A stretch of DNA of 64,000 nucleotides, from assembly GCF_000184705.1 (NCBI RefSeq), contig NC_014831.1, positions 2,170,001-2,234,000 of the forward strand, in the 5' to 3' direction. Of the stretch, positions 1-64,000 are shown in pieces. How positions within the stretch are numbered: position 1 is the stretch's first letter; every line of letters starts with the position of its first letter. Both the position numbers and the translations under genes were made by a program. Origin of the DNA: Thermaerobacter marianensis DSM 12885. Lineage in GTDB: Bacteria; Bacillota; Sulfobacillia; Thermaerobacterales; Thermaerobacteraceae. The notes under the pieces were generated by a model. The model saw nothing but the letters and a program-made list of their open reading frames with translations, did no database searches and had not been told where the DNA came from.

Positions 1-26
1 CCTTGAGTCCCCCAACCGTCCTCCGA

Positions 27-2720
27 CTAGCCGGTCCCACCCCTTCCCCCAGACCGGTCGCCCAGAAAGGCTGTCTCCAGGCGGACCAGATCGCCGCAGG
101 CGCCCGGCTCGACCTCCACCAAGCGGCCCGCCCGGCACACGTATACCCGCTGGGCAACCGGCAGGATGGCCGCCGCGTTCTGCTCCACGAGCACGATGGC
201 CAGTCCCCGGTCCCGCAGTTGGACGACGGCTTTCAGGATACGGTCCACGGCTTGGGGCGCCAGGCCGAGAAGGGGTTCGTCGAGGAGCAGGACGCGCGGT
301 TCGGCCATGAGCGCCCTGGCAATCGCCAGCATTTGCTGTTGCCCGCCCGAGAGGGTCATCGCCACTTGATGCTGGCGCTCGCGCAGGATCGGGAACAGGT
401 CCCAGACCCAGTCCAGCGGCGCTGACCCGGTATGCCCCTTCCTGCTCCTGCGGGCAAAGGTGCTCAATGCGAGGTGGTCCGCCACGGTCATGGTCCAGAG
501 CAACTGGCGCCGTTCCGGCACCAGCGAAAGGCCCATCGCCGTTCGATCTTCCGGACTCCGAGCCGAGACCGCCTGCCCCGCCAACTCCACCCGGCCCTGG
601 GCGGGAATCAGGCCCATGACGCCTTTGAGCAAAGTGGACTTCCCGGCACCGTTGGATCCGACGATGGCCACCACCTCGCCTGCACGCACACGGAAACTGG
701 CCCCGCACACCACTTCCAGGTTCCCATAGCCCGCCCGGAGATCCTCCACCACAAGCAGGAGCTCCCCGGGAACGGGACGGCGAAGGCGGGGAGCCGAAGG
801 GATGGCCGAACCGGCTGTGGCTTCCGGTCGCAGATCCGGGGCATCCTCCGGTGCGCGCCCGAGATAGGCCTCGATGACCGCCGGATCTTCCCTCACCACC
901 TCCGGTGTACCCTCGGCCAGTACCTGGCCGTGGTGCAGAACCAGCATCCGGTCCGCCACCTTCATGACCAGGGAGACGTCGTGTTCGACCAGGACCACCG
1001 TCGTGCCCTGGGCCCGTATGCGACGGATGATGTCGACGAGTTCCTCCCGTTCCTCGCCGCTCAAGCCCGAGGCCGGCTCGTCCATCAGAAGTAAGCGAGG
1101 CCGCCCGGCCATGCACCGTGCCACCTCGACGAGTCGTTGCAGGCCGAAGGGCAAGGACCCTGCCGGCGCGGAAGCCAGTCCGGACAGCCCCGTCAACGCC
1201 AGGATCTGTTGCACCTCCTGGGTCACCCGCCGGTGTTCGCGGCGTCCCAGCCCGAGCAGCGCCCCCGCGAACCCTGTCCGGAGGTGGCGGTGCATGCCGA
1301 TCAGCACGTTTTCCAGGACGCTCAGGTGGGGAACCAGCCGCGGTGTCTGGAAGGTCCGGGCAATGCCTAGAGCGGCCACCTGATGGGCCGGCCAGCCCCG
1401 TATCTCCTGGCCGTCAACGCGGACGGTGCCCGAAGAAGGCGCCAGCACCCCGGAGACCAGGTTGAACAGGGTCGTCTTCCCGGCCCCGTTCGGGCCGATG
1501 ATGGCGTAGATCTCGCCCGGCCGCACGGAGAAGCTCAGGTCCTGCAATGCGGTCAGGCCGCCGAAGCGCCGGCCGAGGCCCTGCACCTCCAACATGGGGC
1601 CGTGGTCTCCGCTCGCCGTCGGGATCGCGGCGGGAGGCATGATTCCGCCGGCGGCGGCCATGCTACCGGCCATCGGAGGAACCGGCAGCAGCGCGGGGAT
1701 CGACGACGGTGACTCGCCTGCTATCGGCTGGGCGGGCCGCGGGCCGGGCTGGGTTACCCGTCGGGACCACCACCGGGCGAGGGACGGCCACAGCCCGTCC
1801 GGTGCGAAGATGACCACGGCCGCCAGGATGAGGCCGTAGATGACCACCTCGTACTCTGCACCGGCACCGCCCGCCAGCCCGGAGATGATCGTCCGCAGTT
1901 GCTCCCTGAGGAGCACGGTGATGGCCGATCCGACAACCGCCCCCGGCAAGGAGGCCAGGCCGCCGATCACCGCCATGACCAGCAGTTCCACTGAAAAATT
2001 GAAGCTGAACGGGGAGGGGCTCAGGTATCCCACGTAATGGGCGTAGAGGCAGCCCGAGGCCGCCGCCAGGACGGCGCTCCAGGCGAAGACGCGGGCCTTA
2101 TAGGATGCGGCGTCGATGCCGAGGGTCTCTGCTGCGGTCTCGCTGGTGGCGATCGCTTGCAGGGCCCGACCTACCCGCGACCGGATCAGCAGGGCGGAGG
2201 CGGCGACGGCACCTGCCGCCAGCAGGCTTGCAGCGTAGTAGTAGGCCCGGTCGCCGCGAAGTACCATGCTGCCGGCGGCCAACGGCGGGATGCCGGATAG
2301 GCCGCTGGGCCCGCCCGTCAGCCCGTGGAGTTCGCGGATTAGCACCTCGACGATGATGTTGAGCCCCAGCGTGGCCACAACGAGGTAGTGGCCACGGAGC
2401 ACCAGGATGGGCCGGCCGATGCCGTAGGCGATGAGCCCGGTCAGGGCGACCGCCGTGGGGATGCTGAGCCAGGGCTTCCAATCCAGATGCGTCGAGAGAA
2501 TCGCCGTGAGATAGGCACCCAGCCCGTAGAAAGCCGCCTGCCCCAGGGAAACCTGCCCGGTATAGCCGGAAAGCACCGAGAGGCCTACCACGATGGGAAT
2601 GTAGAGGGCGATGAGGACGAATACCGAGAGGGACAGAAGGTCCCCCACCCCATAGGGGAGAGACGCCCAGAGCAAGATACCGACCGCGGCGCCGATCACG
2701 CGGAAACCGTGGCGTCTCAT
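27..2720 (-). CDS. livM-livG-livF: Branched-chain/aromatic ABC transporter: LivM permease fused to LivG and LivF ATPases
   Basis: One 897-residue polypeptide carries three parts that are normally separate genes. Residues about 1-335 are a LivM-type permease with many membrane segments. After a Pro/Ala-rich linker, a LivG-type ATPase starts near residue 376 (Walker A GPNGAGKT about 409-416, Walker B LLLMDEP). A LivF-type ATPase runs from about 650 (Walker A GSNGAGKS, signature LSGGQQQ near 790, Walker B LLLDEP). The ATG at 2720 overlaps the livH stop by 4 bp (ATGA), which fixes the start; the frame stays open further upstream but that part lies inside livH. The family imports branched-chain amino acids or aromatic acids across the cytoplasmic membrane. 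Position at the end of the hpa operon suggests an aromatic substrate, an inference. No periplasmic-type binding protein (LivK) is in the window; it may lie beyond the left edge. Confidence 0.93.
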   Translation of the reverse strand: MRRHGFRVIGAAVGILLWASLPYGVGDLLSLSVFVLIALYIPIVVGLSVLSGYTGQVSLGQAAFYGLGAYLTAILSTHLDWKPWLSIPTAVALTGLIAYGIGRPILVLRGHYLVVATLGLNIIVEVLIRELHGLTGGPSGLSGIPPLAAGSMVLRGDRAYYYAASLLAAGAVAASALLIRSRVGRALQAIATSETAAETLGIDAASYKARVFAWSAVLAAASGCLYAHYVGYLSPSPFSFNFSVELLVMAVIGGLASLPGAVVGSAITVLLREQLRTIISGLAGGAGAEYEVVIYGLILAAVVIFAPDGLWPSLARWWSRRVTQPGPRPAQPIAGESPSSIPALLPVPPMAGSMAAAGGIMPPAAIPTASGDHGPMLEVQGLGRRFGGLTALQDLSFSVRPGEIYAIIGPNGAGKTTLFNLVSGVLAPSSGTVRVDGQEIRGWPAHQVAALGIARTFQTPRLVPHLSVLENVLIGMHRHLRTGFAGALLGLGRREHRRVTQEVQQILALTGLSGLASAPAGSLPFGLQRLVEVARCMAGRPRLLLMDEPASGLSGEEREELVDIIRRIRAQGTTVVLVEHDVSLVMKVADRMLVLHHGQVLAEGTPEVVREDPAVIEAYLGRAPEDAPDLRPEATAGSAIPSAPRLRRPVPGELLLVVEDLRAGYGNLEVVCGASFRVRAGEVVAIVGSNGAGKSTLLKGVMGLIPAQGRVELAGQAVSARSPEDRTAMGLSLVPERRQLLWTMTVADHLALSTFARRSRKGHTGSAPLDWVWDLFPILRERQHQVAMTLSGGQQQMLAIARALMAEPRVLLLDEPLLGLAPQAVDRILKAVVQLRDRGLAIVLVEQNAAAILPVAQRVYVCRAGRLVEVEPGACGDLVRLETAFLGDRSGGRGGTG

Positions 2721-3634
2721 TCCTGGGCCGCCTCCTCCGCGGCGAGCACGCCGTGTCGCAAGACCGGAACCGCTCGGGCGACCAGCACCGCGATCAGTAG
2801 CAGGAAGGCGATGGCATCGCGATACCCCGAGGGCAGCAGACCCGCAACCAGGGACTCGGCGATGCCCAGGGCCATGCACCCCGCAACCACCCAGGGATAG
2901 TGCCTGAACCCGCCGAGCACGGCGCCCACAAACCCCTTCAGGCCGAGCATCAGTCCCATGTCATAATCCGCGAGGGTTTGCGGCGCAATGAGAATGCCCG
3001 CCGCCGACGCCAGGAGGGCACTCAACACGAAGGCTTGCCGCCCCATGGCGAGCACGCGGATCCCCATCAAGCGGGCGCCCACGGGGTTGACCGCGCTAGC
3101 CACCAGGGCCTTGCCCCGCAGGGTGCGGGTGAAACCCAACCACAATGCCACCATGAGAGCGATGCCCGCCGCGATGATCCACACCCCTTGGCGCGTCAGG
3201 ACGGCCGAGCCCACGACCAGGGGAGGCCCTTCCGAGAAGGCGGGAAGCTTGTAGGCCTCGGTTCCCCACACGATCAACCCCGAGCCTTTCAAGATCAGGT
3301 GGACGGCGATGGACAGGATCAACAGCGAAAGCACCGGCGCCTGCCGGGCCAGCAGTGGGCGCATGGCCGTCTCGTAGACGCCCCACCCCACCAGGGTGCC
3401 GGTCATCAGGCCGGCGACCACGGCGAGCGGCAGGGGGATGCCGGCACCCGCCAGACTGGCGGCCGTCAGCGTCGCGATCATGGCGAACTCGCCAATGGCG
3501 ACGTTCACGATGCGGGTGGTGGTATACGTCACCACAAGGCCCAGGCCCAGCAGGGCGTAGATCATGCCCACCATGACGCCGGAGACGATCAGTTGCGGAA
3601 TCTGTGACAGCAGCTCTGCCGGCATCTCCACCAC
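2717..3634 (-). CDS. livH: Branched-chain amino acid type ABC transporter permease LivH
   Basis: A 305-residue, very hydrophobic protein with the LivH layout: it opens with IPQLIVSGVMVGMIYALLG and continues with about eight membrane segments. It would pair with the LivM part of the next gene to form the membrane channel. The start is uncertain: GTG 3634 gives the longest frame, while ATG 3625 is three codons inside and is preceded by GAGGG at a workable distance. It lies 21 bp after hpaD and overlaps the fused livMGF gene by 4 bp, so it is translated from the same message as the 4-hydroxyphenylacetate genes. Confidence 0.93.
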   Translation of the reverse strand: MVEMPAELLSQIPQLIVSGVMVGMIYALLGLGLVVTYTTTRIVNVAIGEFAMIATLTAASLAGAGIPLPLAVVAGLMTGTLVGWGVYETAMRPLLARQAPVLSLLILSIAVHLILKGSGLIVWGTEAYKLPAFSEGPPLVVGSAVLTRQGVWIIAAGIALMVALWLGFTRTLRGKALVASAVNPVGARLMGIRVLAMGRQAFVLSALLASAAGILIAPQTLADYDMGLMLGLKGFVGAVLGGFRHYPWVVAGCMALGIAESLVAGLLPSGYRDAIAFLLLIAVLVARAVPVLRHGVLAAEEAAQE

Positions 3635-3655
3635 CGCCCTCGGGATGTCCGTCCC

Positions 3656-4768
3656 TCACGTCACCGTCTGCGGCCGCTCGCTGAGTTTTGCCGGTTCGAC
3701 CGGTACCAGCCGTCCGTCGAGGTCCAGCACCCGGCTCGACTCCTCGAACCAGCTGGCCGGCGCCGCGTGCCCCCAGAAGGTACCCCGCCGCGGGTCGTTC
3801 ACGCTCCAGCGGATGGGCTCGAAGTCGGGGTCGCCCGTGTAGTAGTCGCAGGTGTAGAGCTCGATGCGGTGGCCGTCGGGATCCCGCAGGTAGACGAAGA
3901 AGGCGTTGCTCAGGCCGTGTCGTCCCGGCCCGCGCTCGATGGCATCGGCCCGGCCCGCCGCCGCCACGATGTCGCAAGCCCGCAGCACGCTCTGCGTGTC
4001 GCTCACCCAGAACCCCAGGTGGTGGAGCCGCGGCCCGTCGCCGTTCATCAGGGCCACGTCGTGGACGTTGGGCTTGCGGTACATCCACGCCGCCCAAAGT
4101 TTCTCCTCTGGCCCCGGCGGATCCGTGGCGGTGTATTCCGAACAGCGGAAGCCCAGGGCTTTGTAGTGGTCGTAGGCGGCCTGCACGTCGGCGACGTGCA
4201 GGTTGAAGTGGTCGAGGCGCAACACATGCGCCCCGCGGTACCGGTCGAAGCGCTGCAGCAGCCGTTCGGCGGGCTCCATCGCACAGAAGAACTCCACCGG
4301 GAAGCCCAGCGGGTCCTGGACCCGCACCGCCCGACCCTGGCCGGGTTCGTCCCCCGGGTCAAGCCACTGCAGGGGGCAGCCCCTTTCCTGGAAGAACGCG
4401 GCCAAGCGGTCCAGGTCCTCCTCGCGGGCGACCCGGTAGGCCAGGTGCACGGCGGCGGGAACGGCCTCGGGCGCCGCTTCCGGCGCTGCTGCCGCCGCGG
4501 CCGCCGGTACAGCTCCCGTCGCCGCCCCCGCCGGCGTCCGCGGGTCCTCAACCCGGGTCTGGTTCCTCATCTGCCGTAACACCAGGCTGTGGTGCACCCG
4601 TTCCTCATATCCCCGCAGGTAGAGGGCGTCGGTCGTCGCCTCCGTGACCACCAACCCCAGAAGGTCCACGTAGAAGTGGCGGGCGGCTTCCAGGTCCGTC
4701 ACCTGAAGCTCCGCATGAGCCGCCCGCACGACATCGAAGGGCGGCCGCTGCCACCGGGCGTCCAGCAC
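3656..4768 (-). CDS. hpaD: 3,4-dihydroxyphenylacetate 2,3-dioxygenase (homoprotocatechuate extradiol dioxygenase)
   Basis: A type I extradiol dioxygenase of the vicinal oxygen chelate fold, two similar domains in 370 residues. The second domain shows the metal site expected for Fe(II) or Mn(II): His in LDHFNLHV, His in LHHLGFWV, and Glu in HRIELYT. It opens the ring of homoprotocatechuate to 5-carboxymethyl-2-hydroxymuconate semialdehyde, the substrate of HpaE. I chose GTG 4768 because GAGGGG lies 6 bases before it; the open frame runs on to 4921 but that part overlaps hpaB and looks noncoding. Residues about 66-104 are an Ala/Pro-rich insert absent from ordinary family members. Assignment to homoprotocatechuate rather than another catechol rests on the hpa neighbours. 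Confidence 0.9.
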   Translation of the reverse strand: MLDARWQRPPFDVVRAAHAELQVTDLEAARHFYVDLLGLVVTEATTDALYLRGYEERVHHSLVLRQMRNQTRVEDPRTPAGAATGAVPAAAAAAAPEAAPEAVPAAVHLAYRVAREEDLDRLAAFFQERGCPLQWLDPGDEPGQGRAVRVQDPLGFPVEFFCAMEPAERLLQRFDRYRGAHVLRLDHFNLHVADVQAAYDHYKALGFRCSEYTATDPPGPEEKLWAAWMYRKPNVHDVALMNGDGPRLHHLGFWVSDTQSVLRACDIVAAAGRADAIERGPGRHGLSNAFFVYLRDPDGHRIELYTCDYYTGDPDFEPIRWSVNDPRRGTFWGHAAPASWFEESSRVLDLDGRLVPVEPAKLSERPQTVT

Positions 4769-4877
4769 TGCCGTCCCCTCCTCCCCCTCACGGTCCCGCC
4801 CCTGGTGGATCCGAACGGCGTGGACACCGGAACGGCATGGCCCCGGGCCCGCGGCGGACACTGCCGCCGCAGCCCGC

Positions 4878-6551
4878 TCAACCTGCGGCCGCGCCGGCGG
4901 CAGGATCGCTCTCCTGACCATCGGCCCGTGCGGCGGAACCCCGACCCCGGCTCCCGCGGGTGCCCGGAGCAGAGGCCGTCGCCGGTGCGGCCGAGTCCGC
5001 CTCCTGTACCCCGGCGAGCGGGTCCCCCAGCCGGGCCCCCCAGGGCGAGTCCCCCTCCGCCACGCCCCCCGCGGCCTCGGCCGGTTCGTCCGACCCGGCC
5101 GGTTCTTCGCCGAGGAACCGCCGCACCCGCTCCTTGAAGGGCTCCCGGTCGTAGCTCGCCACCAGCGCCCCCGCCATCCGCACCGGGTCGCCGAAGAAGA
5201 AGTACTCGTACAGCGCCTGCCGCCCGGCGAAGGCGGAGAGGGCCGCGTCCCACGCCAGCCGGAAGAGCCGCACCCGCTCCACCCCGTCCAGGGTCGCCGC
5301 CTGCAGGTAGCGCTCCACGTCGGCCCGCCCCGGCCCGAACACGTCGCCCTCGGTGGGCAGTGCCATCAAACCGCTGGCCCCCAGCTGGCGGATGATCTCC
5401 ACGAACCGCTGGTAGACCTTGGGGAACCAGTTGCGCCCGGCGTTCAAGGGCCCCCACGCCGGCGTCATCACCCCCCACCGGTTAGGCGCCGCGTCGACCT
5501 CCGCCGCCCGCAGCAGGCTGGCGAGGATTTCCCGGGCAATGACGATCTCCGCGACCTTCTCCTGCACGTGCTGGAACCGCTCGATCTGGATCGCGTCGGT
5601 CAGCAGGGAGACCAGGCCCAGGATGAACTCCGTCTTGGCCAGGTTCTTCACCATCACCTGGTGGGTCATGAAGGCGGTGGCCGAGGTCTCGGCGTACAGG
5701 CCGTTGCAAAGCTCCGGGTGGCCGATCATGAAGCACCGCTCGTAGGGAACCAGCACATCGTCGAAGATCACGATGGCGTCGATCTCGTCGAACCGGGACC
5801 CCAGCGGGTGGTCGAACCGGCTGCGCCCGGCATCGAAGCTCTCGCGGCAGAGGAAGCGCAGTCCCGGCGTGTCGCAGGGGATCGCGAAGGCGTAGGAGTA
5901 GGGCTCGTCCTCCGGCGTCGCCTTGAGCAGGGTCGACGGGAAGACCATGATCTCGTCGGCGATGGGGCCCAGGGTGGCCAGCATCCGGGCGCCGCGGATC
6001 ACGATCCCCTGGTCCGTGTGTTTGACGATCCGCGCCGCCAGGTAGGGGTCCCTCTGCCCCGCCGGCCCCGCCGAGCGGTTGGCCTGGGGGTTGATCAGGG
6101 TGTGGGTCAGAAGCAGGTCGTGCTCCCGGATGTACTCGTAATACCGTCGGATGTTCTCCCCGAAGGCGGGGTCCGCCTGGCCGAACCACTCCGCCGCCCC
6201 CGCCATGGCCACGATGGCCCCGCTGAGGTAGTCGGCCGTCCGGCCCAGCATGCCGCCGCTGTAGTCGGCCCACACCTGCATGAAGGCCCGGCGCCGGGCC
6301 AGGTCGTCCCGGGTGCGGGGCAGCAGGAATTGGACCCCCACCGGGTCGCCGGTGGTCGGCGACGGGTAGGTCATGACGTCGCGAAACCCCGGCTGGTGTT
6401 GCAGGTCGTAGAGCTCCGCGTAGGTCCGCACCAGATTGCGCAAGGCGGGATGATCGGCGATGCGGCCCGTCACCCGCTCCCCGTGGATCAGCACGTCCCG
6501 CCGGGAGGCGTTGAGCGCCTCCACGTAGGCACGGCCGTCCCGTGCCGGCAT
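4878..6551 (-). CDS. hpaB: 4-hydroxyphenylacetate 3-monooxygenase, oxygenase component
   Basis: A 557-residue member of the HpaB flavin-dependent hydroxylase family. It uses FADH2 to convert 4-hydroxyphenylacetate to 3,4-dihydroxyphenylacetate in the cytoplasm. Family landmarks include REHDLLLTHTLINPQ near residue 150 (substrate pocket His), GARMLATLGPIADE (flavin contact) and FAIPCDTPGLRFLC. The last 75 or so residues are an acidic, Ala/Gly-rich tail not needed by the family, whose usual length is about 480-520. ATG 6551 has a perfect AGGAGGGGG site. The partner flavin reductase HpaC is not in the window. Confidence 0.93.
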   Translation of the reverse strand: MPARDGRAYVEALNASRRDVLIHGERVTGRIADHPALRNLVRTYAELYDLQHQPGFRDVMTYPSPTTGDPVGVQFLLPRTRDDLARRRAFMQVWADYSGGMLGRTADYLSGAIVAMAGAAEWFGQADPAFGENIRRYYEYIREHDLLLTHTLINPQANRSAGPAGQRDPYLAARIVKHTDQGIVIRGARMLATLGPIADEIMVFPSTLLKATPEDEPYSYAFAIPCDTPGLRFLCRESFDAGRSRFDHPLGSRFDEIDAIVIFDDVLVPYERCFMIGHPELCNGLYAETSATAFMTHQVMVKNLAKTEFILGLVSLLTDAIQIERFQHVQEKVAEIVIAREILASLLRAAEVDAAPNRWGVMTPAWGPLNAGRNWFPKVYQRFVEIIRQLGASGLMALPTEGDVFGPGRADVERYLQAATLDGVERVRLFRLAWDAALSAFAGRQALYEYFFFGDPVRMAGALVASYDREPFKERVRRFLGEEPAGSDEPAEAAGGVAEGDSPWGARLGDPLAGVQEADSAAPATASAPGTRGSRGRGSAARADGQESDPAAGAAAG

Positions 6552-6922
6552 GTTCCCCCTCCTCGCGTCGCACCGTCACCAGGGCCGCCCCGTCGAACCG
6601 GGACGCGCCGCCGGCTGACCTCGGACGAACCGGCCCCCAGCCCGGTCGCCCCAGCACGGCCAGTCCGTGCTCCCCCGTTCCTCGGTACGGTTGGCGCGAT
6701 GGACACCTGCCGCGTTCTAGCACCCTCTGGGACTCCTAGCACCCCCTGCGACCTTGGCAACACCCCCGCTCGCGCCCCCGCCAGAGCAGCATCCCGCTGG
6801 GGTGCCGCCGAGGGGTCGTGCGCGGCTCCGGAACCGTCGGCCGGCCCCGTTCCGGTCCGCCCCCGGGCCGGGACCGATCGGCGAGCCGGGGCCGATCGCC
6901 GGTGCAAGCGGCTTGGGTCTGT
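6552..6922. other. Intergenic stretch between hpaB and hpaE
   Basis: This 371-bp gap inside the hpa operon holds no convincing gene. It contains a small duplicated motif (CTAGCACCC near 6717 and 6737) and the inverted repeat at 6875-6898 listed separately. A long plus-strand frame crosses it but is the shadow of the minus-strand genes. Confidence 0.5.
6875..6898 (-). terminator. Candidate stem-loop just after hpaE
   Basis: CGATCGGC at 6875-6882 and GCCGATCG at 6891-6898 form a perfect 8-bp inverted repeat with an 8-base loop, 25 bases past the hpaE stop. No T-run follows on the minus strand, so it could be a weak or factor-dependent terminator, an RNA processing site, or chance in GC-rich DNA. 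Confidence 0.3.
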
Positions 6923-8554
6923 TCATCCCGTACCGAAGCGCGGGATCGGGTGCTCCCCCAGCGCCACGTGGATGACCTGCCGCTCGCAGTAGAACTCGAA
7001 GCTGTAGTCGCCGCCCTCCCGGCCGATGCCGCTCTCCTTCATGCCGCCGAAGGGCGTCCGCAGATCGCGCACGTTCTGCGAATTGAGCCAGACCATGCCG
7101 GCGTCGATGGCGTGCCCGACCCGGTGGCCCCGCCCTACGTCCCGGGTCCAGACGTAAGCCGCCAGCCCGTAGCGCACGGCGTTGGCCAGGCGGACCGCCT
7201 CCTCCTCGGTGCGGAAGGGCGTCGCCACCACCACCGGCCCGAAGATCTCTTCCTGGAACACCTTCATCTCGGGCCGGGCGCCGGCGAAGACCGTCGCCTC
7301 GAGGTAGTTGCCCCCCGCGAGCTCCGGCGGGAGCCCCGTTGGCCGCCGCCCGCCGGTCACGAGCTCCGCCCCCTCGGCCCGCCCGGCTTCCACGTAGCCC
7401 ATCACCCGCCGCCAGTGCTCGGGGTGGATCAGCGGCCCCAGCTCCGTGCCGGGATCGGCCGGGTCGCCGATGCGGATCCGCGCCGCCCGCCGGGCCACGG
7501 CCTCCACCACGTCGCGGTAGACCGGTTCTTCCACCAGAAGCCGCGACCCCGCCGTGCACCGCTCGCCGTTGAGGGAGAAGACCCCGAACACCGCGGCGTC
7601 CACCGCCCGCTCGAGGTCCGCGTCGGCGAAGATCACCACTGGCGACTTGCCGCCCAGCTCGAAGGAGTACCGCTTGAGGGTGGCGGCGCCGTTGGCCATG
7701 ATGGCCTTCCCCGTCGTAGTCTCGCCGGTGAAGGAGATCAGGTTCACCGCCGGATGGGCCACCAAGCCGGCCCCGGCCGGCTCGCCGAAACCGTGGACCA
7801 CGTTGAAAACGCCTTCGGGGAGCCCCGCCTCGGCCACGATCTCCGCCAGCAGGTGGGCCGAGAGGGGCGCCCATTCGGCGGGCTTGAGCACGCAGGTGTT
7901 CCCCGCCGCCAGGCAGGGGGCCACCTTCCAGGTCGCCAGCATGAAGGGCGTGTTCCACGGGGTGATGAGCCCCGCCACGCCCACGGGCTTGTGGATCACG
8001 TAGTTGACGAACCGGCCCCCCACCGGCCAGGATTGGCCGCCCAGGTCCTGGATCCGCCGGGCGAAGAAGCGGAAGTTCTCCGCCGCCCGGGCCGCCTGGC
8101 CCCGGGCCTGGCTGATGGGCATGCCCGTGTCCATCACCTCGACCCGGGCGATGGCCTCCCCCTGCGCCTCGATGCGCTCCGCGATCCGCTCCAGGTACCG
8201 GGCCCGCTCGGCGGGCAGCATCCGCGGCCACGGTCCCTCGTCGAAGGCCTTTCGGGCGGCCTGGACTGCCGCGTCCACGTCGTGCGGGCTCCCCTCCGCC
8301 ACCTCCGCCAGGGGGCGGTTGGTGGCCGGGTTCAGGGTGGAGAAGAACCGGCCCGACCGGGGCGGGACGAACCGGCCGCCGATGTAGTGCAGCACCTGCC
8401 GGGGCACGGCCGGCTCCGGACCGCCCGCCGCTTCCGACACCGTCCCCGCAACCGTCCCCGCAGCCGTCCCTGCAGCCGCTCCCGGCACCGCCTTCCTCGC
8501 ACCGGCGGGCCCGGCCGCTGCGGCCGCCGCCTCCGGCTGGGTTCCTCCGTCCAT
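6923..8554 (-). CDS. hpaE: 5-carboxymethyl-2-hydroxymuconate semialdehyde dehydrogenase
   Basis: An NAD-dependent aldehyde dehydrogenase of 543 residues. The Rossmann region shows ITPWNTPFMLATWK, the general-base Glu sits in FELGGKSP, and the nucleophilic Cys in NGERCTAGSR. The end (RTPFGGMKESGIGREGG) is typical of the HpaE branch. It oxidises the HpaD product to 5-carboxymethyl-2-hydroxymuconate. The first 50 or so residues are an Ala/Gly/Thr-rich extension before the family homology begins at VLHYIGG, so translation could in principle start later, but ATG 8554 has GGGAG upstream and no better inner start is obvious. Neighbours hpaG and hpaB support the assignment. Confidence 0.92.
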   Translation of the reverse strand: MDGGTQPEAAAAAAGPAGARKAVPGAAAGTAAGTVAGTVSEAAGGPEPAVPRQVLHYIGGRFVPPRSGRFFSTLNPATNRPLAEVAEGSPHDVDAAVQAARKAFDEGPWPRMLPAERARYLERIAERIEAQGEAIARVEVMDTGMPISQARGQAARAAENFRFFARRIQDLGGQSWPVGGRFVNYVIHKPVGVAGLITPWNTPFMLATWKVAPCLAAGNTCVLKPAEWAPLSAHLLAEIVAEAGLPEGVFNVVHGFGEPAGAGLVAHPAVNLISFTGETTTGKAIMANGAATLKRYSFELGGKSPVVIFADADLERAVDAAVFGVFSLNGERCTAGSRLLVEEPVYRDVVEAVARRAARIRIGDPADPGTELGPLIHPEHWRRVMGYVEAGRAEGAELVTGGRRPTGLPPELAGGNYLEATVFAGARPEMKVFQEEIFGPVVVATPFRTEEEAVRLANAVRYGLAAYVWTRDVGRGHRVGHAIDAGMVWLNSQNVRDLRTPFGGMKESGIGREGGDYSFEFYCERQVIHVALGEHPIPRFGTG

Positions 8555-8597
8555 GGTGTCACGCTCCCTTGCTGCCGGCGACCGTCGCCGTGCCGGC

Positions 8598-8741
8598 GCC
8601 GGCGGGTCCGTCCCTCACCTGCCGGCGTTGACCGGCCGGCCGCTCACGTGCCCGCGGGTTCGCGTCGTGCGTGCGGGCGCCACCAGCGACAACCCATGGC
8701 TGGCCGCCGCCGGCGGGTCAGCCCTGGCCTGCCGGCGCCGA
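8598..8741. repeat. Imperfect 33-bp direct repeat upstream of hpaE
   Basis: Two similar stretches, about 8598-8631 and 8709-8741, share GGCGGGTC followed by CCTGCCGGCG. TGCCGGCG occurs at 8591, 8620, 8730 and 8758. They lie in the 240-bp gap between hpaE and hpaG. They may be slippage products of GC-rich DNA; no function is evident. Confidence 0.4.
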
Positions 8742-8794
8742 CGGCCCAACCCGTCCCTGCCGGCGCCGCCGGGTCCCCCGCCGGGGCCAGCGGT

Positions 8795-9589
8795 TCAACC
8801 CCGGTCGCCGCCGCCGGGGGACCGGCCCGGCGTCGGCCCCATCGGGCCGGTCTCGGCCACCACGGGGTTCTCCAGTGCCCCCAGCCCGTCGATCTCCAGC
8901 CGCATCACGTCCCCCGGCTGGACGGGGCTGATCCCCCTGGGCGTTCCCGTCAGGATCACATCCCCGGGCTCCAGCGTCATGAACTCACTGAGGTAGGCGA
9001 TGAGGTCCGGGATCCGACGCAGCATCTGGGACGTATGCCCTTGTTGCCGCAACTGGCCGTTGACGTACACCCGCATCCCCAGGGCGTGGGGGTCGGCCAC
9101 CTCGCCCTCGACCAGGTAAGGCCCCAGGGGGCCGAAGGTGTCCCAGCCCTTGGCCTTGACCGGCGGGCGGTAGACATTCGTGATGAAATCCCGAACCGTC
9201 ACGTCGTTGGCGATGGTGTAGCCCGCCACCACGTCGCCGGCCTGCTCCGGCGCCACCCGCCGGCACCGCCGCCCGATGACCACCGCCAGTTCGATCTCGT
9301 AGTGGACGAACCCGGCACCCGCTGGCACCACCACGGGCGCCCGGTGTCCCACCCAGGTGTTGGGCGGCTTGAAGAAGAGGGCCGGTTCGTCCGGAACGGC
9401 CAGGGACAGCTCCGCGGCATGGTCGGCGTAGTTCAGGGCGAGGCCGATCACCTTGCGGGGCTCCACGGGCGGGAGGAAGACCACGTCGTCCTCCCGGTGG
9501 GGCCGGCCGCCCTCGTCGACCAGCACGCCGGGCTCGGCCAGGTAGCCCTCGTGGTACCGACCGCCGGAGAGGAAGCGGGCCCGCTTCAT
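8795..9589 (-). CDS. hpaG: Fumarylacetoacetate hydrolase family isomerase/decarboxylase of the 4-hydroxyphenylacetate pathway
   Basis: A 264-residue FAH-fold protein. The divalent-metal site is visible as two Glu in HYEIELAVVIG and an Asp in YTIANDVTVRD, and the GDVILTGTPRG block near the C-terminus is a family hallmark. In this pathway HpaG decarboxylates 5-oxopent-3-ene-1,2,5-tricarboxylate and isomerises the product to 2-oxohept-3-enedioate. E. coli HpaG is a tandem of two such domains; this is a single-domain form, so a second copy elsewhere may share the work. Its ATG overlaps the stop of the upstream aldolase gene by 4 bp. Confidence 0.88.
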   Translation of the reverse strand: MKRARFLSGGRYHEGYLAEPGVLVDEGGRPHREDDVVFLPPVEPRKVIGLALNYADHAAELSLAVPDEPALFFKPPNTWVGHRAPVVVPAGAGFVHYEIELAVVIGRRCRRVAPEQAGDVVAGYTIANDVTVRDFITNVYRPPVKAKGWDTFGPLGPYLVEGEVADPHALGMRVYVNGQLRQQGHTSQMLRRIPDLIAYLSEFMTLEPGDVILTGTPRGISPVQPGDVMRLEIDGLGALENPVVAETGPMGPTPGRSPGGGDRG

Positions 9590-10581
9590 GCCGTCCCCCC
9601 TCCCGCTGCCCCGCCCGCTGCCGGCGGCGCGGCCGACCCACGCCGTCCGGGGGTCTCCGCCGCGGACGGCGCCGGCTCAAGCCCATACCATGCCATCACC
9701 TGCCGCAGCCGCTCCTGGTTCGCCGGCGACGGCTCGCAGAGGGGCGGCCGGTACGCGGGGTGGATCCGGCCCAGCTGGCCCAGCACCCACTTCACCGGCC
9801 CGGGGTTCGTCTCCCAAAAGAGCGCCTCGTTCATCGGCAGCAGGTAATAGTGCAGATCCACCGCTTCCCGCCAGCGGCCGGCGGCCACGTGGTCGTAGAG
9901 GGCCGCCACCTCCCGAGGCAACACGTTGCCCGTGGCGCTGAAGTGCCCCACCCCGCCCACGGCCAGCATCGGGTAGCAGAGCAGCTCGATGCCCGAGTAC
10001 ACGTGGAAGTCCCGTCCGCAGGCGTGAAGCACCCTGGAGACCTGCTCGAAGTCCTTGTTGGACTCCTTCACCCCGATGATGTTGGGGCAGTCGCGGCGCA
10101 ACCGAGCCATGGTGGCCGGCTCCAGGTTCACCGCCGTCCGGCCGGGGATGTTGTAGAGGATCAGCGGCAGGTCGACGGCCTCGGCCAGCTGCCGGAAGTA
10201 GCGGTAGAGCCCCTCCTGGGACGGGCGGTTGTAGTAGGGGACGATCACCAGGGCCGCGTCGGCGCCCAGCTTCTCGGCAAATCGCGTCAGCCGCAGGGTC
10301 TCGTCCAGGTTGTTGGTACCGGTCCCGGGGACGAAGGGCACCCGGCCCCGGATGGCGCGGGCGGCCAGCTCCATCACCTGCTCCCGTTCCTCTAGGGACA
10401 GGGCGCTGGGCTCGCCGGTGGTGCCGGTCACCGAGATGCCGTGGCTGCCGCTGTCGATCTGCCACTCGATGAGCTCGACTAGGACCTTCTCATCGATCGC
10501 CCCATCGGGGCGGAAGGGGGTCACCAGGGGGACGATGGACCCCTTGAGCCGCGTCACGTCCCGCGGCGCCGCACTGGCCAT
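9586..10581 (-). CDS. Dihydrodipicolinate synthase/N-acetylneuraminate lyase family aldolase
   Basis: A 331-residue class I aldolase barrel. GTTGEPS carries the Thr pair of the family, ILYNIPGRT the catalytic Tyr, and IIGVKESNKD the Schiff-base Lys. True DapA makes dihydrodipicolinate for lysine and spores, but this gene is the second of the hpa operon and overlaps hpaG by 4 bp. I infer a role on a 4-hydroxyphenylacetate pathway intermediate, most simply as the 4-hydroxy-2-oxoheptanedioate aldolase step normally done by the unrelated class II enzyme HpaI. ATG 10581 follows GGGGAGG at 8 bases and lies 28 bp inside the end of the GntR gene. The last 20 residues are low complexity. Confidence 0.8.
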   Translation of the reverse strand: MASAAPRDVTRLKGSIVPLVTPFRPDGAIDEKVLVELIEWQIDSGSHGISVTGTTGEPSALSLEEREQVMELAARAIRGRVPFVPGTGTNNLDETLRLTRFAEKLGADAALVIVPYYNRPSQEGLYRYFRQLAEAVDLPLILYNIPGRTAVNLEPATMARLRRDCPNIIGVKESNKDFEQVSRVLHACGRDFHVYSGIELLCYPMLAVGGVGHFSATGNVLPREVAALYDHVAAGRWREAVDLHYYLLPMNEALFWETNPGPVKWVLGQLGRIHPAYRPPLCEPSPANQERLRQVMAWYGLEPAPSAAETPGRRGSAAPPAAGGAAGGGTA

Positions 10582-11264
10582 GCCGTCGGCCTCCCCTCTT
10601 CGACGGTGCGGGTCCGGTAGGCGGCGACGGTGCGGAGCTTGTGCTGGCGGGCAAAGGCTTCGATGGTACCGGGTTCCGCCCCCGTTCGAATCAAATCCAG
10701 CAGCTGGCGGTGCTCGGCTATGGACTCCCAACCCCGGTGGGGCACGTAGCGGAAGATCGTGCTGCGGATGCGGTCCAGCCGGTCCCACGTCTGATGGAGG
10801 AGCTCGGTGAGGTAGGGGTTGGGACAACCGGCGTAGATGGCAAAGTGGAACTGGCGGTTGAGCCGGCTGAAGGCCATGACGTCGACGTGCTCCAGGGCCC
10901 GGGCCATGGCTTGGTTGATGGCCTCCAGGTGGTCGAGGTCTGCCGGCGTCAGGTGCGGCGCCGCCGCGGCCGAAGCGGCCCCTTCCAGGACCGCCAGCAC
11001 CTCCATCAGGTGCTCCCACTGGTCGGGGTCGGCGGGCGCCACCTCGGCGCCGGCATGGGCCCGGTAGACCACCCACCCCTCGGCCTCCAGGCGGCGGATG
11101 GCCTCGCGAACGGGTACGGGGCTGACCCCCAGCTCCCGGGCCAGGGTGTCGATCACCAGCCGGTATCCGGGACCGTAGGTCCCATCCAGGATCCGCCGGC
11201 GGATGGCCTGATAGGCCAGTTCCTGCTTGCTGGTCAAGGCCAGCCCCCCTGCGCGACGAACCAC
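10554..11264 (-). CDS. GntR family (FCD subfamily) transcriptional regulator
   Basis: Residues about 10-75 form a winged helix-turn-helix (AYQAIRRRILDG through VREAIRRLEAEG). The rest is an all-helical FCD ligand domain in which RLNRQFHFAIY and SIAEHRQLLDLI supply the usual metal/acid-binding polar residues. First gene of the hpa operon, so it probably controls the operon and itself in response to an aromatic or keto acid. The start is ambiguous: GTG 11264 gives 236 residues, while an inner TTG a few codons later has a G-rich site. The palindromes at 11377 and 11472 are candidate operators. Confidence 0.88.
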   Translation of the reverse strand: MVRRAGGLALTSKQELAYQAIRRRILDGTYGPGYRLVIDTLARELGVSPVPVREAIRRLEAEGWVVYRAHAGAEVAPADPDQWEHLMEVLAVLEGAASAAAAPHLTPADLDHLEAINQAMARALEHVDVMAFSRLNRQFHFAIYAGCPNPYLTELLHQTWDRLDRIRSTIFRYVPHRGWESIAEHRQLLDLIRTGAEPGTIEAFARQHKLRTVAAYRTRTVEEGRPTAWPVRRRGT

Positions 11265-11376
11265 TCCGTGGCATCGAGCCCCCGGGAGCCCTTTGAAACG
11301 TCCGGCCGCGACATCAGAGGCGACACCGGGCGCCGGTGGAGGTTGAGGCTCGTTAAGGGGGTTGTGCCTATTTGAA

Positions 11377-11406
11377 ATCCTATAGGATCCGATTGCGGAC
11401 GGCCAA
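11377..11406 (-). promoter_or_regulatory. Candidate hpa operon promoter with overlapping palindromic operator
   Basis: On the minus strand TTGGCC (11406-11401) and TATAGG (11384-11379) are separated by 16 bases and point at the GntR gene. The -10 lies inside a perfect 12-bp palindrome, ATCCTATAGGAT (11377-11388), placed where a repressor would block polymerase. Binding by the adjacent GntR protein is inference. Confidence 0.5.
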
Positions 11407-11471
11407 GGCCGGTCACGCGAGCTAAACGGCGAAACGAGGGCGGTGAGCAGGTCAACTCGGCCTGATTTCGT

Positions 11472-11483
11472 ATCCTATGGAAT
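11472..11483. promoter_or_regulatory. Second copy of the ATCCTAT operator-like motif
   Basis: ATCCTATGGAAT matches the palindrome at 11377 in 10 of 12 bases and lies exactly 95 bp from it, close to nine DNA turns, so two bound dimers would sit on the same face. The surrounding bases are AT-rich compared with the window. Confidence 0.4.
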
Positions 11484-11666
11484 ATTTTCGCTGGATTTTG
11501 TCTCATGTTCGCCGAAGAAAGGTGACGCCGCCGTGACCAATCCCGCTCCCCCGCAGCCTACGCTGAGATTGAAGAGGACGCGAGACCTGAACCGGCTTAC
11601 GGCGGCGCGAGATCCCGATCGAGGCCTGGGACCTTCCGGCGCACCAGCCCGTGAGGGGGACCGAGC

Positions 11667-12136
11667 ATGGTGGCCCGTGGCAGCGGCCGCACCCCACCCC
11701 GGCATCCCGCCGGATCCCGTCAGGCCCCCGTCCTCCAGTCCTGGGCACCCTGGCTCCTCATGGCGGTGGTCGTCCTCGTCGTCCTGTTACTCTCAACCTG
11801 TTCCACCCTCTCCGGCTCGCCGGTCTCCCCGGAGCCACCCGTTGCCCGCCAGCCTTCGTCCTGCCTGGAACAGAGAGCACCTATGACCCCCGCCGGCGTC
11901 TGGAGCGCCAACGATGCCTTACCGTCGAGGATGCCCGCGGCCCCCTCGCCGCCCAACCCGTCCAGGCCCAGGAGGGCGCCCCCGGTTGGGGGGACTTGGA
12001 GGCCACCCTGGCCTTCGACCGGCCGCCCCAAGGCCGCCAGGGCTGGGTGACCTTCGTCGAACCCGGCGCCGCTGACGGCCGTCCCCTGCATACCCTCAAG
12101 GTCCCGATCTGCTTCCCCCAGGGACCGGAGTCGTGA
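11667..12136 (+). pseudogene. Frameshifted membrane-anchored Gmad2-like protein
   Basis: ATG 11667 has a good GAGGGGG site 8 bases upstream. The first frame encodes a hydrophobic anchor (residues about 28-45) and reaches AGVWSANDAL. The match then moves to another frame near 11925, continuing LTVEDARG, then APGWGDLEATLAFD and a closing block ending HTLKVPICF, with stop at 12134-12136. This order and spacing fit the Gmad2 immunoglobulin-like domain found in spore germination and related surface proteins. A single frameshift (mutation, sequencing error, or less likely a programmed event) would explain it. The gene is alone between the hpa promoter and an NTF2-like gene. Confidence 0.5.
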
Positions 12137-12365
12137 TCCAGGCATCCGGGACTGGGCGGACCCGCGCCGCCTCCGGCGGTCCGTTTCCCCCCGATCGGTC
12201 CCGGTTCACCTGAGGGCGTGTTCCGGTCCCACCGGCCGCCCGTTCCCGGCCGAACCCGGCAGGAATGGATACCCGTGCGGCAAATCCTCCCACAACACGG
12301 GCCGGTCAAGCCGTGCGCGCGGCAGGGGGCGAAGCAAGGAAGGAAGGCCGAAAGGGGGATGCGCC
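12137..12365. other. Short intergenic region before the NTF2-like gene
   Basis: 229 bp with no convincing coding frame. Its last bases carry the ribosome site GGGGG used by the gene at 12366. Confidence 0.4.
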
Positions 12366-12725
12366 GTGGCGGCGGACGATCTCCGATCCAAAGCTTACCT
12401 CTACTACCAGCGGGTTGATGCCGGCGATTTAGAAGGGCTTCTGGCTCTCTTCCACCCCGAGGTCGTCTACGAGCGGGGCGGCCGCCCGCCCATTCACGGG
12501 CTGGACGCGCTGCGGCAGTTCTACATCGGGGAACGCATCGTCCGGGAGGGCCGGCACGAACTGGAGAGGGTGCTGGTCGAAGGGCCCCACGTCGCCGTCC
12601 GCGGCCGTTTCCGCGGCGTGCTCAAGAGCGGCGAGCCCGTGGACGTGCGGTTCGCCGACTTCCACCATTTCCGGGACGGCTTGATCTGGCGGCGGTATAG
12701 CTACTTTATGGACCGGTTCGTGTGA
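12366..12725 (+). CDS. SnoaL/NTF2-like fold protein
   Basis: A 119-residue single-domain protein with the NTF2-like pattern: an N-terminal helix ending YYQRVDAGDLEGLLALFHPEVVY, then alternating strands ending FHHFRDGLIWRRYSYFMDRFV. The family includes small isomerases, polyketide cyclases and non-enzymatic ligand binders, so no reaction can be assigned. GTG 12366 has GGGGG seven bases upstream. It stands alone and converges on the helicase-nuclease gene. Confidence 0.75.
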   Translation: MAADDLRSKAYLYYQRVDAGDLEGLLALFHPEVVYERGGRPPIHGLDALRQFYIGERIVREGRHELERVLVEGPHVAVRGRFRGVLKSGEPVDVRFADFHHFRDGLIWRRYSYFMDRFV

Positions 12726-12748
12726 GGGTGACGGCGTCCAACGCAACC

Positions 12749-12782
12749 CCGTCCTCCACCGGTATGCACCCGAGGAGGACGG
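12749..12782. terminator. Candidate bidirectional terminator hairpin
   Basis: CCGTCCTCC (12749-12757) and GGAGGACGG (12774-12782) are a perfect 9-bp inverted repeat between two convergent genes. There is no T-run and the loop is 16 bases, so termination strength is doubtful. Confidence 0.35.
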
Positions 12783-12860
12783 CGACGCAGGTCAGAGCCA
12801 CCCCAGAGGGGCCGGCGGCAACAGCCCACCCCTCGTTCTACAACAGCGCCCATATTGGGT

Positions 12861-15800
12861 TTAGAGAGCCGCCGTCCACCGGCACGTGGGAAACCGGCTG
12901 CACCCCCAGAACGCCGTCCCCTGGCGCCGCCACCGAAGGTCGCGGTATCCCTCCCCACAATCGGGACAGGGAAGGTGCAACCGCTCCAATACCCCCCGCA
13001 GTCGATTCCGTGGGATGTTCTGCTTTCCGTTGCAACGAGCGTCTGCACATCGGAAGAAGGGCCCATACCGCCCTATCCGGAGGGTCATTGGATTCCCACA
13101 CATCGGACAATGCGCCAGTCCCAGGGCCTCAGCCAGTGCCCGGGTAATGGTGTCGCGTTCTACCCTTGCCGCCTGTTCCCGAAGATGCCTCTCGATACCA
13201 ACGAATTCATAAAGCTGTGCGGCGACGGCTTGCGATGGGATGCGAAACATGATCTCGGACGTTCCGTTGTGGGAAAGAATATTCAGGCTGCCAGTCCATA
13301 CAATTTCATTGTCAATGATCGCAAGCTTTTCGTGTGTTTTTGACACGGTGACCCATTGGACACCCTCATCCTTCATCTGGTTCATCATCGAGACAATGGA
13401 TTCATTATCCTGATGACGGGATACAATGGTCACTTTGACTCCACGGTGTAGCGCCTCCAGCAGGCAACCCATCATATTGGTGAGACGATGTTCGTGGACG
13501 AAGGGGCTGCATATGACCATGCGATCCCGCGCCCGAAAGACATCGGCCATAAACGCGTCGTAAAAGGTGGCATGGTTGTACAGCGCACTTCCATTTACAG
13601 ATGCCAATTCCTTCGACCGATCTACCCGTCGAAACAGCCACGCCAAAACAGTAAGGTTCGACTTATCGAAAAACTGGGCGCCATCGACAACTTCTCCGTT
13701 CTTTTGAACGAATCGGAGAGCCTCCCAAAGTGAATCCTCAGACCGACCTTGAGACTCCATGTAACTCAGGTCTGCCAGGAAGATCAGCTTATCCCTGGCA
13801 CGGGAGCAAGCCACATTGATGAGACGTGTCGCGTCACCAGGATAGGCGCCTCTCAATAGCTTGCCCATCTTGGCCGGCCTTGCATCGGTAAGGTCGAAGA
13901 TGATGACGTCACGCTCAGAACCCTGAAAGCGGTGAACCGTAGCCACCTGAACCCGCTGTGCCGGGAGGCCGAGTTCATCCCGCAGCGCCTGCAGCAAACG
14001 CACCTGGGCTCTGTACGGGGCCACGACACCAATCGAATCAACGCCGTTCTCAAGGAACTCCTTAACCATCGCCATGGCAAGGACGGCATCGTACAAATTG
14101 TACCGTGAATATCCATTGTTGACCTTGGCACACCAGGGATGTAATCCGCTGGTGTCGACGATACAGAGAGCTTGACCGGAACCCGGCGCAACTCCCGTAA
14201 TCGCCTTCAGGGGGGTGATGTCGGCATGGTGCTGAAGTGGATTGCCGTCTCGGCTATACACTAGGACGTTGACCAGCTCGCCGATTTGGGGATGCATTCG
14301 GTACTGTTTCCTTAGAGTCGCCAGGCGGGGATCGCCCTGGCGAACCGTGCCGTTTTCATCGATTATTCCAGCGGTGGTGAAGATATCCTGTCGAAGCCAT
14401 TGGTAAGCCAAAGGATAACGGCCGTTGTCATTGGCGTGCGAGATTGGCGGCAGCTGGCGGAAGTCTCCGGCCACCACCACCCTCCTGCGCCCGAGGCCAG
14501 CACAGAACCATATGTACGGTACGGGGATCATACTCGCCTCGTCGATGACGATGGTCTCGTAGGAGTCCTTGTAGAGCTTGTCCGTCAGCACCACCTTCGA
14601 TAGGGTGGCGCCTACGATCTGAGCCTCGGCGAGCACCTGGTCTTCAATCGATGCGATGATCGCCTCAATTTCCTGTAATCGCCGTTCCATCCGTGCCTTC
14701 TCGTTGGTAAGCCACTTCCACCGTTCCTGTACCTGTTCGTCCGGCGTGGATAGGGTTTTCGTCGCCCTGGCCAGCCTCGCCTCGAGTTGCAAGAGCTCAC
14801 GCTCCACTGTATCGAGGGCTGTGGCCATCTCACCTCGCCGGCGCTCCGCTTCCGCCAGTTGACTGGTGGTGTCTTCCCAGTTCGCCGTTGTGGTCGCGAT
14901 CTGGTGGCGGATCGCCTGGAGGTCGATCCCCTTCCACCACCGCACCAGCGGGTGCATTCGTTCACCCTGAACCAGACGGTCCTGCAGGTCGTGGAGATTC
15001 CGCTGCAGAGATTCCGAGTGGTGCCGAAGTTCTACGATCCGGGTTGAGAGGGCCTGCACCTCAGCCTTGATCTTGCTCACACGGCCTTGTGCCTCACGGC
15101 GAGCCTCGAGCATCCTGATCATCGGCTCCAATCGCCCGATCTCGGCGGCGATCTGGTTTAGAGACGCCTGCGGGACAGCCTGTTCCTCTTTGAGGGGTCG
15201 GGCCTTGCGCTCGACGATCGCTGTTAAGGTCACATCGTGGAGGACCGGGTCGTTGGAGTGGGGAACACCGACCCGGACGATGCGGCCTTCTTCCCGGTCT
15301 TGGGGCGGCAAGGTGCGCAATAGGGCGGTCAGCACTGCGTCGACGGCAGCATTGGTATGCGACGTGACGAGGAGACGCCCCTCCCGCTCCATCAGGGCCT
15401 GGATCAGGGCAGCCAGCGTACGGGTCTTGCCGGTACCGGGCGGGCCCCAGATAAACGTCACAGGGCGGTCCATGGCGCGGTGCACGGCGACCTGCTGCTC
15501 TTCGTTGAGGGCGACACCTGGTGACCCCTTGTGGACTTCAGCTCCATTTTCCACCGAGGCAGGGCCGGATGTACCCTTGCCAAGGGACGGTCCTGACATC
15601 CCCAGAGAACCTAACCCGTCCCCGGCGTCTCCGGGTTCGAATACCTCGGCGATCAGGGGGAGGGAGAGCCGTGAAGGATTTTCCAGGCACTCCTCTAGGC
15701 GTGTCCTCAAGGCTTCAAGGATGTAGGTGGGGCTGACGAACAAACGCGCAGCGGGCACCGTCGGCCCTAAATCGCCGGGCACGGCAATCCGGATCGCACC

Positions 15801-16064
15801 CTCCACCAACGACAGGATCGTCGCCGGGTGCGTGTCGTCTCCGACCTTGAGTTGTGCCGGTGAGTCACTCGGTATGTCGACCTCGGCACCGTCGATCGCG
15901 AAGTCATAGATGTATTGCCCCACGATCTGACTCAGCCGCCTGCCGTCGAGCAACCGATACCCCTGCGCTCCGCCCGACTCCTTGGTTGCTTCGATCTCTT
16001 CGGCGACCGCCTGAATGAGAAGCTGGGTCGTCTTGTTGAAGTCGAACAAGTGCACCACCTGCAT
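12861..16064 (-). CDS. SF1 (UPF1/SMUBP2-like) helicase fused to PLD nuclease motif and zinc ribbons; Mokosh type II-like defence protein
   Basis: A 1067-residue multidomain protein. A superfamily 1 helicase of the COG1112 type has Walker A GPPGTGKT near 206, a long coiled insert about 280-480, motif II VIDEASMIP near 505, QYRMHP near 584, and late motifs VHRFQGSE (about 710) and ACSRARDKL (about 750). Then comes one phospholipase-D nuclease motif, H-x-K-x4-D-x6-GS-x-N, near 908. Two topoisomerase-like zinc ribbons follow (CPMCG...C about 978; CPDCG...C about 1030). Helicase plus PLD in a single chain is the plan of the type II Mokosh anti-phage system as I recall it; the zinc ribbons add a nucleic-acid clamp. 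Codon use is visibly less GC-rich than the neighbours, suggesting transfer. The ATG lacks a clear ribosome site. Function is inferred, not shown. Confidence 0.85.
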   Translation of the reverse strand: MQVVHLFDFNKTTQLLIQAVAEEIEATKESGGAQGYRLLDGRRLSQIVGQYIYDFAIDGAEVDIPSDSPAQLKVGDDTHPATILSLVEGAIRIAVPGDLGPTVPAARLFVSPTYILEALRTRLEECLENPSRLSLPLIAEVFEPGDAGDGLGSLGMSGPSLGKGTSGPASVENGAEVHKGSPGVALNEEQQVAVHRAMDRPVTFIWGPPGTGKTRTLAALIQALMEREGRLLVTSHTNAAVDAVLTALLRTLPPQDREEGRIVRVGVPHSNDPVLHDVTLTAIVERKARPLKEEQAVPQASLNQIAAEIGRLEPMIRMLEARREAQGRVSKIKAEVQALSTRIVELRHHSESLQRNLHDLQDRLVQGERMHPLVRWWKGIDLQAIRHQIATTTANWEDTTSQLAEAERRRGEMATALDTVERELLQLEARLARATKTLSTPDEQVQERWKWLTNEKARMERRLQEIEAIIASIEDQVLAEAQIVGATLSKVVLTDKLYKDSYETIVIDEASMIPVPYIWFCAGLGRRRVVVAGDFRQLPPISHANDNGRYPLAYQWLRQDIFTTAGIIDENGTVRQGDPRLATLRKQYRMHPQIGELVNVLVYSRDGNPLQHHADITPLKAITGVAPGSGQALCIVDTSGLHPWCAKVNNGYSRYNLYDAVLAMAMVKEFLENGVDSIGVVAPYRAQVRLLQALRDELGLPAQRVQVATVHRFQGSERDVIIFDLTDARPAKMGKLLRGAYPGDATRLINVACSRARDKLIFLADLSYMESQGRSEDSLWEALRFVQKNGEVVDGAQFFDKSNLTVLAWLFRRVDRSKELASVNGSALYNHATFYDAFMADVFRARDRMVICSPFVHEHRLTNMMGCLLEALHRGVKVTIVSRHQDNESIVSMMNQMKDEGVQWVTVSKTHEKLAIIDNEIVWTGSLNILSHNGTSEIMFRIPSQAVAAQLYEFVGIERHLREQAARVERDTITRALAEALGLAHCPMCGNPMTLRIGRYGPFFRCADARCNGKQNIPRNRLRGVLERLHLPCPDCGEGYRDLRWRRQGTAFWGCSRFPTCRWTAAL

Positions 16065-16248
16065 CGGTGTTGGGGTAGCACCGTCAATCGGGCCACCTGG
16101 CTGGGCAGTAGGAAGAGTTTGACCCCGTGACGGCGAATGTACCGGTAATCAACTCCATCCTACTGGTTGGCGACAATTCGTGGGAAGGGTGCAGGTGTTC
16201 GCAGGTTCCAGCACCTTCAACCGGATTCGCCATGGGGAGGAGCCCGCC

Positions 16249-17832
16249 GTGGATTGGACCGAATACCAGCGCTACGACGGCCTTGGCCTGGCCGAGCTGG
16301 TCCGCACCCGCCAAGTCAAGGCGGTGGAAGTCGCCGAAGCGGCGATCCGGCGCATCGAGACGGTCAATTCGACCTTGAACGCCGTGGTGGTGCCCCTCTT
16401 CGAGCAGGGGCTGGAGGCCGCCCGGGCCGTCGACGACCGCCTCGCCACCGTAAGCGGTCCCCGCCATCCCTGGGAGCCAGGCCAGGCTGACGCCTCTGCC
16501 GCCGGTGCCGCCGAGTCCGGGGGGCTGGGACCCTTTGCCGGCGTGCCCTTCCTGGTCAAGGACCTGGGCGAGGCCCTGGCCGGGGCGCCCCTGACCCACG
16601 GCTCGCGGGCCTATGCCGGGTTCGTCCCCGACTACGACGCCGAGACCGTGCGACGGTACAAGGCGGCGGGGCTCGTCATCCTGGGCAAGACCAACACTCC
16701 GGAGCTGGGCCTGGTGGCCTTCACCGAGCCCGAGCTCTACGGCCCGTGCCGCAATCCTTGGGACCTCTCCCGCACCCCGGGCGGGTCCAGCGGCGGGTCG
16801 GCGGCAGCGGTGGCGGCGGGCATGGTACCGCTGGCCTCCGGCGGCGACGGCGGCGGCTCGCTGCGCATCCCCGCCTCCCACTGCGGCCTCTTCGGCTTCA
16901 AGGCCAGCCGCGGCCGCACCCCCACCGGGCCCGACTTCGGCCAGATGTGGCACGGCGCCGCGGTCTACGGGGTCCTCACCCGCTCGGTACGGGACAGCGC
17001 CGCCATCTTGGACCTGCTGGCCGCGCCGGAGCCTGGGGCGCCCTACGTCGTCGCCCCGCCCCGCCGTTCCTACCTGGACGAACTCGGCCAGGACCCCGAG
17101 CCCCTTCGCATCGCCATGGACACCCGCTCGCCCATCGGCCGCCCCGTGGATCCGGAGTGCATCCATGCGGTGGAACGGGCCGCCCGCCTCTTGGAAGAAC
17201 TCGGCCACCACGTGGAGGAGGCCCGGCCGGCGATCGACGGCCTGGCCCTGGCCCGGAGCTACCTCACCATGTACTGCGGCGTGGTGGCGGCGGAGGTCCG
17301 GCGGGTGCGGGAGCTGCGGGGTCCGGAGGCCGTTAAGCGGCTGGAGCCGGCCACCCGCATGCTGGGCCTGCTCGGGGAGACCATCAGCGCCGGGGAGTTC
17401 AGCCGGGCGCTGGAGCAGTGGGACCAGGCCGCCCGGGCCCTGGGCCGGTTCTTCCAGCGGTGGGACCTGTACATGACACCGACGGTGGCGCGGCCGCCCG
17501 TCACCATCGGGGAACTGAAGCCGTCGCCGGCCCAGGAGCGGTTGATGAAGGTGCTGAACTCCCTGGGCCCCCTGGGCTCGGGCCGGATCTACCGGGCCGC
17601 CGGCATCCTGGAGAAGGTGGCCCTGGACAACCTGGCCGCCACGCCCTTCACCCAGCTGGCCAACCTGGCCGGGGTCCCCGCCATGTCGGTGCCCCTGCAC
17701 TGGACGGCGCAGGGCCTTCCCATCGGGGTCCAGTTCATGGCGCCCTTCGGCGGGGAAGACGTGCTCTTCCGTCTGGCCGGCCAGCTGGAACGGGCGGCGC
17801 CGTGGTTCGACCGGCGGCCGGCGGTGGGATGA
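16249..17832 (+). CDS. Amidase (amidase signature family)
   Basis: A 527-residue hydrolase with the Ser-cisSer-Lys triad: Lys in PFLVKDLGE, cis-Ser in [16 protein letters not shown], and the nucleophilic Ser in [13 protein letters not shown]. It hydrolyses a carboxamide to acid and ammonia; the substrate cannot be told from sequence, and no GatB or GatC partner is adjacent, so a tRNA amidotransferase subunit is unlikely. GTG 16249 is preceded by GGGGAGG at 8 bases and is preferred over the upstream start at 16180. It diverges from the helicase gene. Confidence 0.9.
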
Positions 17833-18425
17833 TCCCCCTGCAGGCCGGTGGTTGGGCGCAGAAGCCCGCTCGTCCGGCACCCTGCTATGCTTGCGCCTCG
17901 TCCCGCGCCTTCCTCGGACCCCTTCGTCGCCGCAGGCGGCCCCTCGATGCATGGCAGCGGCGACTGCGGGCGCCTGGTGGCTGGCCTGGCAGCGGCCAGC
18001 AGGACCAGCGGCGATACGACAAGACCCGCTCCGATGTAGGCCGGCGTGTAGTACGGCAAGGCCTCTGTTCGAAGGACACCGAGCCACTCCTGACCGTTGA
18101 AGAGGTCCAGATGGGCCAGGTAGGTGAGGTAAGCGCCGCCCAGAATCACTACGCGCTCCATCACCGAGGCCACCACGTCCAGGGCGGCCACCTTGGGCCA
18201 CGGGTACGCAGCCTTGATGCGACGGCTGACCCAGCCGACGAACAGCCCGCCCACTGCGTACGGGATGGTGCTCATGAGCACCCCGCTCATCCACGCCGCA
18301 GCGGGAGGCCACGGTGCGTTGTGCCAGGCGCTGAAGTCGGTCTGGCCGTGCAGGAGCATGGCGAACAGGATGACCAGCCCCAGGACCTGGGGCGTCAACA
18401 CGTACGCCGCTCCGGTCACTACCAC
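17589..18425 (-). CDS. Putative membrane protein whose 3' end runs antisense into the amidase gene
   Basis: The first 150-160 of 278 residues hold about four membrane segments (for example LGLVILFAMLLHG, AVGGLFVGWVSRRI, VVILGGAYLTYLAHL, YIGAGLVVSPLVLLAAA) and look like a real unrecognised protein. The remainder is low in hydrophobicity, Arg/Ser/Pro-rich, and lies opposite the last 244 bp of the amidase gene. That tail may be read-through after a lost stop or a frameshift. GTG 18425 has no clear ribosome site. Two more small membrane proteins follow upstream on the same strand. Confidence 0.55.
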   Translation of the reverse strand: MVVTGAAYVLTPQVLGLVILFAMLLHGQTDFSAWHNAPWPPAAAWMSGVLMSTIPYAVGGLFVGWVSRRIKAAYPWPKVAALDVVASVMERVVILGGAYLTYLAHLDLFNGQEWLGVLRTEALPYYTPAYIGAGLVVSPLVLLAAARPATRRPQSPLPCIEGPPAATKGSEEGAGRGASIAGCRTSGLLRPTTGLQGDHPTAGRRSNHGAARSSWPARRKSTSSPPKGAMNWTPMGRPCAVQCRGTDMAGTPARLASWVKGVAARLSRATFSRMPAAR

Positions 18426-18623
18426 CGTCAGGAGGCCGTCGACGGCAAGCCCCGTCGGGTAACCTCCTTCGGACCCCTGGTAGCGCTTGCACCGGTAGTG
18501 GGGTCTCTACCCGGTTCTTGTTCATCCAGTGGGCTGCCAAGTCGCAGCAAAAACGTCACACAGAGCCGGCTTCGACTTTCCGCCGCACGGCATGGCAGGC
18601 GGGTTGCAGCTTCGTCACCTCGT

Positions 18624-19001
18624 TCACCACGCCGGCGGCCGCCGGAGGCACCCGACCAGATCCGCACCCACCAGGACCAGGTACGCCACCAGGGGCAGCA
18701 GGAAGATCAGCCGCACGGGCGACAGCAGGAAAGGCACCGCAAGGATCGCCGTACCGGCCGCAAAGGCCAGGTCGTAACCGAGGAGCTTGGCGGCGCTGGC
18801 GCCACGCTTCGACCTGCGCACGACCAGCGGCGCCCAACTCAGCAACAGCAGCGCCAGCAGGGATCCTAGTAAGATGATCCCGGTGGCGTGGAACCGGGAC
18901 CCCTGCAGGTGATAGGGCAGCCAGAACAGGGCACCGTAGAGTACCCCCGTCGAACCCACCGTGCCCACGAGGTACGCTAGTGTCACCGTGACCCTGCGCA
19001 C
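18624..19001 (-). CDS. Small four-segment membrane protein, unknown function
   Basis: 125 residues with about four hydrophobic segments (LAYLVGTVGSTGVLYGALFWL; GIILLGSLLALLLLSWAPLVV; AFAAGTAILAVPFLL; LIFLLPLVAYLVLVGADLV). GTG 19001 is preceded by a very good GGGAGGTGAT site, which is why I prefer it to the earlier start at 19031. No family is recognised. It sits in a run of small membrane proteins on one strand. Confidence 0.7.
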   Translation of the reverse strand: MRRVTVTLAYLVGTVGSTGVLYGALFWLPYHLQGSRFHATGIILLGSLLALLLLSWAPLVVRRSKRGASAAKLLGYDLAFAAGTAILAVPFLLSPVRLIFLLPLVAYLVLVGADLVGCLRRPPAW

Positions 19002-19005
19002 GGTA

Positions 19006-19305
19006 TCACCTCCCCTCCGTCGCCTCCCCACAGTGAACCGTCAGCCATCCGCTTGATGCCCCGCCACCACCGGGCCCACCGCTCCTACCGGCGGCGGACC
19101 CCCTGTCGGCAGCGGAAATGCCGCCGGCCCCGGAGGCGCCGCCGGACGAAGGGCCGCTGCCAATACCGGACAGATCGTCAACCGAGGAGCTACTACCGGC
19201 CGAGGAACTGCTGCCGGCGCCGGATGCTTCCGTCCCGCCGCCCCCCGTGAGCCGCAGAACGTCGACGGGCAGCGTCACCGGGGGATCCACGGGAGTCTCC
19301 TGCAC
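19006..19305 (-). CDS. Possible Gly/Ser-rich small protein
   Basis: A 99-residue frame, mostly Gly, Ser and Ala, with a less biased start (PVDPPVTLPVDVLRLTG) and end (SSGWLTVHCGEATEGR). The stop lies on the ribosome site of the next gene, which would allow coupling. There is no ribosome site at GTG 19305 and the composition could arise by chance in GC-rich DNA, so this is a weak call. Confidence 0.3.
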   Translation of the reverse strand: MQETPVDPPVTLPVDVLRLTGGGGTEASGAGSSSSAGSSSSVDDLSGIGSGPSSGGASGAGGISAADRGSAAGRSGGPGGGGASSGWLTVHCGEATEGR

Positions 19306-19426
19306 CGGCGGAGGAATCTGCCGGCTCTCAGGCGTCGGCCACGACGGTCACGACGGTGCCAGCGGGTCGGGCATGTTGGGCTGGGGCGGCGGGACGCGCT
19401 GGTTCCTCCAGTCGTTGCCCGATCCG

Positions 19427-19756
19427 TCAGCCTGCGGCCGCCATGCCGTACATCAGAAGCAAGAGGAACACCCCGAAATAGACCGGGACCACCGCGACGG
19501 TGGCCAGGTCCCGGCGGCCGCACCGCACGGCGAACCCCGCACCCGCTAACAGCAGCGGCCCTAGGGCCCCGACCGCCGCCACGACATGGGATAGGCCGAG
19601 AAGGTAATAGGACGGACCCAACATGCACACCGCCGCCACGTACAGCCATCCCGGCTGTCGCCGCACCAGGCCAAGGACCGACGTCACCACCACCGCGACC
19701 AGGGCGACGAGGCCCACCGTCAGTTGCAAGGCGGCCTCGTGAGGGTCGAAGGGCAT
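19427..19756 (-). CDS. Small membrane protein, unknown function
   Basis: 109 residues, about four hydrophobic segments from LQLTVGLVALVAVVVTSVLG to PVYFGVFLLLLMYGMAAAG. ATG 19756 has GGGGAGGTG upstream, a better start than the first in-frame one at 19861. Not recognised. First of three small membrane proteins that point the same way. Confidence 0.7.
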   Translation of the reverse strand: MPFDPHEAALQLTVGLVALVAVVVTSVLGLVRRQPGWLYVAAVCMLGPSYYLLGLSHVVAAVGALGPLLLAGAGFAVRCGRRDLATVAVVPVYFGVFLLLLMYGMAAAG

Positions 19757-20051
19757 GGATCGCACCTCCCCGCTGCGGCCGTTCCCCACCAGGACCCGGT
19801 TCTGGGGGACCATTCCCGTCCTGTCGCCGGGGCGTGCACCCGCACCTTGCCGCTGCCGCATTGCGACGCCGCCGTGCGGCGGATGCGTGGGGAATGGTGG
19901 GCGGATTCCCGCCGCCGATCATTTCGGCGTCGGGAGCGGTCGTTCTTGCCCGGCCGGTGCCCGTTCCACGCAAAAATTGCACACGGGGAGGATCCGGCCC
20001 CGGGCCTGCGAAATGGACCTGCACCACGCACTCTTGAACGGAGGGAGCCCC

Positions 20052-20771
20052 TTGCCTCGCCCCATCATCGGCGTGACGTCGTACGGATGGGACGGCCGCG
20101 GGCGCCTGTTCGTCCCGGGTGATTACCTGACGGCCGTCCGGCTGGCCGGTGGCATCCCCGTGGTGCTGGTGGCCGACGGGCCGCCGCCCGAGGAAGTCCT
20201 GGCGCGGGTTGACGGGATCATCCTGGTGGGGGGCGGCGACGTCGACCCCGCCCGCTACGGCGCCGCACCCCATGAAACGGTGTCCGGCATCGACCCGGGC
20301 CGGGATGCCTTCGAACTGGCCCTGGCCCGCATCGCCATCGAGCGGCGCATCCCCCTGCTGGGCATCTGCCGCGGCGCCCAGGTGATGAACGTGGCCCTGG
20401 GCGGGGACCTGGTCCAGCACGTCCCTGAGGTGTACGGCGATGCCGTGCCCCACACACCCCACGACCCCAGCGGGCCCCGGGCGGTCCATCCCGTCAGCGT
20501 GGCGCCCGGCAGCCGGCTCCACCAAATCTTTCAGTCCGAGCGGGTGATGGTCCGGTCCCGGCACCACCAGGCCGTGGGACGCCCGGCACCCGGGTTGAAC
20601 GTGGTGGCCCACGCCGAAGACGGCGTCATCGAGGCGGTGGAGTGGAGCGACCCGGCGCATCCTTTTGCCATCGGGGTGCAGTGGCATCCGGAGGACGGGA
20701 TCGAGCACGACCCGGTTCAGCAGCGGCTCTTCCAGGCACTGGTCCAGGTCGCCGGGCAGCGGACGGAATGA
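20052..20771 (+). CDS. Class I glutamine-amidotransferase-like peptidase C26 (gamma-glutamyl-GABA hydrolase family)
   Basis: 239 residues with the class I triad: nucleophile Cys about residue 106 in GICRGAQVMNVALGG, and His and Glu in GVQWHPEDG. The block VGGGDVDPARYG is typical of the PuuD family, which splits gamma-glutamyl bonds in polyamine breakdown. No other puu gene is near, so the substrate is open. TTG 20052 has GGAGGGAG at the right distance; ATG 20013 is an alternative 13 codons earlier. Confidence 0.85.
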   Translation: MPRPIIGVTSYGWDGRGRLFVPGDYLTAVRLAGGIPVVLVADGPPPEEVLARVDGIILVGGGDVDPARYGAAPHETVSGIDPGRDAFELALARIAIERRIPLLGICRGAQVMNVALGGDLVQHVPEVYGDAVPHTPHDPSGPRAVHPVSVAPGSRLHQIFQSERVMVRSRHHQAVGRPAPGLNVVAHAEDGVIEAVEWSDPAHPFAIGVQWHPEDGIEHDPVQQRLFQALVQVAGQRTE

Positions 20772-20851
20772 CGGAACGCCGGGGGGCGGGCTTGCCGGAG
20801 CGCCGGCGGCAGCGAGGGCCGGGCGCGCCGGATCCGCCTGGCAGGCAACCT

Positions 20852-22114
20852 CTACGGTGCCGAGGCCGTCAGCTGGTAACCCCGCACGTGGAAGGTGACC
20901 ACCACCTCGGGCCGCAGGTCCCGCAACCGCTGCCGCCACTGGGTCTGGACGGCCCGCCAGGCGCGGGGGTCCTGACGGTACAGGGCCGCCCCGAAGCCCA
21001 CGGGGTCGACGCCCAGGGACGCCGACCGCTCCAAAGCGGCTCGGATCTGGGCCCGGGCTTGCTGGGCCGCCGCCTGGCCCACCGCCCGGACCCGTGCCAG
21101 GTCGACCCGCCCATCCGGGCACTGCCACTCCAGCACGACGCCCGCCAGATCGACTTGAAGTTGCAGCCGGGGCATGGCGCCACCCCCCGGCGAGGCTGGC
21201 GCTCCGGCAACGCCGGCCGCCGTCCCACTGCCGACCACCCGAATCCGGGCCTTGTTCCGGTCAACCTGCAACGACACCACGGCGGCGCCGGCGCCCCTGC
21301 CCGTCCCGGCCGCAGCCCGCGCCGCCCCCGTCCCTGCCGGGCACGCCACCACCATGGTGAAGGGGTGCGCCTCCCCCCGCGCCATGAGGAGGCCGTTGTC
21401 GAGGGGCGGCGAGAGGAACCCCGCCAGCCGGTCCCGCCGGAACAGGGCGATGCCTCCAGGTGCCGGGCTCACCGCCCCGCTGGCCTGGGCCGAGGTCACC
21501 ACGGGCAGGAAGGGGTCGGTGCCGGGGGTATCCAGCCAGCGCAGGACCGTGTTGCCGTCGACGCCCCGCAGGGTGCCGGGCCGGTTCTTCCGGGTCAGGG
21601 CGTCGAAGGAGCGGGCCAGGGAGCGATCCAGGGCCGGCTGCAGCTGCGTCAGCAGTTCACCCGCCTCCCCGCGCACCACGTACAGCGACGCCCGCCGCTC
21701 CACGCGGTAGCCGCGGGAGATCATCTCCAGCAGCGGGAGCAGGCCAGTGCGGGCCACCGCCTCGCCCACCAGGATGTGGTCGGCGAAGGACCAGCGCACC
21801 TCCCGGGGGATGGCCGCATCCAGGGCCTGCGCGGCCGCCCGCGGGGCCGGCCCCGTGGCGGAGCGGAACAGGTTGGTGCGGGTGACGCCCCCCGCCGTCC
21901 CCGCCCCGCCGCCTCCGACCGAGGCGGGAAGGACCAGTTCGGGCACCGGCACCGCCACCGTCCAGCGGTAGCCGCCTTCGGGCCGGCGGTCTAAGGCCGC
22001 CACGGCGACGAAGGCCAGGTCGTTGACCTCGTTGTACCCCCAGCACCCCCCCAGGAGCAGGGCGCTCAGGATCAGGACGAACCCGGCCCGCAGCCGCGCC
22101 GCCACGGCGCTCAC
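20852..22114 (-). CDS. gerC: Spore germinant receptor subunit C (Ger(x)C lipoprotein)
   Basis: A 420-residue exported lipoprotein: basic start, hydrophobic core, lipobox LLGGC with the lipidated Cys at 24. The family pattern continues with WGYNEVNDLAFVAVAALDR and a C-terminal half ending in a strand-rich block. It anchors to the inner spore membrane as the outer subunit of the germinant receptor. Its GTG overlaps the gerB stop (GTGA). A Gly/Ala-rich insert lies around residues 290-330. Convergent with the hydrolase gene at 20052. Confidence 0.9.
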   Translation of the reverse strand: MSAVAARLRAGFVLILSALLLGGCWGYNEVNDLAFVAVAALDRRPEGGYRWTVAVPVPELVLPASVGGGGAGTAGGVTRTNLFRSATGPAPRAAAQALDAAIPREVRWSFADHILVGEAVARTGLLPLLEMISRGYRVERRASLYVVRGEAGELLTQLQPALDRSLARSFDALTRKNRPGTLRGVDGNTVLRWLDTPGTDPFLPVVTSAQASGAVSPAPGGIALFRRDRLAGFLSPPLDNGLLMARGEAHPFTMVVACPAGTGAARAAAGTGRGAGAAVVSLQVDRNKARIRVVGSGTAAGVAGAPASPGGGAMPRLQLQVDLAGVVLEWQCPDGRVDLARVRAVGQAAAQQARAQIRAALERSASLGVDPVGFGAALYRQDPRAWRAVQTQWRQRLRDLRPEVVVTFHVRGYQLTASAP

Positions 22115-23283
22115 GGCTCCTCGCCCGGGGCAGAGCGGCCTCGCCGGGACCTGGTCGGGCTCCCTCTCCGGCGCCGCGTCGGGGGCCCGCGGTGCGACGG
22201 ACTTGCGGGCTGGGCCGACCGGACGGGCAGCAGGCCCGCCGCCACACCCGTCACCAGCCCGGCCAGCCCCACCAGCGGCCACACCCGCGTGAACTGCCAG
22301 TCCCAGCGTTCGCTATCGGGAAAGAGCCAGACCGCCACCGCCACGGTCACCCCCGTCATCACGGCATGCACCCCTCCTTGCCACCGCTCGCTGAGCCCGA
22401 AGGTCACCCGGGCCGTCACCCCGGCCACGTAGACGAACAGGGCCAGCTTGAGGACGATGCCCAGCAGCCAGGCCGAGATGGTGATGACCTCCGGCCGCGA
22501 CAGCACCGGCCCCGGCCGCGCCAGCCGGGCCAGGATGAAGGTGGGCGCCACCGCCCGCGCCGTCTCGCCGGGCCCCAGCACCACGATGCAGGCCATCGCC
22601 ACCCCCGCCAGCAAGACCACCTTGCCGGCCGCCGCCAAGGCCAGGGGCCGCACCAGCCGGTCCCGCGACGGGAGCCCGTCGGCGAAGTAGGTCAAGATCA
22701 GGGTTTCCGCCGCCGCCGCGAGCATCACCAGCGCGCCGCGGAGCAGGGGCAAGGGGCCCCGCTCCAGCACCGGCAGCAGTTGGACCCACTCGGCGTTGCC
22801 GGGAAGCAGGATGGCCAGGTTGAAAAGGAGGGCCAGCACCATCACCGGCAGCACCAGCAGAGCCAGCCGCGCCTGGGTCTCGCGCCCGTACGCCACCAGC
22901 ACCCAGGTGGTCAGGGCCAGGGTGGCGTGGAAGGCCCACCCCGGCGTCTCCGGAAAGACCACCACCATGAGCAGCACCGTCTCCCCCAGGATCCCGCCGG
23001 CGTGGTAGGCCGCGTAGGCCACCAGCACGGGAAGAACCAGCCACCGGGCGAAAGGGTGAAAGCGCACCCGGTCCAGGGGCGTCAAGCCCGGCCGGAAGTA
23101 GAAGGCATACCATGCCCCCACCACCAGAGCCACCACCGGCGTACTGACCAGCACCGCCAGCCAGGCGTCCCGGCCCGCCGCGGCCGCCAGGGAGCGGGGC
23201 AGGAAGAACACCAGGGTGGCCAACACCGTGATGATCAACAGGGCGGCGATGGACGCCGGGTCTACCTGATCGCGCCGCGGCAT
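22111..23283 (-). CDS. gerB: Spore germinant receptor subunit B (amino acid permease-like)
   Basis: 390 residues, about ten membrane segments, with the endospore GerAB/APC-type fold. It is the likely ligand-binding membrane subunit of the receptor. The C-terminal 35 residues are Arg/Pro-rich and extend past the membrane region. ATG 23283 has GGGGAGG 6 bases upstream. Order gerA, gerB, gerC on the minus strand matches the classical operon, spacing 78 bp then a 4-bp overlap. Confidence 0.92.
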   Translation of the reverse strand: MPRRDQVDPASIAALLIITVLATLVFFLPRSLAAAAGRDAWLAVLVSTPVVALVVGAWYAFYFRPGLTPLDRVRFHPFARWLVLPVLVAYAAYHAGGILGETVLLMVVVFPETPGWAFHATLALTTWVLVAYGRETQARLALLVLPVMVLALLFNLAILLPGNAEWVQLLPVLERGPLPLLRGALVMLAAAAETLILTYFADGLPSRDRLVRPLALAAAGKVVLLAGVAMACIVVLGPGETARAVAPTFILARLARPGPVLSRPEVITISAWLLGIVLKLALFVYVAGVTARVTFGLSERWQGGVHAVMTGVTVAVAVWLFPDSERWDWQFTRVWPLVGLAGLVTGVAAGLLPVRSAQPASPSHRGPPTRRRRGSPTRSRRGRSAPGEEP

Positions 23284-23361
23284 GCCGTTCCTCCCCAGCC
23301 GGTGGCGGGAACTCGCCCGCTGCCCGGGTCGACGCCCGGCCGGTTCCCGGCCGGTTCGTCC

Positions 23362-25155
23362 TCACGCCCCCTGATCCGCGCCCTCCCGTCCGATCAGCGG
23401 CGGCTTGCCGCGCATCATCACCCAGGGGGCGCGGATCAGGGTATCCTCCCAGCCCTGGGGCCGGTACGGCGCGTAGGGCGTCAGGTACGGCACCCCCACG
23501 GACCGCAGGGAGGCCATGTGGGCCACTACGATGAGGAATGCCGTGACCAGCCCGTACATCCCCAGCACCGTGGCCACCCCCAGGAACACGTAGTGGAGGA
23601 TCCGGAAGGGGATGGCGGCTGAGAAGGTGGGAAGGGCGAAGGCCGCCATGGCGCTGGCACCGATCAGGATCAGCGTGGGCGCCGTGACGATCCCCGCTCG
23701 CACCGCCGTATCGCCGATGACCAGACCGCCCACGATGGTCAGGGCGCCACCCACCTGCCGCGGGAGGCGCGTCGTGGCCTCCCGCAGGATGTCGAAGACG
23801 AAGCTCAGGCCGACAGCCTCAAGGGCCGTGGGGAAGGGCAGCGTCTCCCGGGAGGCCGCCAGGGTGAAGAGGAACTCCCGCGGGATCAGCTCCTGGTTGT
23901 AGGTGGTCACCGCCACGTAGAGCGGCAGGCCCACCGTCATCAGCAGCACGGCGAAGAACCGCACCACCCGCAGCGTGGTGGCGAAGGGCCAGCGCAGGTA
24001 GTAGTCGTCGGGCGACTGCAAGAGGTCCCAGAACTGCAGCGGCACCACCACGGCGAAGGGCGTGCCGTCCAGCAGCACCGCCACCCGCCCCTCCATCAGC
24101 CCCGCCGCCACCACGTCGGGCCGCTCCGTCAGCCGTGCCTGGGGGAAGATGGACACCGGCCGGTCCTGCAGCAAGGCCTCCACCTGTTCTTCCGAAAAGA
24201 GCAGGTCCCAGGGCGCCGCCTTCAGCCGCCGCCGCACCAGGGCCACGGTCCCCGGGTCCGCCCGCCCCGCCACGTACGCGATGGCCGCCCGCGTGCGGGT
24301 GAGCCGCCCCGTGTCGAGCTCTTCGATGCGCAGGTAAGGGGTGCGCAGCCGGCGTCGCAGGGCGGCGGTGTTGACCCGCAGCACCTCGATGAAGGCGTCC
24401 CGCGGCCCGCCGATGGTGCCCTCGGTGGCCGGGTCGTCCACGCTGCGGTGCTCGAACTGGCGCGCGTCGATGAGCCAGGCCTGCACCGGCTTGGACACCG
24501 CGGGGTCGTGCATCGCGAACCCGTCCGAACGGTCCACCGCCACCAGGGCGGAGCCTTCCAAGAGACCGTCGACGGCCTCGGCCAGCCTGGTGACGGGACG
24601 AACCCGGCCCCCCGGCAGCAATCCCCGGTCCAGCCACCCGCTGGCCTTGGTCGCGGACCCCGGCAGCCGCTCCAGGAGCGGGCGGAGGATGAACTGGTTG
24701 AGCAGCTGGTCGCCCACCAGCCCGTCCACGTACACCACCAGCACGTCCGCGGCACCCGGCCGGCGGATCGGCACGGCCACCAGGTCTGCGGGGCGGCCCA
24801 GGGCCTCGCGCAAGAGCAGCTCGAGGCGCGAGGTGGCGGCGGGGATGGCTTCTTGCAGGGCCAGGTCGGCCGCCCAGCGGTCGACCTGGCCCAGAAAGTC
24901 TTCCAGGTGCTCCCGCAGGCGGGTGGCCGGGGACTCGGCCAGGGGCGGCTGCCCGCTCAGCGGCGTGGTCGACCAGGCGGGAAGGCGGGGGTTGACGCGG
25001 TCGAACCGGCCGGCGGCCCCGCCCAGGCCCCGATCGGGCTTCCCGGGTTGCCGTCCCGTCCGGGTCTGGGCGGAACCGGCCCCATCCCGCGCCCTGGAAT
25101 CCAGGGCCGGTGCCGGCTGGTTCCTCGAGCTGGGTCGCTCCTCCACGTCCCTCAC
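23362..25155 (-). CDS. gerA: Spore germinant receptor subunit A
   Basis: 597 residues: a long N-terminal soluble region and a C-terminal part with about five membrane segments. Family landmarks include DLLVVYVDGLV-like strand VLVVYVDGLVG, the block SPDDYYLRWPFATTLRVVRF and LFTLAASRETLPFPTALEA. Residues 1 to about 75 are a Pro/Arg/Gly-rich extension not expected in the family (usual length about 480-520), so the true start may be later than GTG 25155. Present only in endospore formers, so it is the strongest taxonomic marker in the window. Confidence 0.93.
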   Translation of the reverse strand: MRDVEERPSSRNQPAPALDSRARDGAGSAQTRTGRQPGKPDRGLGGAAGRFDRVNPRLPAWSTTPLSGQPPLAESPATRLREHLEDFLGQVDRWAADLALQEAIPAATSRLELLLREALGRPADLVAVPIRRPGAADVLVVYVDGLVGDQLLNQFILRPLLERLPGSATKASGWLDRGLLPGGRVRPVTRLAEAVDGLLEGSALVAVDRSDGFAMHDPAVSKPVQAWLIDARQFEHRSVDDPATEGTIGGPRDAFIEVLRVNTAALRRRLRTPYLRIEELDTGRLTRTRAAIAYVAGRADPGTVALVRRRLKAAPWDLLFSEEQVEALLQDRPVSIFPQARLTERPDVVAAGLMEGRVAVLLDGTPFAVVVPLQFWDLLQSPDDYYLRWPFATTLRVVRFFAVLLMTVGLPLYVAVTTYNQELIPREFLFTLAASRETLPFPTALEAVGLSFVFDILREATTRLPRQVGGALTIVGGLVIGDTAVRAGIVTAPTLILIGASAMAAFALPTFSAAIPFRILHYVFLGVATVLGMYGLVTAFLIVVAHMASLRSVGVPYLTPYAPYRPQGWEDTLIRAPWVMMRGKPPLIGREGADQGA

Positions 25156-25335
25156 CGCCCGTGGCGGCCGGTCGTCCCGCCCGTCTTCACCTGGATAAGG
25201 TCACCGGCTCGCAGGCGGGCTATGCCTCAAGTCCCGAGCCCGGCGGGAACCGGCCCTCAGCGTCCCATCATGCAGGCCTCAGCTGGCGCTCAGGTGGGTC
25301 TTTGAGGATGAAGGTGCAAGAAGGAGGTGGGTCCC

Positions 25336-25800
25336 ATGATGCAACGCATCCTCATCGCAGCGGACGGCGCCGCCGACGCCCTGCGCCTCGCCCGGACCGT
25401 GCGGGAACTGATCCCCGAAGGCGGCGGTGCTCAGGTCACCGTCCTGCAAGTGCTGGCCCCGCCGGTTCCTCCCGCCCTGTCGACCCCCCTGGCCCCGCCC
25501 CTGACCGCCGGCGACGACCTGCTGGTGCTGGGGGAGGCCAACGCGCGGCGGGAGCTGGAACCCGCCCGGGACGAGCTGCGGCAGGCAGGGTTTCGCGCCG
25601 AGGTGGACGTGGCCACGGGCCTCCCCGGCGAGGAGATCTGCCGCTACGCCGAGCAGGGCGGCTACCAGCTCATCGTCATGGGCCGGCGGGGGCTCGGGCG
25701 GCTGCAGGAGGTCCTGCTGGGCAGCGTCAGCGAGTACGTCCTGCGTCACACCCGGCTGCCCGTGCTGGTGGTGCAGCAGGCCCCGCAAATGAAGGCGTAA
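25336..25800 (+). CDS. Universal stress protein (UspA family)
   Basis: 154 residues with the Usp fold: strand RILIAADGA, and the ATP-binding end MGRRGLGRLQEVLLGSVSEYVL then LPVLVVQQ. The G-2x-G-9x-G(S) motif is intact, so ATP binding is likely. ATG 25336 follows AAGGAGGTGG, a perfect ribosome site. It stands alone, divergent from the ger operon and convergent with the fatty acid transporter gene. Confidence 0.9.
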   Translation: MMQRILIAADGAADALRLARTVRELIPEGGGAQVTVLQVLAPPVPPALSTPLAPPLTAGDDLLVLGEANARRELEPARDELRQAGFRAEVDVATGLPGEEICRYAEQGGYQLIVMGRRGLGRLQEVLLGSVSEYVLRHTRLPVLVVQQAPQMKA

Positions 25801-25871
25801 ACCTGTGGGCGGCCTCCGCGGCCCCGGCCGCCCCGGTCGTCACGAGGGTTGGGTCGTGGACCTCGAGAAAG

Positions 25872-25912
25872 CCCCGGCCGGCTCCGGCCGTTGGAGGCCG
25901 GGCCGGCCGGGG
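25872..25912. terminator. Candidate bidirectional terminator
   Basis: CCCCGGCCGG (25872-25881) and CCGGCCGGGG (25903-25912) pair perfectly, with further inner pairing, between two convergent genes. It has no T-run on either strand. Confidence 0.4.
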
Positions 25913-26022
25913 ACCTGGTGCGCCGGGGGCATCTTCGTCGCGTCAGCCTGCCACATCCCTACGGCCCGGGCCGTGTGCGCATCCGCGGCCGGCTCCCGCG
26001 TCAGGACGAGCACGGCGGCTGC

Positions 26023-27390
26023 TCACGGCAAGAAGACCAGTCCCACGCTCATCACCACGAAGGCGACCAGCATGACCACCGCCGTGTAGCCCAGGATCTG
26101 TCCCGCCCGCAGACCCGTGATGCCCAGCAGGGGCAGGGCCCAGAAGGGCTGGATCATGTTGGTGAGCTCGTCCCCGAAGGCCACCGCCATGACCGCCTTG
26201 CCCAGGTCGAGGTGGAGCGCCTGGGCCGCCTGGATCACGATGGGCCCCTGTACCGCCCACTGGCCGCCGCCCGACGGGACAGCCAGGTTGACCAGGCCCG
26301 CGCTGACGAAGATCCAGAAGGGGAAGGTCAGCGGCGTGGAGATGGCCACGAACCAGTTGGCGATGACGGCCGCCAGCCCGGACGAGGTCATGATGCCCAT
26401 GATGCCGGCGTAGAAGGGGAACTGCAGGATGACCCCGCTGGCCGAGCGGACGCCGTCGGCCACGGCCTCGGCGTACCGGATGGGCGTCCCGTGAAGCAGC
26501 AGCCCGAGGACCAGGAAGATGAAGACCACCATGTTGATGTCCAGGGCGGCGATGCCCTTCTGGGCAAAGGCGCTGACGATGTACACCAGGCCCGCCAGGA
26601 CCACCAGGCCCGTGAGCACCCGGCTGTTCTCGAGCCGCTCGGCCAGGGTCTGCTGCGCCTCGGGCCCGCCGGAGACCAGCGGCGGCTCGGCGGCTGCCGC
26701 CGCCCCGTCTCCGGACGAACCGGCCAGGGCCGCCGGTATCTCCGCCACATCACCCCCGGTGGGGTGCATGCGGGCCAGGATCCAAGGCGACAGGAAGAGC
26801 AGGACCAGGGCCACGACGATGTTGAACGGCCGGAAGATGGTCTCCGTCAGGGGAAGGAGCCCCATCTGCTTCTCCAGGAAGTGCCCCGGCGTGTTCACCG
26901 TCAGCGGGGCGGAGCCGGAGAGCCCGTTGTGCCAGATCATCAGGCCCACGTACCCCGCCGCCACCAGCAACGGGAAGTGGACCTTGATCCCGCGCCGGGC
27001 ACAGGACCGCCCGACCTCCAGGGCCAGCAGGGCACCCGCCACCAGACTGAGGCCGTAGTTGATGAGGCCCAACGCCCCTGTCACAAAGGCCACCAACGCC
27101 ACCGCCTGCCCGGGCGATTGGGGCCAGTCCGCCAGGCGCCGCAGCCCCCGGCGCACGACCGCCGTGTTGGCCAGGGCGTAGCCCGTCACCAGGATCAGCG
27201 TCATCTGCATGCCGAAGGCCAGCAGGTTCCAGAACCCGCCGTACCAGTCCAGCACCAGTTGGTAGGGGCCGTGGTCGGTGAAGACCAGGCCCATCACGTA
27301 GACCACCAGCGTCAGCAGGATGGCGAAGATGAAGGAATCCGGAAGATACCGCCGGGTGAACCCGCTGAGGATCTCACCCAGTCGCTGCAA
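26023..27390 (-). CDS. atoE: Short-chain fatty acid transporter (AtoE family)
   Basis: 455 residues and about eleven membrane segments. AtoE landmarks include MIWHNGLSGSAPL, PSGGGQWAVQGPIVI and FGDELTNMIQPFWALP. It imports acetoacetate or short-chain fatty acids by proton symport. TTG 27390 follows GGGGGAGG at 8 bases and is preferred to the TTG at 27429. A flexible Ala/Gly/Pro loop occupies residues about 212-248. No butyrate or acetoacetate enzymes are adjacent. Confidence 0.9.
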   Translation of the reverse strand: MQRLGEILSGFTRRYLPDSFIFAILLTLVVYVMGLVFTDHGPYQLVLDWYGGFWNLLAFGMQMTLILVTGYALANTAVVRRGLRRLADWPQSPGQAVALVAFVTGALGLINYGLSLVAGALLALEVGRSCARRGIKVHFPLLVAAGYVGLMIWHNGLSGSAPLTVNTPGHFLEKQMGLLPLTETIFRPFNIVVALVLLFLSPWILARMHPTGGDVAEIPAALAGSSGDGAAAAAEPPLVSGGPEAQQTLAERLENSRVLTGLVVLAGLVYIVSAFAQKGIAALDINMVVFIFLVLGLLLHGTPIRYAEAVADGVRSASGVILQFPFYAGIMGIMTSSGLAAVIANWFVAISTPLTFPFWIFVSAGLVNLAVPSGGGQWAVQGPIVIQAAQALHLDLGKAVMAVAFGDELTNMIQPFWALPLLGITGLRAGQILGYTAVVMLVAFVVMSVGLVFLP

Positions 27391-27559
27391 GCGCCTCGCC
27401 TCCCCCAGATGGAAATGGAATAAATTCAACGCCCCCCGGCGCAGATGTCACGTCATTCGGGCTGACGTCGTGCAGATCCTGCTTCTTCAAACCGCCGGAG
27501 GGCCCTTCGGCCCGGAGGATGGCCCCCGCGCAGCAGCAGGGAGCGGCCGGCGCCGGTCC

Positions 27560-30457
27560 TCAGACGCCATCCGCCTCGATGCAAGGCAGTAGCGTCCGCG
27601 CCGCCGCCACGTCACCCTGCCAGTGGGGCAGGCCGGTCGCCTTGTCCGTCAGGTAACGCAACAGGGCCAGGATGGTCTGGCGCGTCCCCCAGTAGTCCGG
27701 CAGCTGCTGGTGCAGGTACCGGCGTGCCGGCCTCGGGTCGCCCTCGGGATCGCGGGCCACCCGGTACACGGCATACAGGACGTGGCGAAGCAGGGTGCCC
27801 CCGAACCCCGCCTCACCCGGCCGCTGCAGGTCGCGGTCGCGGAACTCCGACGGGGTCTTCAGCCGCGTCCGGTTGGCCGCGCGGCCGGCTAAGAGGATCC
27901 GGAAGTCCCGGGCCCCGTAGGTGCGGGCAAACTCCTGGTACACCCCTTCCCGCGCCTCGCCGTGAGCCTCCACCTCGATGCCTTTGAGGTAAAGGCGCTC
28001 CTCCGGTCCCAGCCGGCGCCAGACGGACCGCTCCAGCCCGGTGGGGACCAGATAGTCCGAGGCGATCCGCACCGCCTGCTCGATGACCTGGCGGATGGGA
28101 GACCGCTCGCCCCTGGCCCGCCCGCGGCGCAGCTCGCGCGTCACGTCGATGTCACCGATGGTGCTGTATCCCGTCAGGACCCGCAGCGCGGCGGCGTAGG
28201 CGGCCAGCTGGTAGTCCGCGTCGCCGAAGTTGCGGTCGTCCTTGGGGTCGAGGGCCAGCATGGCGTCCAGCTGGCGCTCCACCTCCTCCCGGATCTCCGG
28301 GTAGAGGTCGACCAGCTCCCCGCGGCGCTGGCCCCGGCGCTTGCGCAGGACCAGCACCACCGTGCCCTGCACGTAGTTCCCCGCGCGAACCCCGCTCCGG
28401 GTCTCGGTGAGCACGGTCCAGGCTGCCGTCACCTGCAGCCCGGCGGCCCACAGCACCAGGGTGAGGTCGACCCAGATCTCCGGGTCCTGGTGGGTGAACA
28501 TGACCACCTGGAAGCCATCCTCCGGCATCCGGCGCGCCAGGTTCTGGTAGCACTCGGCCAGCGCCGTGCGGAAGGCCTCGCCCTCGCCCTTGACCGCCAG
28601 CGCCCGCTTGCTGTCGGCGTACCAGCCGGGGAAGAACGCGGCCAGCCGCTTCTCGTACCAGGCCAGGAAGAACTCCGAGAGCTCGTGGTAGTTGACGTTG
28701 TCGCCGTACCCGGGGTCGGTGATCCAGATGTCGGCTTCCCACTCCACGGCCCGGGCGTCGACGGGGGCCACGCGGTACGATCCGGCCACCGGCGCCGCAG
28801 CCAGCTGGGCGCAGAAGGCGGTCTCCAGGGCGCCCAGGGCGCGGCAGCCGTAGTTCATCAAGGTGTTGAGCGCCTGATTCAGGAAAGTCTGCTCGTTCTT
28901 CTCCAGGGCGGTGTTCCATACGCTCAGCCGGCTGTTCCAGTTGATCACCCGGCCCAGCATGAGCAGCAAGGCCCGGGCCTCGAGCCCTTCCTCCTGCGCC
29001 GCCCGCTCGGCCAGCAGGCCGTGCAGCAGCAGCTGCCGCGGGTTGAACAGGTGGTGCCAGTGGGTCCAGCCCCGCTCGCGCATGGGCTGGTCCGTGTTGT
29101 ACCCCCCTTCGATCCGCCGGCTGGGGAGGAATCCGCGAGCCTGCCACCGGGCGAAGCGCTCCCGCAGCAGCTCCAGGACCCGCCGCTCCCGCTCCAGGTC
29201 GGCCGCCGTCGGTGCCCGGTAGTGCCGCCGGCCGGTCTTGGGATCCACCCAGCGGATGCAGTAGAGCCGCTCCTGGAAGACGTCGTCGGGCCGGGGGACC
29301 AGGTCGTCGTTCTCCCAGGGGCGCAGGCCCGCCCGGCCGCGCAGCTGGTCGGCGCTCGTCACCTGGCGGTGGGCCGGGGGCAGCCAGCGGCCGTCCCGGT
29401 CCACCGGGCAGCGGACGCCGTTGGCCCAGGTGCCCTCCCGGGCGGCCTGCTCGATCTCCTCGTCGCTGGCCCCCTCGACGATCTCGATGTCGAAGCGGCG
29501 GCGGGCGGGATCGGGCACCAGGCGGGCGATCACGCGGCTGCCCCGGGAGGCGATGACCCACGAGGGCGCCAGCGGCACCCACCAGCCGGTGACGGGGTCC
29601 CGCACCTCGTGGCAGTAGAGGAAGGCGTCGGCCACCCAGCCCCGCTCGTTGCGCTCGATCCCCCACGCCTCCACCTGGCGCCGCACGTCCTCGAAGACCC
29701 GCCGCTGCGCCGCGGCGATCCGGGCCACCACCTCCTCACCGCCGCCGGTGAGGGCAAGGGCCCCCCACGTCAGCAAGGCGGCCACGGGGTTGAGGTCGGA
29801 GGCATACACGTCGCATCCCAGGCGGGCGGCCTCGAAGGGGATGCTGCCGCCACCGCAGAACGCATCGCCCACCCGCGGTGGGCGGCCGAACCGGCGCTCG
29901 CCCAGCTGGCGAACCAGCTCGGGCAGGCTGGCCGCGTTCGTCCCCAGGTGGGCGTTGATCCGCGCCCACGCCTCGGGGCTGGGCCCCTCGATCTCTTCGG
30001 GTCGCCGGCAGTACTTGAGGCGCCGGTCGTAGCCCATCCGCAGGAAGGCCCGGCGCTGGATCCGCTCCCGCTCCGCCCGGCTAAGGCCGCGCTTCCACCG
30101 GGCCTTGCCGCCCGTCACCGTGAAGAACTCGGCCCGCTCCCGCGGCGTGCAGTATTCGTACGCCTCCTGGGCCGTCAGGGCCCGGTCCAGGCGGCGCAGC
30201 AGGCCGTCGTCGTCCATGGTCATGGCGGCCAGGAACACCTCGCGGTCCGCCGCGGGGTCGTCCGTGGCCGGCATGAGGAGGCCCAGCAGGATGGCCCGCA
30301 CCAGGACCAGGGGCTTGCGGCCCCACCACTTGCCCAGGGCCGTCAGGGTCTGGCCGGCACCTGCCTTGCGTTCCTTGTAGCTTTCCTTGGAGAGCTTGCT
30401 GACGGGGAACTGTACCTCGATGAAGGACCGCGTCCCGAGCGGCTCGGCCTCCGGCAT
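27560..30457 (-). CDS. DUF1156 DNA adenine methylase of a DUF499/DUF3780/DUF1156 anti-phage gene set
   Basis: 965 residues. The start is the DUF1156 signature (FIEVQFPVSKLSKESYKERK then ALGKWWGRKPLVLVRAILLG). The AdoMet-binding motif follows near 195 (DAFCGGGSIPFEAARLG then ASDLNPVAALL). The amino-methylase catalytic motif near 576 reads DPGYGDNVNYHELSEFF, where DPPY is usual. COG1743-type methylases of this plan are thought to methylate adenine and to mark self DNA in a defence operon. ATG 30457 has AAGGAG at 7 bases; the in-frame start at 30490 is less likely. It is the last gene of the operon, 96 bp after the DUF3780 gene. Confidence 0.88.
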   Translation of the reverse strand: MPEAEPLGTRSFIEVQFPVSKLSKESYKERKAGAGQTLTALGKWWGRKPLVLVRAILLGLLMPATDDPAADREVFLAAMTMDDDGLLRRLDRALTAQEAYEYCTPRERAEFFTVTGGKARWKRGLSRAERERIQRRAFLRMGYDRRLKYCRRPEEIEGPSPEAWARINAHLGTNAASLPELVRQLGERRFGRPPRVGDAFCGGGSIPFEAARLGCDVYASDLNPVAALLTWGALALTGGGEEVVARIAAAQRRVFEDVRRQVEAWGIERNERGWVADAFLYCHEVRDPVTGWWVPLAPSWVIASRGSRVIARLVPDPARRRFDIEIVEGASDEEIEQAAREGTWANGVRCPVDRDGRWLPPAHRQVTSADQLRGRAGLRPWENDDLVPRPDDVFQERLYCIRWVDPKTGRRHYRAPTAADLERERRVLELLRERFARWQARGFLPSRRIEGGYNTDQPMRERGWTHWHHLFNPRQLLLHGLLAERAAQEEGLEARALLLMLGRVINWNSRLSVWNTALEKNEQTFLNQALNTLMNYGCRALGALETAFCAQLAAAPVAGSYRVAPVDARAVEWEADIWITDPGYGDNVNYHELSEFFLAWYEKRLAAFFPGWYADSKRALAVKGEGEAFRTALAECYQNLARRMPEDGFQVVMFTHQDPEIWVDLTLVLWAAGLQVTAAWTVLTETRSGVRAGNYVQGTVVLVLRKRRGQRRGELVDLYPEIREEVERQLDAMLALDPKDDRNFGDADYQLAAYAAALRVLTGYSTIGDIDVTRELRRGRARGERSPIRQVIEQAVRIASDYLVPTGLERSVWRRLGPEERLYLKGIEVEAHGEAREGVYQEFARTYGARDFRILLAGRAANRTRLKTPSEFRDRDLQRPGEAGFGGTLLRHVLYAVYRVARDPEGDPRPARRYLHQQLPDYWGTRQTILALLRYLTDKATGLPHWQGDVAAARTLLPCIEADGV

Positions 30458-30553
30458 CGTCCGTCTCCTTCCGTTCGGCCCACCGGTCACCTGGGGGCAG
30501 CCGGCCCTGCTCGGCCACCGGGCCGGCGGGGCCGGGTTCCTCCCGCGGCCGGC

Positions 30554-31249
30554 TCACCCGCCACGGGTCCCCACCTCCAGCAGCGGCGCCAGATCCCGCA
30601 GGGCCGACGGCGGCGGATCCTGGGTCGGGTTCTCGGCCAGGGCGATGCGGATCGCCTTGCGCCAGCCGCGGTCCTTGCCGTGCTCCGGGTGGCCGGCGGT
30701 GGCGTTGATGGTGGTGTACAGCCACCAGCGTTCCTCCGGCGCGAAGCCGCTCCAGTTGGCCAGCACGTTGGGGATCACCGCCGGGTCGGCGTCCTCCACC
30801 GCCCACATCAGGAGCACCAGCTCCTTGCCGAAATACGGGGCCAGGAGCGTCTCCCGCTTCCACTTGGCCGGGCGCCGGCCCATGCGCCGCAAGCGGGCGT
30901 TGAACTCGGCGGCAGCGGCCGGCGCGATCCGCGACCAGCGGTAAGGATCCAGCATCGCCTTGGGGCGGGGCTGGAGGACGGGCCCTGGTCCCGGCTCCAC
31001 CGGGAACGGCCGGTGGCCATCGGCCACCCGGTCCACCCGGTCCGAGCGACCCGCTGGCCCGCCGTGGTCGTCCGCCCGGCCCGGGCGCCCCGCTGGACGG
31101 CTATGGCCCGCCGCCGCACCACCTCCTTCATCCCAGAGGAACGACTCGTACACCGTCACGCCATCCCGGCCGAGGTCGACCAGCTGGAAGTGGTGGGGTC
31201 CCTCCGCCGGGTCGAACCCGAAGTCGTATACCTTGCGGCGTCCCTTCAT
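30554..31249 (-). CDS. DUF3780 protein of the anti-phage gene set
   Basis: 231 residues, beginning KVYDFGFDPAEGPHHFQLVD and with the conserved block ANWSGFAPEERWWLYTTINATAG then DRGWRKAIRIAL. DUF3780 proteins occur almost only between DUF499 and DUF1156 genes in defence clusters; their activity is unknown. Residues about 45-95 are a Gly/Arg/Pro-rich insert that looks poorly conserved. Its ATG overlaps the DUF499 stop by 4 bp, so the two are co-translated. Confidence 0.85.
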   Translation of the reverse strand: MKGRRKVYDFGFDPAEGPHHFQLVDLGRDGVTVYESFLWDEGGGAAAGHSRPAGRPGRADDHGGPAGRSDRVDRVADGHRPFPVEPGPGPVLQPRPKAMLDPYRWSRIAPAAAAEFNARLRRMGRRPAKWKRETLLAPYFGKELVLLMWAVEDADPAVIPNVLANWSGFAPEERWWLYTTINATAGHPEHGKDRGWRKAIRIALAENPTQDPPPSALRDLAPLLEVGTRGG

Positions 31250-34200
31250 GGCTGCTGGACCTCACCCGGCTGCAACGCCTGCCGCAGTTCAGCCACCAGG
31301 TCGGACAGGTCCTGTCCTTGCTGGAAGGCCAGACCTTCGACCTCCAGGGTGACGAGCCCGCCCGGCAGGATCTCCGCCATCCACCGGGCGATCTCCACCA
31401 CCTTCTGCGGCGGCAGCTGGGTCTTCTCGTCGGCGGCCAAGGACAGGAACCGCTGCTCCTTCCCCACGTCGACCCGCGGGCCGCAGAGGAGCGCCCGGTG
31501 CCGCTCGGCGAGTTCGAGGAACCAGTACGTCTCGGCGGTTCCGTCCAGTTTGAAGGCGCGCTTCCACAAGGCGGGCCTTCGGGGATCCACCGTCACCGGT
31601 TGGTCGCCGGCGGGCACGTCGATGCGCACCGTCTCCGACACCACCGGGCCGGCCCACGCCCGGGCCAGGACCACCCGCGTCCCCGGCGGCACCGCCATGG
31701 GCCCCGTGTAGGGCTGCCCGGACAGCTCCGGGCTCGACCCGTCCAAAGTGTAACGGATCTCCCCCCACGGAACGGCCTGCAGCTCCAGCATCCGCTGCCC
31801 GCCCTGCTGGAAGAACCTGTACTTGACCTCCACCGTGTTCGTCCAGACCCGCGGCTCGCCGGTCGGGTGTTCCCCGGTGGAGTCCACGGCGAGGAAGGCT
31901 ACCTGAAGGGCTCGCGTCCGCAGCTCGGCCCCGTCCAGACGGGGTGATGAGGGACTCACCGCCCCGTCGCAGCTGTAGTGGACCACATCCCCGTGGAGCG
32001 GCCGCACCCGCAGGGTGACCTCCCCCGTCTGGGGATCCCGGGACAGCACCTGGATCTGCACGTCGGTGGCCGGCTTGGGGAACGGGCCGCGCCGGACGTA
32101 GCCGTCGCCGGCATCCCGCCAGAGATCCCGGCGAATCATCTCATCCTTCAAGTCGTCCAGCGCTTGAGGGTGGTGGAGGATCCAGCCTGGATCCGTGGCC
32201 GCCCGCCGCTTGATCTCCGTCCAGCGCACCTCCTGCTGCCCTTCCGGCCAGAGGTTGCGCTCCACCATCTGGCGGAACGACGACGGATCCCGGCTGGCGT
32301 CGGGCACGTACTTCTGGACCTCCTGTAAGGCGGCCACGATCTGCTGCTCCCCTTCGTAGTGGTTGGCCACGTACCGGGGGTCGAGATCCACCACCACCAG
32401 CCGGTTGCGGTGGGGGTAGTACAGCTGCTGGAAGACCTCGCGGCAGGCCATGTAGAACAGCGCCTCCTGCCGCGCGAGGATCTTCCCGGCCTCCAGGAAC
32501 TGGGGATCGTGCTCCGGCACCCCTTGCTGCCGGAATTCGGCCACGATCTGCCGCGCCGCCCGCAGGTAGGCCGCCCGCTCCAGGACCCGCTCGTAGCCCA
32601 CGGGGTTGCCGGTGAGGAACAGGACCCGGTTCTTGTAGAGCTGGTATTCCCAGAACCGCCGGACTTCGTCGCCGGTGCCCGGCCGCGGCCGGAAGATCAC
32701 CAGCGCCACCCGGTGGGGCTGCAGTTCCACCTGGTCCAGGGCCGGCAGGGCGTACACCTCCTGGTAGCAGCCGCCGACCTTGGGGGCGAACATCTCCTGG
32801 AGCCGCTCGCGCAGCTCCAGTTCCCGCTCGTCCCGCAGCCCGCTGGCGTAGCTCTCCAGCTTGGCGTTCAGGTTCTCCACGTTCTTGAACAGGATCTTGC
32901 CGCCGCCGGTGACGTGCAGGTACCAGGCCCGCGCCTGCAGGCGGTCCAGGGCTTCCCGCACCGCGCTCAGGTTCCGGCCCGGCTCGGCCAGGTAACCCAC
33001 GATCTCCGACCGGTCCAGGCCCAGCGTGGGATTCACGGCCTGGGACAGGGACGACAGCAAGATCAGGGTGGCCGCGTCGCGGGCGTCGCTACCGCCCAGC
33101 TCGCGGTCGATCTGCTGGGCCACGGCCCCGCCGTTCTCGTCCACCACGTCGTGGGCCACCGCATTCTCCAGGGTCGCGTTGATCTGCCTGATTTCGCTGA
33201 CCAGTTCGGGCCGGCCCAGGTCCAGGTGGTGGGGTGCGATGAGGAACCGCTGGCGCGCCCGCCCCGATTGCCACAGCTCCGCCACCACGATGCGCATGAT
33301 CCGGATCAGGGCTCGCGTCTGCTGGTACCCCGGATTTTCCCGGAACCGGGCGAAGAGGTCGCGGAGGCCGGGATGGAAGGGGTACGAGTGGATGATCTCG
33401 CTCCGCAGGGCCTGGGGAGACGCGGTGGTCAGGTCGAGCCGGCGGGCCTCGTTCACCGCGGCCGCATAGGCATCGGCCACCGCCTCGATCGCCGCCGGCG
33501 GTGCCACCCGCTCGAAGAGCCGCGTCCGCAGGATGTGGTAGATCTCGTTGGAGTTGAGCTGCACGGGGTTGATGTGGGTCACCGTGCGGTTGGCTTCCAT
33601 GGCCAGGTTCTGCAGGGCTTCCCCGATGGCCGCACTGCCGGCCTGGTAGGCCGAGGCCCTGAGATCCGTAAGCACCAGGCACACGTTGGGCAGCTTCCCG
33701 CCGGCCACCGCCACCAGCAGGTTGGCCAGGGCGGTGGTGGTCAGGTGGTCCAGGGTGGTCATCCCCACCGGCACGGCCCGGGCCGCCTGGAAGTAGGGCG
33801 GCAGCTCGTCCAGCAGGATCAGCACCGGCTCGCCCCGCAGCAGCTCGACCCAGTCCTCGACCCCCGGGGCCAGGAGGGGGCTGTAGAAGTTCCGGAACAC
33901 CTCGCGCCGGTTGAGCTGCGTTGCGATCTCGCCCCAGATGCCGTGGGGCGTGTGGGTCTTGCGGCCGCTGAAGGCCACCACCCGCACCGCCCCCAGGGGG
34001 CCCGGCGTGTAGAAGCTGCCCATCACCGGCCGGCGCCAGCGGGGGTGCTTGGCCAGCAAGCCCAGGGCCAGCAGGTTGTGGGTCTTGCCGCCGCCCATGG
34101 ACTGGGACAGCAGGAAGGCTCCCGAGGCGCTCTCGGACTTGCCCTCCAGTCGCTTGAAGGCCTCGGTCAGCAGCTGCCGCATGCCCTGGGTGACGTAGTT

Positions 34201-34320
34201 CTCGGTGAAGAACCGCTCCGGGTCGATCCGGTCCAGGTCGTCGAGGTCGTAGACGGTGTCGCGCACCGAGGGATCGAAGACCCAATCCCGGGGTTTACAG
34301 GCTTCGTACAGCGATTTCAC
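31246..34320 (-). CDS. DUF499 AAA-type ATPase of the anti-phage gene set
   Basis: 1024 residues. Walker A SQSMGGGKTHNLLALG lies near 70-85 and Walker B VLILLDELPPYF near 163, with a sensor-like block CLVLTDLRAS after it. This is the DUF499/COG1483 ATPase that accompanies DUF1156 methylases. The C-terminal third has a strand-rich segment (residues about 800-900) of chitobiase/carbohydrate-binding flavour (WGEIRYTLDGSSPE). GTG 34320 has GGGGG 7 bases upstream; the open frame reaches 34419 but that stretch is the repeat region. First gene of the operon. Confidence 0.88.
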   Translation of the reverse strand: MKSLYEACKPRDWVFDPSVRDTVYDLDDLDRIDPERFFTENYVTQGMRQLLTEAFKRLEGKSESASGAFLLSQSMGGGKTHNLLALGLLAKHPRWRRPVMGSFYTPGPLGAVRVVAFSGRKTHTPHGIWGEIATQLNRREVFRNFYSPLLAPGVEDWVELLRGEPVLILLDELPPYFQAARAVPVGMTTLDHLTTTALANLLVAVAGGKLPNVCLVLTDLRASAYQAGSAAIGEALQNLAMEANRTVTHINPVQLNSNEIYHILRTRLFERVAPPAAIEAVADAYAAAVNEARRLDLTTASPQALRSEIIHSYPFHPGLRDLFARFRENPGYQQTRALIRIMRIVVAELWQSGRARQRFLIAPHHLDLGRPELVSEIRQINATLENAVAHDVVDENGGAVAQQIDRELGGSDARDAATLILLSSLSQAVNPTLGLDRSEIVGYLAEPGRNLSAVREALDRLQARAWYLHVTGGGKILFKNVENLNAKLESYASGLRDERELELRERLQEMFAPKVGGCYQEVYALPALDQVELQPHRVALVIFRPRPGTGDEVRRFWEYQLYKNRVLFLTGNPVGYERVLERAAYLRAARQIVAEFRQQGVPEHDPQFLEAGKILARQEALFYMACREVFQQLYYPHRNRLVVVDLDPRYVANHYEGEQQIVAALQEVQKYVPDASRDPSSFRQMVERNLWPEGQQEVRWTEIKRRAATDPGWILHHPQALDDLKDEMIRRDLWRDAGDGYVRRGPFPKPATDVQIQVLSRDPQTGEVTLRVRPLHGDVVHYSCDGAVSPSSPRLDGAELRTRALQVAFLAVDSTGEHPTGEPRVWTNTVEVKYRFFQQGGQRMLELQAVPWGEIRYTLDGSSPELSGQPYTGPMAVPPGTRVVLARAWAGPVVSETVRIDVPAGDQPVTVDPRRPALWKRAFKLDGTAETYWFLELAERHRALLCGPRVDVGKEQRFLSLAADEKTQLPPQKVVEIARWMAEILPGGLVTLEVEGLAFQQGQDLSDLVAELRQALQPGEVQQP

Positions 34321-34718
34321 GGTGGGACCCCCATGCTGGTCGTGTCTGCCGCCGTCATGTACGACTCGAGCCTTCGCGCGCTGGGCTCGGCCGTCGTCAC
34401 ATACGGCGCAAGCGTTCATCCGCTCGGTTGATCCCCCGTCACGTACGCCTTTTGCATTTCCGCGCTTGGTTCGCCCGCCAAAACCCCGCCGGGTTCGTCA
34501 CCTGCATGCGGCGTTCCCTCCTCCCGTCCTGGCCACATGGTTCGTGACCGCCAGGGAATCACCTTTGTCGTTCGACCCGAGGGGGAGTCGCCGTCAGGAG
34601 CTTCGCCTGCTGGTCGCCTCGCCACGGTGCGCGACGCCTCGTGACGCGCCTGGACAGGTTCCATCGCGACCGCTAGAGTGGGAGCTGAGCCGGCTCATGG
34701 GAGGAAGGAGGCTCCATC
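34321..34718. other. Intergenic region between defence operon and PfpI gene
   Basis: 398 bp between divergent genes. It must hold the promoters of both the DUF499 operon and the PfpI gene. Apart from the 42-bp repeats I see no RNA gene or convincing small gene. Confidence 0.5.
34353..34478. repeat. Three 42-bp tandem repeats upstream of the defence operon
   Basis: CGTCANNTACG starts at 34353, 34395 and 34437, exactly 42 bp apart. Within each unit further positions are shared, including GC then TT around positions 18-22 and CGCT with GG around 27-33. The array ends 33 bp before the DUF499 GTG. Forty-two bp is four DNA turns, so repeated sites would face the same side. Read on the plus strand the unit is 14 codons (pattern V-T-Y ... 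A-L-G-S), but a stop falls inside the array, so a DNA-level role such as protein binding is more likely than a peptide. Confidence 0.65.
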
Positions 34719-35282
34719 GTGGCCAAGGTGCTGATCCTCACCGGCGATGCCGTCGAAGCCTTGGAGGTCTACTATCCGCTCTACCGGTTGAAGGAAGCCG
34801 GCCACGACGTCCAGGTGGCCGCTCCCACCAAGAAGACGCTGCGGACCGTGGTCCACGACTTCGAGCCGGGTTGGGAGACCTTCACCGAGAAGCAGGGCTA
34901 CAAGCTCGAGGCCGATCTGGCCTTCGCCGACGTCAAGCCGGAGGAGTACGACGGCCTGATCCTGCCGGGTGGCCGTGCTCCCGAGTACATCCGGCTCAAC
35001 GAGCACGTCCCGCGCATCGTCGGCCACTTCTTCGAGGCGAACAAGCCCGTGGGCGCCATCTGCCACGCGGCGCTGATCTTCTCGCGGGTTCGGGACCACC
35101 TCAAGGGGCGGCAGCTCACGGCCTACACCGCCTGCCGGCCCGACGTGGAGTCGCTGGGCGCCACCTACGTGACCGAGCCGCTCCACGTCGACGGCAACCT
35201 GGTGTCGGCCCACGCGTGGCCGGATCTCCCCGGCTTCATGCGCGAGTTCCTGCGGCGGCTGGACGAGTACCTCAAGCGGTGA
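34719..35282 (+). CDS. DJ-1/PfpI family protein
   Basis: 187 residues of the PfpI type: the nucleophile Cys115 sits in the elbow GAICHAALIF with adjacent His116, and LILPGGRAPEY precedes it. Family members are proteases, glyoxalases or deglycases acting in stress protection. GTG 34719 follows GGAGG at 7 bases. It stands alone and ends before a strong hairpin. Confidence 0.9.
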   Translation: MAKVLILTGDAVEALEVYYPLYRLKEAGHDVQVAAPTKKTLRTVVHDFEPGWETFTEKQGYKLEADLAFADVKPEEYDGLILPGGRAPEYIRLNEHVPRIVGHFFEANKPVGAICHAALIFSRVRDHLKGRQLTAYTACRPDVESLGATYVTEPLHVDGNLVSAHAWPDLPGFMREFLRRLDEYLKR

Positions 35283-35320
35283 AGGCTTTCAGACGGGCGG
35301 CGGAGGCACCAGACGCCGGG

Positions 35321-35358
35321 TCGACAGCCCGCGGGCGCCTCGACAGCCCGCGGGCGCC
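35321..35358. repeat. 19-bp tandem duplication
   Basis: TCGACAGCCCGCGGGCGCC occurs twice without a gap (35321-35339 and 35340-35358), just past the PfpI stop. Each copy contains a small palindrome. It looks like a recent slippage duplication. Confidence 0.7.
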
Positions 35359-35377
35359 CCGCGAAAGCCAGTCCGGT

Positions 35378-35413
35378 GGAACGGGCCAGGTGGGTCACCG
35401 CCTGGCCCGTTCC
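35378..35413 (+). terminator. Hairpin terminator after the PfpI gene
   Basis: GGAACGGGCCAGG (35378-35390) pairs perfectly with CCTGGCCCGTTCC (35401-35413) around a 10-base loop. It is followed only by GTCTTCG. The same stem recurs at 45339. Confidence 0.6.
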
Positions 35414-35578
35414 GTCTTCGCGCCCCGTTCGCGCCGTTCCGGGTTCGCGCTCGTCGTAGGCACCCACTCGGCCATGCCTTGGCCGTGTCCCGCATCGGGC
35501 CGCCCGGGCACCACTTCGGGTGCCCCGCCCGCTGGTATACAATGGTGGCGCCAAGCTCGACGCCGGGAGGGCAACGCG

Positions 35579-35779
35579 GTGCGGAACAGGGTGCCCAGCT
35601 TGTCGCTGTACTACTACACCATCGCCAGTGCGGGCCTGCTCGTTCTCCTGGTGCTGGCGGTCGCGAAGATCTTCGCCGTGTCCCATCCCTTGCGCTACAT
35701 GTTCCTGGCCCTACTGTGCATCGGATTTGGCCCAGGATACCTCCGCTACCAGATTCGAGCCAACAAGAAACGGGATTAA
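35579..35779 (+). CDS. Small membrane protein, 66 residues, ended by a stop inside a longer open frame
   Basis: GTG 35579 follows GGGAGGG at 7 bases. The product has two hydrophobic stretches (YYTIASAGLLVLLVLAVAKIF and YMFLALLCIGFGPGYL) and a basic end. A TATACAAT sequence at 35536 could be its -10. The reading frame continues open for 81 codons after the TAA (next entry), so this may be the front half of a broken four-segment protein. No family recognised. Confidence 0.6.
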   Translation: MRNRVPSLSLYYYTIASAGLLVLLVLAVAKIFAVSHPLRYMFLALLCIGFGPGYLRYQIRANKKRD

Positions 35780-36025
35780 GGCGACGGGACCCTCCGGCGA
35801 TACGCCCTTCTATTCTTCCTCCTGTTGGTGTACCTGGGCTTCCGCGCCGCAGTTCGCAACTTCGCCCGACATGAGATCGCCGGCGACGATTATGGAGTCG
35901 CCATGGGTTTCTTCATCCTGGGCCTGTTCCTCGCCTACTACGGCCTCTACGCACTCCACTTGTGGAAGAACCGCCCCGGTCGTCCCGACATCGCGGCTCA
36001 CGCCGGGCGGATCCCGCGGCGGTAA
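35780..36025 (+). pseudogene. In-frame continuation of the small membrane protein after a stop codon
   Basis: The same frame runs on from the TAA at 35777-35779 to a stop at 36023-36025. It encodes two more membrane segments (YALLFFLLLVYLGF and GFFILGLFLAYYGLYALHLW). There is no ribosome site before its first possible start, TTG 35825. A nonsense mutation in a protein of about 148 residues is the simplest reading; read-through or re-initiation is possible. Confidence 0.45.
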
Positions 36026-36111
36026 GCACGGCGAGCACACGTTCGTCGTTGAGGGCACCAGGACCGTGGTACCTTGGAGGAAGTCCTGCCCGGCAAGTCC
36101 GCGGGAGGGGG

Positions 36112-37299
36112 CTACCCTTCCGGCGAAAGGTCTACCACCCGAACCTGCGGGCGCAGGGAGGCGTAGGCATCGGCCTCAAACCGGCCGGCCACCGGTGACG
36201 CCAAGGTGACCGCTGCGACGGCCACGGCATGGGCGAGGCATTCCGGCCACGCCCAGCCACGGAGCGCGCCGTGCACGAGCCCAGCCACCAGAGCGTCCCC
36301 GGCACCCACGGGATTCCCGCGCACCGCCGGTCCGTGCGCCCACCATGTCCCCGCCGGCGTCACGGCCACCACGCCGCCGGCCCCCATGGAGATCACCACC
36401 GCGGCCGGCCCCGCACCCCGCAGGGCCTCGGCGGCTCTCCTGACCTCTTGCAGCCGGGGCGACGCTCCGCCGGCTCCACCGGCCAGGATTTCCTCCTCGA
36501 AGGGTAAGGGCTGCGTGGCGGCGCGGTCGCAAGGGGCCGGCGGGCCGGACAGGGACGCGGCGCATGTTCCCTCGCCGTTCAGGGGCCTACACTCGGGCGG
36601 TACCGGCCGTTCGGAACGGCCAGCGCGGCACCCCCATCCCCCGGGGACGAGGGCGCCACGGCCGGTCCGCGCCATGAGCTCTTCCAGTTCACCCAGATTG
36701 GGCTTGATCAAGTCGGGCGCCGCAACGAGACCGTGCTGCAAGGCCTCGCCGCTGGTATCCAGGACGGTGCGCAGGCCGGCCGAACGGGCCAGGCGGATCA
36801 GGCGTGCGTAGGCGTCTTCAGGCAAACCCGGCGGCAGGCTTCCTGAAAAGACGACGGCCGCGAAATCGTCCCGCCGCACCCACTCCGCAAACGAGCTCAC
36901 GAATTCCTCCCATGCCGCGGGCGAGATCTCGGGCCCGGGCTCGTTGAACTCGGTAGCCTGGGCAACGCGCTGCTCGAAGACGGCCAGGCAGCGCCGGGTC
37001 TCCCCTTCCACCCAGACCCAGCGGGTTTCACACCCCGCCTGGGCAAGCTCTGCTGCCAGACGCCGCCCCGTGGCGCCCGCAGCAAAACCGGCCACCACCA
37101 CGGGCACGCCCAGCCCCTGTAAGACCCGGGCGACATTGACCGCCTTGCCCCCGGCCCGCATGTGCACCCGGCGCACGCGATGCGTGGTGCCGCGGCGCAG
37201 GACATCGACCTCGTAGGTGATGTCGAGGGCGGGGTTCAGGCAGATCGCCAGCACTCGTCCCCCGCCCGCTGCGCGGGAGTTCACCGGCACGGCTCGCAC
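36112..37299 (-). CDS. PfkB-family sugar-phosphate kinase (tagatose-6-phosphate/1-phosphofructokinase type)
   Basis: 395 residues. The LacC/FruK branch of PfkB is shown by ICLNPALDITYEVD, the sugar-binding block RAGGKAVNVARVL and the catalytic GNPVGAGDALVAG with its Asp base. It would phosphorylate tagatose 6-phosphate or a similar ketose phosphate for the aldolase encoded just upstream. Residues about 212-270 are a Gly/Pro/Cys-rich insert with no family match. Last gene of the amino-sugar operon. Start uncertain: GTG 37299 has a ribosome site rather close, and another GTG lies three codons on. Confidence 0.85.
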   Translation of the reverse strand: MRAVPVNSRAAGGGRVLAICLNPALDITYEVDVLRRGTTHRVRRVHMRAGGKAVNVARVLQGLGVPVVVAGFAAGATGRRLAAELAQAGCETRWVWVEGETRRCLAVFEQRVAQATEFNEPGPEISPAAWEEFVSSFAEWVRRDDFAAVVFSGSLPPGLPEDAYARLIRLARSAGLRTVLDTSGEALQHGLVAAPDLIKPNLGELEELMARTGRGALVPGGWGCRAGRSERPVPPECRPLNGEGTCAASLSGPPAPCDRAATQPLPFEEEILAGGAGGASPRLQEVRRAAEALRGAGPAAVVISMGAGGVVAVTPAGTWWAHGPAVRGNPVGAGDALVAGLVHGALRGWAWPECLAHAVAVAAVTLASPVAGRFEADAYASLRPQVRVVDLSPEG

Positions 37300-37320
37300 C
37301 TGCCTCCCGGTGGCATTCGT

Positions 37321-38253
37321 TCACGCCCGGCCCTGGGATCCGCACAGGCGTATCTTCCGCGCTGCCTCGTCCTGCAGCGCCTTGAGCGCCGGCGCGAGTA
37401 GCCTGCGCGGATCGGTCTCATGGTTGCCAGACAGAGCGGCCCGCAGGGCACCAGCCCAGGCGTACTTGAGCTCGGTCGCGAAGTTGACCTTGGCTACCCC
37501 CCGCGCGATGGCGGCTTGCAACATCTCGGCGGGCACACCCGAGCCCCCGTGCAACACCAGGGGTACCGGCACCCGGGCGCGAATGGCCGCCAACCGCTCA
37601 AGATCGAGTCGCGGTGCCTCCCGGTAGACGCCGTGCACGGTGCCGACCGCGACCGCCAGGCTGTCCACGCCGGTGCGGGCCACGAACTCCTCCGCCTGCT
37701 CGGGAAGAGTGAACTCATACCCCTCCAGCGCTGTGGCAACACCTCCGTCAGCTGGATCCCCCGCGCACGGCACGCCCAGCCGGCGGCCCGGAGCCGGGTC
37801 GCCGTCGGCATCCCCATGTGCCGGATCGGCCACACGCGGCACGTATCCCAGCTCCCCTTCGACCGCCACCCCCGCAGCGTGGGCGGCCTCGACCACCTTG
37901 GCCGTGAGGGACACGTTGTCTTCGAAGGAGAGGGAGGAACCGTCCGCCATGACGGAGGTGAACCCGTGACGCAGCGCCCCGAGCACGAGCCCGTAATCGC
38001 GGGCGTGGTCGAGGTGCAGGACCACGGGCACCCGGCACCGGCGAGCCAACTTGGGTACGATGGCCTCGATCGCGTCGAATCCCAGAAAGGCAACGGTTCC
38101 CGCCGATGCCTGCAGGATCAGGGGCGACCGCTCGGCTTCGGCCACCTCCAACAGCGCCCGCACCATGTCCAGGCTGTGGAAGTTGAGGGCGGGTATCGCA
38201 AAGCCCTCTGCGGCAGCCCGGCCCAGGACCTCGCGCCCATCCACCAAGGGCAT
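37321..38253 (-). CDS. Class II ketose-bisphosphate aldolase (tagatose/fructose type)
   Basis: 310 residues of the GatY/KbaY/Fba family. HLDHARD gives the catalytic Asp and first zinc His; further ligands are His in VGTVHGVYRE and His in PLVLHGGSG. It splits tagatose 1,6-bisphosphate (or fructose 1,6-bisphosphate) to two triose phosphates. ATG 38253 is chosen over the open frame to 38295. An insert of about 35 residues at 139-173 interrupts the barrel between EGELGYV and the EGYEFT block. Follows the regulator gene by 45 bp. Confidence 0.87.
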   Translation of the reverse strand: MPLVDGREVLGRAAAEGFAIPALNFHSLDMVRALLEVAEAERSPLILQASAGTVAFLGFDAIEAIVPKLARRCRVPVVLHLDHARDYGLVLGALRHGFTSVMADGSSLSFEDNVSLTAKVVEAAHAAGVAVEGELGYVPRVADPAHGDADGDPAPGRRLGVPCAGDPADGGVATALEGYEFTLPEQAEEFVARTGVDSLAVAVGTVHGVYREAPRLDLERLAAIRARVPVPLVLHGGSGVPAEMLQAAIARGVAKVNFATELKYAWAGALRAALSGNHETDPRRLLAPALKALQDEAARKIRLCGSQGRA

Positions 38254-38298
38254 AAATTCTTCCCACCTTCCGCATCGCCCGGGCGAGTCAGACAACGC

Positions 38299-39060
38299 TC
38301 AGACCCGAATCACTTCGATGCCCTGTTCCTCCAGATCACGACAGACGTGTAGGGGCGCATGGTCATCGGTAATCAAGGTAGCGATCTCGCTCACCGGTCC
38401 GATGACCGCCACGCCGGTGCGCCCCAGCTTGCGGCTGTCCGCTACGACGACGGCATGGCGGGACGCCCGGATCATCGCCGCGTCGACCTGCGCTTCGAAG
38501 ATGTCGGAGGTCGTGAGGCCATGCCGGGTCGTGATGCCGTCGACCCCGATGAAGGCAAAATCGGCCGTCAACTGCTGGATGGTTGCCACCGCCGCGGGGC
38601 CGATCATCTGGTACGAGCCCTGCCGCACCAGACCACCGCACACGATCAGCCGGCAGGACTCCCATTCCACGACCTCGGCGGCGATGTTCAACGCCGACGT
38701 GATGATGGTCAGCCCCGTGCGGTCCCGCAGGTGGCGGACGATCCTGGCCGTGGTGGTTCCACCGCTCAACATGACAGTGGCGCCATCGGGCACCATGCTG
38801 GCCGCGTGCTGGGCGATGCGCTCCTTCTCCTCCGGCGCCTGCTCGGCCCGCTCGCGGAAGGGACGCTCGGCCGCGGCCTCGGGTGCCAGGGAGGCCCAGC
38901 CGTGGTACCTGCGGACCTTGCCCTCCTCGGCCAGCTGGGCGAGGTGACGGCGGACGGTGACTTCGCTCACGCCCAGCATCTCGCTCAACTCCGCCACCCG
39001 CATGCGCTGGTGCCGGTACAAGAGTTGCAGGATCTCCTCACGCCGGTCCGCAACGCTCAA
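38299..39060 (-). CDS. DeoR family transcriptional regulator (AgaR-like)
   Basis: 253 residues: N-terminal helix-turn-helix (RREEILQLLYRHQRMRVAELSEMLGVSEVTVRRHL region) and a C-terminal sugar-phosphate sensor domain with GGTTTARIV and FIGVDGITTRHGLTTSD. Such proteins repress sugar operons until a phosphorylated sugar binds. TTG 39060 follows GGGAGG at 7 bases and overlaps the deacetylase stop (TTGA). It lies inside the operon it probably controls. Confidence 0.9.
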   Translation of the reverse strand: MSVADRREEILQLLYRHQRMRVAELSEMLGVSEVTVRRHLAQLAEEGKVRRYHGWASLAPEAAAERPFRERAEQAPEEKERIAQHAASMVPDGATVMLSGGTTTARIVRHLRDRTGLTIITSALNIAAEVVEWESCRLIVCGGLVRQGSYQMIGPAAVATIQQLTADFAFIGVDGITTRHGLTTSDIFEAQVDAAMIRASRHAVVVADSRKLGRTGVAVIGPVSEIATLITDDHAPLHVCRDLEEQGIEVIRV

Positions 39061-40253
39061 GACGCGTCCTCCCCTCCCCCGGCATCGGGCCCGTGGACGA
39101 ACCGGCCCTCGACCATCGTAGCCCGCACGCGGAGCGACGCATCGAGCAGCACCAGGTCCGCGTCGTAACCCGGGGCAAGCCGGCCCTTGCGGTGCCCCCA
39201 GCCGATCAGGCGGGCCGGCGTGGTGCTGGCCATGGTGACCGCCTCCACGATGGACACACCCATGAAGCGAACGGCGTTCCGGACCGCCCGGTCCATGGTC
39301 AGCGTGCTGCCCGCCAGGGAACTGCCGTCGGCCAGTTCGGCGCGACCGCCGGCAACCCGGATACGGAGGCCGCCCAGGTCGTAATTGCCGTCAGGCAGCC
39401 CGGCGGCGGCGATGGCGTCCGTGACCAGCACCGTGCCCCGGGGCCCCTTGACCCGGTAGACCAGGCGGAGAGCCGCCGGGTGGACGTGCAGGCCGTCGGC
39501 GATCAGCTCGCACGTCAACGCTTCCAGGTCCAGGGCGGCTCCGGCCACGCCGGGTTCGCGATGGTGGAGCCCCCTCATGCCGTTGAAGGTGTGGATGACG
39601 TGACGCAGGCCGGCCTCCACCGCCGACGCCACCTGCTCGTAGGTGGCATCCGAATGGCCGGCCGCCACGACCACGCCAGCCTGGGCTGCCCGGTGGATGC
39701 ACTCCGCCGCTCGCCCACGCTCGGGGGCCAGGGTCAACAGCTTCAGGTATGGGCCGGCCGCACCCAGCCAGGTGTTCAGCTCAACCGGATCGGGATCCCG
39801 CATCCAGCGCGGGTTCTGGGCCCCGCGCCGCGCCGGGTTGAGATAAGGCCCTTCCAGGTGGATGCCCAGCAGGCGGGCGCCGACCGGGTCCGGCGCCTCC
39901 GCGGAGGCCCGCAACGCCGTGATGGCCGCCATCGTGTCCCCCGGCGACGCCGTCACGGTGGTGGCCACGAGCCCGGTGGTACCGTGGCGAGCGTGAAACC
40001 GTGCAGCACGCCGGTGCGAGGCCGGGTCGGGGACCATGAAATCGCCCCCGCCCCCGCCGTGGACGTGCAGGTCGACAAAGCCGGGGACCACCCAGCCGCC
40101 GCCACAGTCCACGACCTGGTCCCGGTCGCCCTGGCCGGCCCGGGTCACTTCGTCGATGGCCACGATCCGGCCGTCTTCCACCACGATGCGGGCGGGATCC
40201 CGGATGCCGTCCGGCGTCACGGCCCGCGCATTGTGCAAGATCCAGCGGGTCAC
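39057..40253 (-). CDS. nagA: N-acetylhexosamine-6-phosphate deacetylase
   Basis: 398 residues of the amidohydrolase fold. Visible metal and substrate residues: HVH in DLHVHGGGGG, Glu in GIHLEGPYLNP, His in AGHSDATYEQV, HTFNGMRGLHHREPG and the catalytic Asp in VTDAIAAAG. It removes acetyl from N-acetylglucosamine 6-phosphate or the galactosamine equivalent. With AgaS next to it the galactosamine form (AgaA-like) is plausible, but sequence alone does not decide. GTG start at 40253. Confidence 0.9.
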   Translation of the reverse strand: MTRWILHNARAVTPDGIRDPARIVVEDGRIVAIDEVTRAGQGDRDQVVDCGGGWVVPGFVDLHVHGGGGGDFMVPDPASHRRAARFHARHGTTGLVATTVTASPGDTMAAITALRASAEAPDPVGARLLGIHLEGPYLNPARRGAQNPRWMRDPDPVELNTWLGAAGPYLKLLTLAPERGRAAECIHRAAQAGVVVAAGHSDATYEQVASAVEAGLRHVIHTFNGMRGLHHREPGVAGAALDLEALTCELIADGLHVHPAALRLVYRVKGPRGTVLVTDAIAAAGLPDGNYDLGGLRIRVAGGRAELADGSSLAGSTLTMDRAVRNAVRFMGVSIVEAVTMASTTPARLIGWGHRKGRLAPGYDADLVLLDASLRVRATMVEGRFVHGPDAGGGEDAS

Positions 40254-40327
40254 GCGCTCTCACCCGGCTCGAAGAAGTTTCGCTCGTCCCGCCCCCCGTC
40301 CGGCGGGGACGCCCGTCCTGGCACTCC

Positions 40328-41401
40328 CTACTCGCCGTGGTCGAGCCGGACCACGTGGCTCAGGTGGCGCGGCCGGTCGGGGTCGCGACCCAGCCGCCGG
40401 GTCTCGCAGAGTGCCAGCCATTGCAGGAACGGGGTGTGCAGGGACGCGTACTGGAACTCGGGGAAACCGCGCGGGAGCTCCAGCATGTCCACACCCTCGG
40501 CCGGAGGCACCGTCCCCTCTTCGGCCAGCACCACGGCTTTGCCGCCCAGTTGGGCGACCTCCGCCGCCAGGTCCCGGTCGTGCGGAGCTGTGCTCCGGGA
40601 GGACAGAAGCACCACGCAGGTACGCTCGTTCACGATGGACTTGGGACCGTGCCGGAACTCCAGGGTGACGTAGGCGTCGGCGGGCAGCTGGGTCATTTCC
40701 TTCATCTTGAGCATCCCTTCCCGGGCGACCCCGTAGAAAGCCCCCGATCCCAGGAACACATACTGGTCATGCCCCTCTTCCCCGACGACCCGCCGGGCTT
40801 GCTCGGCCAGCCTGTCGTGGAGCCCGGCGACCGCCTCGGCCAGTTCCGGCAACCGGCCCAGGAAGGACGCCCCGGCCGTGTCGCCCTGTTCCTGGGCGAT
40901 CCGAGCGGCCAGCCACTGCAAGGCCAGCAACATGTTCGAAAAGGACTGCGTCATCACGACGCTGTGCTCCCGGACGTGGTCCAGCTCCCAACACGCGTCG
41001 GCAAGCCGTGCCAGCTCACTGCCCGGCGTGGTGGTGATACCCAGCACGGGGATCCCCCGCCGCCGCGCCTCGCCGGCCGCTCGCACCACCTCGGTGCTGG
41101 CTCCCGAACGGGACAGGGCCACCAGGAAGGGCTGCTTCCACGCCCGGAGGCAGTCGTCGATGAAGAGCCAGGCTTCCGAACCCGTCAGGGCAACGGCCGG
41201 CCGTCGGGTGAGAGCTTGGGTCACCGCCGCCCCGTACTGGGCCAGGTGGTGCGAAGTGCCACACCCGACGAACACCGGTGTACGGTCCGGGTCGTCCAAC
41301 CAGGCCGGCCACGGGGTTGACGAAAGCCGTCCCAGGGTCTCCCGCAGCGTACGAGTCTGGGCGTAGATCTCCTGCTCCGTGTGCGAAGTTCGGGTTGTCA
41401 C
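40328..41401 (-). CDS. agaS: SIS-domain aminosugar-6-phosphate deaminase/isomerase (AgaS-like)
   Basis: 357 residues with two SIS domains. VGCGTSHHLAQYGAAV and ALSRSGASTEVV are the first sugar-phosphate loops; LGSGAFYGVAREGMLKMKEMT and EFRHGPKS mark the second. AgaS converts galactosamine 6-phosphate to tagatose 6-phosphate with release of ammonia, which the downstream kinase and aldolase could then use. GTG 41401 follows GGAGGTGG. Spacing to the previous SIS gene is 12 bp. Confidence 0.87.
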   Translation of the reverse strand: MTTRTSHTEQEIYAQTRTLRETLGRLSSTPWPAWLDDPDRTPVFVGCGTSHHLAQYGAAVTQALTRRPAVALTGSEAWLFIDDCLRAWKQPFLVALSRSGASTEVVRAAGEARRRGIPVLGITTTPGSELARLADACWELDHVREHSVVMTQSFSNMLLALQWLAARIAQEQGDTAGASFLGRLPELAEAVAGLHDRLAEQARRVVGEEGHDQYVFLGSGAFYGVAREGMLKMKEMTQLPADAYVTLEFRHGPKSIVNERTCVVLLSSRSTAPHDRDLAAEVAQLGGKAVVLAEEGTVPPAEGVDMLELPRGFPEFQYASLHTPFLQWLALCETRRLGRDPDRPRHLSHVVRLDHGE

Positions 41402-41413
41402 CCGGCCACCTCC

Positions 41414-42163
41414 TCAGGTCCGGTAGTAGTGCACGCGCCCCGCATACCGGGACACGTAGGTTTCGTTGACGTCCGGGCCCTGGTCCAGGTTCGCGCTGAC
41501 GAAGACAGGGGGTTCGATGCCCCGCCGCAGCAGCTCCACGTTGGCTTCAAGGAACAGGGCGCCCAGGACGGCCGCGTTGGTGATGGTGGTCACCGGCGCC
41601 GCCCGGCGACCGTTGGGCAAGGACACCGCCGCGTCACCCAGGGGCCCGGCATTGTCGATGACGATGTCGGCGATTTCGAAAAGGCGCTTGCCCGACGGGT
41701 GCTTCGAGGCAACCTGGGTCGTGTAGTCCATGGAGGTGATGGCCACGACGGTCAGTCCCTTGTCCCGCATGCGCAGGGCGACCTCGATGGGGGTCGGGTT
41801 GCGACCCGAGTTGGACAGCACGATGCCGACCTCGCCCGGCCGAAGCTCGTGGGCGTCCGCCAGCAGCGTCCCGTAACCCGGCAGCTTCTCGAGGGCGCTG
41901 GCCCTCGCCGGCCCGTTGTGCGGCCACAGGGCCTGATCGAACAGCGGGCTCACGTAGGCCGGCTGCCCTGCCCGGTACCAGACCTCTTCTACAAGGATCT
42001 GGGTGTGGCCGCAACCGTGCACGTGGACCACACCGCCGGCGGCCACGCAGTCCGCGACAGCACGGGCGGCCTTCTGCAGGGCCTCCCGCTGGGTGGTCCG
42101 GACGCGTTCCAGCCGGGACGTCACCTCGGCAAAATACCGGTCCAGCCATGCAAGACCTTCCAT
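41414..42163 (-). CDS. Single-SIS-domain sugar-phosphate isomerase-like protein
   Basis: 249 residues with one SIS domain: HVHGCGHTQILVEEV near 45 and VLSNSGRNPTPIEVALRMRDKG near 115. It resembles the phosphoheptose-isomerase-like proteins found in many aminosugar operons. ATG 42163 has AAGGAGG upstream; the frame reaches 42436 but the extra part is low complexity. Probable role is handling a phosphorylated amino sugar or an etherase-like step, not provable here. Confidence 0.85.
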   Translation of the reverse strand: MEGLAWLDRYFAEVTSRLERVRTTQREALQKAARAVADCVAAGGVVHVHGCGHTQILVEEVWYRAGQPAYVSPLFDQALWPHNGPARASALEKLPGYGTLLADAHELRPGEVGIVLSNSGRNPTPIEVALRMRDKGLTVVAITSMDYTTQVASKHPSGKRLFEIADIVIDNAGPLGDAAVSLPNGRRAAPVTTITNAAVLGALFLEANVELLRRGIEPPVFVSANLDQGPDVNETYVSRYAGRVHYYRT

Positions 42164-42472
42164 ACCGCCGGCCTCCTTCTTCCTGCGTCCGTGGACGGGG
42201 CCCTGGCTTCCCGGAACCCCGTCACCGGGGCCCCAAGCCCGCGGGCTCCAAGGGTGCGCGGCGTGGGCCCGCCGCCCGTGGAACCCGCGGGCCGCTCCAC
42301 TCTTCGCAAGCCTCGCGAGCACGGACCGGCTCAGCGGGCACCTGGGCGGTCCAGGGGTACCGGGCCCAGCGCCGGCCGCGCCCGGTGCCCCCCGTACCGC
42401 TTCCCCGCGGTCCACACGGCTCGGGGCCGCCGGCACGTCATCCCCTTCCTCCCGGCGCCTTGCGCCGGTCCC
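42164..42472. other. 309-bp gap inside the amino-sugar operon
   Basis: No credible gene. It is GC-rich and contains a 12-bp palindrome AGCCCGCGGGCT (near 42237) and a related CCCGCGGGCC copy about 50 bp on. These may form RNA structure that separates expression of the PTS genes from the enzymes. Confidence 0.4.
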
Positions 42473-43756
42473 TTAGCCGCCGATGCCCGCGAGACCGAAC
42501 AGGAACTTCACGGCGGCGGCGATCACGATGGCGTCAGGCACCACGAAGCCCACACCCGATGCTCCCAGGGCATTCAAGTCCCCGAAGAGACGGGTGGCGT
42601 AGGCCCAGGACGAGAGGAGGAACCCGGCGAAGGACCAGAAGAACCCGCCGAAGAGCGCCCCGCGCCGGCCGGCCAGGGCGTTGCCGAAGATGGCGCCGGT
42701 GCCGCTGGCAAAGAAGGCCACGATCATGCTGGGAATAGGCACCGGCCATTTCAGCGCAATGATCAGCGGGATCACCAGCGCCTGCGCCACCGTCCCCGTG
42801 ATCAACCCGATCATCAGGGAGTTGGGCGCGTACGGGTAGATGACGGGGCAGTCCAGCGCCGGGCGAGCTCCCGGCACCAGCCGCTCGCTGATGCCCTGGA
42901 AGGCGGGAACAATCTCGGAGATGAACATGCGCACGCCCTGCATGAGCACCAGCACGCCGCCGGTGAAGGTCAAGGCCTGCAGGAGCGCAAATATGATGTA
43001 GTTCTTCCCCTGAGATAGCTCCGCTTCCACAAAGGATTGGCCTGCGTACAGTGCCGCGATGAGGGATACCGCCGTCATGATCAGGGACATGGACACGGCC
43101 ATGTCCCGCAGGACCACCCACCGGTCGGACACCCGGATCGACTCGGCGCTGTCCTCGGGCCGACCGAAGAGCCGGGCGATGTGGGCCCCAGCGACCGCCA
43201 GGAAGGTCTGGCCGTGGCCAAAGGCGATCTGATCGTTGTCCGTGATGCGCCGCATGATGGGCTGGGCCAGCGCCGGGAAGAACGTGGTGTACAGGCCCTG
43301 GATGACGGCGCCAATGGCGATGTTGGCGGCACCCTGGATGCCCATGGAATGCAAGAGGATGGCCCACGCCCCGGCATGGATCCAGAGCATGTGCCCGGTG
43401 AGGTAGACGTACTTCCACGGCGTAACGCGAGCCAGCAGGAGGTTGATCAGGAAGCCGAAGGCGAGGATCAGGGCGGTCTCGCGCCCCAACTGGGCGGCCA
43501 CCCCCGCCACCACCAGCTCGTCGAAGGGGACGAATCCCTCCAGCTTGAAAGCCCGGAGCAGCATCTCCTGGATCGGCGTCAGCGCCTGCACGATGATGCC
43601 GGCGCCGCCCCCGATGATGACGAAGCCGAGCGTCGCCTTGAGCGTCCCGTTCACCACGTCGTTGAGGGACTTCCGTTGGGCCAGGAGGCCGATCAGCGCC
43701 ACCAACCCGATGACCAGCGCCGGCGTGCTGAACAGATCGACAATGAACCGAAGCAT
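42473..43756 (-). CDS. PTS transporter IIC component, ascorbate (UlaA/SgaT) family
   Basis: 427 residues and about eleven membrane segments. The start LRFIVDLFSTPALVIGLVALIGLL and the block GQTFLAVAGAHIARLFG are UlaA-like, and the end VPDAIVIAAAVKFLFG also fits. UlaA imports L-ascorbate in E. coli, yet no ascorbate enzymes are here; neighbours are amino-sugar enzymes. I therefore call the family, not the substrate. ATG 43756 follows GGGGAGG at 8 bases. Confidence 0.9.
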   Translation of the reverse strand: MLRFIVDLFSTPALVIGLVALIGLLAQRKSLNDVVNGTLKATLGFVIIGGGAGIIVQALTPIQEMLLRAFKLEGFVPFDELVVAGVAAQLGRETALILAFGFLINLLLARVTPWKYVYLTGHMLWIHAGAWAILLHSMGIQGAANIAIGAVIQGLYTTFFPALAQPIMRRITDNDQIAFGHGQTFLAVAGAHIARLFGRPEDSAESIRVSDRWVVLRDMAVSMSLIMTAVSLIAALYAGQSFVEAELSQGKNYIIFALLQALTFTGGVLVLMQGVRMFISEIVPAFQGISERLVPGARPALDCPVIYPYAPNSLMIGLITGTVAQALVIPLIIALKWPVPIPSMIVAFFASGTGAIFGNALAGRRGALFGGFFWSFAGFLLSSWAYATRLFGDLNALGASGVGFVVPDAIVIAAAVKFLFGLAGIGG

Positions 43757-43818
43757 CTTCCGTCCTCCCCTCTCGGGATCCTGGTCGCCCGGTCCACTGC
43801 CCCGGGCGTGCGGCCGCA

Positions 43819-44127
43819 CTACATCCCGTGCTGACCCCCGTCGTGCTGCAGAGCCTGGAGGACCGGCAGCAGTTTCTGCTCGATCTCCGCCTTGTCGGTC
43901 AGGTTGTCAATCAGCACCAGCCGGGCGGGGGTGCCTGCAAGGTGGCGCTCCAGGTCCCGGGACGTGACCAGTACGTCGGCGGGCTGCCCCTTGACGCTCC
44001 CCAGATCCCAGGCGATCACTTCCGCACGTATCCCGTGCTTGCGCAAGATGCCCTCGACGGCGATCTTGAGCATCAGGCTGGTACCGAAGCCCATCCCGCA
44101 GACGGTGACGATCCGCAAGGTCCTCAC
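43819..44127 (-). CDS. PTS IIB component, ascorbate/galactitol type
   Basis: 102 residues. The phospho-accepting Cys10 lies in the loop VTVCGMGFGTSLM, the mark of SgaB/GatB-type IIB proteins. It passes phosphate from IIA to the sugar entering through IIC. GTG 44127 overlaps the IIA stop (GTGA). The frame open to 44169 is not used. Confidence 0.9.
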   Translation of the reverse strand: MRTLRIVTVCGMGFGTSLMLKIAVEGILRKHGIRAEVIAWDLGSVKGQPADVLVTSRDLERHLAGTPARLVLIDNLTDKAEIEQKLLPVLQALQHDGGQHGM

Positions 44128-44591
44128 CCCCTTCCCGCGCCCTCCTCGACCCCCGTCAACGCTCGCCACGCTTCGTTGGGCGTCTTGGCCTCCCGTACCC
44201 GGCGCAGCGTCTCCGGGTTCGAAAGCTGTTCCGCAAGCTGGGCCATGGCCATGACGTGGGCGTCGTGGTTCACAGCGGCCAGGGGGATGACCAGGTCCAC
44301 TGGATCGTTAGCCCCGTGACCGAAGGCGACCGGAACGTCGAGCCGGATGAACGCCAGCCCGGTACGGGACACCCCGTCCTCGGGCCGGGCATGGGGCATG
44401 GCGATGCCCGGAGCGATCACCATGTACGGCCCCAGGGTCTCGACGGTCCGGATCATGGCCTCAACGTATCGGGGTGTCGCGATGCCCCCGGCGACCAGCA
44501 GACGGCCCGCTTCCATGACGGCTTGCCGCCAGTCGCCGGCCCGTACCCCCAGACGGACCAGCTGGGGAGAAAGGATGTCCTTAAGTTCCAA
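44124..44591 (-). CDS. PTS IIA component, fructose/ascorbate type
   Basis: 155 residues of the PTS_EIIA type-2 family. The phosphorylated His67 lies in VIAPGIAMPHARPEDG. It accepts phosphate from HPr. First gene of the nine-gene operon; TTG 44591 follows GGAGGGG at about 10 bases, a moderately weak start. Confidence 0.88.
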   Translation of the reverse strand: MELKDILSPQLVRLGVRAGDWRQAVMEAGRLLVAGGIATPRYVEAMIRTVETLGPYMVIAPGIAMPHARPEDGVSRTGLAFIRLDVPVAFGHGANDPVDLVIPLAAVNHDAHVMAMAQLAEQLSNPETLRRVREAKTPNEAWRALTGVEEGAGRG

Positions 44592-44953
44592 ATCCGTTCA
44601 TCCCCTCCCTGGATACCCCCACAGTGTATCGCACTTCGATCACTACACCGCCACTATTCGCTCGTACCGATCCAAATTCCTTTCGATATATGTTCGACTT
44701 CTACTCGTAACCCGAACGGGGTGACCCGCCGCGGCCGCCCGGCGACTTGCCTCGCGGCTGGCGCCCCATCCCCCACCAAGCCGCGGAGGGCGGGCTCCGT
44801 ACCGGCTGTTCGGGCTGGCGAAGGTGGGTTTCGGCGAGTGCGGGAAGGGATGGTGGTGCTTGCTATGACGGGCGTGGTATCCTGAGGTAATGCGAACGGA
44901 GTACGTTTCCTCTAGGAGCCAGTGGAACTTTGGTAACCATGGGAGGAACGGGG
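44592..44953. other. Leader region of the amino-sugar operon
   Basis: 362 bp, partly AT-rich near 44640-44710, divergent between the PTS operon and the restriction-gene relic. No gene seen; promoters for the operon must lie here. Confidence 0.4.
44635..44698 (-). promoter_or_regulatory. Candidate DeoR-type operator region of the amino-sugar operon
   Basis: TTCGA(T/C) occurs at 44635, 44682 and 44693, the last two 11 bp apart, in an AT-rich patch just upstream of the IIA gene. DeoR regulators commonly bind such short direct repeats. Binding by the product of 38299-39060 is inference. Confidence 0.35.
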
Positions 44954-45317
44954 ATGGCGCAGGTTCTTTTCCGAAAGGTGGACTATCCCCTCAGCAAGCT
45001 CGTCGAAGACATCCACGTCGGAGAGATCGCACTGTGAACGACGAGAGATCAACCAGGTGGCGAACTTCGCACTCATCGAATGGAGCGACAACATCACGAT
45101 TTCTGATAAGCCGCCGGCGGAATACGTGCCAACAATCGAGGCGAGATTCTCCCCCGAAGAGCTGCGTCAGATGTACACGTGGAATGCACTTCCAGAACGA
45201 TGGTACGAGATGGATTACTATGACTTCTTAGAAGAGCGGCGCAAGCGCATCGCCGCGGTCATCCGGCAAGGCTTTGAAAGGCTCAAGACCCGCGAGCCTA
45301 ACACCCCGCGAGCGTGA
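44954..45317 (+). pseudogene. Deletion remnant of a DUF262 (GmrSD-type) restriction protein
   Basis: ATG 44954, with GGGAGGAACG upstream, encodes 27 residues ending DYPLSKLVEDIHVGEIAL before TGA at 45035-45037. That is the usual start of DUF262 proteins, where QRPFVW should follow. From 45057 a second frame encodes VANFALIEWSDN then PEELRQMYTWNALPERWYE and FLEERRKRIAAVIRQGFERL, the usual end of the same family. The middle, several hundred codons, is missing. Base composition is lower in GC than the surroundings. DUF262/DUF1524 proteins are modification-dependent endonucleases active against phage DNA; this copy cannot be functional. Confidence 0.7.
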
Positions 45318-45338
45318 TGTCGCCGTTGGGTTCATGGA

Positions 45339-45369
45339 GAACGGGCCAGGCTTACAACCTGGCCCGTTC
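45339..45369. terminator. Hairpin between convergent genes, same stem as at 35378
   Basis: GAACGGGCCAGG (45339-45350) pairs with CCTGGCCCGTTC (45358-45369) around a 7-base loop. It sits between the restriction relic and the end of the acyl-CoA ligase gene. Confidence 0.6.
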
Positions 45370-45391
45370 CGCCCTTGGGGACCCCAGCCCC

Positions 45392-47041
45392 CTACCGCAC
45401 CATCTCCCGCCGCAACGCCACCTTGTTGATCTTCCCCGCACTCGTCAACGGAAACTGCTCGACGAACACGAACCGGTCGGGGATCCAGAAGCGGGCGAGC
45501 CGGCCCTGTTCGACCGCCGCGGCGAGGTGGGCCCGGAGGGACTCCTCAAGGCGTGCGTGGTGGTCCACCCCGCCCCCGCCGGCTCCGGCGTCCCGAACGG
45601 CTCCACCGTTCTCCTGTCCCGCTCCCGCCCGGGGCTGGACCACCGCCAGCGGCCGCTCCCCCCAGCGCTCGTCGGGCTGGGCGATCACCGCCACCGCGGC
45701 CACCTCCGGGTGCTCGGAGATCAGGGCCTCGAGCACCCCCGTCGCGATCCACTCCCCGCCGCTCTTGACGGCGTCCTTCTTCCGGTCCACCACGTACAGG
45801 GTGCCGTCGGGATTCATCACGCCGAGGTCGCCGCTGCGGAACCAGCCGTCGACGTAAACCTCCCGGCTCCGCTCGGAGTCCTTGTAGTACCCATCAGGTA
45901 GCCAGGGCGAGCGCACCAGCACCTCGCCGATGCTCTTACCGTCGGCGGGCACGGGATGGCCGTCATCGTCCTCCAGGCGCACCTCCACCATGGCCAGGGG
46001 CAGCATGTTCGTCCGCAGCGCCTCCCAGGCCTTGGGCGTCCCCGGCTCGACACCCCGGGGCACCACCGAGATGGCGGCCGCCAGCTGGTCGGAGCCGCCG
46101 TAGATCACACTGTAAGCGATCCCGCGCTCCCGGGCCCGCCGCGCCAGGCCCGAAGGCACCGGGCTGCCGCCGGTGAGGATCTTGTACCCCTTGAGCTCGG
46201 CCACGCCCGCCTGGTCGGCCGCCTCCAGCAGCATATGGAGCTGGGTGGGCACCATGTTGGACCAGGTGACCCCTTCCTCCACGACCAGGCGCAGCTGCTC
46301 GGCGGGCGTCGCCTTGCCGGGCAGCACCAGCTTGGCGCCCAGGTAGGGGACGAACAGGGCGGTGCCCCAGCCATGGATGTGGAAGAAGGGGATGCAAGGC
46401 ATGTACACGTCGCGGCTGCCGGCGGCCGCCCCGGTGGGATGGGTGGCCAGGTGGTGCAGGATCCCCAGGGACGCCAGCAGCATGTCCCGGTGCCGGTAGA
46501 GCATCCCCTTGGGCCGGCCCGTGGTGCCGGTGGTGTAGAAGATGGAATACGGATCCGTCTCGCGCACCGTGGTCGCCTCGTCCGGGACCTCGGCCCGGCC
46601 CTCCTGCACCAGTTCCTCATGGGTGGGCGTGCCCGGCTCAGGCGACGCGTCGCCGTCGGTCAGCCAGACCCAGTTCCGGAACAGCGGCCGCACCTTGGCC
46701 AGCGGCTGCTGGAAGCCCTCCCAGACGAACATCCACTCCACGCCGGCATGCTGGAGGCTGTAGAGGAGGTCGTCGGGCGGCAGGCGGAAGTTGACGGTGT
46801 GCAGCACGGCCCCCAGCATGGAGCTGGCGTAGTGCAGTTCCAGGTACCGGTGGCTGTTGACGTCCATGACCCCCAGCACGGTGCCCCGGCCCACACCCCG
46901 CTTCTTCAGGGCCTGAGCCAGCCGCAGCACCCGCTCGTACAACTGCGCATAGGTCAACCGCCACCCGCCGTACACGATCTCCGAATCCGGCCCGTTGTGA
47001 AGGGCACTCTTCAACACCTCGTGGACGACCAGCTCGCGCAC
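45392..47041 (-). CDS. Acyl-CoA synthetase (AMP-forming fatty acid CoA ligase)
   Basis: 549 residues of the ANL superfamily. The P-loop is IFYTTGTTGRPKGM; further motifs are YGGSDQL, GWFRSGDLG and the C-terminal catalytic Lys in SAGKINK. It activates a medium- or long-chain acid to its CoA ester with ATP. Residues about 467-492 are a Gly/Ala-rich insert in the C-terminal domain. GTG 47041 has GGGGGAG upstream. Third gene of a TetR-acyl-CoA dehydrogenase-ligase operon. Confidence 0.9.
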   Translation of the reverse strand: MRELVVHEVLKSALHNGPDSEIVYGGWRLTYAQLYERVLRLAQALKKRGVGRGTVLGVMDVNSHRYLELHYASSMLGAVLHTVNFRLPPDDLLYSLQHAGVEWMFVWEGFQQPLAKVRPLFRNWVWLTDGDASPEPGTPTHEELVQEGRAEVPDEATTVRETDPYSIFYTTGTTGRPKGMLYRHRDMLLASLGILHHLATHPTGAAAGSRDVYMPCIPFFHIHGWGTALFVPYLGAKLVLPGKATPAEQLRLVVEEGVTWSNMVPTQLHMLLEAADQAGVAELKGYKILTGGSPVPSGLARRARERGIAYSVIYGGSDQLAAAISVVPRGVEPGTPKAWEALRTNMLPLAMVEVRLEDDDGHPVPADGKSIGEVLVRSPWLPDGYYKDSERSREVYVDGWFRSGDLGVMNPDGTLYVVDRKKDAVKSGGEWIATGVLEALISEHPEVAAVAVIAQPDERWGERPLAVVQPRAGAGQENGGAVRDAGAGGGGVDHHARLEESLRAHLAAAVEQGRLARFWIPDRFVFVEQFPLTSAGKINKVALRREMVR

Positions 47042-47160
47042 CGGGCGCTCCCCCTCTCTACGTTGTCAGTGGTGCACGCGGGCCCGACCGGCGGGCCGGT
47101 CCTACCGGTCCTCACCGGTCCGGGCTGGCCCGCCCGGTCTGTCCCAGGGGCCACCCGCGC

Positions 47161-48861
47161 CTAAGCGGACCAGACCTCGGGCTTCTCCAGGGCCCAACCC
47201 GGATACTCTTCTCCCGCGAGAAACCGGCGGGCGTACAGGGCCGCCAGGTGGGCGTAGCGGTCGCCCGCGGTCTCGGCCAGCTTGTACAGCAGGCCCACCT
47301 GGGCGGCGTCGGCCAGCCGGGCCGCGGCATCCTTGGCATACCACTGGGCTTCGGCCGGCCGGCTGGCCGCTAGCTCACCCAATCGGGCCAGGGTGCCCTC
47401 GATGACCTCCCGGGCGGCCCGGGCCTCGGGTGTGCCGGCCTTTTCCAACATCGGGATGAACTCGGCCAGGAACGCCTCGTGAGCCCGCTTCTTGTCCATG
47501 GCCTCCAGCAGGTCCAGGGCCTGGATGTTGCTCGGCCCCTCCCAGATGGGCGTGATCAGCGCCTCGCGGTGCCAGCGGGCCACCGCGTACTCCTCAAGGA
47601 ACCCGAGCCCGCCGAAGAGTTCCATGGCCAGCCGCGTCACCTCGGCGGCGTGGTCGGCGGTGCGGTTCTTGGCCAGGTGGGAGAGGAACCGGGCATAGTG
47701 GTAGCGAGCCGTGTAAGGCGGCCGCTCGTCCCAGGCCTTCTCAAAGCGGTCGGCGGCGTGGAAGCCCAGGACCAGCCCGCCGGCGATACGCACGGCCATG
47801 TCGGTCAGGTCGCGGCGGATCAGGGGGTGTTCGATCAGGGCCCGGCCGAAGGACCGGCGGCGCCGCACCCGCTCCAGCACCTCCAGGTGCGCCTTGCGGG
47901 CGATGCCCATGCCGGCGATGGCGTTGGCGAGCCGGGAGACCGTCAGCACCTCGAGGGTGTAGTAGATCCCCTGCGCCGCCTCGCCCACCAGGAAGGCCTC
48001 GCTGCCCCGGAAGTCGACCTCCCCGGAGGGGACGGCGCGGGTGGCGCTCTTGTCCTTGAGGCGGCGGACGTGGTAGTTCAGCTCGCCGGCCCGGTTCATC
48101 CGGGGAACGAGAAACAGGGCCAGCCCCTTGGGCCCGGCAGGTGCGCCTTCCGGCCGGGCGGTGACCACGGCCACGTCGGTCAGGCCGGCGCCGCTGCAGA
48201 AGTACTTCTCGCCGTCGAGGCGCCAGACCCGCGGTGGAGCTCCCGGAACGGAGCCGGCCGGGCCCGCGTCGGCGGGACCGGTATGCGCCCGGGAAGAACC
48301 GGCCCCGACCGACCCGTCTCGCGTCACCGCTTCCGCTGCGGGGGTGGCCTTGAGGGTGTTGGCGCCCAGGTCGCTTCCGCCCTGGACCTCGGTCATCCAG
48401 GTGGCGCCCCAGAACTCGCCGCGGAGGAGCTTGTCCTTCCACTCGCCAAACTCCGGCGCGTACTTGTGGATGATGTAAGCGGTCTGGTTGGTGATGGTCA
48501 GGATGCAGTAGATGCCCGGGTCGGCCACCAGGTAGCCCAGGGCGTAGTGGTGGTGCCAGCTGCCGCCCTCATAGGGCGGACGGTTCATGGGCGCCAGCTC
48601 CCGGAGCAACGCCTCCTGGACGGGGGACAGGCGCACCCGGTCCACCCGGTTGCCGTCCAGGTCGTGCATGACCAGGACCGGCCGGGCGTCGTGGTCCACG
48701 TGGTAGGCGACCTCATAGACCTCCTTGCCCGCTAGGGCGCCGAAGCGGCGCAGCTCGTCCTCGTGGGCGATGTATCCCGGCCAGTAGTGGGCCAGAACGT
48801 GGCGCAGGTCCGGGTCCCGCTCCCAGTGGTTCTGCCCGTAGGCGTAGGACTGGTAGCGCAC
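47161..48861 (-). CDS. Acyl-CoA dehydrogenase, AidB-like
   Basis: 566 residues. FAD-binding block ATWMTEVQGGSDLGANTLK near 155, SRLANAIAGMGIARKA, and the C-terminal RWHREALITPIWEGPSNIQALDL, all typical of the AidB/long-form ACAD group. It would form the 2-enoyl-CoA of the acid activated by the ligase. Residues about 172-205 are a Gly/Ala/Pro-rich insert just after the flavin motif. GTG 48861 follows GGGGGAGG. The TetR stop is 11 bp upstream. Confidence 0.9.
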   Translation of the reverse strand: MRYQSYAYGQNHWERDPDLRHVLAHYWPGYIAHEDELRRFGALAGKEVYEVAYHVDHDARPVLVMHDLDGNRVDRVRLSPVQEALLRELAPMNRPPYEGGSWHHHYALGYLVADPGIYCILTITNQTAYIIHKYAPEFGEWKDKLLRGEFWGATWMTEVQGGSDLGANTLKATPAAEAVTRDGSVGAGSSRAHTGPADAGPAGSVPGAPPRVWRLDGEKYFCSGAGLTDVAVVTARPEGAPAGPKGLALFLVPRMNRAGELNYHVRRLKDKSATRAVPSGEVDFRGSEAFLVGEAAQGIYYTLEVLTVSRLANAIAGMGIARKAHLEVLERVRRRRSFGRALIEHPLIRRDLTDMAVRIAGGLVLGFHAADRFEKAWDERPPYTARYHYARFLSHLAKNRTADHAAEVTRLAMELFGGLGFLEEYAVARWHREALITPIWEGPSNIQALDLLEAMDKKRAHEAFLAEFIPMLEKAGTPEARAAREVIEGTLARLGELAASRPAEAQWYAKDAAARLADAAQVGLLYKLAETAGDRYAHLAALYARRFLAGEEYPGWALEKPEVWSA

Positions 48862-48872
48862 GGTTCCTCCCC

Positions 48873-49736
48873 CTATCGATCGGATTGGGCAGTCCGTTCG
48901 CCGGCCACGCCGCCGTCCGGTGGGCCAGCCGGTCCGGCGGTCTCGGCCGCTGGCTCACGGGGCATCCCCACTCCCTCCCCGCGTGTCGCGCCGGCGGCGT
49001 TCCCAGTCGGCAGATTCGCGGCCGGGTCCACGTCCTGGCCGATGGCGGTACCCGGGCGCGGGATCGCGGCCCGGCCGGCGCCCCGGCCGGTGGCTGAAGC
49101 CGGGTCCGGGCCTGCGGCCTCACGGGTGAGCAGGGTGGCAACGTGACTTGTGGCGATGCGCTCGAGGAAGGCCAGCAACTGGGTCTCGCGATCCGCCCGT
49201 GTCCACTCCGACAGCCCCAGGACGGCAAACAGGTTGAAGGCGGCGCCCAGGCTCATCATCTGCCAGGCGATGACCCGCGCGGGGATGTCGCGGCGGATCT
49301 CCCCCCGCTCCTGCCCCTGCCGGGCGACGTCCTCGAGGTACCGGGCGTAGGAGCGGTAGCTCTCGGCCAGGAAATCGCGGATCTCAGGGTCGCCGTCCTC
49401 GCAGACAGCCTTGAAGAACACCTTGAGGTCGTCGCTGTTCCGGTCCAGGAGATCCAGGTAGTCCCGGCCGATGCGGTGCAGGCAAGCCAGGCTCGACGTC
49501 TCGGTGCGGCGGATGGCGTCCCAACGCTGCAGGATGCGTTGGGCGACGTCCCCTAACACCGCCAGGTAAAGGTGCTTTTTGGAAGGGTAGTAGCGGTAGA
49601 TGAGCGGCTCCGAGATACCGGCCGCGGCCGCGATCTCCGCCGTGGTGCTGGACCGGTAGTTGGACTGGGCGAAGACGGCCTTGGCCGTGGCCAGGATCTG
49701 CTGGGACCGGTTCGTCTTCTCTCGCTGCTGGCCCAT
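48873..49736 (-). CDS. TetR family transcriptional regulator of fatty acid genes
   Basis: 287 residues. Helix-turn-helix at about 10-55 (FAQSNYRSSTTAEIAAAAGISEPLIYRYYPSK spans the recognition helix), then an all-helical ligand domain. The last 80 residues are a disordered Pro/Ala/Gly tail. ATG 49736 follows GGGAG. Leading an operon of acyl-CoA ligase and dehydrogenase, it is probably released from DNA by acyl-CoA, as known for FadR-type TetR proteins. Operator candidate at 49945-49972. Confidence 0.9.
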   Translation of the reverse strand: MGQQREKTNRSQQILATAKAVFAQSNYRSSTTAEIAAAAGISEPLIYRYYPSKKHLYLAVLGDVAQRILQRWDAIRRTETSSLACLHRIGRDYLDLLDRNSDDLKVFFKAVCEDGDPEIRDFLAESYRSYARYLEDVARQGQERGEIRRDIPARVIAWQMMSLGAAFNLFAVLGLSEWTRADRETQLLAFLERIATSHVATLLTREAAGPDPASATGRGAGRAAIPRPGTAIGQDVDPAANLPTGNAAGATRGEGVGMPREPAAETAGPAGPPDGGVAGERTAQSDR

Positions 49737-49944
49737 GGACGACTCCCTCGCCCTTCCCCGCAACCCACCCGTTCCACCGGGACTCGCAACCCGGCTTCCG
49801 GCGCGGCGGTGTGGCGGCGTGGACTCGACCGCACGCGACGGTGGGTTACAAGCACCACGGGAGCCACCGGCACCCCATTTCCGCGGCCGCCACGCCATGG
49901 ACGCGGGCCGGGGACGGACATGGCTCGAGAAGAAAGGCCCTAGT

Positions 49945-49972
49945 TAGATAGTGAGTGCTTACTAACCTACAA
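49945..49972 (-). promoter_or_regulatory. TetR operon promoter with imperfect dyad in the spacer
   Basis: On the minus strand TTGTAG (49972-49967) and TATCTA (49950-49945) lie 16 bases apart. The spacer contains AGTAAGCACTCACT, a near-palindrome, the usual site for an autoregulating TetR protein. The region is AT-rich compared with the window. Confidence 0.55.
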
Positions 49973-50882
49973 TACACCGCGTCTCGCCAGGTTCCTTCCC
50001 GCCGGTGCCCCACAATCCGGTGCGGCGAGCCGAACGGATACAACGGCCTTCTCTCAGGCAGGGCTCAGAGCAGGCTCCTTGGGCCGCGAGGGGTAGGAGG
50101 CGACCCCCGCGGTGCCGACGGCCATGGGGAAACCCACGCCACGGGGCTGCCATGACCTCACCTGGCGGTGCGCCCCCAATCGATCGGCAGCAGGCGTACC
50201 CCGTGACAGAGAGCGAGGAATCCCACAAGAAGGGCACGTGCTCAAGCCCGACGGTGACAAGCACTTTGCCGCCCAAGTAGTCGGCGCAGACATCGACGAT
50301 GTTGGCCGCCATGCGCAGATTGCGGACTTGCCAGGTCCGCGCCTCGTGAATCGGCGTCGCTTGCTGTTGGAGACGATGCTTCGCCCGAATCACGTCCATC
50401 ACGGCGGGGTCGAAGATGGCCCCCGCGCCGCACTCGGACCGCCGTATTAAATGGAGAAAAACGTCGGTAACCGCCTGCCAGGCCAGGTCCAGCAACGTGT
50501 CAGAGGCTTCGACGGTGGAAGGATTGGCTACCGGCAGCGCTCCAGTGGCGTCCTCATCCCTGTAGGCATCGATGGCACGAAAGGGGATGGCCCGCTCCAG
50601 GCACAGGGGGAGGATGCATTCGCGGTATTCCACCGGGCCGCAATAGCCCGGCCGGCTGCCGCCAGCCGTGGCCGCCCAATCTTCCGGACGAATCTCCCCA
50701 CAGATGCAGTCGGGATCGAAGGTCAGAATGAGTGATCGCAGGGCATCGTAGTCGTAGTGCGCAAAAGCCGGGTCCTTGTGGAGATGGTGGAGGGTGGGCA
50801 GGATGGCTACGGTGCAGAGGTGGTGATCCCCAGGCCGAGGATACGGAAGCGGACTTCCGCACTCATTTTGACCGCCTGCCAC
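49962..50882 (-). CDS. Unrecognised protein, probably damaged at both ends
   Basis: 306 residues. The centre looks like a real protein: VAILPTLHHLHKDPAF, DPDCICGEIRPEDW, ECILPLCLERAIPFRAIDAYRDEDA and KVLVTVGLEHVPFLWDS, faintly like TraB/GumN-type proteins that end with a V-T-V-G-x-E-H block. The last 70 residues are Arg/Gly-rich and unlike the rest, and the stop overlaps the TetR promoter. The start is also odd: a well-formed ATG start in another frame (reading FRILGLGITTSAP) runs into a stop just where this frame becomes convincing. One or two frameshifts are likely. GC content is lower than neighbours. Confidence 0.5.
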   Translation of the reverse strand: MAGGQNECGSPLPYPRPGDHHLCTVAILPTLHHLHKDPAFAHYDYDALRSLILTFDPDCICGEIRPEDWAATAGGSRPGYCGPVEYRECILPLCLERAIPFRAIDAYRDEDATGALPVANPSTVEASDTLLDLAWQAVTDVFLHLIRRSECGAGAIFDPAVMDVIRAKHRLQQQATPIHEARTWQVRNLRMAANIVDVCADYLGGKVLVTVGLEHVPFLWDSSLSVTGYACCRSIGGAPPGEVMAAPWRGFPHGRRHRGGRLLPLAAQGACSEPCLREGRCIRSARRTGLWGTGGKEPGETRCIVG

Positions 50883-51020
50883 GCCGACAACCCCCTCATG
50901 AACTTGGATCCTTACCTATACTGTTCGGATGTCTTGAGCCGGGCGGCGAACTCGCGGCGGAACCTGCACAGCTTAGGCTCAATGATCCGGTGACCCCGGG
51001 AAGCCACTCCCATGCCCTGG

Positions 51021-51057
51021 CGTAAGAACCCCCACCCACCAGGTGGGGGTTCTTACG
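51021..51057. repeat. Perfect 16-bp hairpin
   Basis: CGTAAGAACCCCCACC (51021-51036) pairs fully with 51042-51057 around the loop CACCA. No T-run follows on either strand. It could end a minus-strand transcript, be an extragenic palindrome, or be the foot of a lost mobile element. Confidence 0.7.
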
Positions 51058-51078
51058 CCCCACGCTAGATCCTCCCAA

Positions 51079-51306
51079 TCATCGTGGAGACTTGCCTGGT
51101 GCAACGCCCGGTAGATCGAGGCGTTTCACCCGGACGAACTTGATGACCTTCTCCACGACTCCGATGGACGCCAAGAGGACGACCGGGGACCCGAGAACAC
51201 CGAAGAGTTCGCCGCGCCGCCCGGGAACCCGCTGCAGGACGAAGGGGAGGCACCCGCGTAAAAAAGAAGAAGAGATATAGCGATTGGCCGCGCCTCGCGG
51301 TAGCGG
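51079..51306 (-). other. Possible C-terminal fragment of a small membrane protein
   Basis: An open minus frame of 75 codons without a usual start codon. It reads like a real protein tail (LFGVLGSPVVLLASIGVVEKVI then FVRVKRLDLPGVAPGK) and ends 22 bp before the hairpin at 51021-51057. Perhaps the remains of a gene whose front was lost. Weak. Confidence 0.25.
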
Positions 51307-51316
51307 ATTGGGCTGC

Positions 51317-51350
51317 CGCCCGGCCCTCCCAGGGCCGGGCGTTGTTTTTT
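51317..51350 (+). terminator. Strong intrinsic terminator upstream of the thiamine operon
   Basis: CGCCCGGCCCT (51317-51327) and AGGGCCGGGCG (51331-51341) form an 11-bp stem with a CCC loop, followed by TTGTTTTTT. It is the only textbook terminator seen in the window. No plus-strand gene precedes it closely, so it could be an attenuator in the tenI leader or end a small RNA. Confidence 0.8.
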
Positions 51351-51467
51351 CGGGGCCATCGCCGGCCCCCCAGGAGCTGTGACGGGCACCAACCGCCGGC
51401 CCCCGGACGGCTGCCGGCCGGTTTCAGGCGATCCCGGCCACGTCCACACAAAACGGGAGGGAGAAAC

Positions 51468-52166
51468 TTGGCGGGAGCGGTCGTGCACCTGATCACCGAC
51501 CGGGGTACGGCCCCCGACCTGGTGGGGGCGGTGGCCTCCGCATTATCGGGCGGCGTCCACTGGGTTCAGTTGCGGGATAAGTCGCCGGCGGCCCGGGACC
51601 TTCTGGAACTGGCCCGAAGGATCCAGCCCCTGTGCCAGGACCACCGTGCCGGCCTCCTGATCAACGACCGGCTGGACGTCGCCCTCGCCGCCGGCTGCCA
51701 CGGCGTCCACCTGGCCAAGAAGAGCCTTCCGGTGAAGGAGGCCCGGCGTCTAGTACCCGCAAACCTGCTGGTGGGGGTCTCCGTCCACTCCGTCGAGGAA
51801 GCGGTGGCGGCTGCCGCCGATGGAGCCGACTACGTCACCTTCGGCAGCGTATTCCCGACCCGCAGCCATCCCGGCCGCCCGGCTGCTGGAGTGGACCTGC
51901 TGGCCCAGGTGGTCCATGCCGTGAACATCCCCGTCCTGGCCATCGGCGGCATCACGCCGGACAACGTGGATGCCGTCCTGGCCACGGGGGTCGCCGGAGT
52001 TGCCGTCATCTCATCCATCCTGGCCGAGGCCGACCCGGCCCGGGCCGCGGCCCGCCTGCGCGAGACCATGGAACGTTCGCAACACCGGCCCCGTTTCCCC
52101 TTCCCGCCGGTAGGACCGTTTCCGGATGCCCACCGTTGCGCCGGTCCACCCCCACCAGGCCGCTGA
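51468..52166 (+). CDS. tenI: Thiazole tautomerase TenI (ThiE/TenI family)
   Basis: 232 residues of the ThiE/TenI barrel: QLRDKSP, GLLINDRLD, HGVHLAKKSLPV and IGGITPDNV. The sequence VGVSVHS places a His at about 107 where B. subtilis TenI has its catalytic His, while ThiE proteins differ at this point. TenI aromatises the thiazole product of ThiG. The tenI-thiS-thiG-thiO order, close to B. subtilis, supports this over thiamine phosphate synthase, but ThiE cannot be excluded. TTG 51468 follows GGGAGGG. The last 30 residues are Pro-rich. Confidence 0.8.
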   Translation: MAGAVVHLITDRGTAPDLVGAVASALSGGVHWVQLRDKSPAARDLLELARRIQPLCQDHRAGLLINDRLDVALAAGCHGVHLAKKSLPVKEARRLVPANLLVGVSVHSVEEAVAAAADGADYVTFGSVFPTRSHPGRPAAGVDLLAQVVHAVNIPVLAIGGITPDNVDAVLATGVAGVAVISSILAEADPARAAARLRETMERSQHRPRFPFPPVGPFPDAHRCAGPPPPGR

Positions 52167-52202
52167 AGGGCGCGGTTCCTGAAGGGCACGGTACGGTTTA
52201 TG

Positions 52203-52228
52203 TTCAAGCCCGCAGTTCAAGCCCGCAG
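52203..52228. repeat. 13-bp tandem duplication before thiSG
   Basis: TTCAAGCCCGCAG occurs twice in a row (52203-52215, 52216-52228), the second copy running into the ribosome site AGGAGGTG of the next gene. Probably slippage. Confidence 0.6.
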
Positions 52229-52242
52229 GAGGTGCAGGGAGG

Positions 52243-53388
52243 ATGACAAGCCGAACCACCCACCGGGTCCAGATACGGGTGAATGGCAAGGACCTGACCC
52301 TGGACGCCGGCCCCTCCGGCGGCTCGCCCACCGTCGCGGATCTGATGCGCCACCTGGGCTTGACGGAACGCCAGGCGGTGGCCGTGGCCGTCAACGGGCA
52401 GGTGGTACCGCGGAGCCGCTGGGGTCACTGGCCCTTGCCGGACGGCGCCCGGGTGCAGATCGTCCGGCCCATGGCGGGCGGTGCAGAATCCCCCGCCCGG
52501 GAGGAGCCGGTTCATCCCCACGACCCCGCCCGACCCGGCGTGTCCTCTCATTCCCAGTCGTACGACCCGGGTCACGACCCCCTGGTGATTGCAGGCCGGG
52601 CGTTTCGATCCCGCCTCTTCGTGGGCACGGGAAAGTACCGGGATACCGCCACCATGGTGGCCGCCCTGGAGCGCTCGGGGACGGAGATGGTCACCGTGGC
52701 CATCCGGGCCATGAACCTGGACGCACCGGACGGCGGGGACATCCTCGCCCACGTGGACACCCGGCGCTACCACCTCCTGCCCAACACCGCTGGGGCCACC
52801 ACCGCCGACCAGGCCGTGGCCATTGCCCACCTGGCACGGGAGGCGCTCGGCACCCCGTGGATCAAGCTGGAGGTGATCGGCGACCCGCGCACCCTTCTCC
52901 CCGACCTGCAGGCGACCCTGGAGGCGACTCGCCGCCTGGTGCGTGACGGGTTCGTCGTCCTGCCCTACTGCACGTCGGACCTGATCACGTGCCTGCGCCT
53001 TGAGGATGCCGGCGCAGCCGCTGTCATGCCCCTGGCGGCCCCCATCGGTACCGGCCAGGGCATGCTGGACTGGGCGGGGATCCGGAGGGTGATCGAGCGG
53101 GTCTCGGTCCCCGTCGTGGTGGACGCCGGGCTCGGCGTCCCCTCCGACGCGGCCATGGCCATGGAACTGGGCGCCAGCGCGGTGCTGGTGAATACTGCCA
53201 TTGCCAGGGCCCAGAACCCGCCCCTCATGGCCGAGGCCTTCAAGTGGGGGGTCCTGGCCGGCAGGCAGGCCTTCCTGGCCGGGAGAATGCCGCCGCAGAA
53301 CGAAGCCAGCCCCTCCAGCCCCACCGAGGGGGTTCCCTTTGCGCCGCTGGCGGCCCGGCGGGCCGGGTCCGGAGGAGGTGGTGCCTGA
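52243..53388 (+). CDS. thiS-thiG: ThiS-ThiG fusion: sulfur carrier joined to thiazole synthase
   Basis: 381 residues. Residues 1-80 are ThiS, a ubiquitin-like carrier ending in Gly79-Gly80. A flexible linker of about 30 residues follows, then ThiG from about 112, with the Schiff-base Lys208 in WIKLEVIGD, plus LLPNTAGATTADQAV and VVDAGLGVPSDAAMAMELG. ThiG builds the thiazole ring from deoxyxylulose phosphate, the glycine imine made by ThiO, and sulfur carried on the ThiS C-terminus. Because GG is internal, the chain must be cut after Gly80 or sulfur must come another way. ATG 52243 follows AGGAGGTG. Confidence 0.9.
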   Translation: MTSRTTHRVQIRVNGKDLTLDAGPSGGSPTVADLMRHLGLTERQAVAVAVNGQVVPRSRWGHWPLPDGARVQIVRPMAGGAESPAREEPVHPHDPARPGVSSHSQSYDPGHDPLVIAGRAFRSRLFVGTGKYRDTATMVAALERSGTEMVTVAIRAMNLDAPDGGDILAHVDTRRYHLLPNTAGATTADQAVAIAHLAREALGTPWIKLEVIGDPRTLLPDLQATLEATRRLVRDGFVVLPYCTSDLITCLRLEDAGAAAVMPLAAPIGTGQGMLDWAGIRRVIERVSVPVVVDAGLGVPSDAAMAMELGASAVLVNTAIARAQNPPLMAEAFKWGVLAGRQAFLAGRMPPQNEASPSSPTEGVPFAPLAARRAGSGGGGA

Positions 53389-54587
53389 TGCCGCCCGCTG
53401 CTGGTGCTCGTGCCGCGACAGGTGGTACCTATGACGTGGCGGTCATCGGGGGTGGGGTGATCGGCCTCGCCGCAGCTTATGAACTGGCCAGGCAGGGTGC
53501 CCAGGTCGTGGTCCTCGAGCGGGAAAGGCCGGGGACCGGTGCCTCCACTGCGGCAGCGGGCATGCTCGCCCCGGGGCACGAGGCGGGTACCGATCCCGTG
53601 CTGTACGAGCTGGGCATCCGCAGTTGCCGCCTGTGGCCCGAGTTCGCCCGGGCCGTCGAGGATGCGGCCGGGAGGACCACCGGTTACACGGGCCGGGGCA
53701 TTGCCGTGGTGGCCACCGGGGACGATGAGGCGGCGTCCCTCCGGGAGCGCGCGGGACGGGAAGGGGCCGGTCGCCGCCTGCATTGGATCGCGCCTGACGC
53801 GTTGCCACCGTACCTGGCCGGGTTCCGGCACATCCGCGGCGCCCTGCTCTTTGAGGAAGGTGGTCACGTGGACCCTGTCGCCACGGTCCGCGCCCTGGCG
53901 GCTGCCTTTTCGGCGTCGGGAACCCTGTGGACCGGAACCGAGGTGGTGGGCTTTCGCCACGAGACGGCTGCCGGCGGACGGCGGCTGGTGGCAGTCCAGA
54001 CCCCCCACGGCGAGGTCCGAGCGCATACCTTCGTCCTGGCGGGAGGGGTCTTCAACGCTTCTCTGGCGGCCCACCTGGGCATCCGCCTGCCGGTGGTGCC
54101 GGTGAAGGGACAGATCCTGGCGGTGGAACCCCCACCCGGGCTGCACCCGTTCCTGCGGGGCCAGGTCCCCGTCTTTGGTGGCGGCGTCTACCTCGTCCCG
54201 CGGCTGGACGGCCGGTTGCTCATCGGGGCTACGGAAGAACCGGCGGCGGGGTACGATCGCTCCGTGACCCTGGGGGCGATCACGCACCTGGCCCTGGCCG
54301 CCCAGGAACTGGCCCCTGACCTGAAGGACGCCCGCTGGCTGGAAGCACGGTCGGGCCTGCGTCCCGGAACGCCGGACCGGCGCCCCCTGCTCGGACTGCT
54401 GCCGGGCTACACCAACGTCGTGGTGGCCGCCGGGCACTATCGCAACGGCATCTTGCTGGCCCCCCTTACGGGCCGCATCGTGGCCGACCTGTGCCAGGGC
54501 CGGGAACCGGAGGTGGATCTGACCCCGCTGGATCCAGGCCGGTTTGGGACGCCCGTTGATGCAGGCAGCGTTCACTCCTTACCGTAG
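53388..54587 (+). CDS. thiO: Glycine oxidase ThiO
   Basis: 399 residues of the D-amino acid oxidase fold. The FAD Rossmann motif is VAVIGGGVIGLAAAYELA near residue 18, followed by GTGASTAAAGMLAP. The end has AARSGLRPGTPDRRP-like EARSGLRPGTPDRRPLLG and GHYRNGILLAPLTGR, typical of ThiO. It oxidises glycine to the imine used by ThiG. Start and previous stop overlap (TGATG), and GGAGGAGG lies upstream. ThiF and ThiD are not in the window. Confidence 0.92.
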   Translation: MPPAAGARAATGGTYDVAVIGGGVIGLAAAYELARQGAQVVVLERERPGTGASTAAAGMLAPGHEAGTDPVLYELGIRSCRLWPEFARAVEDAAGRTTGYTGRGIAVVATGDDEAASLRERAGREGAGRRLHWIAPDALPPYLAGFRHIRGALLFEEGGHVDPVATVRALAAAFSASGTLWTGTEVVGFRHETAAGGRRLVAVQTPHGEVRAHTFVLAGGVFNASLAAHLGIRLPVVPVKGQILAVEPPPGLHPFLRGQVPVFGGGVYLVPRLDGRLLIGATEEPAAGYDRSVTLGAITHLALAAQELAPDLKDARWLEARSGLRPGTPDRRPLLGLLPGYTNVVVAAGHYRNGILLAPLTGRIVADLCQGREPEVDLTPLDPGRFGTPVDAGSVHSLP

Positions 54588-54684
54588 GTGGGATTGCAAC
54601 GCGGTGCCTGGTTCCTGCGCTTCGCCTGCGCGATGGATTCGTCGTCCTGCGCCACTGCAAGTCGGACCGGGGAGGCCAATGGGA

Positions 54685-54719
54685 GGGACCACCTGCCGTA
54701 GCCTTCGGCAGGTGGTCCC
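54685..54719. terminator. Bidirectional terminator hairpin
   Basis: GGGACCACCTGCCG (54685-54698) pairs perfectly with CGGCAGGTGGTCCC (54706-54719), loop of 7, between the convergent thiO and DUF917 genes. It lacks T-runs. Confidence 0.6.
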
Positions 54720-54732
54720 CCCGCGTGTCGGT

Positions 54733-55884
54733 TCAGGCGGTGAGATATTTCTGTTTTTCGTTCGGGACGCCGTAACGCTGATAGTAGTCTCGGAAGCGGC
54801 GTTCCAGAGGTACGAACTCGATATCGTATCCGAACGCCCGCGGCCCCCACACCCGCAAGGCCGCCTCGGTGCGCATGATCTCGGGTGTTGGCAGACCGAG
54901 CACGGTGACGCGCTGCCCGTACCGGATGCGCTCGGTGGTGATGGCGAACCCCGTTTCGTGGTCCAGCACCGAGATGAGGTCGGGAACGCTGGCGATCACC
55001 TCGCCGTCCTGCACCGCCACCAGGTTCTCGTTTTGGAAGCGGATCACCAGTTCACTGCCACGGTAGCGTCCCAGCCCGTGGATCACAGCCCGCCCGACGG
55101 CGAAGCCCTCCCGGGTGCGCCGCTCGACATCGACCACCTTGCCCTCGAACAGGGGGATCGCCCGGCCGTAGAGGGTATCCTGGGTGGCCTCGCAGATCGC
55201 CTCGATGGGGTTCACGCCGCGGCTCGCCGCCGTGACGACGGCCTTGCCGATGGCCATGGCCATCGACACGGTACCCCGCACGGCCGTCCGCTTGAAGTCC
55301 GCCCCGCTCATCGGATAGTCGACGAGGTGCGAGTGGCCACCCATCCGGATGGTAACACCCCGCGCCAGCCACTCGAGCTGGACGTTGTCCGGGGTCTCGA
55401 GGGTCACGATGGCCCCGCGCTCGTCGGCGACCACCGCGGGCGTCCCCGAGAGGCCATAGACGTGGAACGTCTCCATCTGCAGCTCCGGGAAGGCCCGTCC
55501 CATCCCGTCGCCGTCCACCACCGGGATGCGGGCGCGGGCGGCCACGACGAACGGGATCTGCGAGTTCACGCCGCCGCACTCGATGGGACAGGTGGCGTCC
55601 GCCTTCTGCCCCAGGCGGCGTTCCGCGGCCCGTAGCGCCCGCACGGCCTCCATCCCTTCGGGGACCTTCTCGATCATCACCGTCGGAGCCCCCATCATCG
55701 CCGTGGGCAACACCAGCGCATCGTCATCCAGTTCCTCGGGGTCGAGCAGCGTCACCGGCCCCTCCTCGACGATGGCCTGTTGCGCCATTAGCTTGCCGAT
55801 GAACGGATCGCCCCCGCCACCCGTGCCCAGGATCGCTGCCCCGACCGCCAGGTATTCGAGATCCTCCGCAACGATCTGTCGCAC
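54733..55884 (-). CDS. DUF917 family protein (S-methyl thiohydantoin desulfurase-like), copy A
   Basis: 383 residues. Family features: GTGGGGDPFIGKLMAQQAI near the start, CPIECGGVNSQIPFVVAA, VVDGDGMGRAFPELQMETF and RFQNENLVAVQDG. Pfam has renamed DUF917 after a thiohydantoin desulfurase, but most members are uncharacterised and travel with hydantoinase-type genes, as here. It is the last gene of the operon and a paralogue of the gene at 57459. GTG 55884 has GGGGAGG upstream. Confidence 0.88.
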   Translation of the reverse strand: MRQIVAEDLEYLAVGAAILGTGGGGDPFIGKLMAQQAIVEEGPVTLLDPEELDDDALVLPTAMMGAPTVMIEKVPEGMEAVRALRAAERRLGQKADATCPIECGGVNSQIPFVVAARARIPVVDGDGMGRAFPELQMETFHVYGLSGTPAVVADERGAIVTLETPDNVQLEWLARGVTIRMGGHSHLVDYPMSGADFKRTAVRGTVSMAMAIGKAVVTAASRGVNPIEAICEATQDTLYGRAIPLFEGKVVDVERRTREGFAVGRAVIHGLGRYRGSELVIRFQNENLVAVQDGEVIASVPDLISVLDHETGFAITTERIRYGQRVTVLGLPTPEIMRTEAALRVWGPRAFGYDIEFVPLERRFRDYYQRYGVPNEKQKYLTA

Positions 55885-55909
55885 GCTTGTGCCTCCCCTC
55901 GGACCGCCA

Positions 55910-57481
55910 TCAGGCGCTCCGCAGCTGGCCCGCGGCCTTGACCTTGACCCGCACCGCGTTGCCAGGCAGGTAGGCCAGCGGGACCTCTTCCACTTCGATC
56001 ACTTCCACTGTGTCGGGGTCGGCCCCGGCCTGTACCGCCTCGGCGTAGGCGGCCTCCCGCGCCTCGGCAAGGACGCTTTCGCGGCTGCGGTTGTCAAGCG
56101 AGTAGATCCGGTCCACCGTGCCCGAGACCTGCGCGATGGCGGCACCCACCGCGTTGGCGACCTCGTAGTGATCCGGGCGCTCGACGACGGAGACCCCTTC
56201 CAGCCGATCCGGCAGGAGGATGCTACCGCCACCGACCAGGATCGCCGGCACATCGCCGGCCCGCGTCTTGATCCGGTCGACGGCCTCTTCGACCATGGCC
56301 ACGGCTCGCCGGTACGCCGCCTCGATGACCTCGGCCGGTACCTGGATGCGGCCGCGGTCGCCGAGGGCGGCCATGCCGCGAGCGACGGCCACATCCGTCA
56401 TTGTGAGGACGTCACCGCCGAAGCAGAGAGCCCGCTCCACCACCTTGCTGCCGACGCTGTCCGGCCCGATCTGGACCTCGTTGCCGCCGGTCCGGTCCGC
56501 CGGCCAGCGGACGACCGAGCCCCCACCGAGACCGATGGAGATCAGGTCCGGCATCCGGAAGTTGGTCCGCACGCCGCCGATCTCCACCGCGACGGCGGAC
56601 TCGCGGGGGAACCCGCCTACCAGCACGCCGACGTCCGTCGAGGTTCCACCGACATCGATGACGACGGCGTCCTCGCGGCCCGAGAGGAAGCCGGCGCCCC
56701 GGATGCTGTTCGTCGGCCCGCAGGCGACCGTCAGGATCGGGTAGCGCTGGGCGTAGTCCAGGGACATCAGCGTGCCGTCGTTCTGGGAGAGGAAGAGCTC
56801 AGCGCGAATGTCGAGCCGCGCCATCGCGTCGGCGAAGGCGCGGGCTACGCGCCGCGCGACGTCGCTAACTGCCGCGTTCAAGACCGTGGCGTTCTCGCGT
56901 TCGAGCAGGCCGACGCTCCCGATCTCGTACGAGAGCGAGATCGTGGCCTCGCTCCCCGCCACGGAGGCGATGATCTCCGCAGCCCGGCGCTCGTCGTCGT
57001 TGCGCACGGGGGAGAAGACGGCGGTCACGGCGAAGGCGCGGATCCCGGCCTCCATGGCCTGCTCGGCAAACCGGCGCACCGCCTCGGCGTCGAAGGCAGA
57101 GATCGGCCGACCGTCGTACTCCACGCCGCCCGGCACGATGGCGACCGGCCCCTCGACGGCGCGCCGCAGGTCCTCGGGCCAGGCCGCCAGCGGGCGAATG
57201 GCGTGGGTGGCCGGCGACCCCAGGCGCAGGATCCCGACGGGCAACAGGCCCCTGCGTTCGATGATCGCGTTGGTCACCTGGGTCGTGCCGAGCATCGCAT
57301 GGGTGATCTGGCTGGGATCGATGCCGGCCTCCCGGATCACACGGGACACGACCTGCACGATGCCGGAGATCACGTCGTCGGTGACCGGTGTCTTCGCCTT
57401 CGCCACGACGCGCCGGTTCTCATCCAGAATGACGGCGTCTGTGTTCGTCCCGCCCACGTCAATCCCGAGCCGGTAACGCAT
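55910..57481 (-). CDS. hyuA: Hydantoinase/oxoprolinase family ATP-dependent hydrolase (HyuA-like)
   Basis: 523 residues of the ASKHA fold: phosphate loops GIDVGGTNTDAVILDE at the start and VIDVGGTSTDVGVLVGG near 245, with TQVTNAIIERRG and ACGPTNSIRGA between. The family opens hydantoin or 5-oxoproline rings at the expense of ATP. No HyuB is adjacent; instead a DUF917 gene lies on each side. ATG 57481 follows GAGGAGG and overlaps the upstream DUF917 gene by 23 bp, a sign of coupled translation. Confidence 0.88.
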   Translation of the reverse strand: MRYRLGIDVGGTNTDAVILDENRRVVAKAKTPVTDDVISGIVQVVSRVIREAGIDPSQITHAMLGTTQVTNAIIERRGLLPVGILRLGSPATHAIRPLAAWPEDLRRAVEGPVAIVPGGVEYDGRPISAFDAEAVRRFAEQAMEAGIRAFAVTAVFSPVRNDDERRAAEIIASVAGSEATISLSYEIGSVGLLERENATVLNAAVSDVARRVARAFADAMARLDIRAELFLSQNDGTLMSLDYAQRYPILTVACGPTNSIRGAGFLSGREDAVVIDVGGTSTDVGVLVGGFPRESAVAVEIGGVRTNFRMPDLISIGLGGGSVVRWPADRTGGNEVQIGPDSVGSKVVERALCFGGDVLTMTDVAVARGMAALGDRGRIQVPAEVIEAAYRRAVAMVEEAVDRIKTRAGDVPAILVGGGSILLPDRLEGVSVVERPDHYEVANAVGAAIAQVSGTVDRIYSLDNRSRESVLAEAREAAYAEAVQAGADPDTVEVIEVEEVPLAYLPGNAVRVKVKAAGQLRSA

Positions 57482-58562
57482 GCTGCGCAGCCTCCTCGAT
57501 CGGAACGTAGTCAAAGGGATAGCCGAAGTACCTGGGACCGGCCACCGCGAGCCCGCGCGCCGACCGCCAGATGGGTGCACACGGCATCCCCAGCACCGCC
57601 ACGCGCTGGCCGTAGGCGATGCCCTCGGTGGTAATGGGGGTGTACGTCTCAGAATCCAGGACGGTGATCAGGTCGGGAACCATCGCGACGGGTGTGCCGT
57701 CCTTGATAGCCACGAGGTTCTCGTTCTGGAACTCCAGGCGCAAGACCGATCCCTGGTCTGCGTCCAGCCCCTCAAGGGTGGCGGTCCCGCGCACGAAGCC
57801 ACCCTCCGTGCGGCGCAAGACGTCGACGACCTTGCCCCGGAACAGGATGGCTCCACCCGTCACGCGCAGGAGCGCATCGATCGGGTTGCCGCCGGCCAGG
57901 GACCCCCGGATGGCGCGGCCGATCTCGATGGCGCGCCGCAAGGTACCGGGGATCACTGCTCGACGCACCTCGTCCGTGGTCATGGGGTAGAGGGCGATGA
58001 TCGAGGATCCACCCATGGCCACCGTCGCCGTGCGGCTCAGCCGCTCGGTCCACTGGTTGTCGATGGTCTCCAGTAGCACCAGATTGCCCTTCTCGTCGAC
58101 GATGGCCATCGGTGTGGCCGACACGCCCGCCAGGTTCATCGAGCACATGGGGATCTCGGGGAACGCGCGCCCCATGCCGTCGGCGTCGAGGAGCGGCAAC
58201 CGGAGTTCGGCAGCCGCGACCACGGGGATGGTGGAATTAATCCCACCCGCCTCAGCCGACATCAGGGCGACGACGGGCTGCCCCAGGTGCGACTCGACGG
58301 CGCGCACCACGCGTTCCAGCTCGCGACCGTTCGGGATCTTCTCCACCAGCACGGTCGGCGCACCCATCATGGCAACGGGCAGCACCAAACCTGTGCGCGG
58401 CAAGTCCGCCAGGTCGATCAGCCGGACTGCGCCGTGCCGCTGGATCGCCTCCTGGGCCATGAGCTTGCCGATGTACGGATCACCACCGCCCCCGGTGCCG
58501 AGGACCGTGGCGCCGAGGGCAAGGTTCTCCAGGGCTGCCGCATCGATGACCGTGATCGTCAT
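57459..58562 (-). CDS. DUF917 family protein (S-methyl thiohydantoin desulfurase-like), copy B
   Basis: 367 residues, same plan as copy A: GTGGGGDPYIGKLMAQEAI, then SAEAGGINSTIPVVAAA, LLDADGMGRAFPEIPM and RLEFQNENLVAIKDG. Alignment by eye shows clear homology to copy A over the whole length but many differences, so the duplication is old and the two may form a heteromer or act on related substrates. ATG 58562 follows AGGAGG. Confidence 0.88.
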   Translation of the reverse strand: MTITVIDAAALENLALGATVLGTGGGGDPYIGKLMAQEAIQRHGAVRLIDLADLPRTGLVLPVAMMGAPTVLVEKIPNGRELERVVRAVESHLGQPVVALMSAEAGGINSTIPVVAAAELRLPLLDADGMGRAFPEIPMCSMNLAGVSATPMAIVDEKGNLVLLETIDNQWTERLSRTATVAMGGSSIIALYPMTTDEVRRAVIPGTLRRAIEIGRAIRGSLAGGNPIDALLRVTGGAILFRGKVVDVLRRTEGGFVRGTATLEGLDADQGSVLRLEFQNENLVAIKDGTPVAMVPDLITVLDSETYTPITTEGIAYGQRVAVLGMPCAPIWRSARGLAVAGPRYFGYPFDYVPIEEAAQHALPARD

Positions 58563-58607
58563 GGCCTGCCTCCTGGTCCGCTGATCTTGCTTACAGGCTC
58601 TTCTTGG

Positions 58608-59951
58608 TCATACCTCGACCTCTCGGAACCGCGGCCTCGGCTGGCCCTGCAGCCAAGCCACCACCTTCATCAGGACGTAATAGACGATGCCGGCCGCAAT
58701 CAGGGCGTTGAGCGTGGGGATGCCCCAGCTCACCTTGTACCCCACATAGGAAGCAAGGACCCACGTCGCGAGCATCACGGGATTCCAGACCTCCACACGG
58801 CCCGGGATCGTGCCCGCCGCCGCACTCTCGTCGAGCTCCGGGCGATACCGCCGCAGGATGAAGTAATCGACCACCATGATCCCGGCCAGCGGCGGGATGG
58901 TAACGCCAAGCAGGGTGAGGAATCCCGTGAACTGCTGGAGGATGCCCGCGGCCGACAGGGCCGTCCCCAGCACACCGACCAGGATCGTGATCAGACCCCG
59001 GTTGATCTTGCGGCCCCACACCGTGTCGATCAGGTTGGCAAACCCGAGGGAGGCCGAGTACAGGTTCCAGTCGTTGATCTTGAGCGTCGCTGCGATAAGG
59101 ATCAGCGTACCGATGACACCACTGGTGGAGGTGACGATCTGGATAACGTCGGCGCTCTTCACCGCGTGGGCAAGGAGCACCCCGATCAGGCCGATCAGGT
59201 ACTCACCCAGCGTCACACCGACCACGGTCTGCTTGACGACGTCCCACGGACTGCGGTTGAACCGGGTCATGTCCGGCGTGATGACGGCGCCGACGATGAA
59301 GCCACCTGCCACCAGCGTGGTGCCGGCCGCCAGGCTTAGCCGCGGGCCAGGCGGAGCCGAGGCCACGAGCTCACCAAGAGGATGTTCGAGCAGCGCTGTG
59401 ATGATCGAATAACCCGCCAGCACGAGAAACGCGGGCACCGTGATGTAGGCCGTCCATGCCATCGAGAGAAAGCCGTAGACCACGATCAGGGTGACCGCGA
59501 GCCCCGTCACCACGCACCAGGCCCACACGGGCAGCCCGCCGACCAGGCTGTGGACCCCCTCCGCGAAGACCGCGTTCTGGATGCCGAACCAGCCGACCAG
59601 GCTGACCGCAATGATCAGCGAGATGAGGGTCGAGCCATACTTGCCGAAGCCCGTCCAGCGGCCGAGCACCGTCGTGCTCAACCCCTCGCGCTGGCCTGCG
59701 ATGCCGGTCAGGATCGACACCACCTCGAGGATGACGGCCCCCAAGGTGATCGCCCAGAACGCCTCCCAGAAGGACATCCCGAAGCCGAGGGTGGCACCGA
59801 GCAGGAACTGGGACAGAGCCGACAGCTGCCCAAACCTCTGGACCGCCACGCTGACCCAGGAATAGCGCGCCGAGTAGGGCACCCGGGTCAAGGCGAAGTC
59901 GTCGTGGCCGATTTCGGCGACATCCTGCCGGGCGGTGTCGATCGTCGCCAT
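58608..59951 (-). CDS. NCS1 family permease (CodB-like)
   Basis: 447 residues and about twelve membrane segments. Family features: SQFLLGATLGFGMSFWEAFWA, IITALLEHPLG, VITPDMTRFNRSPWD and KINDWNLYSASLGFANL. NCS1 carriers bring in cytosine, hydantoins, allantoin or related rings with a cation. Position before the DUF917 and hydantoinase genes points to a hydantoin-like ring. ATG 59951 has AAAGGGGGAGG upstream. Confidence 0.9.
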   Translation of the reverse strand: MATIDTARQDVAEIGHDDFALTRVPYSARYSWVSVAVQRFGQLSALSQFLLGATLGFGMSFWEAFWAITLGAVILEVVSILTGIAGQREGLSTTVLGRWTGFGKYGSTLISLIIAVSLVGWFGIQNAVFAEGVHSLVGGLPVWAWCVVTGLAVTLIVVYGFLSMAWTAYITVPAFLVLAGYSIITALLEHPLGELVASAPPGPRLSLAAGTTLVAGGFIVGAVITPDMTRFNRSPWDVVKQTVVGVTLGEYLIGLIGVLLAHAVKSADVIQIVTSTSGVIGTLILIAATLKINDWNLYSASLGFANLIDTVWGRKINRGLITILVGVLGTALSAAGILQQFTGFLTLLGVTIPPLAGIMVVDYFILRRYRPELDESAAAGTIPGRVEVWNPVMLATWVLASYVGYKVSWGIPTLNALIAAGIVYYVLMKVVAWLQGQPRPRFREVEV

Positions 59952-60400
59952 GAGCCTCCCCCTTTGTTCTTTTTCACAGAATGTTAGGCAACAAAGAGAC
60001 GAATTTCATCGTTCAAGTGGGAAAAATGATGGTTTCGTTTTGTACAACGTGCACAAGATGCCATGGCCCGCGGCGCCCGCATCCGGAGCCACGGGTAGCT
60101 GCTGCAGATGGCGTCCCACCCAAGGCCCTCTCCGGACTGCGGGCCCGGGCAGATGCCCCCTGCGAGTCCGCGTGATGGACGACGATCGCGGGTGCCGCCG
60201 AGCGGGTGGCTTCCGGAGGGTGACAACCCCGAGTGACGGCCGGCGTGTCACCTCGGTGCGGGCGGCGGGTGGGAGCCCGTCCGTCACCGGCCGGCACACG
60301 AGGTCCATGATCCTGCCGGCGCGGCCCCATGCACAGACGTTCCTCCCATCGCCACCAGTGCTGGCCCTTGAGGCGCGTGACGGCCGTCGCCAAGGCGGGT
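59952..60400 (-). promoter_or_regulatory. Upstream region of the permease-hydantoinase operon
   Basis: 449 bp. The 110 bp next to the permease gene are AT-rich and should hold its promoter. A TTGTACAA palindrome and nearby GTGCACAA (60040-60057) are candidate regulator sites. The rest (60070-60400) is GC-rich and shows no gene. Confidence 0.4.
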
Positions 60401-62197
60401 TCAGGTTTGGGAGGCGCGGTAGGCCCGAAGCGCTAATGCCAATAGATAGAAAGTTTGGGGATTGCTGAGGTCGATGCCGGTGCGCCGGCCGAACTGCTTC
60501 AGGCGGTAGCGCACCGTGTTGCGGTGCAGGGACAACATCTCGGCTGCGCGGGAAACATCGCCGCGCGCACGGACCAACGCCTCGACCGTCTCAAGCAGCG
60601 CGGTGCGCTGGGTGGGGGGAAGATGGAACACGGGCCCGATCACGGCCTCGATGAAAGCCTGCGCGTCCGCAGAGCGGTACCAGCCGTAGAGGTGGCGCTC
60701 CGGACCGATCTCTTCCGCCGTCACCAGGGCCCCCGGGCCACGGAGCGCGTAGCCGAGATGCAAGCCCTGCTTGGCGTCGCGGTAGGATCGGCGCAGGCCG
60801 TCGACGCCGGATCCAATCGTGCCGATGCCCCCTGATATTGCGAAGTCATGACCGGACTGGTGCAGCCGCTCGACGGCCTCTGCCATGAGTTGGCGGACCT
60901 CGTCGGCGCGCCATACGGGACGATCCTGCCGCCGCAGCACAAGCAGGAAGGTGCCGGGCTCCGGAACCACACCGAAGACCCACCAGCCGCGGGAGCGCGC
61001 GTACCGCTCCAGCAGGTCCAGGATCTGACTCTCGGCCTCGAGGGCCTCGGCGTCCGTCCACGCCTTCGACCGGACGACGCTCCCGTAGTCGGGGACACGC
61101 AGCAGGACCACCGTATGGGGTCCCGACAGATCCCAACCCGCCTCCCGGGCACGGGCGAAGACCTCTGGCCGGACGGCCGACGTAGAAAGCACCAGGTTCT
61201 GGACAAGATCCAGTTTCGACCGCAAACGGCTCTCCCAGACGACGAGCCGCTGCTCGAGCATCGAGTGGACGACCGGGGCAGCGGCAGCAAAGACGCGCTG
61301 GACGACGAAGTCCTGCCAGGGGCGGGCGGCATAGACCCCATGGATCAGATACGCCGACTCGACGCGGCGCCGAACCCGGATCACCATTGCTGCATGCAGC
61401 CGGTCACCTTCCTGGTGGAGCGCCGGCCGGCCCGGTCCTTGATCCACCCAGGGCGGAACCTTGCCGGGATCGACCTGGGGATAGCCCGGCAGGGGGACGA
61501 GGTCGCATGTGCCGTCCGTGGCTTCCCCGAGCAAGGCCACCACGGCCTCGACCGCCTGTCCTTCACGCCAGGCCTCGAGGATCCTCTGCACGGCGGCATC
61601 ACAACGGCGATAGGCAGCCAACAGGGCATCCTGCCGCGAGACGGCCAGCCTCTCTACGACAGTGGTGACGCTGACGGGCCCGAGGTCGAGGACGGGCAAC
61701 CGCAAGCGCTCCGCGAGGAGCAGGAACGACCGGGGCAACCGGGGCTCCCGTTCCGGTTCCACCCACCCCGCCGGCGCCGGTTCACCCGGCAACTGCCCGT
61801 GGGCAGACCGCTCGTCGCCGGAGGGTCCATGGGGCGCGGGCGCAGGACCCGACGGCTCCTGACTCCGGGCACCCCCGAGGCCCGCCGTCGCGGCACGGGA
61901 TCCGGCGCGGGATGCCGGCGCCCGAGCTGGACGATGACCGTGCAGCAGCAGCCCGCCGGCCCCGGCGTCGGCCAGGTGGCGAACAAGGACATCGAGGAGC
62001 GGCGAGGTGGCGGCGACACAATGAGCCGGGAGATAGTAGAGGATGCCCGCCGCGAGGGGGCGGTACGGGAGCGAAAGGCCGTGGCACTCGATGATCTCGA
62101 CGCCCCGGACAGGCCGGTCAAGCCCTCCCGCGCCGGCGAGCACGGTCACCCCGGCCAGCCCCTCTTGCTGCAACAAGTCGCGCAGGACAATGTCCAG
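60401..62197 (-). CDS. PucR family transcriptional regulator
   Basis: About 598 residues. N-terminal PucR domain (IVLRDLLQQEGLAGVTVLAG then LDRPVRGVEIIE), interrupted at about 82-154 by a Pro/Ala/Gly-rich insert; a GGDEF-like middle; and a C-terminal helix-turn-helix with VSRAAEMLSLHRNTVRYRLKQFG. PucR proteins activate purine or ring-catabolic genes in response to a metabolite. A strong AAGGAGGTG site lies before ATC 62200 and CTG 62197, with no ATG, GTG or TTG in range, so I place the start at CTG 62197; a GTG about 12 codons further upstream is the alternative. Next to the NCS1/hydantoinase operon. Confidence 0.85.
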   Translation of the reverse strand: MDIVLRDLLQQEGLAGVTVLAGAGGLDRPVRGVEIIECHGLSLPYRPLAAGILYYLPAHCVAATSPLLDVLVRHLADAGAGGLLLHGHRPARAPASRAGSRAATAGLGGARSQEPSGPAPAPHGPSGDERSAHGQLPGEPAPAGWVEPEREPRLPRSFLLLAERLRLPVLDLGPVSVTTVVERLAVSRQDALLAAYRRCDAAVQRILEAWREGQAVEAVVALLGEATDGTCDLVPLPGYPQVDPGKVPPWVDQGPGRPALHQEGDRLHAAMVIRVRRRVESAYLIHGVYAARPWQDFVVQRVFAAAAPVVHSMLEQRLVVWESRLRSKLDLVQNLVLSTSAVRPEVFARAREAGWDLSGPHTVVLLRVPDYGSVVRSKAWTDAEALEAESQILDLLERYARSRGWWVFGVVPEPGTFLLVLRRQDRPVWRADEVRQLMAEAVERLHQSGHDFAISGGIGTIGSGVDGLRRSYRDAKQGLHLGYALRGPGALVTAEEIGPERHLYGWYRSADAQAFIEAVIGPVFHLPPTQRTALLETVEALVRARGDVSRAAEMLSLHRNTVRYRLKQFGRRTGIDLSNPQTFYLLALALRAYRASQT

Positions 62198-62548
62198 GAT
62201 GGGCCACCTCCTTTCACCCCGCGTCGTCACGAGCGCGGAGCACCGCGGGTAGGCGGTGTAGGCGCTTCGCCCCTCGTCACCAAGAAGTCCTCCAATTGGG
62301 CCACATCTTCCACCATCGTAACCACGGCCTCGGGCCTCGTGCCGAGCGGAGGGCGGCTCAGTTTCAGGCGCCCAGCCCCACAAGGTTCGCTCCCTGCACG
62401 GTGGAACCAAGGACCTCGATCCGGTACGACACACGCACAAGGGCGACCGGCTCGCCCGGCCGCCCCCGATTTGCCTCTCATCACGTAGTATCTACCGACC
62501 AGACAACCACCGCACCGGTGGTGGTTCGTCCTTCCTCTCGTCTCCCCC
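62198..62548. other. Intergenic region between PucR and alcohol dehydrogenase genes
   Basis: About 350 bp, no convincing gene. AACCACC (62505-62511) and GGTGGTT (62520-62526) form a short stem after the dehydrogenase stop, a weak terminator candidate on the minus strand. Confidence 0.4.
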
Positions 62549-63577
62549 TCACGCCGGCACCAGCACGGCCCGCCCGTTGACCTGCCCGTGCTCCAGGCGC
62601 TCGAGCACCGCGTTCACCTCGTCCAGGGCGTAGCGGCTGGTGTGCAGCTTGACCTTTCCCTGGGCGTGGAGTTGCATGAGCTCCCAGAGCTCGCTGTAGT
62701 TGCCGACCAGGTTCCCCACGATGGTGAACTCGTTGTTGATCATGGCCAGGGACGGGACGGAGAGCTGGCCGCCGTAGCCGACGATGGAGTACGTCCCGCC
62801 CTTGCGCAGCATCTCGACACCCTGCCGGTGGGTCACGTCACTGCCCACGAAGTCGATAACGATGTCCGCGCCGCGCCCGCCGGTCAGGCTGCGGACGCTG
62901 GACACCGCCTTCTCGCCCGCGCGGACGGCGTGGGCCGCGCCGAGCTCGAGCGCCATGCCGAGGCGCCCCTCATGCGTATCGACGGCGATGATCGTCGCGT
63001 TGCCCAGCTCCCGCAGGAGCTGCACGGCGATGTGGCCGAGCCCGCCGACGCCGACGACCACCGCAGTCGTGCCCGGTCGCGCCAGGGGCGCCACCTTGCG
63101 TACCGCCCGGTACGCCGTGATGCCTGCATCGGCGTAGGGGGCCACGTCGGCGGGGTCGACCCCAGGCGGCAGCTTGATCAGCGCCCGCTCGTTGGTCTTG
63201 AGGTACTCGGCGAACCCGCCGTCCACCGTCAGTCCCGGGAAGACCAGGTTCTCGCAGTGCATATCCTCGCCCCGCCGGCAGGCCAGGCACGTGCCACAGC
63301 TCATGACGGGATGCACGATGACCGGGTCCCCCACCTGAACGGTGGTCACGGCCGCACCGACGGCGTGGACCCACCCGGCGTTCTCGTGCCCCAGGGTATA
63401 CGGGAGGTCGACCCCCAGCGTCTCCGCCCACACCCCCTGGATGAGGTGCAGGTCCGTGTGACACACCCCCGCACCTCCGATCTTCACGATCACGTCATGG
63501 GGCCCGGTGATCTCCGGCTCGGCCACCTCCTCCAGGCGGAGCCGCTGGTTGTACGCTACCAGGCGTGCGGCTTTCAT
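62549..63577 (-). CDS. Zinc-dependent alcohol dehydrogenase (MDR family)
   Basis: 342 residues. Catalytic zinc residues Cys and His in GAGVCHTDLHL and GHENAG; structural zinc Cys cluster SCGTCLACRRGEDMHC; NAD-binding GVGGLGHIAVQLL. The third catalytic ligand position reads DAG in APYADAGITAYRA. It oxidises a primary alcohol or reduces an aldehyde with NAD(H). ATG 63577 follows AAGGAGGGG. Monocistronic as far as can be seen; relation to the PucR operon is unclear. Confidence 0.92.
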   Translation of the reverse strand: MKAARLVAYNQRLRLEEVAEPEITGPHDVIVKIGGAGVCHTDLHLIQGVWAETLGVDLPYTLGHENAGWVHAVGAAVTTVQVGDPVIVHPVMSCGTCLACRRGEDMHCENLVFPGLTVDGGFAEYLKTNERALIKLPPGVDPADVAPYADAGITAYRAVRKVAPLARPGTTAVVVGVGGLGHIAVQLLRELGNATIIAVDTHEGRLGMALELGAAHAVRAGEKAVSSVRSLTGGRGADIVIDFVGSDVTHRQGVEMLRKGGTYSIVGYGGQLSVPSLAMINNEFTIVGNLVGNYSELWELMQLHAQGKVKLHTSRYALDEVNAVLERLEHGQVNGRAVLVPA

Positions 63578-63836
63578 GGCCCGCCCCTCCTTCCCCCAGA
63601 ACATGCTCGGTGCGACGAGGCACCCAATTCGCGTCGCGCCACCCGGCTGGCCTTAGCACCCGGAACCTTTGGCGCGCCGAGCCCCTATTATTTCCATCCC
63701 CTCGACTGTGAGTCACCGGCGCATGGAGTGCCTGCACCTTCATCAACCCACGCCCACGCGACGCAGCGCGTCCATGTCCAGCTGCGCTTCGCTCTCCGGT
63801 GCCTGCACCTCCCGGAACCCACCCGACCGACCGTGC

Positions 63837-64000
63837 TCATCCGCAGCTGGACGTCCCCCGGTGGGGCACGCCCCGATCGGGTGTCCCTGCCGGCGAGGGT
63901 GGCGCGATGTCCCTTTCACCCAGTCCGTAGCGGGTCCGCAGCAACCCCGCACAGAAGGCCGCGTTGAACTCCATGGCAAGCCGTGTCCGGGCGGCGTCAT
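63837..64000 (-). CDS. Partial frame at the right edge, unrecognised
   Basis: A minus-strand frame open to the window edge, ending with a stop at 63837-63839. It reads TRLAMEFNAAFCAGLLRTRYGL then a Pro/Gly-rich tail, which looks like the end of a real protein. Too short to name. The bases 63578-63836 hold no convincing gene and should carry the dehydrogenase promoter. Confidence 0.3.
   Translation of the reverse strand, partial: DAARTRLAMEFNAAFCAGLLRTRYGLGERDIAPPSPAGTPDRGVPHRGTSSCG

Follow-up and report, generated by a model that had tools for sequence, protein, structure and literature searches.

A Mokosh-like helicase–nuclease in Thermaerobacter marianensis, probably horizontally acquired and a candidate for single-protein defence

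The window analyzed here, a stretch of 64,000 nucleotides from Thermaerobacter marianensis DSM 12885, contains a gene for a single protein that combines a UPF1-like helicase, a phospholipase D (PLD) nuclease domain and two zinc ribbons. The gene is best explained as an accessory, probably horizontally acquired helicase–nuclease that most likely protects the cell from phages or other foreign nucleic acid. A probability of roughly 0.6 is given to this reading, in which the protein is Mokosh-like without being MkoC. In its favour are the intact helicase and HKD motifs, the domains modelled by AlphaFold2 and the relatives recovered by Foldseek; the best PADLOC matches, which are to Mokosh, and the colinear alignment with MkoC; the foreign composition, the replaced locus and the patchy distribution, including absence from the sister species; and lastly relatives adjacent to Pgl/BREX genes, BrxC/D-like genes after one close relative (L036) and a parallel with the CoCoNuTs (PMC11090510). 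Against it count the lack of defence genes beside the gene and their scarcity near its relatives, a housekeeping gene order around two relatives (L033 and L034), and a core branch in Bacillaceae whose HKD motif is dead.

The open reading frame is complete, with an ATG start, 1067 codons for amino acids and no internal stop. No good Shine-Dalgarno sequence was seen upstream of this ATG; in the family alignment, the relatives begin close to this position. From the N-terminus, the protein consists of an OB-fold/stalk domain, an SF1B (UPF1-like) helicase with a coiled-coil insert, a PLD domain with a single HKD motif, and two C4 zinc ribbons of the Top1 type, laid out as follows:

12861..16064, minus strand: helicase–PLD–zinc ribbon protein P0001, 1067 residues (open reading frame and Pfam; same architecture in relatives of 35–42% identity)
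15681..16040, minus strand: OB-fold/stalk of the UPF1 1B type, residues 9–128 (AlphaFold2, Foldseek, conserved in the family alignment)
15201..15518, minus strand: first half of RecA1, residues 183–288, with Walker A GPPGTGKT at 15423–15446 (PF13086, alignment)
14625..15200, minus strand: coiled-coil insert in RecA1, residues 289–480 (AlphaFold2 helices, motif spacing)
14385..14624, minus strand: second half of RecA1, residues 481–560, with motifs II (DEAS) and III (GDFRQLPP) (Pfam, alignment)
13695..14336, minus strand: RecA2, residues 577–790, with QYRMHP, TVHRFQGSE and NVACSRA (PF13087, alignment)
13200..13583, minus strand: PLD nuclease domain, residues 828–955 (PF13091, Foldseek)
13281..13334, minus strand: HKD motif HEKLAIIDNEIVWTGSLN, residues 911–928 (sequence)
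13011..13118, minus strand: zinc ribbon 1, residues 983–1018 (PF01396/PF13408, cysteines)
12873..12977, minus strand: zinc ribbon 2, residues 1030–1064 (PF01396, best stretch 1033–1064)

The Pfam matches are AAA_11 (1.1e-36), AAA_12 (2e-27), PLDc_2 at residues 844–951 (6.5e-11) and Zn_ribbon_Top1 in two stretches (2.8e-9). The set of SF1 motifs is complete: GPPGTGKT (207–214), TSHTN (234–238), DEAS (508–511) and GDFRQLPP (533–540) in the N-terminal half of the helicase, then QYRMHP (587–592), TVHRFQGSE (709–717) and NVACSRA (750–756) in the C-terminal half. The sole HKD motif, H911-x-K913-x4-D918-x6-GS926-x-N928, is intact, as are all cysteines of the first (C986/C989/C1006/C1011) and second (C1033/C1036/C1055/C1061) ribbon. 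These motifs and matches bear out the full SF1 helicase, single HKD and two C4 ribbons that had been read from the sequence in the original prediction. The N-terminal OB/stalk domain and the insert of about 190 residues between motifs Ia and II had been missed.

An AlphaFold2 model of the full chain, built from 27 sequences, has a pLDDT of 85.7 and a pTM of 0.76. The OB/stalk domain (9–128) is modelled with pLDDT values mostly between 75 and 96 and is followed by a disordered linker (147–182). The insert forms three helices (289–369, 382–435 and 442–480). With the full chain, Foldseek retrieved Senataxin (SETX), IGHMBP2, UPF1 and Dna2 over about 820 columns, with E-values of 3e-32 to 8e-27. 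The helicase fold, including the OB/stalk, is common to the window protein and to Senataxin/Sen1, IGHMBP2, UPF1 and Dna2, but these lack a PLD domain, the nuclease of Dna2 being of the PD-(D/E)xK type. When a second model, of the C-terminal part (pLDDT 80.5), was used, Nuc (1byr), NucT (6ehi) and Zucchini (4ggk) were among the best matches. They are single-HKD nucleases that act as dimers. The PLD fold and the one HKD motif are shared with them; however, they stand alone without a helicase, whereas the PLD domain of the window protein is fused to one.

The original prediction likened the protein to type II Mokosh, and the likeness of plan stands. The closest PADLOC families are MkoA (204 bits, 1e-60), MkoC (153 bits, 2.4e-45) and, for the PLD domain and weakly, MkoB (36 bits, 1e-9). 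In MkoC, too, one chain carries a COG1112-type SF1 helicase and, after it, a PLD domain with a single HKD, and motifs I and II are likewise separated by a long insert. With hhalign, the two proteins are colinear over the C-terminal half of the helicase and the PLD domain (E = 1.2e-25). Membership in MkoC is the part of the prediction that was not borne out. No end-to-end match was obtained with the MkoC profile (PADLOC PDLC03924): the match of 153 bits has its best stretch at positions 823–1106 of 1136, which corresponds to the C-terminal half of the helicase and the PLD domain, whereas genuine MkoC proteins from Agrobacterium and Acetobacter score 1240 and 916 bits over positions 5–1135. On the MkoA profile, a genuine MkoA from Allocoleopsis scores 919.8 bits. 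Neither hhalign nor BLASTP gave a credible match in the window protein to the N-terminus of MkoC (about 250 residues before Walker A), which differs from the OB/stalk, and the two C-terminal ribbons have no counterpart in MkoC by hhalign. In a tree of the helicase region, the window protein lies inside a clade of nine rows (support 100) and the two MkoC references form a separate and long branch of 2.0 changes per site, likewise with support 100, the deep forks of this tree being unsettled. It is thus very unlikely that the protein is a genuine but divergent MkoC. As to the two-gene type I (MkoA and MkoB, PDLC03920/PDLC03922), the helicase is nearest to MkoA, but the window protein is one chain without the kinase N-terminus of the reference MkoA. 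Judged from sequence comparison, "Mokosh-like" appears a fair label, the likeness being one of plan and of distant descent of the domains.

A second parallel is found in the CoCoNuTs, predicted immune components with UPF1-like helicases, an OB-stalk, a coiled-coil insert after Walker A and nuclease effectors (PMC11090510). The CnuH helicases of CoCoNuT types II and III share with the window protein the UPF1-like core, the OB-fold on a stalk and the coiled coil after Walker A, and CnuH is a large family with varied nuclease effectors (PMC11090510). The protein might on these grounds be a detached CnuH-type helicase dependent on McrB/McrC-like or other partners whose genes lie elsewhere. CoCoNuTs, however, also comprise McrB/McrC-like proteins and effectors that are separate or fused to Vsr, whereas here the helicase chain itself includes a single-HKD PLD domain and the ribbons. 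Among the neighbours, whose products are an amidase, a SnoaL-like protein, DHDPS and a GntR regulator, there is no McrB-like GTPase or McrC-like gene, and no recurring partner gene was found among the relatives with an active HKD. A detached CnuH is accordingly a most improbable explanation.

The composition of the gene is foreign to its surroundings. Its GC content is 0.59 overall and 54–63% along its length, against about 70% around it, and its GC3 of 0.688 is the lowest among the 37 window genes longer than 200 codons (mean 0.864, s.d. 0.063). The gene is monocistronic, with a divergent amidase gene upstream and a convergent SnoaL-like gene downstream; no known defence gene was found among the neighbours. 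Lower GC than the neighbours and a solitary position among unrelated genes, both claimed beforehand, are therefore confirmed. The genome consists of one contig of 2.84 Mb, and none of the other genomes of the genus (0 of 3) has the gene. Comparison with the sister species G003 delimits one further feature:

11233..16245, no strand assigned: species-specific segment with the SnoaL-like gene and the helicase–nuclease gene, replacing a 4.3-kb ger operon of G003

The flanks of this segment align at 85–90% identity to G003, where they enclose positions 5001–9343 of L030, a site that encodes GerA, GerB and GerC. Since the ger operon lies between the same flanks in G003, the gene sits on a segment of about 5 kb that is specific to its species. 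Searches at the borders of this segment turned up neither a tRNA nor an Rfam RNA nor a convincing repeat, and no integration mechanism is therefore claimed. Together with the composition, the replaced locus indicates that the gene is accessory and probably horizontally acquired. Within the window, a diverged ger-type operon is located at 20852–25155, 5–9 kb from the segment and on the opposite strand relative to the ger operon of G003. It is only 66% identical to the latter and is probably a paralogue of it.

Relatives were not detected by a genome-wide scan with the single sequence, the patterns being too specific; wider members were recovered by a scan built on the family alignment. Full-length relatives of 35–42% identity are scattered over genomes of the class, in which 20 of 154 genomes have a family match at 1e-40, some of these matches being fragmentary or remote. 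More widely, the family extends to Planctomycetota, Hydrogenedentota, Desulfobacteraceae, Actinomycetota and Bacteroidota and to cyanobacterial plasmids. Plasmid searches with two relatives yielded nothing close beyond two cyanobacterial plasmids, and no phage-borne relative emerged from viral contigs or phage records, where the only matches were weak ones to helicases or topoisomerase ribbons. The window protein appears to be a member of a broad, patchy family of its own and not of MkoC. One relative (L041:226-3491, on a contig shared with L052) is split into overlapping helicase and PLD–ribbon reading frames, as a result either of a frameshift or of a two-gene form resembling Mokosh type I. 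In two others (L045:7968-10598 and L061:8977-11550), the double zinc ribbon is kept and the HKD motif is unrecognizable, which indicates that ribbons and nuclease are separable modules.

When 88 proteins encoded near 16 relatives were compared with defence models, few matched at 1e-20, and most relatives have no defence neighbour. Two distant actinobacterial relatives are found beside or inside Pgl/BREX type 2 clusters (L054:1-8722 and L102:380-17397, with PglW and PglX, and BrxD, PglZ and PglX). The Nocardia relative, present in 1 of 201 genomes of its family, adjoins PglW (1445 bits) and PglX, and the Streptomyces relative sits between PglZ/BrxD and PglX. The close relative L036 is followed by a gene of 283 codons, then by two genes for BrxC/D-like ATPases. 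Homologous genes of about 280 codons lie just downstream of the close relatives with a degraded HKD motif in L036 (11602-12453, minus strand) and L039 (10020-10673, plus strand), and no Pfam or PADLOC match was found for the one in L036. L036 and L039 possibly represent a multi-gene variant in which the PLD nuclease is replaced by another effector. The Pgl/BREX and BrxC/D neighbours, judged without matched control genes, are only suggestive of a defence context.

The HKD motif was lost in at least three lineages: the members from Bacillaceae and Lachnospiraceae, a member from Frankiaceae, and L036/L039. In the alignment, the members that lost it keep a remnant of the fold and the aspartate. 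An HKD-dead form of 748 residues, without coiled coil and without ribbons (L055, L157–L168), is present in 32 of 36 species of one Bacillaceae genus (that of L055), and its neighbours are conserved in most of 12 inspected loci. This branch looks, from its sequence and gene order, like a cell gene, an apparent case of domestication or else an ancestral cell gene. Its near-universal and syntenic occurrence in the genus implies that housekeeping roles exist in the family.

The same branch lends weight to the view that the window protein is a maintenance enzyme, Dna2- or Senataxin-like, involved in repair, R-loop or RNA turnover and passed between lineages without an immune role. The nearest folds, the paucity of defence neighbours and the conserved order of L033 and L034 (one genus) by ZapA, PolX and MutS2 genes are also in line with this explanation. 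It is nevertheless considered rather doubtful, as the HKD-active form is scattered (20/154 genomes of the class, 0/3 sister species) and compositionally foreign, and two relatives are in or beside Pgl/BREX loci. A housekeeping position conserved across relatives, which the original prediction had named as evidence against defence, is seen for the HKD-dead Bacillaceae side branch, but not for the HKD-active form.

The state of the HKD motif parallels the length of the insert. The spacing between motifs I and II is at least 273 residues in all 14 scorable rows with an active HKD; for nearly all other family members it does not exceed 176. None of the 20 rows with a short insert has an active HKD, some being devoid of any PLD domain, and the insert is present without a full HKD in two rows. 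This pattern suggests that the coiled coil may couple the motor to the nuclease. Few independent events lie behind this lead: three independent pairs were available for comparing coiled coil and HKD state, about two were concordant, and the sign test fell short of significance.

If the defence reading is correct, the protein could act as follows. The OB/stalk and the UPF1-like core, assigned by predicted fold, would load onto single-stranded nucleic acid and move along it 5′ to 3′ at the expense of ATP, this polarity being that of the UPF1/IGHMBP2/Dna2 class. The double zinc ribbon, by its Top1 type, would hold or recognize the single strand, and by analogy a role as a nucleic-acid sensor is plausible. 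The long coiled coil may pair two chains or relay the movement of the motor. Two single-HKD PLD domains would then form one active site, as in Nuc and Zucchini, and cut the engaged strand, which would stop replication or expression of the invader. Replication intermediates containing single-stranded DNA are slightly favoured over RNA as the substrate.

Tentatively, the family may constitute an undescribed form of one-protein immunity, with a UPF1-like motor, a coiled-coil arm, a Nuc-like PLD domain and a double ribbon, from which the Bacillaceae branch would have been domesticated, losing nuclease, coiled coil and ribbons and keeping the helicase as a core gene. In the portions of the literature available, no mechanism is described for MkoC, and how UPF1-like motors fire nucleases is unsettled for Mokosh and the CoCoNuTs. 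If protective, the protein would be a compact one-gene helicase–nuclease from a high-GC, likely thermophilic lineage of Bacillota, convenient for structures of UPF1-like motors firing PLD nucleases. With its patchy nuclease-active members and its core nuclease-dead branch, the family offers a testable example of the passage from immune-type helicase to cell gene, or the reverse.

Follow-up and report, generated by a model that had tools for sequence, protein, structure and literature searches.

The window analysed here, a 64,000-nucleotide stretch of the genome of Thermaerobacter marianensis DSM 12885, a thermophile from the deep sea, carries on its minus strand a single operon of three genes coding, in this order, for a DUF499 AAA+ ATPase related to BrxC (1024 aa), a DUF3780 protein (231 aa) and a DUF1156 adenine-methyltransferase-like protein (965 aa). 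The DUF499 gene starts with a GTG at position 34320 and stops at 31246, overlapping by 4 bp the DUF3780 gene (31249-30554), which is separated by 96 bp from the ATG of the methyltransferase gene at 30457. This ATG is preceded by a Shine-Dalgarno-like GGAAGGAGACGG (the reading frame itself opens at 30490), and the gene stops at 27560. The tight operon of the original prediction is correct in both coordinates and gene order. All three frames show the codon pattern of the host, with GC3 values of 0.89-0.94, and are therefore real genes rather than chance ORFs. Upstream, on the same strand, three direct repeats 42 bp apart with the core CGTAYRTGACG (34349-34477) lie where the operon's promoter is presumed to be and could form an operator array; the neighbour on this side is a divergent gene (34719-35282), PfpI/DJ-1-like by eye. 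On the downstream side the next gene codes for a short-chain fatty acid transporter (26023-27429), as had been proposed, and nothing beyond chance in the way of a transcription terminator or special structure was found in the gap that follows the methyltransferase gene. No helicase gene was found at either end of the operon.

Three sets of profiles bear out the earlier assignment of these proteins to the DUF499, DUF3780 and DUF1156 families. Scores exceed the cut-offs of the Pfam-type models for DUF499 (PF04465, 78 bits for a cut-off of 23), DUF3780 (PF12635, 118 for 27) and DUF1156 (81 for 24), and the PADLOC models give 948 bits for DUF1156_MTase, 706 for DUF499 (PDLC02192) and 100 for DUF3780. 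Among the NCBIfam equivalog models, NF042963 is matched by the methyltransferase with 1320 bits (cut-off 1000), while the matches to NF042962 (864 bits) and NF042961 (103 bits), by which the DUF499 and DUF3780 proteins would be recognised, fall under the models' own cut-offs. The same is true of the orthologues of Thermomicrobium roseum DSM 5159, which come from a complete system. The megaplasmid operon of this species (NC_011961.1, TRD_RS10465-TRD_RS10480) is the closest relative found, with 79% identity for the methyltransferase, 69% for DUF499 and 59% for DUF3780.

The DUF499 ATPase, on inspection of its motifs, retains Walker A (MGGGKT) and Walker B (LLDE), and has a Fn3/CHB_HEX_C_1 domain ahead of its C-terminus (PF13290/PF13287, residues 878-922 of the ORF), at a place where the T. 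roseum protein also carries a Fn3-type domain. The DUF3780 protein contains a Gly/Pro-rich stretch (about residues 45-90) that is missing from its T. roseum counterpart. Motif I of the methyltransferase reads DAFCGGG and its motif IV reads DPGY in place of DPPY, which makes its catalytic activity putative; DPGY is common to this protein and its two nearest relatives, and is therefore not a mark of decay. Family profile searches recognised a nuclease domain in none of the three proteins, and no useful solved structure was found for the methyltransferase or the ATPase.

As judged from its sequence, the locus is a Type-2 BREX-related (BR) system minus its helicase effector. Type-2 BR is a four-gene set named by Rakesh & Krishnan 2026, who proposed a mechanism for it (PMC12839542); it is covered by the models NF042961-NF042964 of NCBIfam and PDLC02189-PDLC02193 of PADLOC. 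In the window locus, as in this set, the DUF499 ATPase carries a Fn3-type domain towards its C-terminus (an FnIII-like beta-sandwich precedes the DUF499 C-terminus in 53% of Type-2 BR members, PMC12839542; a C-terminal RRM is a further DUF499 trait of the type), DUF3780 stands alone, a DUF1156 methyltransferase is present, and gene order and spacing agree, but both the locus and the genome lack the PLD(HKD)-Swi2/Snf2 helicase. The original prediction was right in giving this gene group a role in defence, but its comparison with the Hma type of arrangement pointed to the wrong subtype, as the proper partner is the PLD-SNF2 helicase (NF042964 / PDLC02193). Hma (HmaABC, or Type-1 BR) is likewise built of three parts, an ATPase, a methyltransferase and an SNF2 helicase, and HmaB and HmaC are distantly homologous to the window proteins, but it has neither DUF3780 nor a PLD domain. 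Membership in Hma was rejected since no HmaA homologue exists at the window locus and the Hma profiles give much lower scores (HmaB 94 and HmaC 151 bits, against 948 and 706 for the DUF1156 and DUF499 models). BREX types 1-6 do not fit either, having PglZ, BrxX and a BrxC(DUF6079)-type ATPase where the window has DUF499; no PglZ gene adjoins the operon and the methyltransferase matches PglX with 35 bits only.

The absence of the helicase is a peculiarity of this locus. In relatives, the comparison suggested by the original prediction reveals a fourth gene of about 2.7 kb, coding for the PLD(HKD)-Swi2/Snf2 helicase and normally placed directly after the methyltransferase gene, where the window has about 130 bp (27430-27559, minus strand). 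This helicase is present in all 102 assessable relatives, following the methyltransferase either at once or after a few intervening genes in 76/76 assessable genome loci, 16/16 loci from the same phylum and 10/10 plasmid loci. In T. roseum it begins 12 bp after the methyltransferase gene. Phylogenetic analysis of the methyltransferase groups the window sequence with that of T. roseum (SH-aLRT 99), then with that of a Ktedonobacteria contig (100). As both of these loci carry the helicase, its absence from the window is a derived loss, and an ancestral three-gene state is rejected by the tree and the helicase census taken together. Sister species are devoid of DUF3780 altogether, and no remnants of the operon were found in the corresponding slot of sibling genomes. 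The only hint of carriage by phages came from Sulfolobus virus STSV1, where the match is weak and covers only a part.

The helicase has not simply moved to another place. The genome is a complete single replicon of 2,844,696 bp with no extrachromosomal element, and no PLD-Swi2/Snf2 helicase was found elsewhere in it using a profile of 14 helicase sequences and the T. roseum helicase as queries, so that the finding which would have refuted the original prediction did not turn up; no remnant was found either, be it between 27430 and 27560 or in the rest of the window. All that the whole-genome searches recover are two unrelated SNF2 proteins, matched in their core motifs alone, one at 1.36 Mb near Ku/LigD-like genes and the other at 1.90 Mb with SWIM/SNF2_assoc domains, a known unrelated architecture. 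Neither has an HKD domain, and both were rejected as the relocated gene. Of the possibilities originally considered, that of a helicase encoded elsewhere is thus refuted for the proper PLD-SNF2 helicase, that of a loss is supported by its absence from locus and genome and its presence in all assessable relatives, and that of a three-gene form working alone may hold for methylation but finds no support as far as restriction is concerned.

The genes left behind are well preserved. Conserved positions are retained in 109 of 111 cases for DUF499, 147 of 152 for the methyltransferase and 27 of 29 for DUF3780, most of the departures occurring also in the helicase-bearing T. roseum system. Their evolutionary rate is not increased relative to T. 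roseum, nor are lineage-specific substitutions commoner than in that copy. Such intactness would look the same after a recent loss of the helicase and after long-term retention of the three genes.

It therefore seems reasonably probable that a Type-2 BR system lost its helicase-nuclease in this lineage, leaving a modification-only (M+ R-) remnant, and that the bacterium consequently still marks its own DNA and no longer restricts phages with this system. The DUF499 ATPase, the DUF3780 protein and the methyltransferase would still form a modification complex methylating a specific motif of the host genome, and unmodified incoming DNA would be recognised yet not destroyed for want of the HKD-Swi2/Snf2 effector. 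The resulting state would be comparable to that of BREX without BrxL or type I R-M without HsdR. This mechanism draws on BREX genetics: in type I BREX, BrxC, PglZ and PglX are required for modification and BrxL for restriction only (PMC9009780), so that a system lacking BrxL has the phenotype expected here, modification kept and restriction lost. The likeness is one of mechanism only, as the window locus has no PglZ, BrxB or BrxA, and it is partial because modification there needs PglZ, which has no homologue in Type-2 BR. The methylation mark could be a reason for keeping the operon, by shielding the cell against incoming complete systems or by regulating genes; no published methylome was found for the genus Thermaerobacter.

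The system could instead have been non-functional since the loss of its helicase, with the three genes heading for decay. We regard this as rather unlikely. The effector gene is gone, the clade-wide DPGY motif leaves methyltransferase activity uncertain, and the lack of DUF3780 in sister species implies that the locus is dispensable; but the intact frames, host-like GC3 and near-complete retention of conserved residues, along with a frequency of lineage-specific substitutions not above that of the T. roseum copy, argue against decay, even if they remain compatible with a very recent loss.

A helicase acting in trans is less probable still. The protein encoded at 12861-16064, which the original prediction had put forward as a possible partner, combines SF1 AAA_11/AAA_12, PLD and Zn ribbon domains, and so offers the same helicase and PLD/HKD nuclease activities in reverse domain order. 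It is the only PLD protein of the genome, is encoded on the same strand 11 kb from the operon, and is missing from the syntenic region of siblings, which lack the operon too. However, it belongs to another superfamily, sequence comparison does not connect it with the PLD-SNF2 helicase, and its GC3 of 0.69 against the 0.89-0.94 of the operon points to a separate, later acquisition. Full-length orthologues exist in six sampled relatives screened for DUF3780, all without it, and six orthologue loci have no neighbour in common and hold none of the three operon genes. It was rejected as the missing gene on account of its superfamily, its composition and its occurrence as a lone gene in relatives. 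Its matches to Mokosh profiles (MkoA 204 and MkoC 153 bits) each cover only part of the profile.

Little probability attaches to the idea that the three genes make up a self-sufficient system, for defence or for gene regulation, whose effector acts otherwise than by cutting DNA: they are intact and not accelerated, and the possible operator array suggests regulated expression, but no other intact helicase-less locus was found among the 102 assessable relatives, and therefore no lineage of three-gene systems, and no protein of the operon has a recognised nuclease domain. The notion that one of the two SNF2 ATPases, which have core motifs in common with the missing helicase, or one of the three GmrSD_N genes of the genome serves as a stand-in is very improbable, since neither SNF2 protein has an HKD domain and nothing ties any of them to the operon, even though PMC12839542 cites a published case of BREX being complemented by GmrSD-type enzymes.

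Returning to the M+ R- remnant, it is doubtful, but conceivable, that selection maintains the effector-less module, either in a purely epigenetic or immunity-to-restriction role or with its effector swapped in trans for the SF1 helicase-PLD protein. If so, it would be without precedent among DUF499 systems as a naturally stable M+ R- or effector-swapped form. How these BREX-related systems share out modifying, sensing and destroying among their components has been proposed mainly from comparative genomics, and an otherwise intact helicase-less locus in a culturable type strain amounts to a natural, ready-made deletion mutant. The methylome of this strain would reveal whether modification can be achieved by DUF499, DUF3780 and the methyltransferase alone, with the T. 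roseum operon, which has the same DPGY motif and differs in having the helicase, as a close control. Should methylation be absent, this would suggest that, in contrast to BrxL in BREX, the helicase belongs to the complex that carries out modification.

The three genes of the original prediction lie on the minus strand: a DUF499 ATPase (34320-31246), a DUF3780 gene overlapping it by 4 bp (31249-30554) and a DUF1156 methyltransferase (30457-27560) whose ATG, preceded by GGAAGGAGACGG, falls 96 bp after DUF3780. Pfam, PADLOC and NCBIfam agree on all three family assignments. PADLOC groups these families with a PLD_Helicase (PDLC02189-02193), and NCBIfam holds four corresponding models (NF042961-NF042964). 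Rakesh & Krishnan 2026 named this gene set the Type-2 BREX-related (BR) system, with a DUF499 ATPase, an N6-methyltransferase and, in 98% of taxa, a stand-alone DUF3780; its effector is an N-terminal HKD (PLD) nuclease with a Swi2/Snf2 helicase, fused in 83% of taxa, other nucleases adjoining the locus in the remainder (PMC12839542). The arrangement had been predicted to be of the Hma type. Hma (Type-1 BR) is instead the sister arrangement of Type-2 BR, and the PADLOC Hma profiles are distant second matches to the window proteins. The Type-2 BR system itself is already known, and this locus does not represent a novel type.

A helicase, expected as effector in the original prediction, was present at every related locus that could be assessed. 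Among 80 genome loci retrieved with the window methyltransferase as query, a PLD-SNF2 helicase of about 900 aa follows the methyltransferase in 72, and in four more it had been hidden by a contig end on the first pass; the last four contigs stop no more than about 140 bp past the methyltransferase and are not assessable, so that the helicase is found in 76/76 assessable genome loci. It is also present at all 16 loci with the DUF499-DUF3780 pair in an independent phylum sample of 399 genomes (one, L164, having only a partial methyltransferase match) and at the ten intact plasmid loci examined (split into two ORFs in L183; a Deinococcus plasmid operon disrupted by insertion sequences was left out of the count), giving 102/102 assessable loci over the three samples, with slight redundancy. 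Of 28 helicase sequences inspected, 27 show the HKD nuclease's HGK motif; in the exception, L007, a different HxK was hit first by the pattern search. Two Deinococcus plasmids carry a Phd-VapC toxin-antitoxin pair inside the operon, between DUF3780 and DUF1156 (L149 9821-11285; L181 8803-10222).

At the window locus, a short-chain fatty acid transporter gene follows about 130 bp downstream of the methyltransferase. Searches with 28 helicases and the closest one, from T. roseum, found no helicase remnant in the 64-kb window. The genome is complete, a single contig of 2,844,696 bases of which the window is 2170001-2234000, and Thermaerobacter marianensis 7p75T has one circular chromosome and zero extrachromosomal elements (PMC3035304). 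Genome-wide, a helicase profile built from 14 sequences and the helicase of T. roseum hit just two SNF2 proteins, in their core motifs only, and neither of these has an HKD domain; both were rejected as the missing gene, and no helicase of this system was found elsewhere on the chromosome. One of them (L092, genome 1.36 Mb) lies, by eye, directly beside LigD polymerase-, LigD ligase- and Ku-like genes and may be an accessory of end-joining repair; the other has SWIM and SNF2_assoc domains. Nor do the locus neighbours include an alternative nuclease of the kind that adjoins other Type-2 BR loci. Because this defining component was looked for and is absent, the locus is not classed here as a complete Type-2 BR member.

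The closest operon, with identities of 79% for the methyltransferase, 69% for DUF499 and 59% for DUF3780, is carried by the megaplasmid of T. roseum DSM 5159, where the helicase starts 12 bp past the methyltransferase; at the DNA level the two operons gradually cease to resemble each other near the 3' end of the methyltransferase gene. In a tree of 98 methyltransferases they group with a support of 99, and a Ktedonobacteria contig, whose operon also has the helicase, joins next (100). As both nearest relatives carry it, the helicase was lost on the window's branch rather than being ancestrally absent.

DUF3780 is absent from three same-genus genomes, whose syntenic stretches hold no trace of the operon. 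Beside the fatty acid transporter, the three sister species have a SnoaL-like gene (loci L123-L128), and the slot holds a GmrSD-type restriction gene (GmrSD_N) in the two siblings tested and an evidently homologous gene in the third. The operon thus occupies a spot where sister species have other defence genes, which makes it look like a place of defence exchange. The window's own SnoaL-like gene (12366-12725) is inverted and adjoins a helicase gene at 12861-16064, not the transporter edge at 27430. Roughly the first 130 kb past the window's right end hold three GmrSD_N restriction-type genes (genome 2266965-2275065 and 2361914). The codon signature of the operon is the host's (GC3 0.92 for DUF499, 0.89 for DUF3780 and 0.94 for the methyltransferase; neighbours mostly 0.88-0.94). 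Between the DUF499 start and a divergent gene at 34719 are three direct repeats with a spacing of exactly 42 bp (34349-34477), possibly an operator array. Their core, CGTAYRTGACG, has only these copies in the window (0.06 expected), three of 11 in the genome, and was not found ahead of the operon in T. roseum.

The operon might simply be a dead relic, which we consider unlikely. Of the positions that at least 93% of relatives conserve, DUF499 retains 109/111, the methyltransferase 147/152 and DUF3780 27/29, most departures being common to T. roseum, and Walker A, Walker B and methyltransferase motif I are all preserved. At motif IV (28706-28717 in the window, codons 592-595 when the methyltransferase ORF is counted from 30490), the window, T. 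roseum and the Ktedonobacteria contig (L147 and L024) have DPGY in place of DPPY; being common to all three, this is a clade trait, not decay. Two other loci, L002 and L003, have DPSY. Outgroup identity and lineage-specific change counts do not differ between window and T. roseum, and such similar rates argue against long pseudogene-like drift but are compatible with a recent loss.

A possible effector acting in trans, also raised in the original prediction, is the SF1 helicase (AAA_11/AAA_12) with C-terminal PLD and Top1-type zinc ribbon at 12861-16064. It is tempting because helicase and PLD nuclease are joined in one protein, the only PLD protein of the whole genome. It belongs, however, to another superfamily, has a GC3 of 0.69 (genome about 0.9) and is missing from the syntenic segment of the siblings. 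Several genomes of the class encode full-length relatives (35-42% identity); the six such genomes screened lack DUF3780, and in six relatives the gene stands alone, the loci sharing no neighbour. We therefore rejected it as the missing gene and find its action in trans quite improbable. It bears partial likeness to the Mokosh helicase/PLD proteins MkoA/MkoC, and the best reading of it is an independent, single-gene defence candidate. An 818-aa ORF without family match (16084-18540, minus) is a shadow of the real gene, an amidase (16180-17832, plus).

That the three intact genes provide defence autonomously is very improbable, given a helicase at every assessable relative. The otherwise intact helicase-less form was seen at no other examined locus and is therefore a reduced variant, which we take, with only modest confidence, to be a modification-only operon. 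By homology, DUF499 is the counterpart of BrxC, and the methyltransferase that of BrxX/PglX. In one type I BREX system, modification requires BrxC, PglZ and PglX, BrxL being required for restriction only (PMC9009780). The roles proposed for Type-2 BR are sensing and scaffolding for DUF499, mark reading for DUF3780, self-marking for the methyltransferase and destruction for the HKD-helicase (PMC12839542). Removal of the HKD-helicase would be expected to leave a modification-only state, in which the window trio would form a complex and methylate DNA, with restriction absent. The helicase-less locus can serve as a natural experiment.
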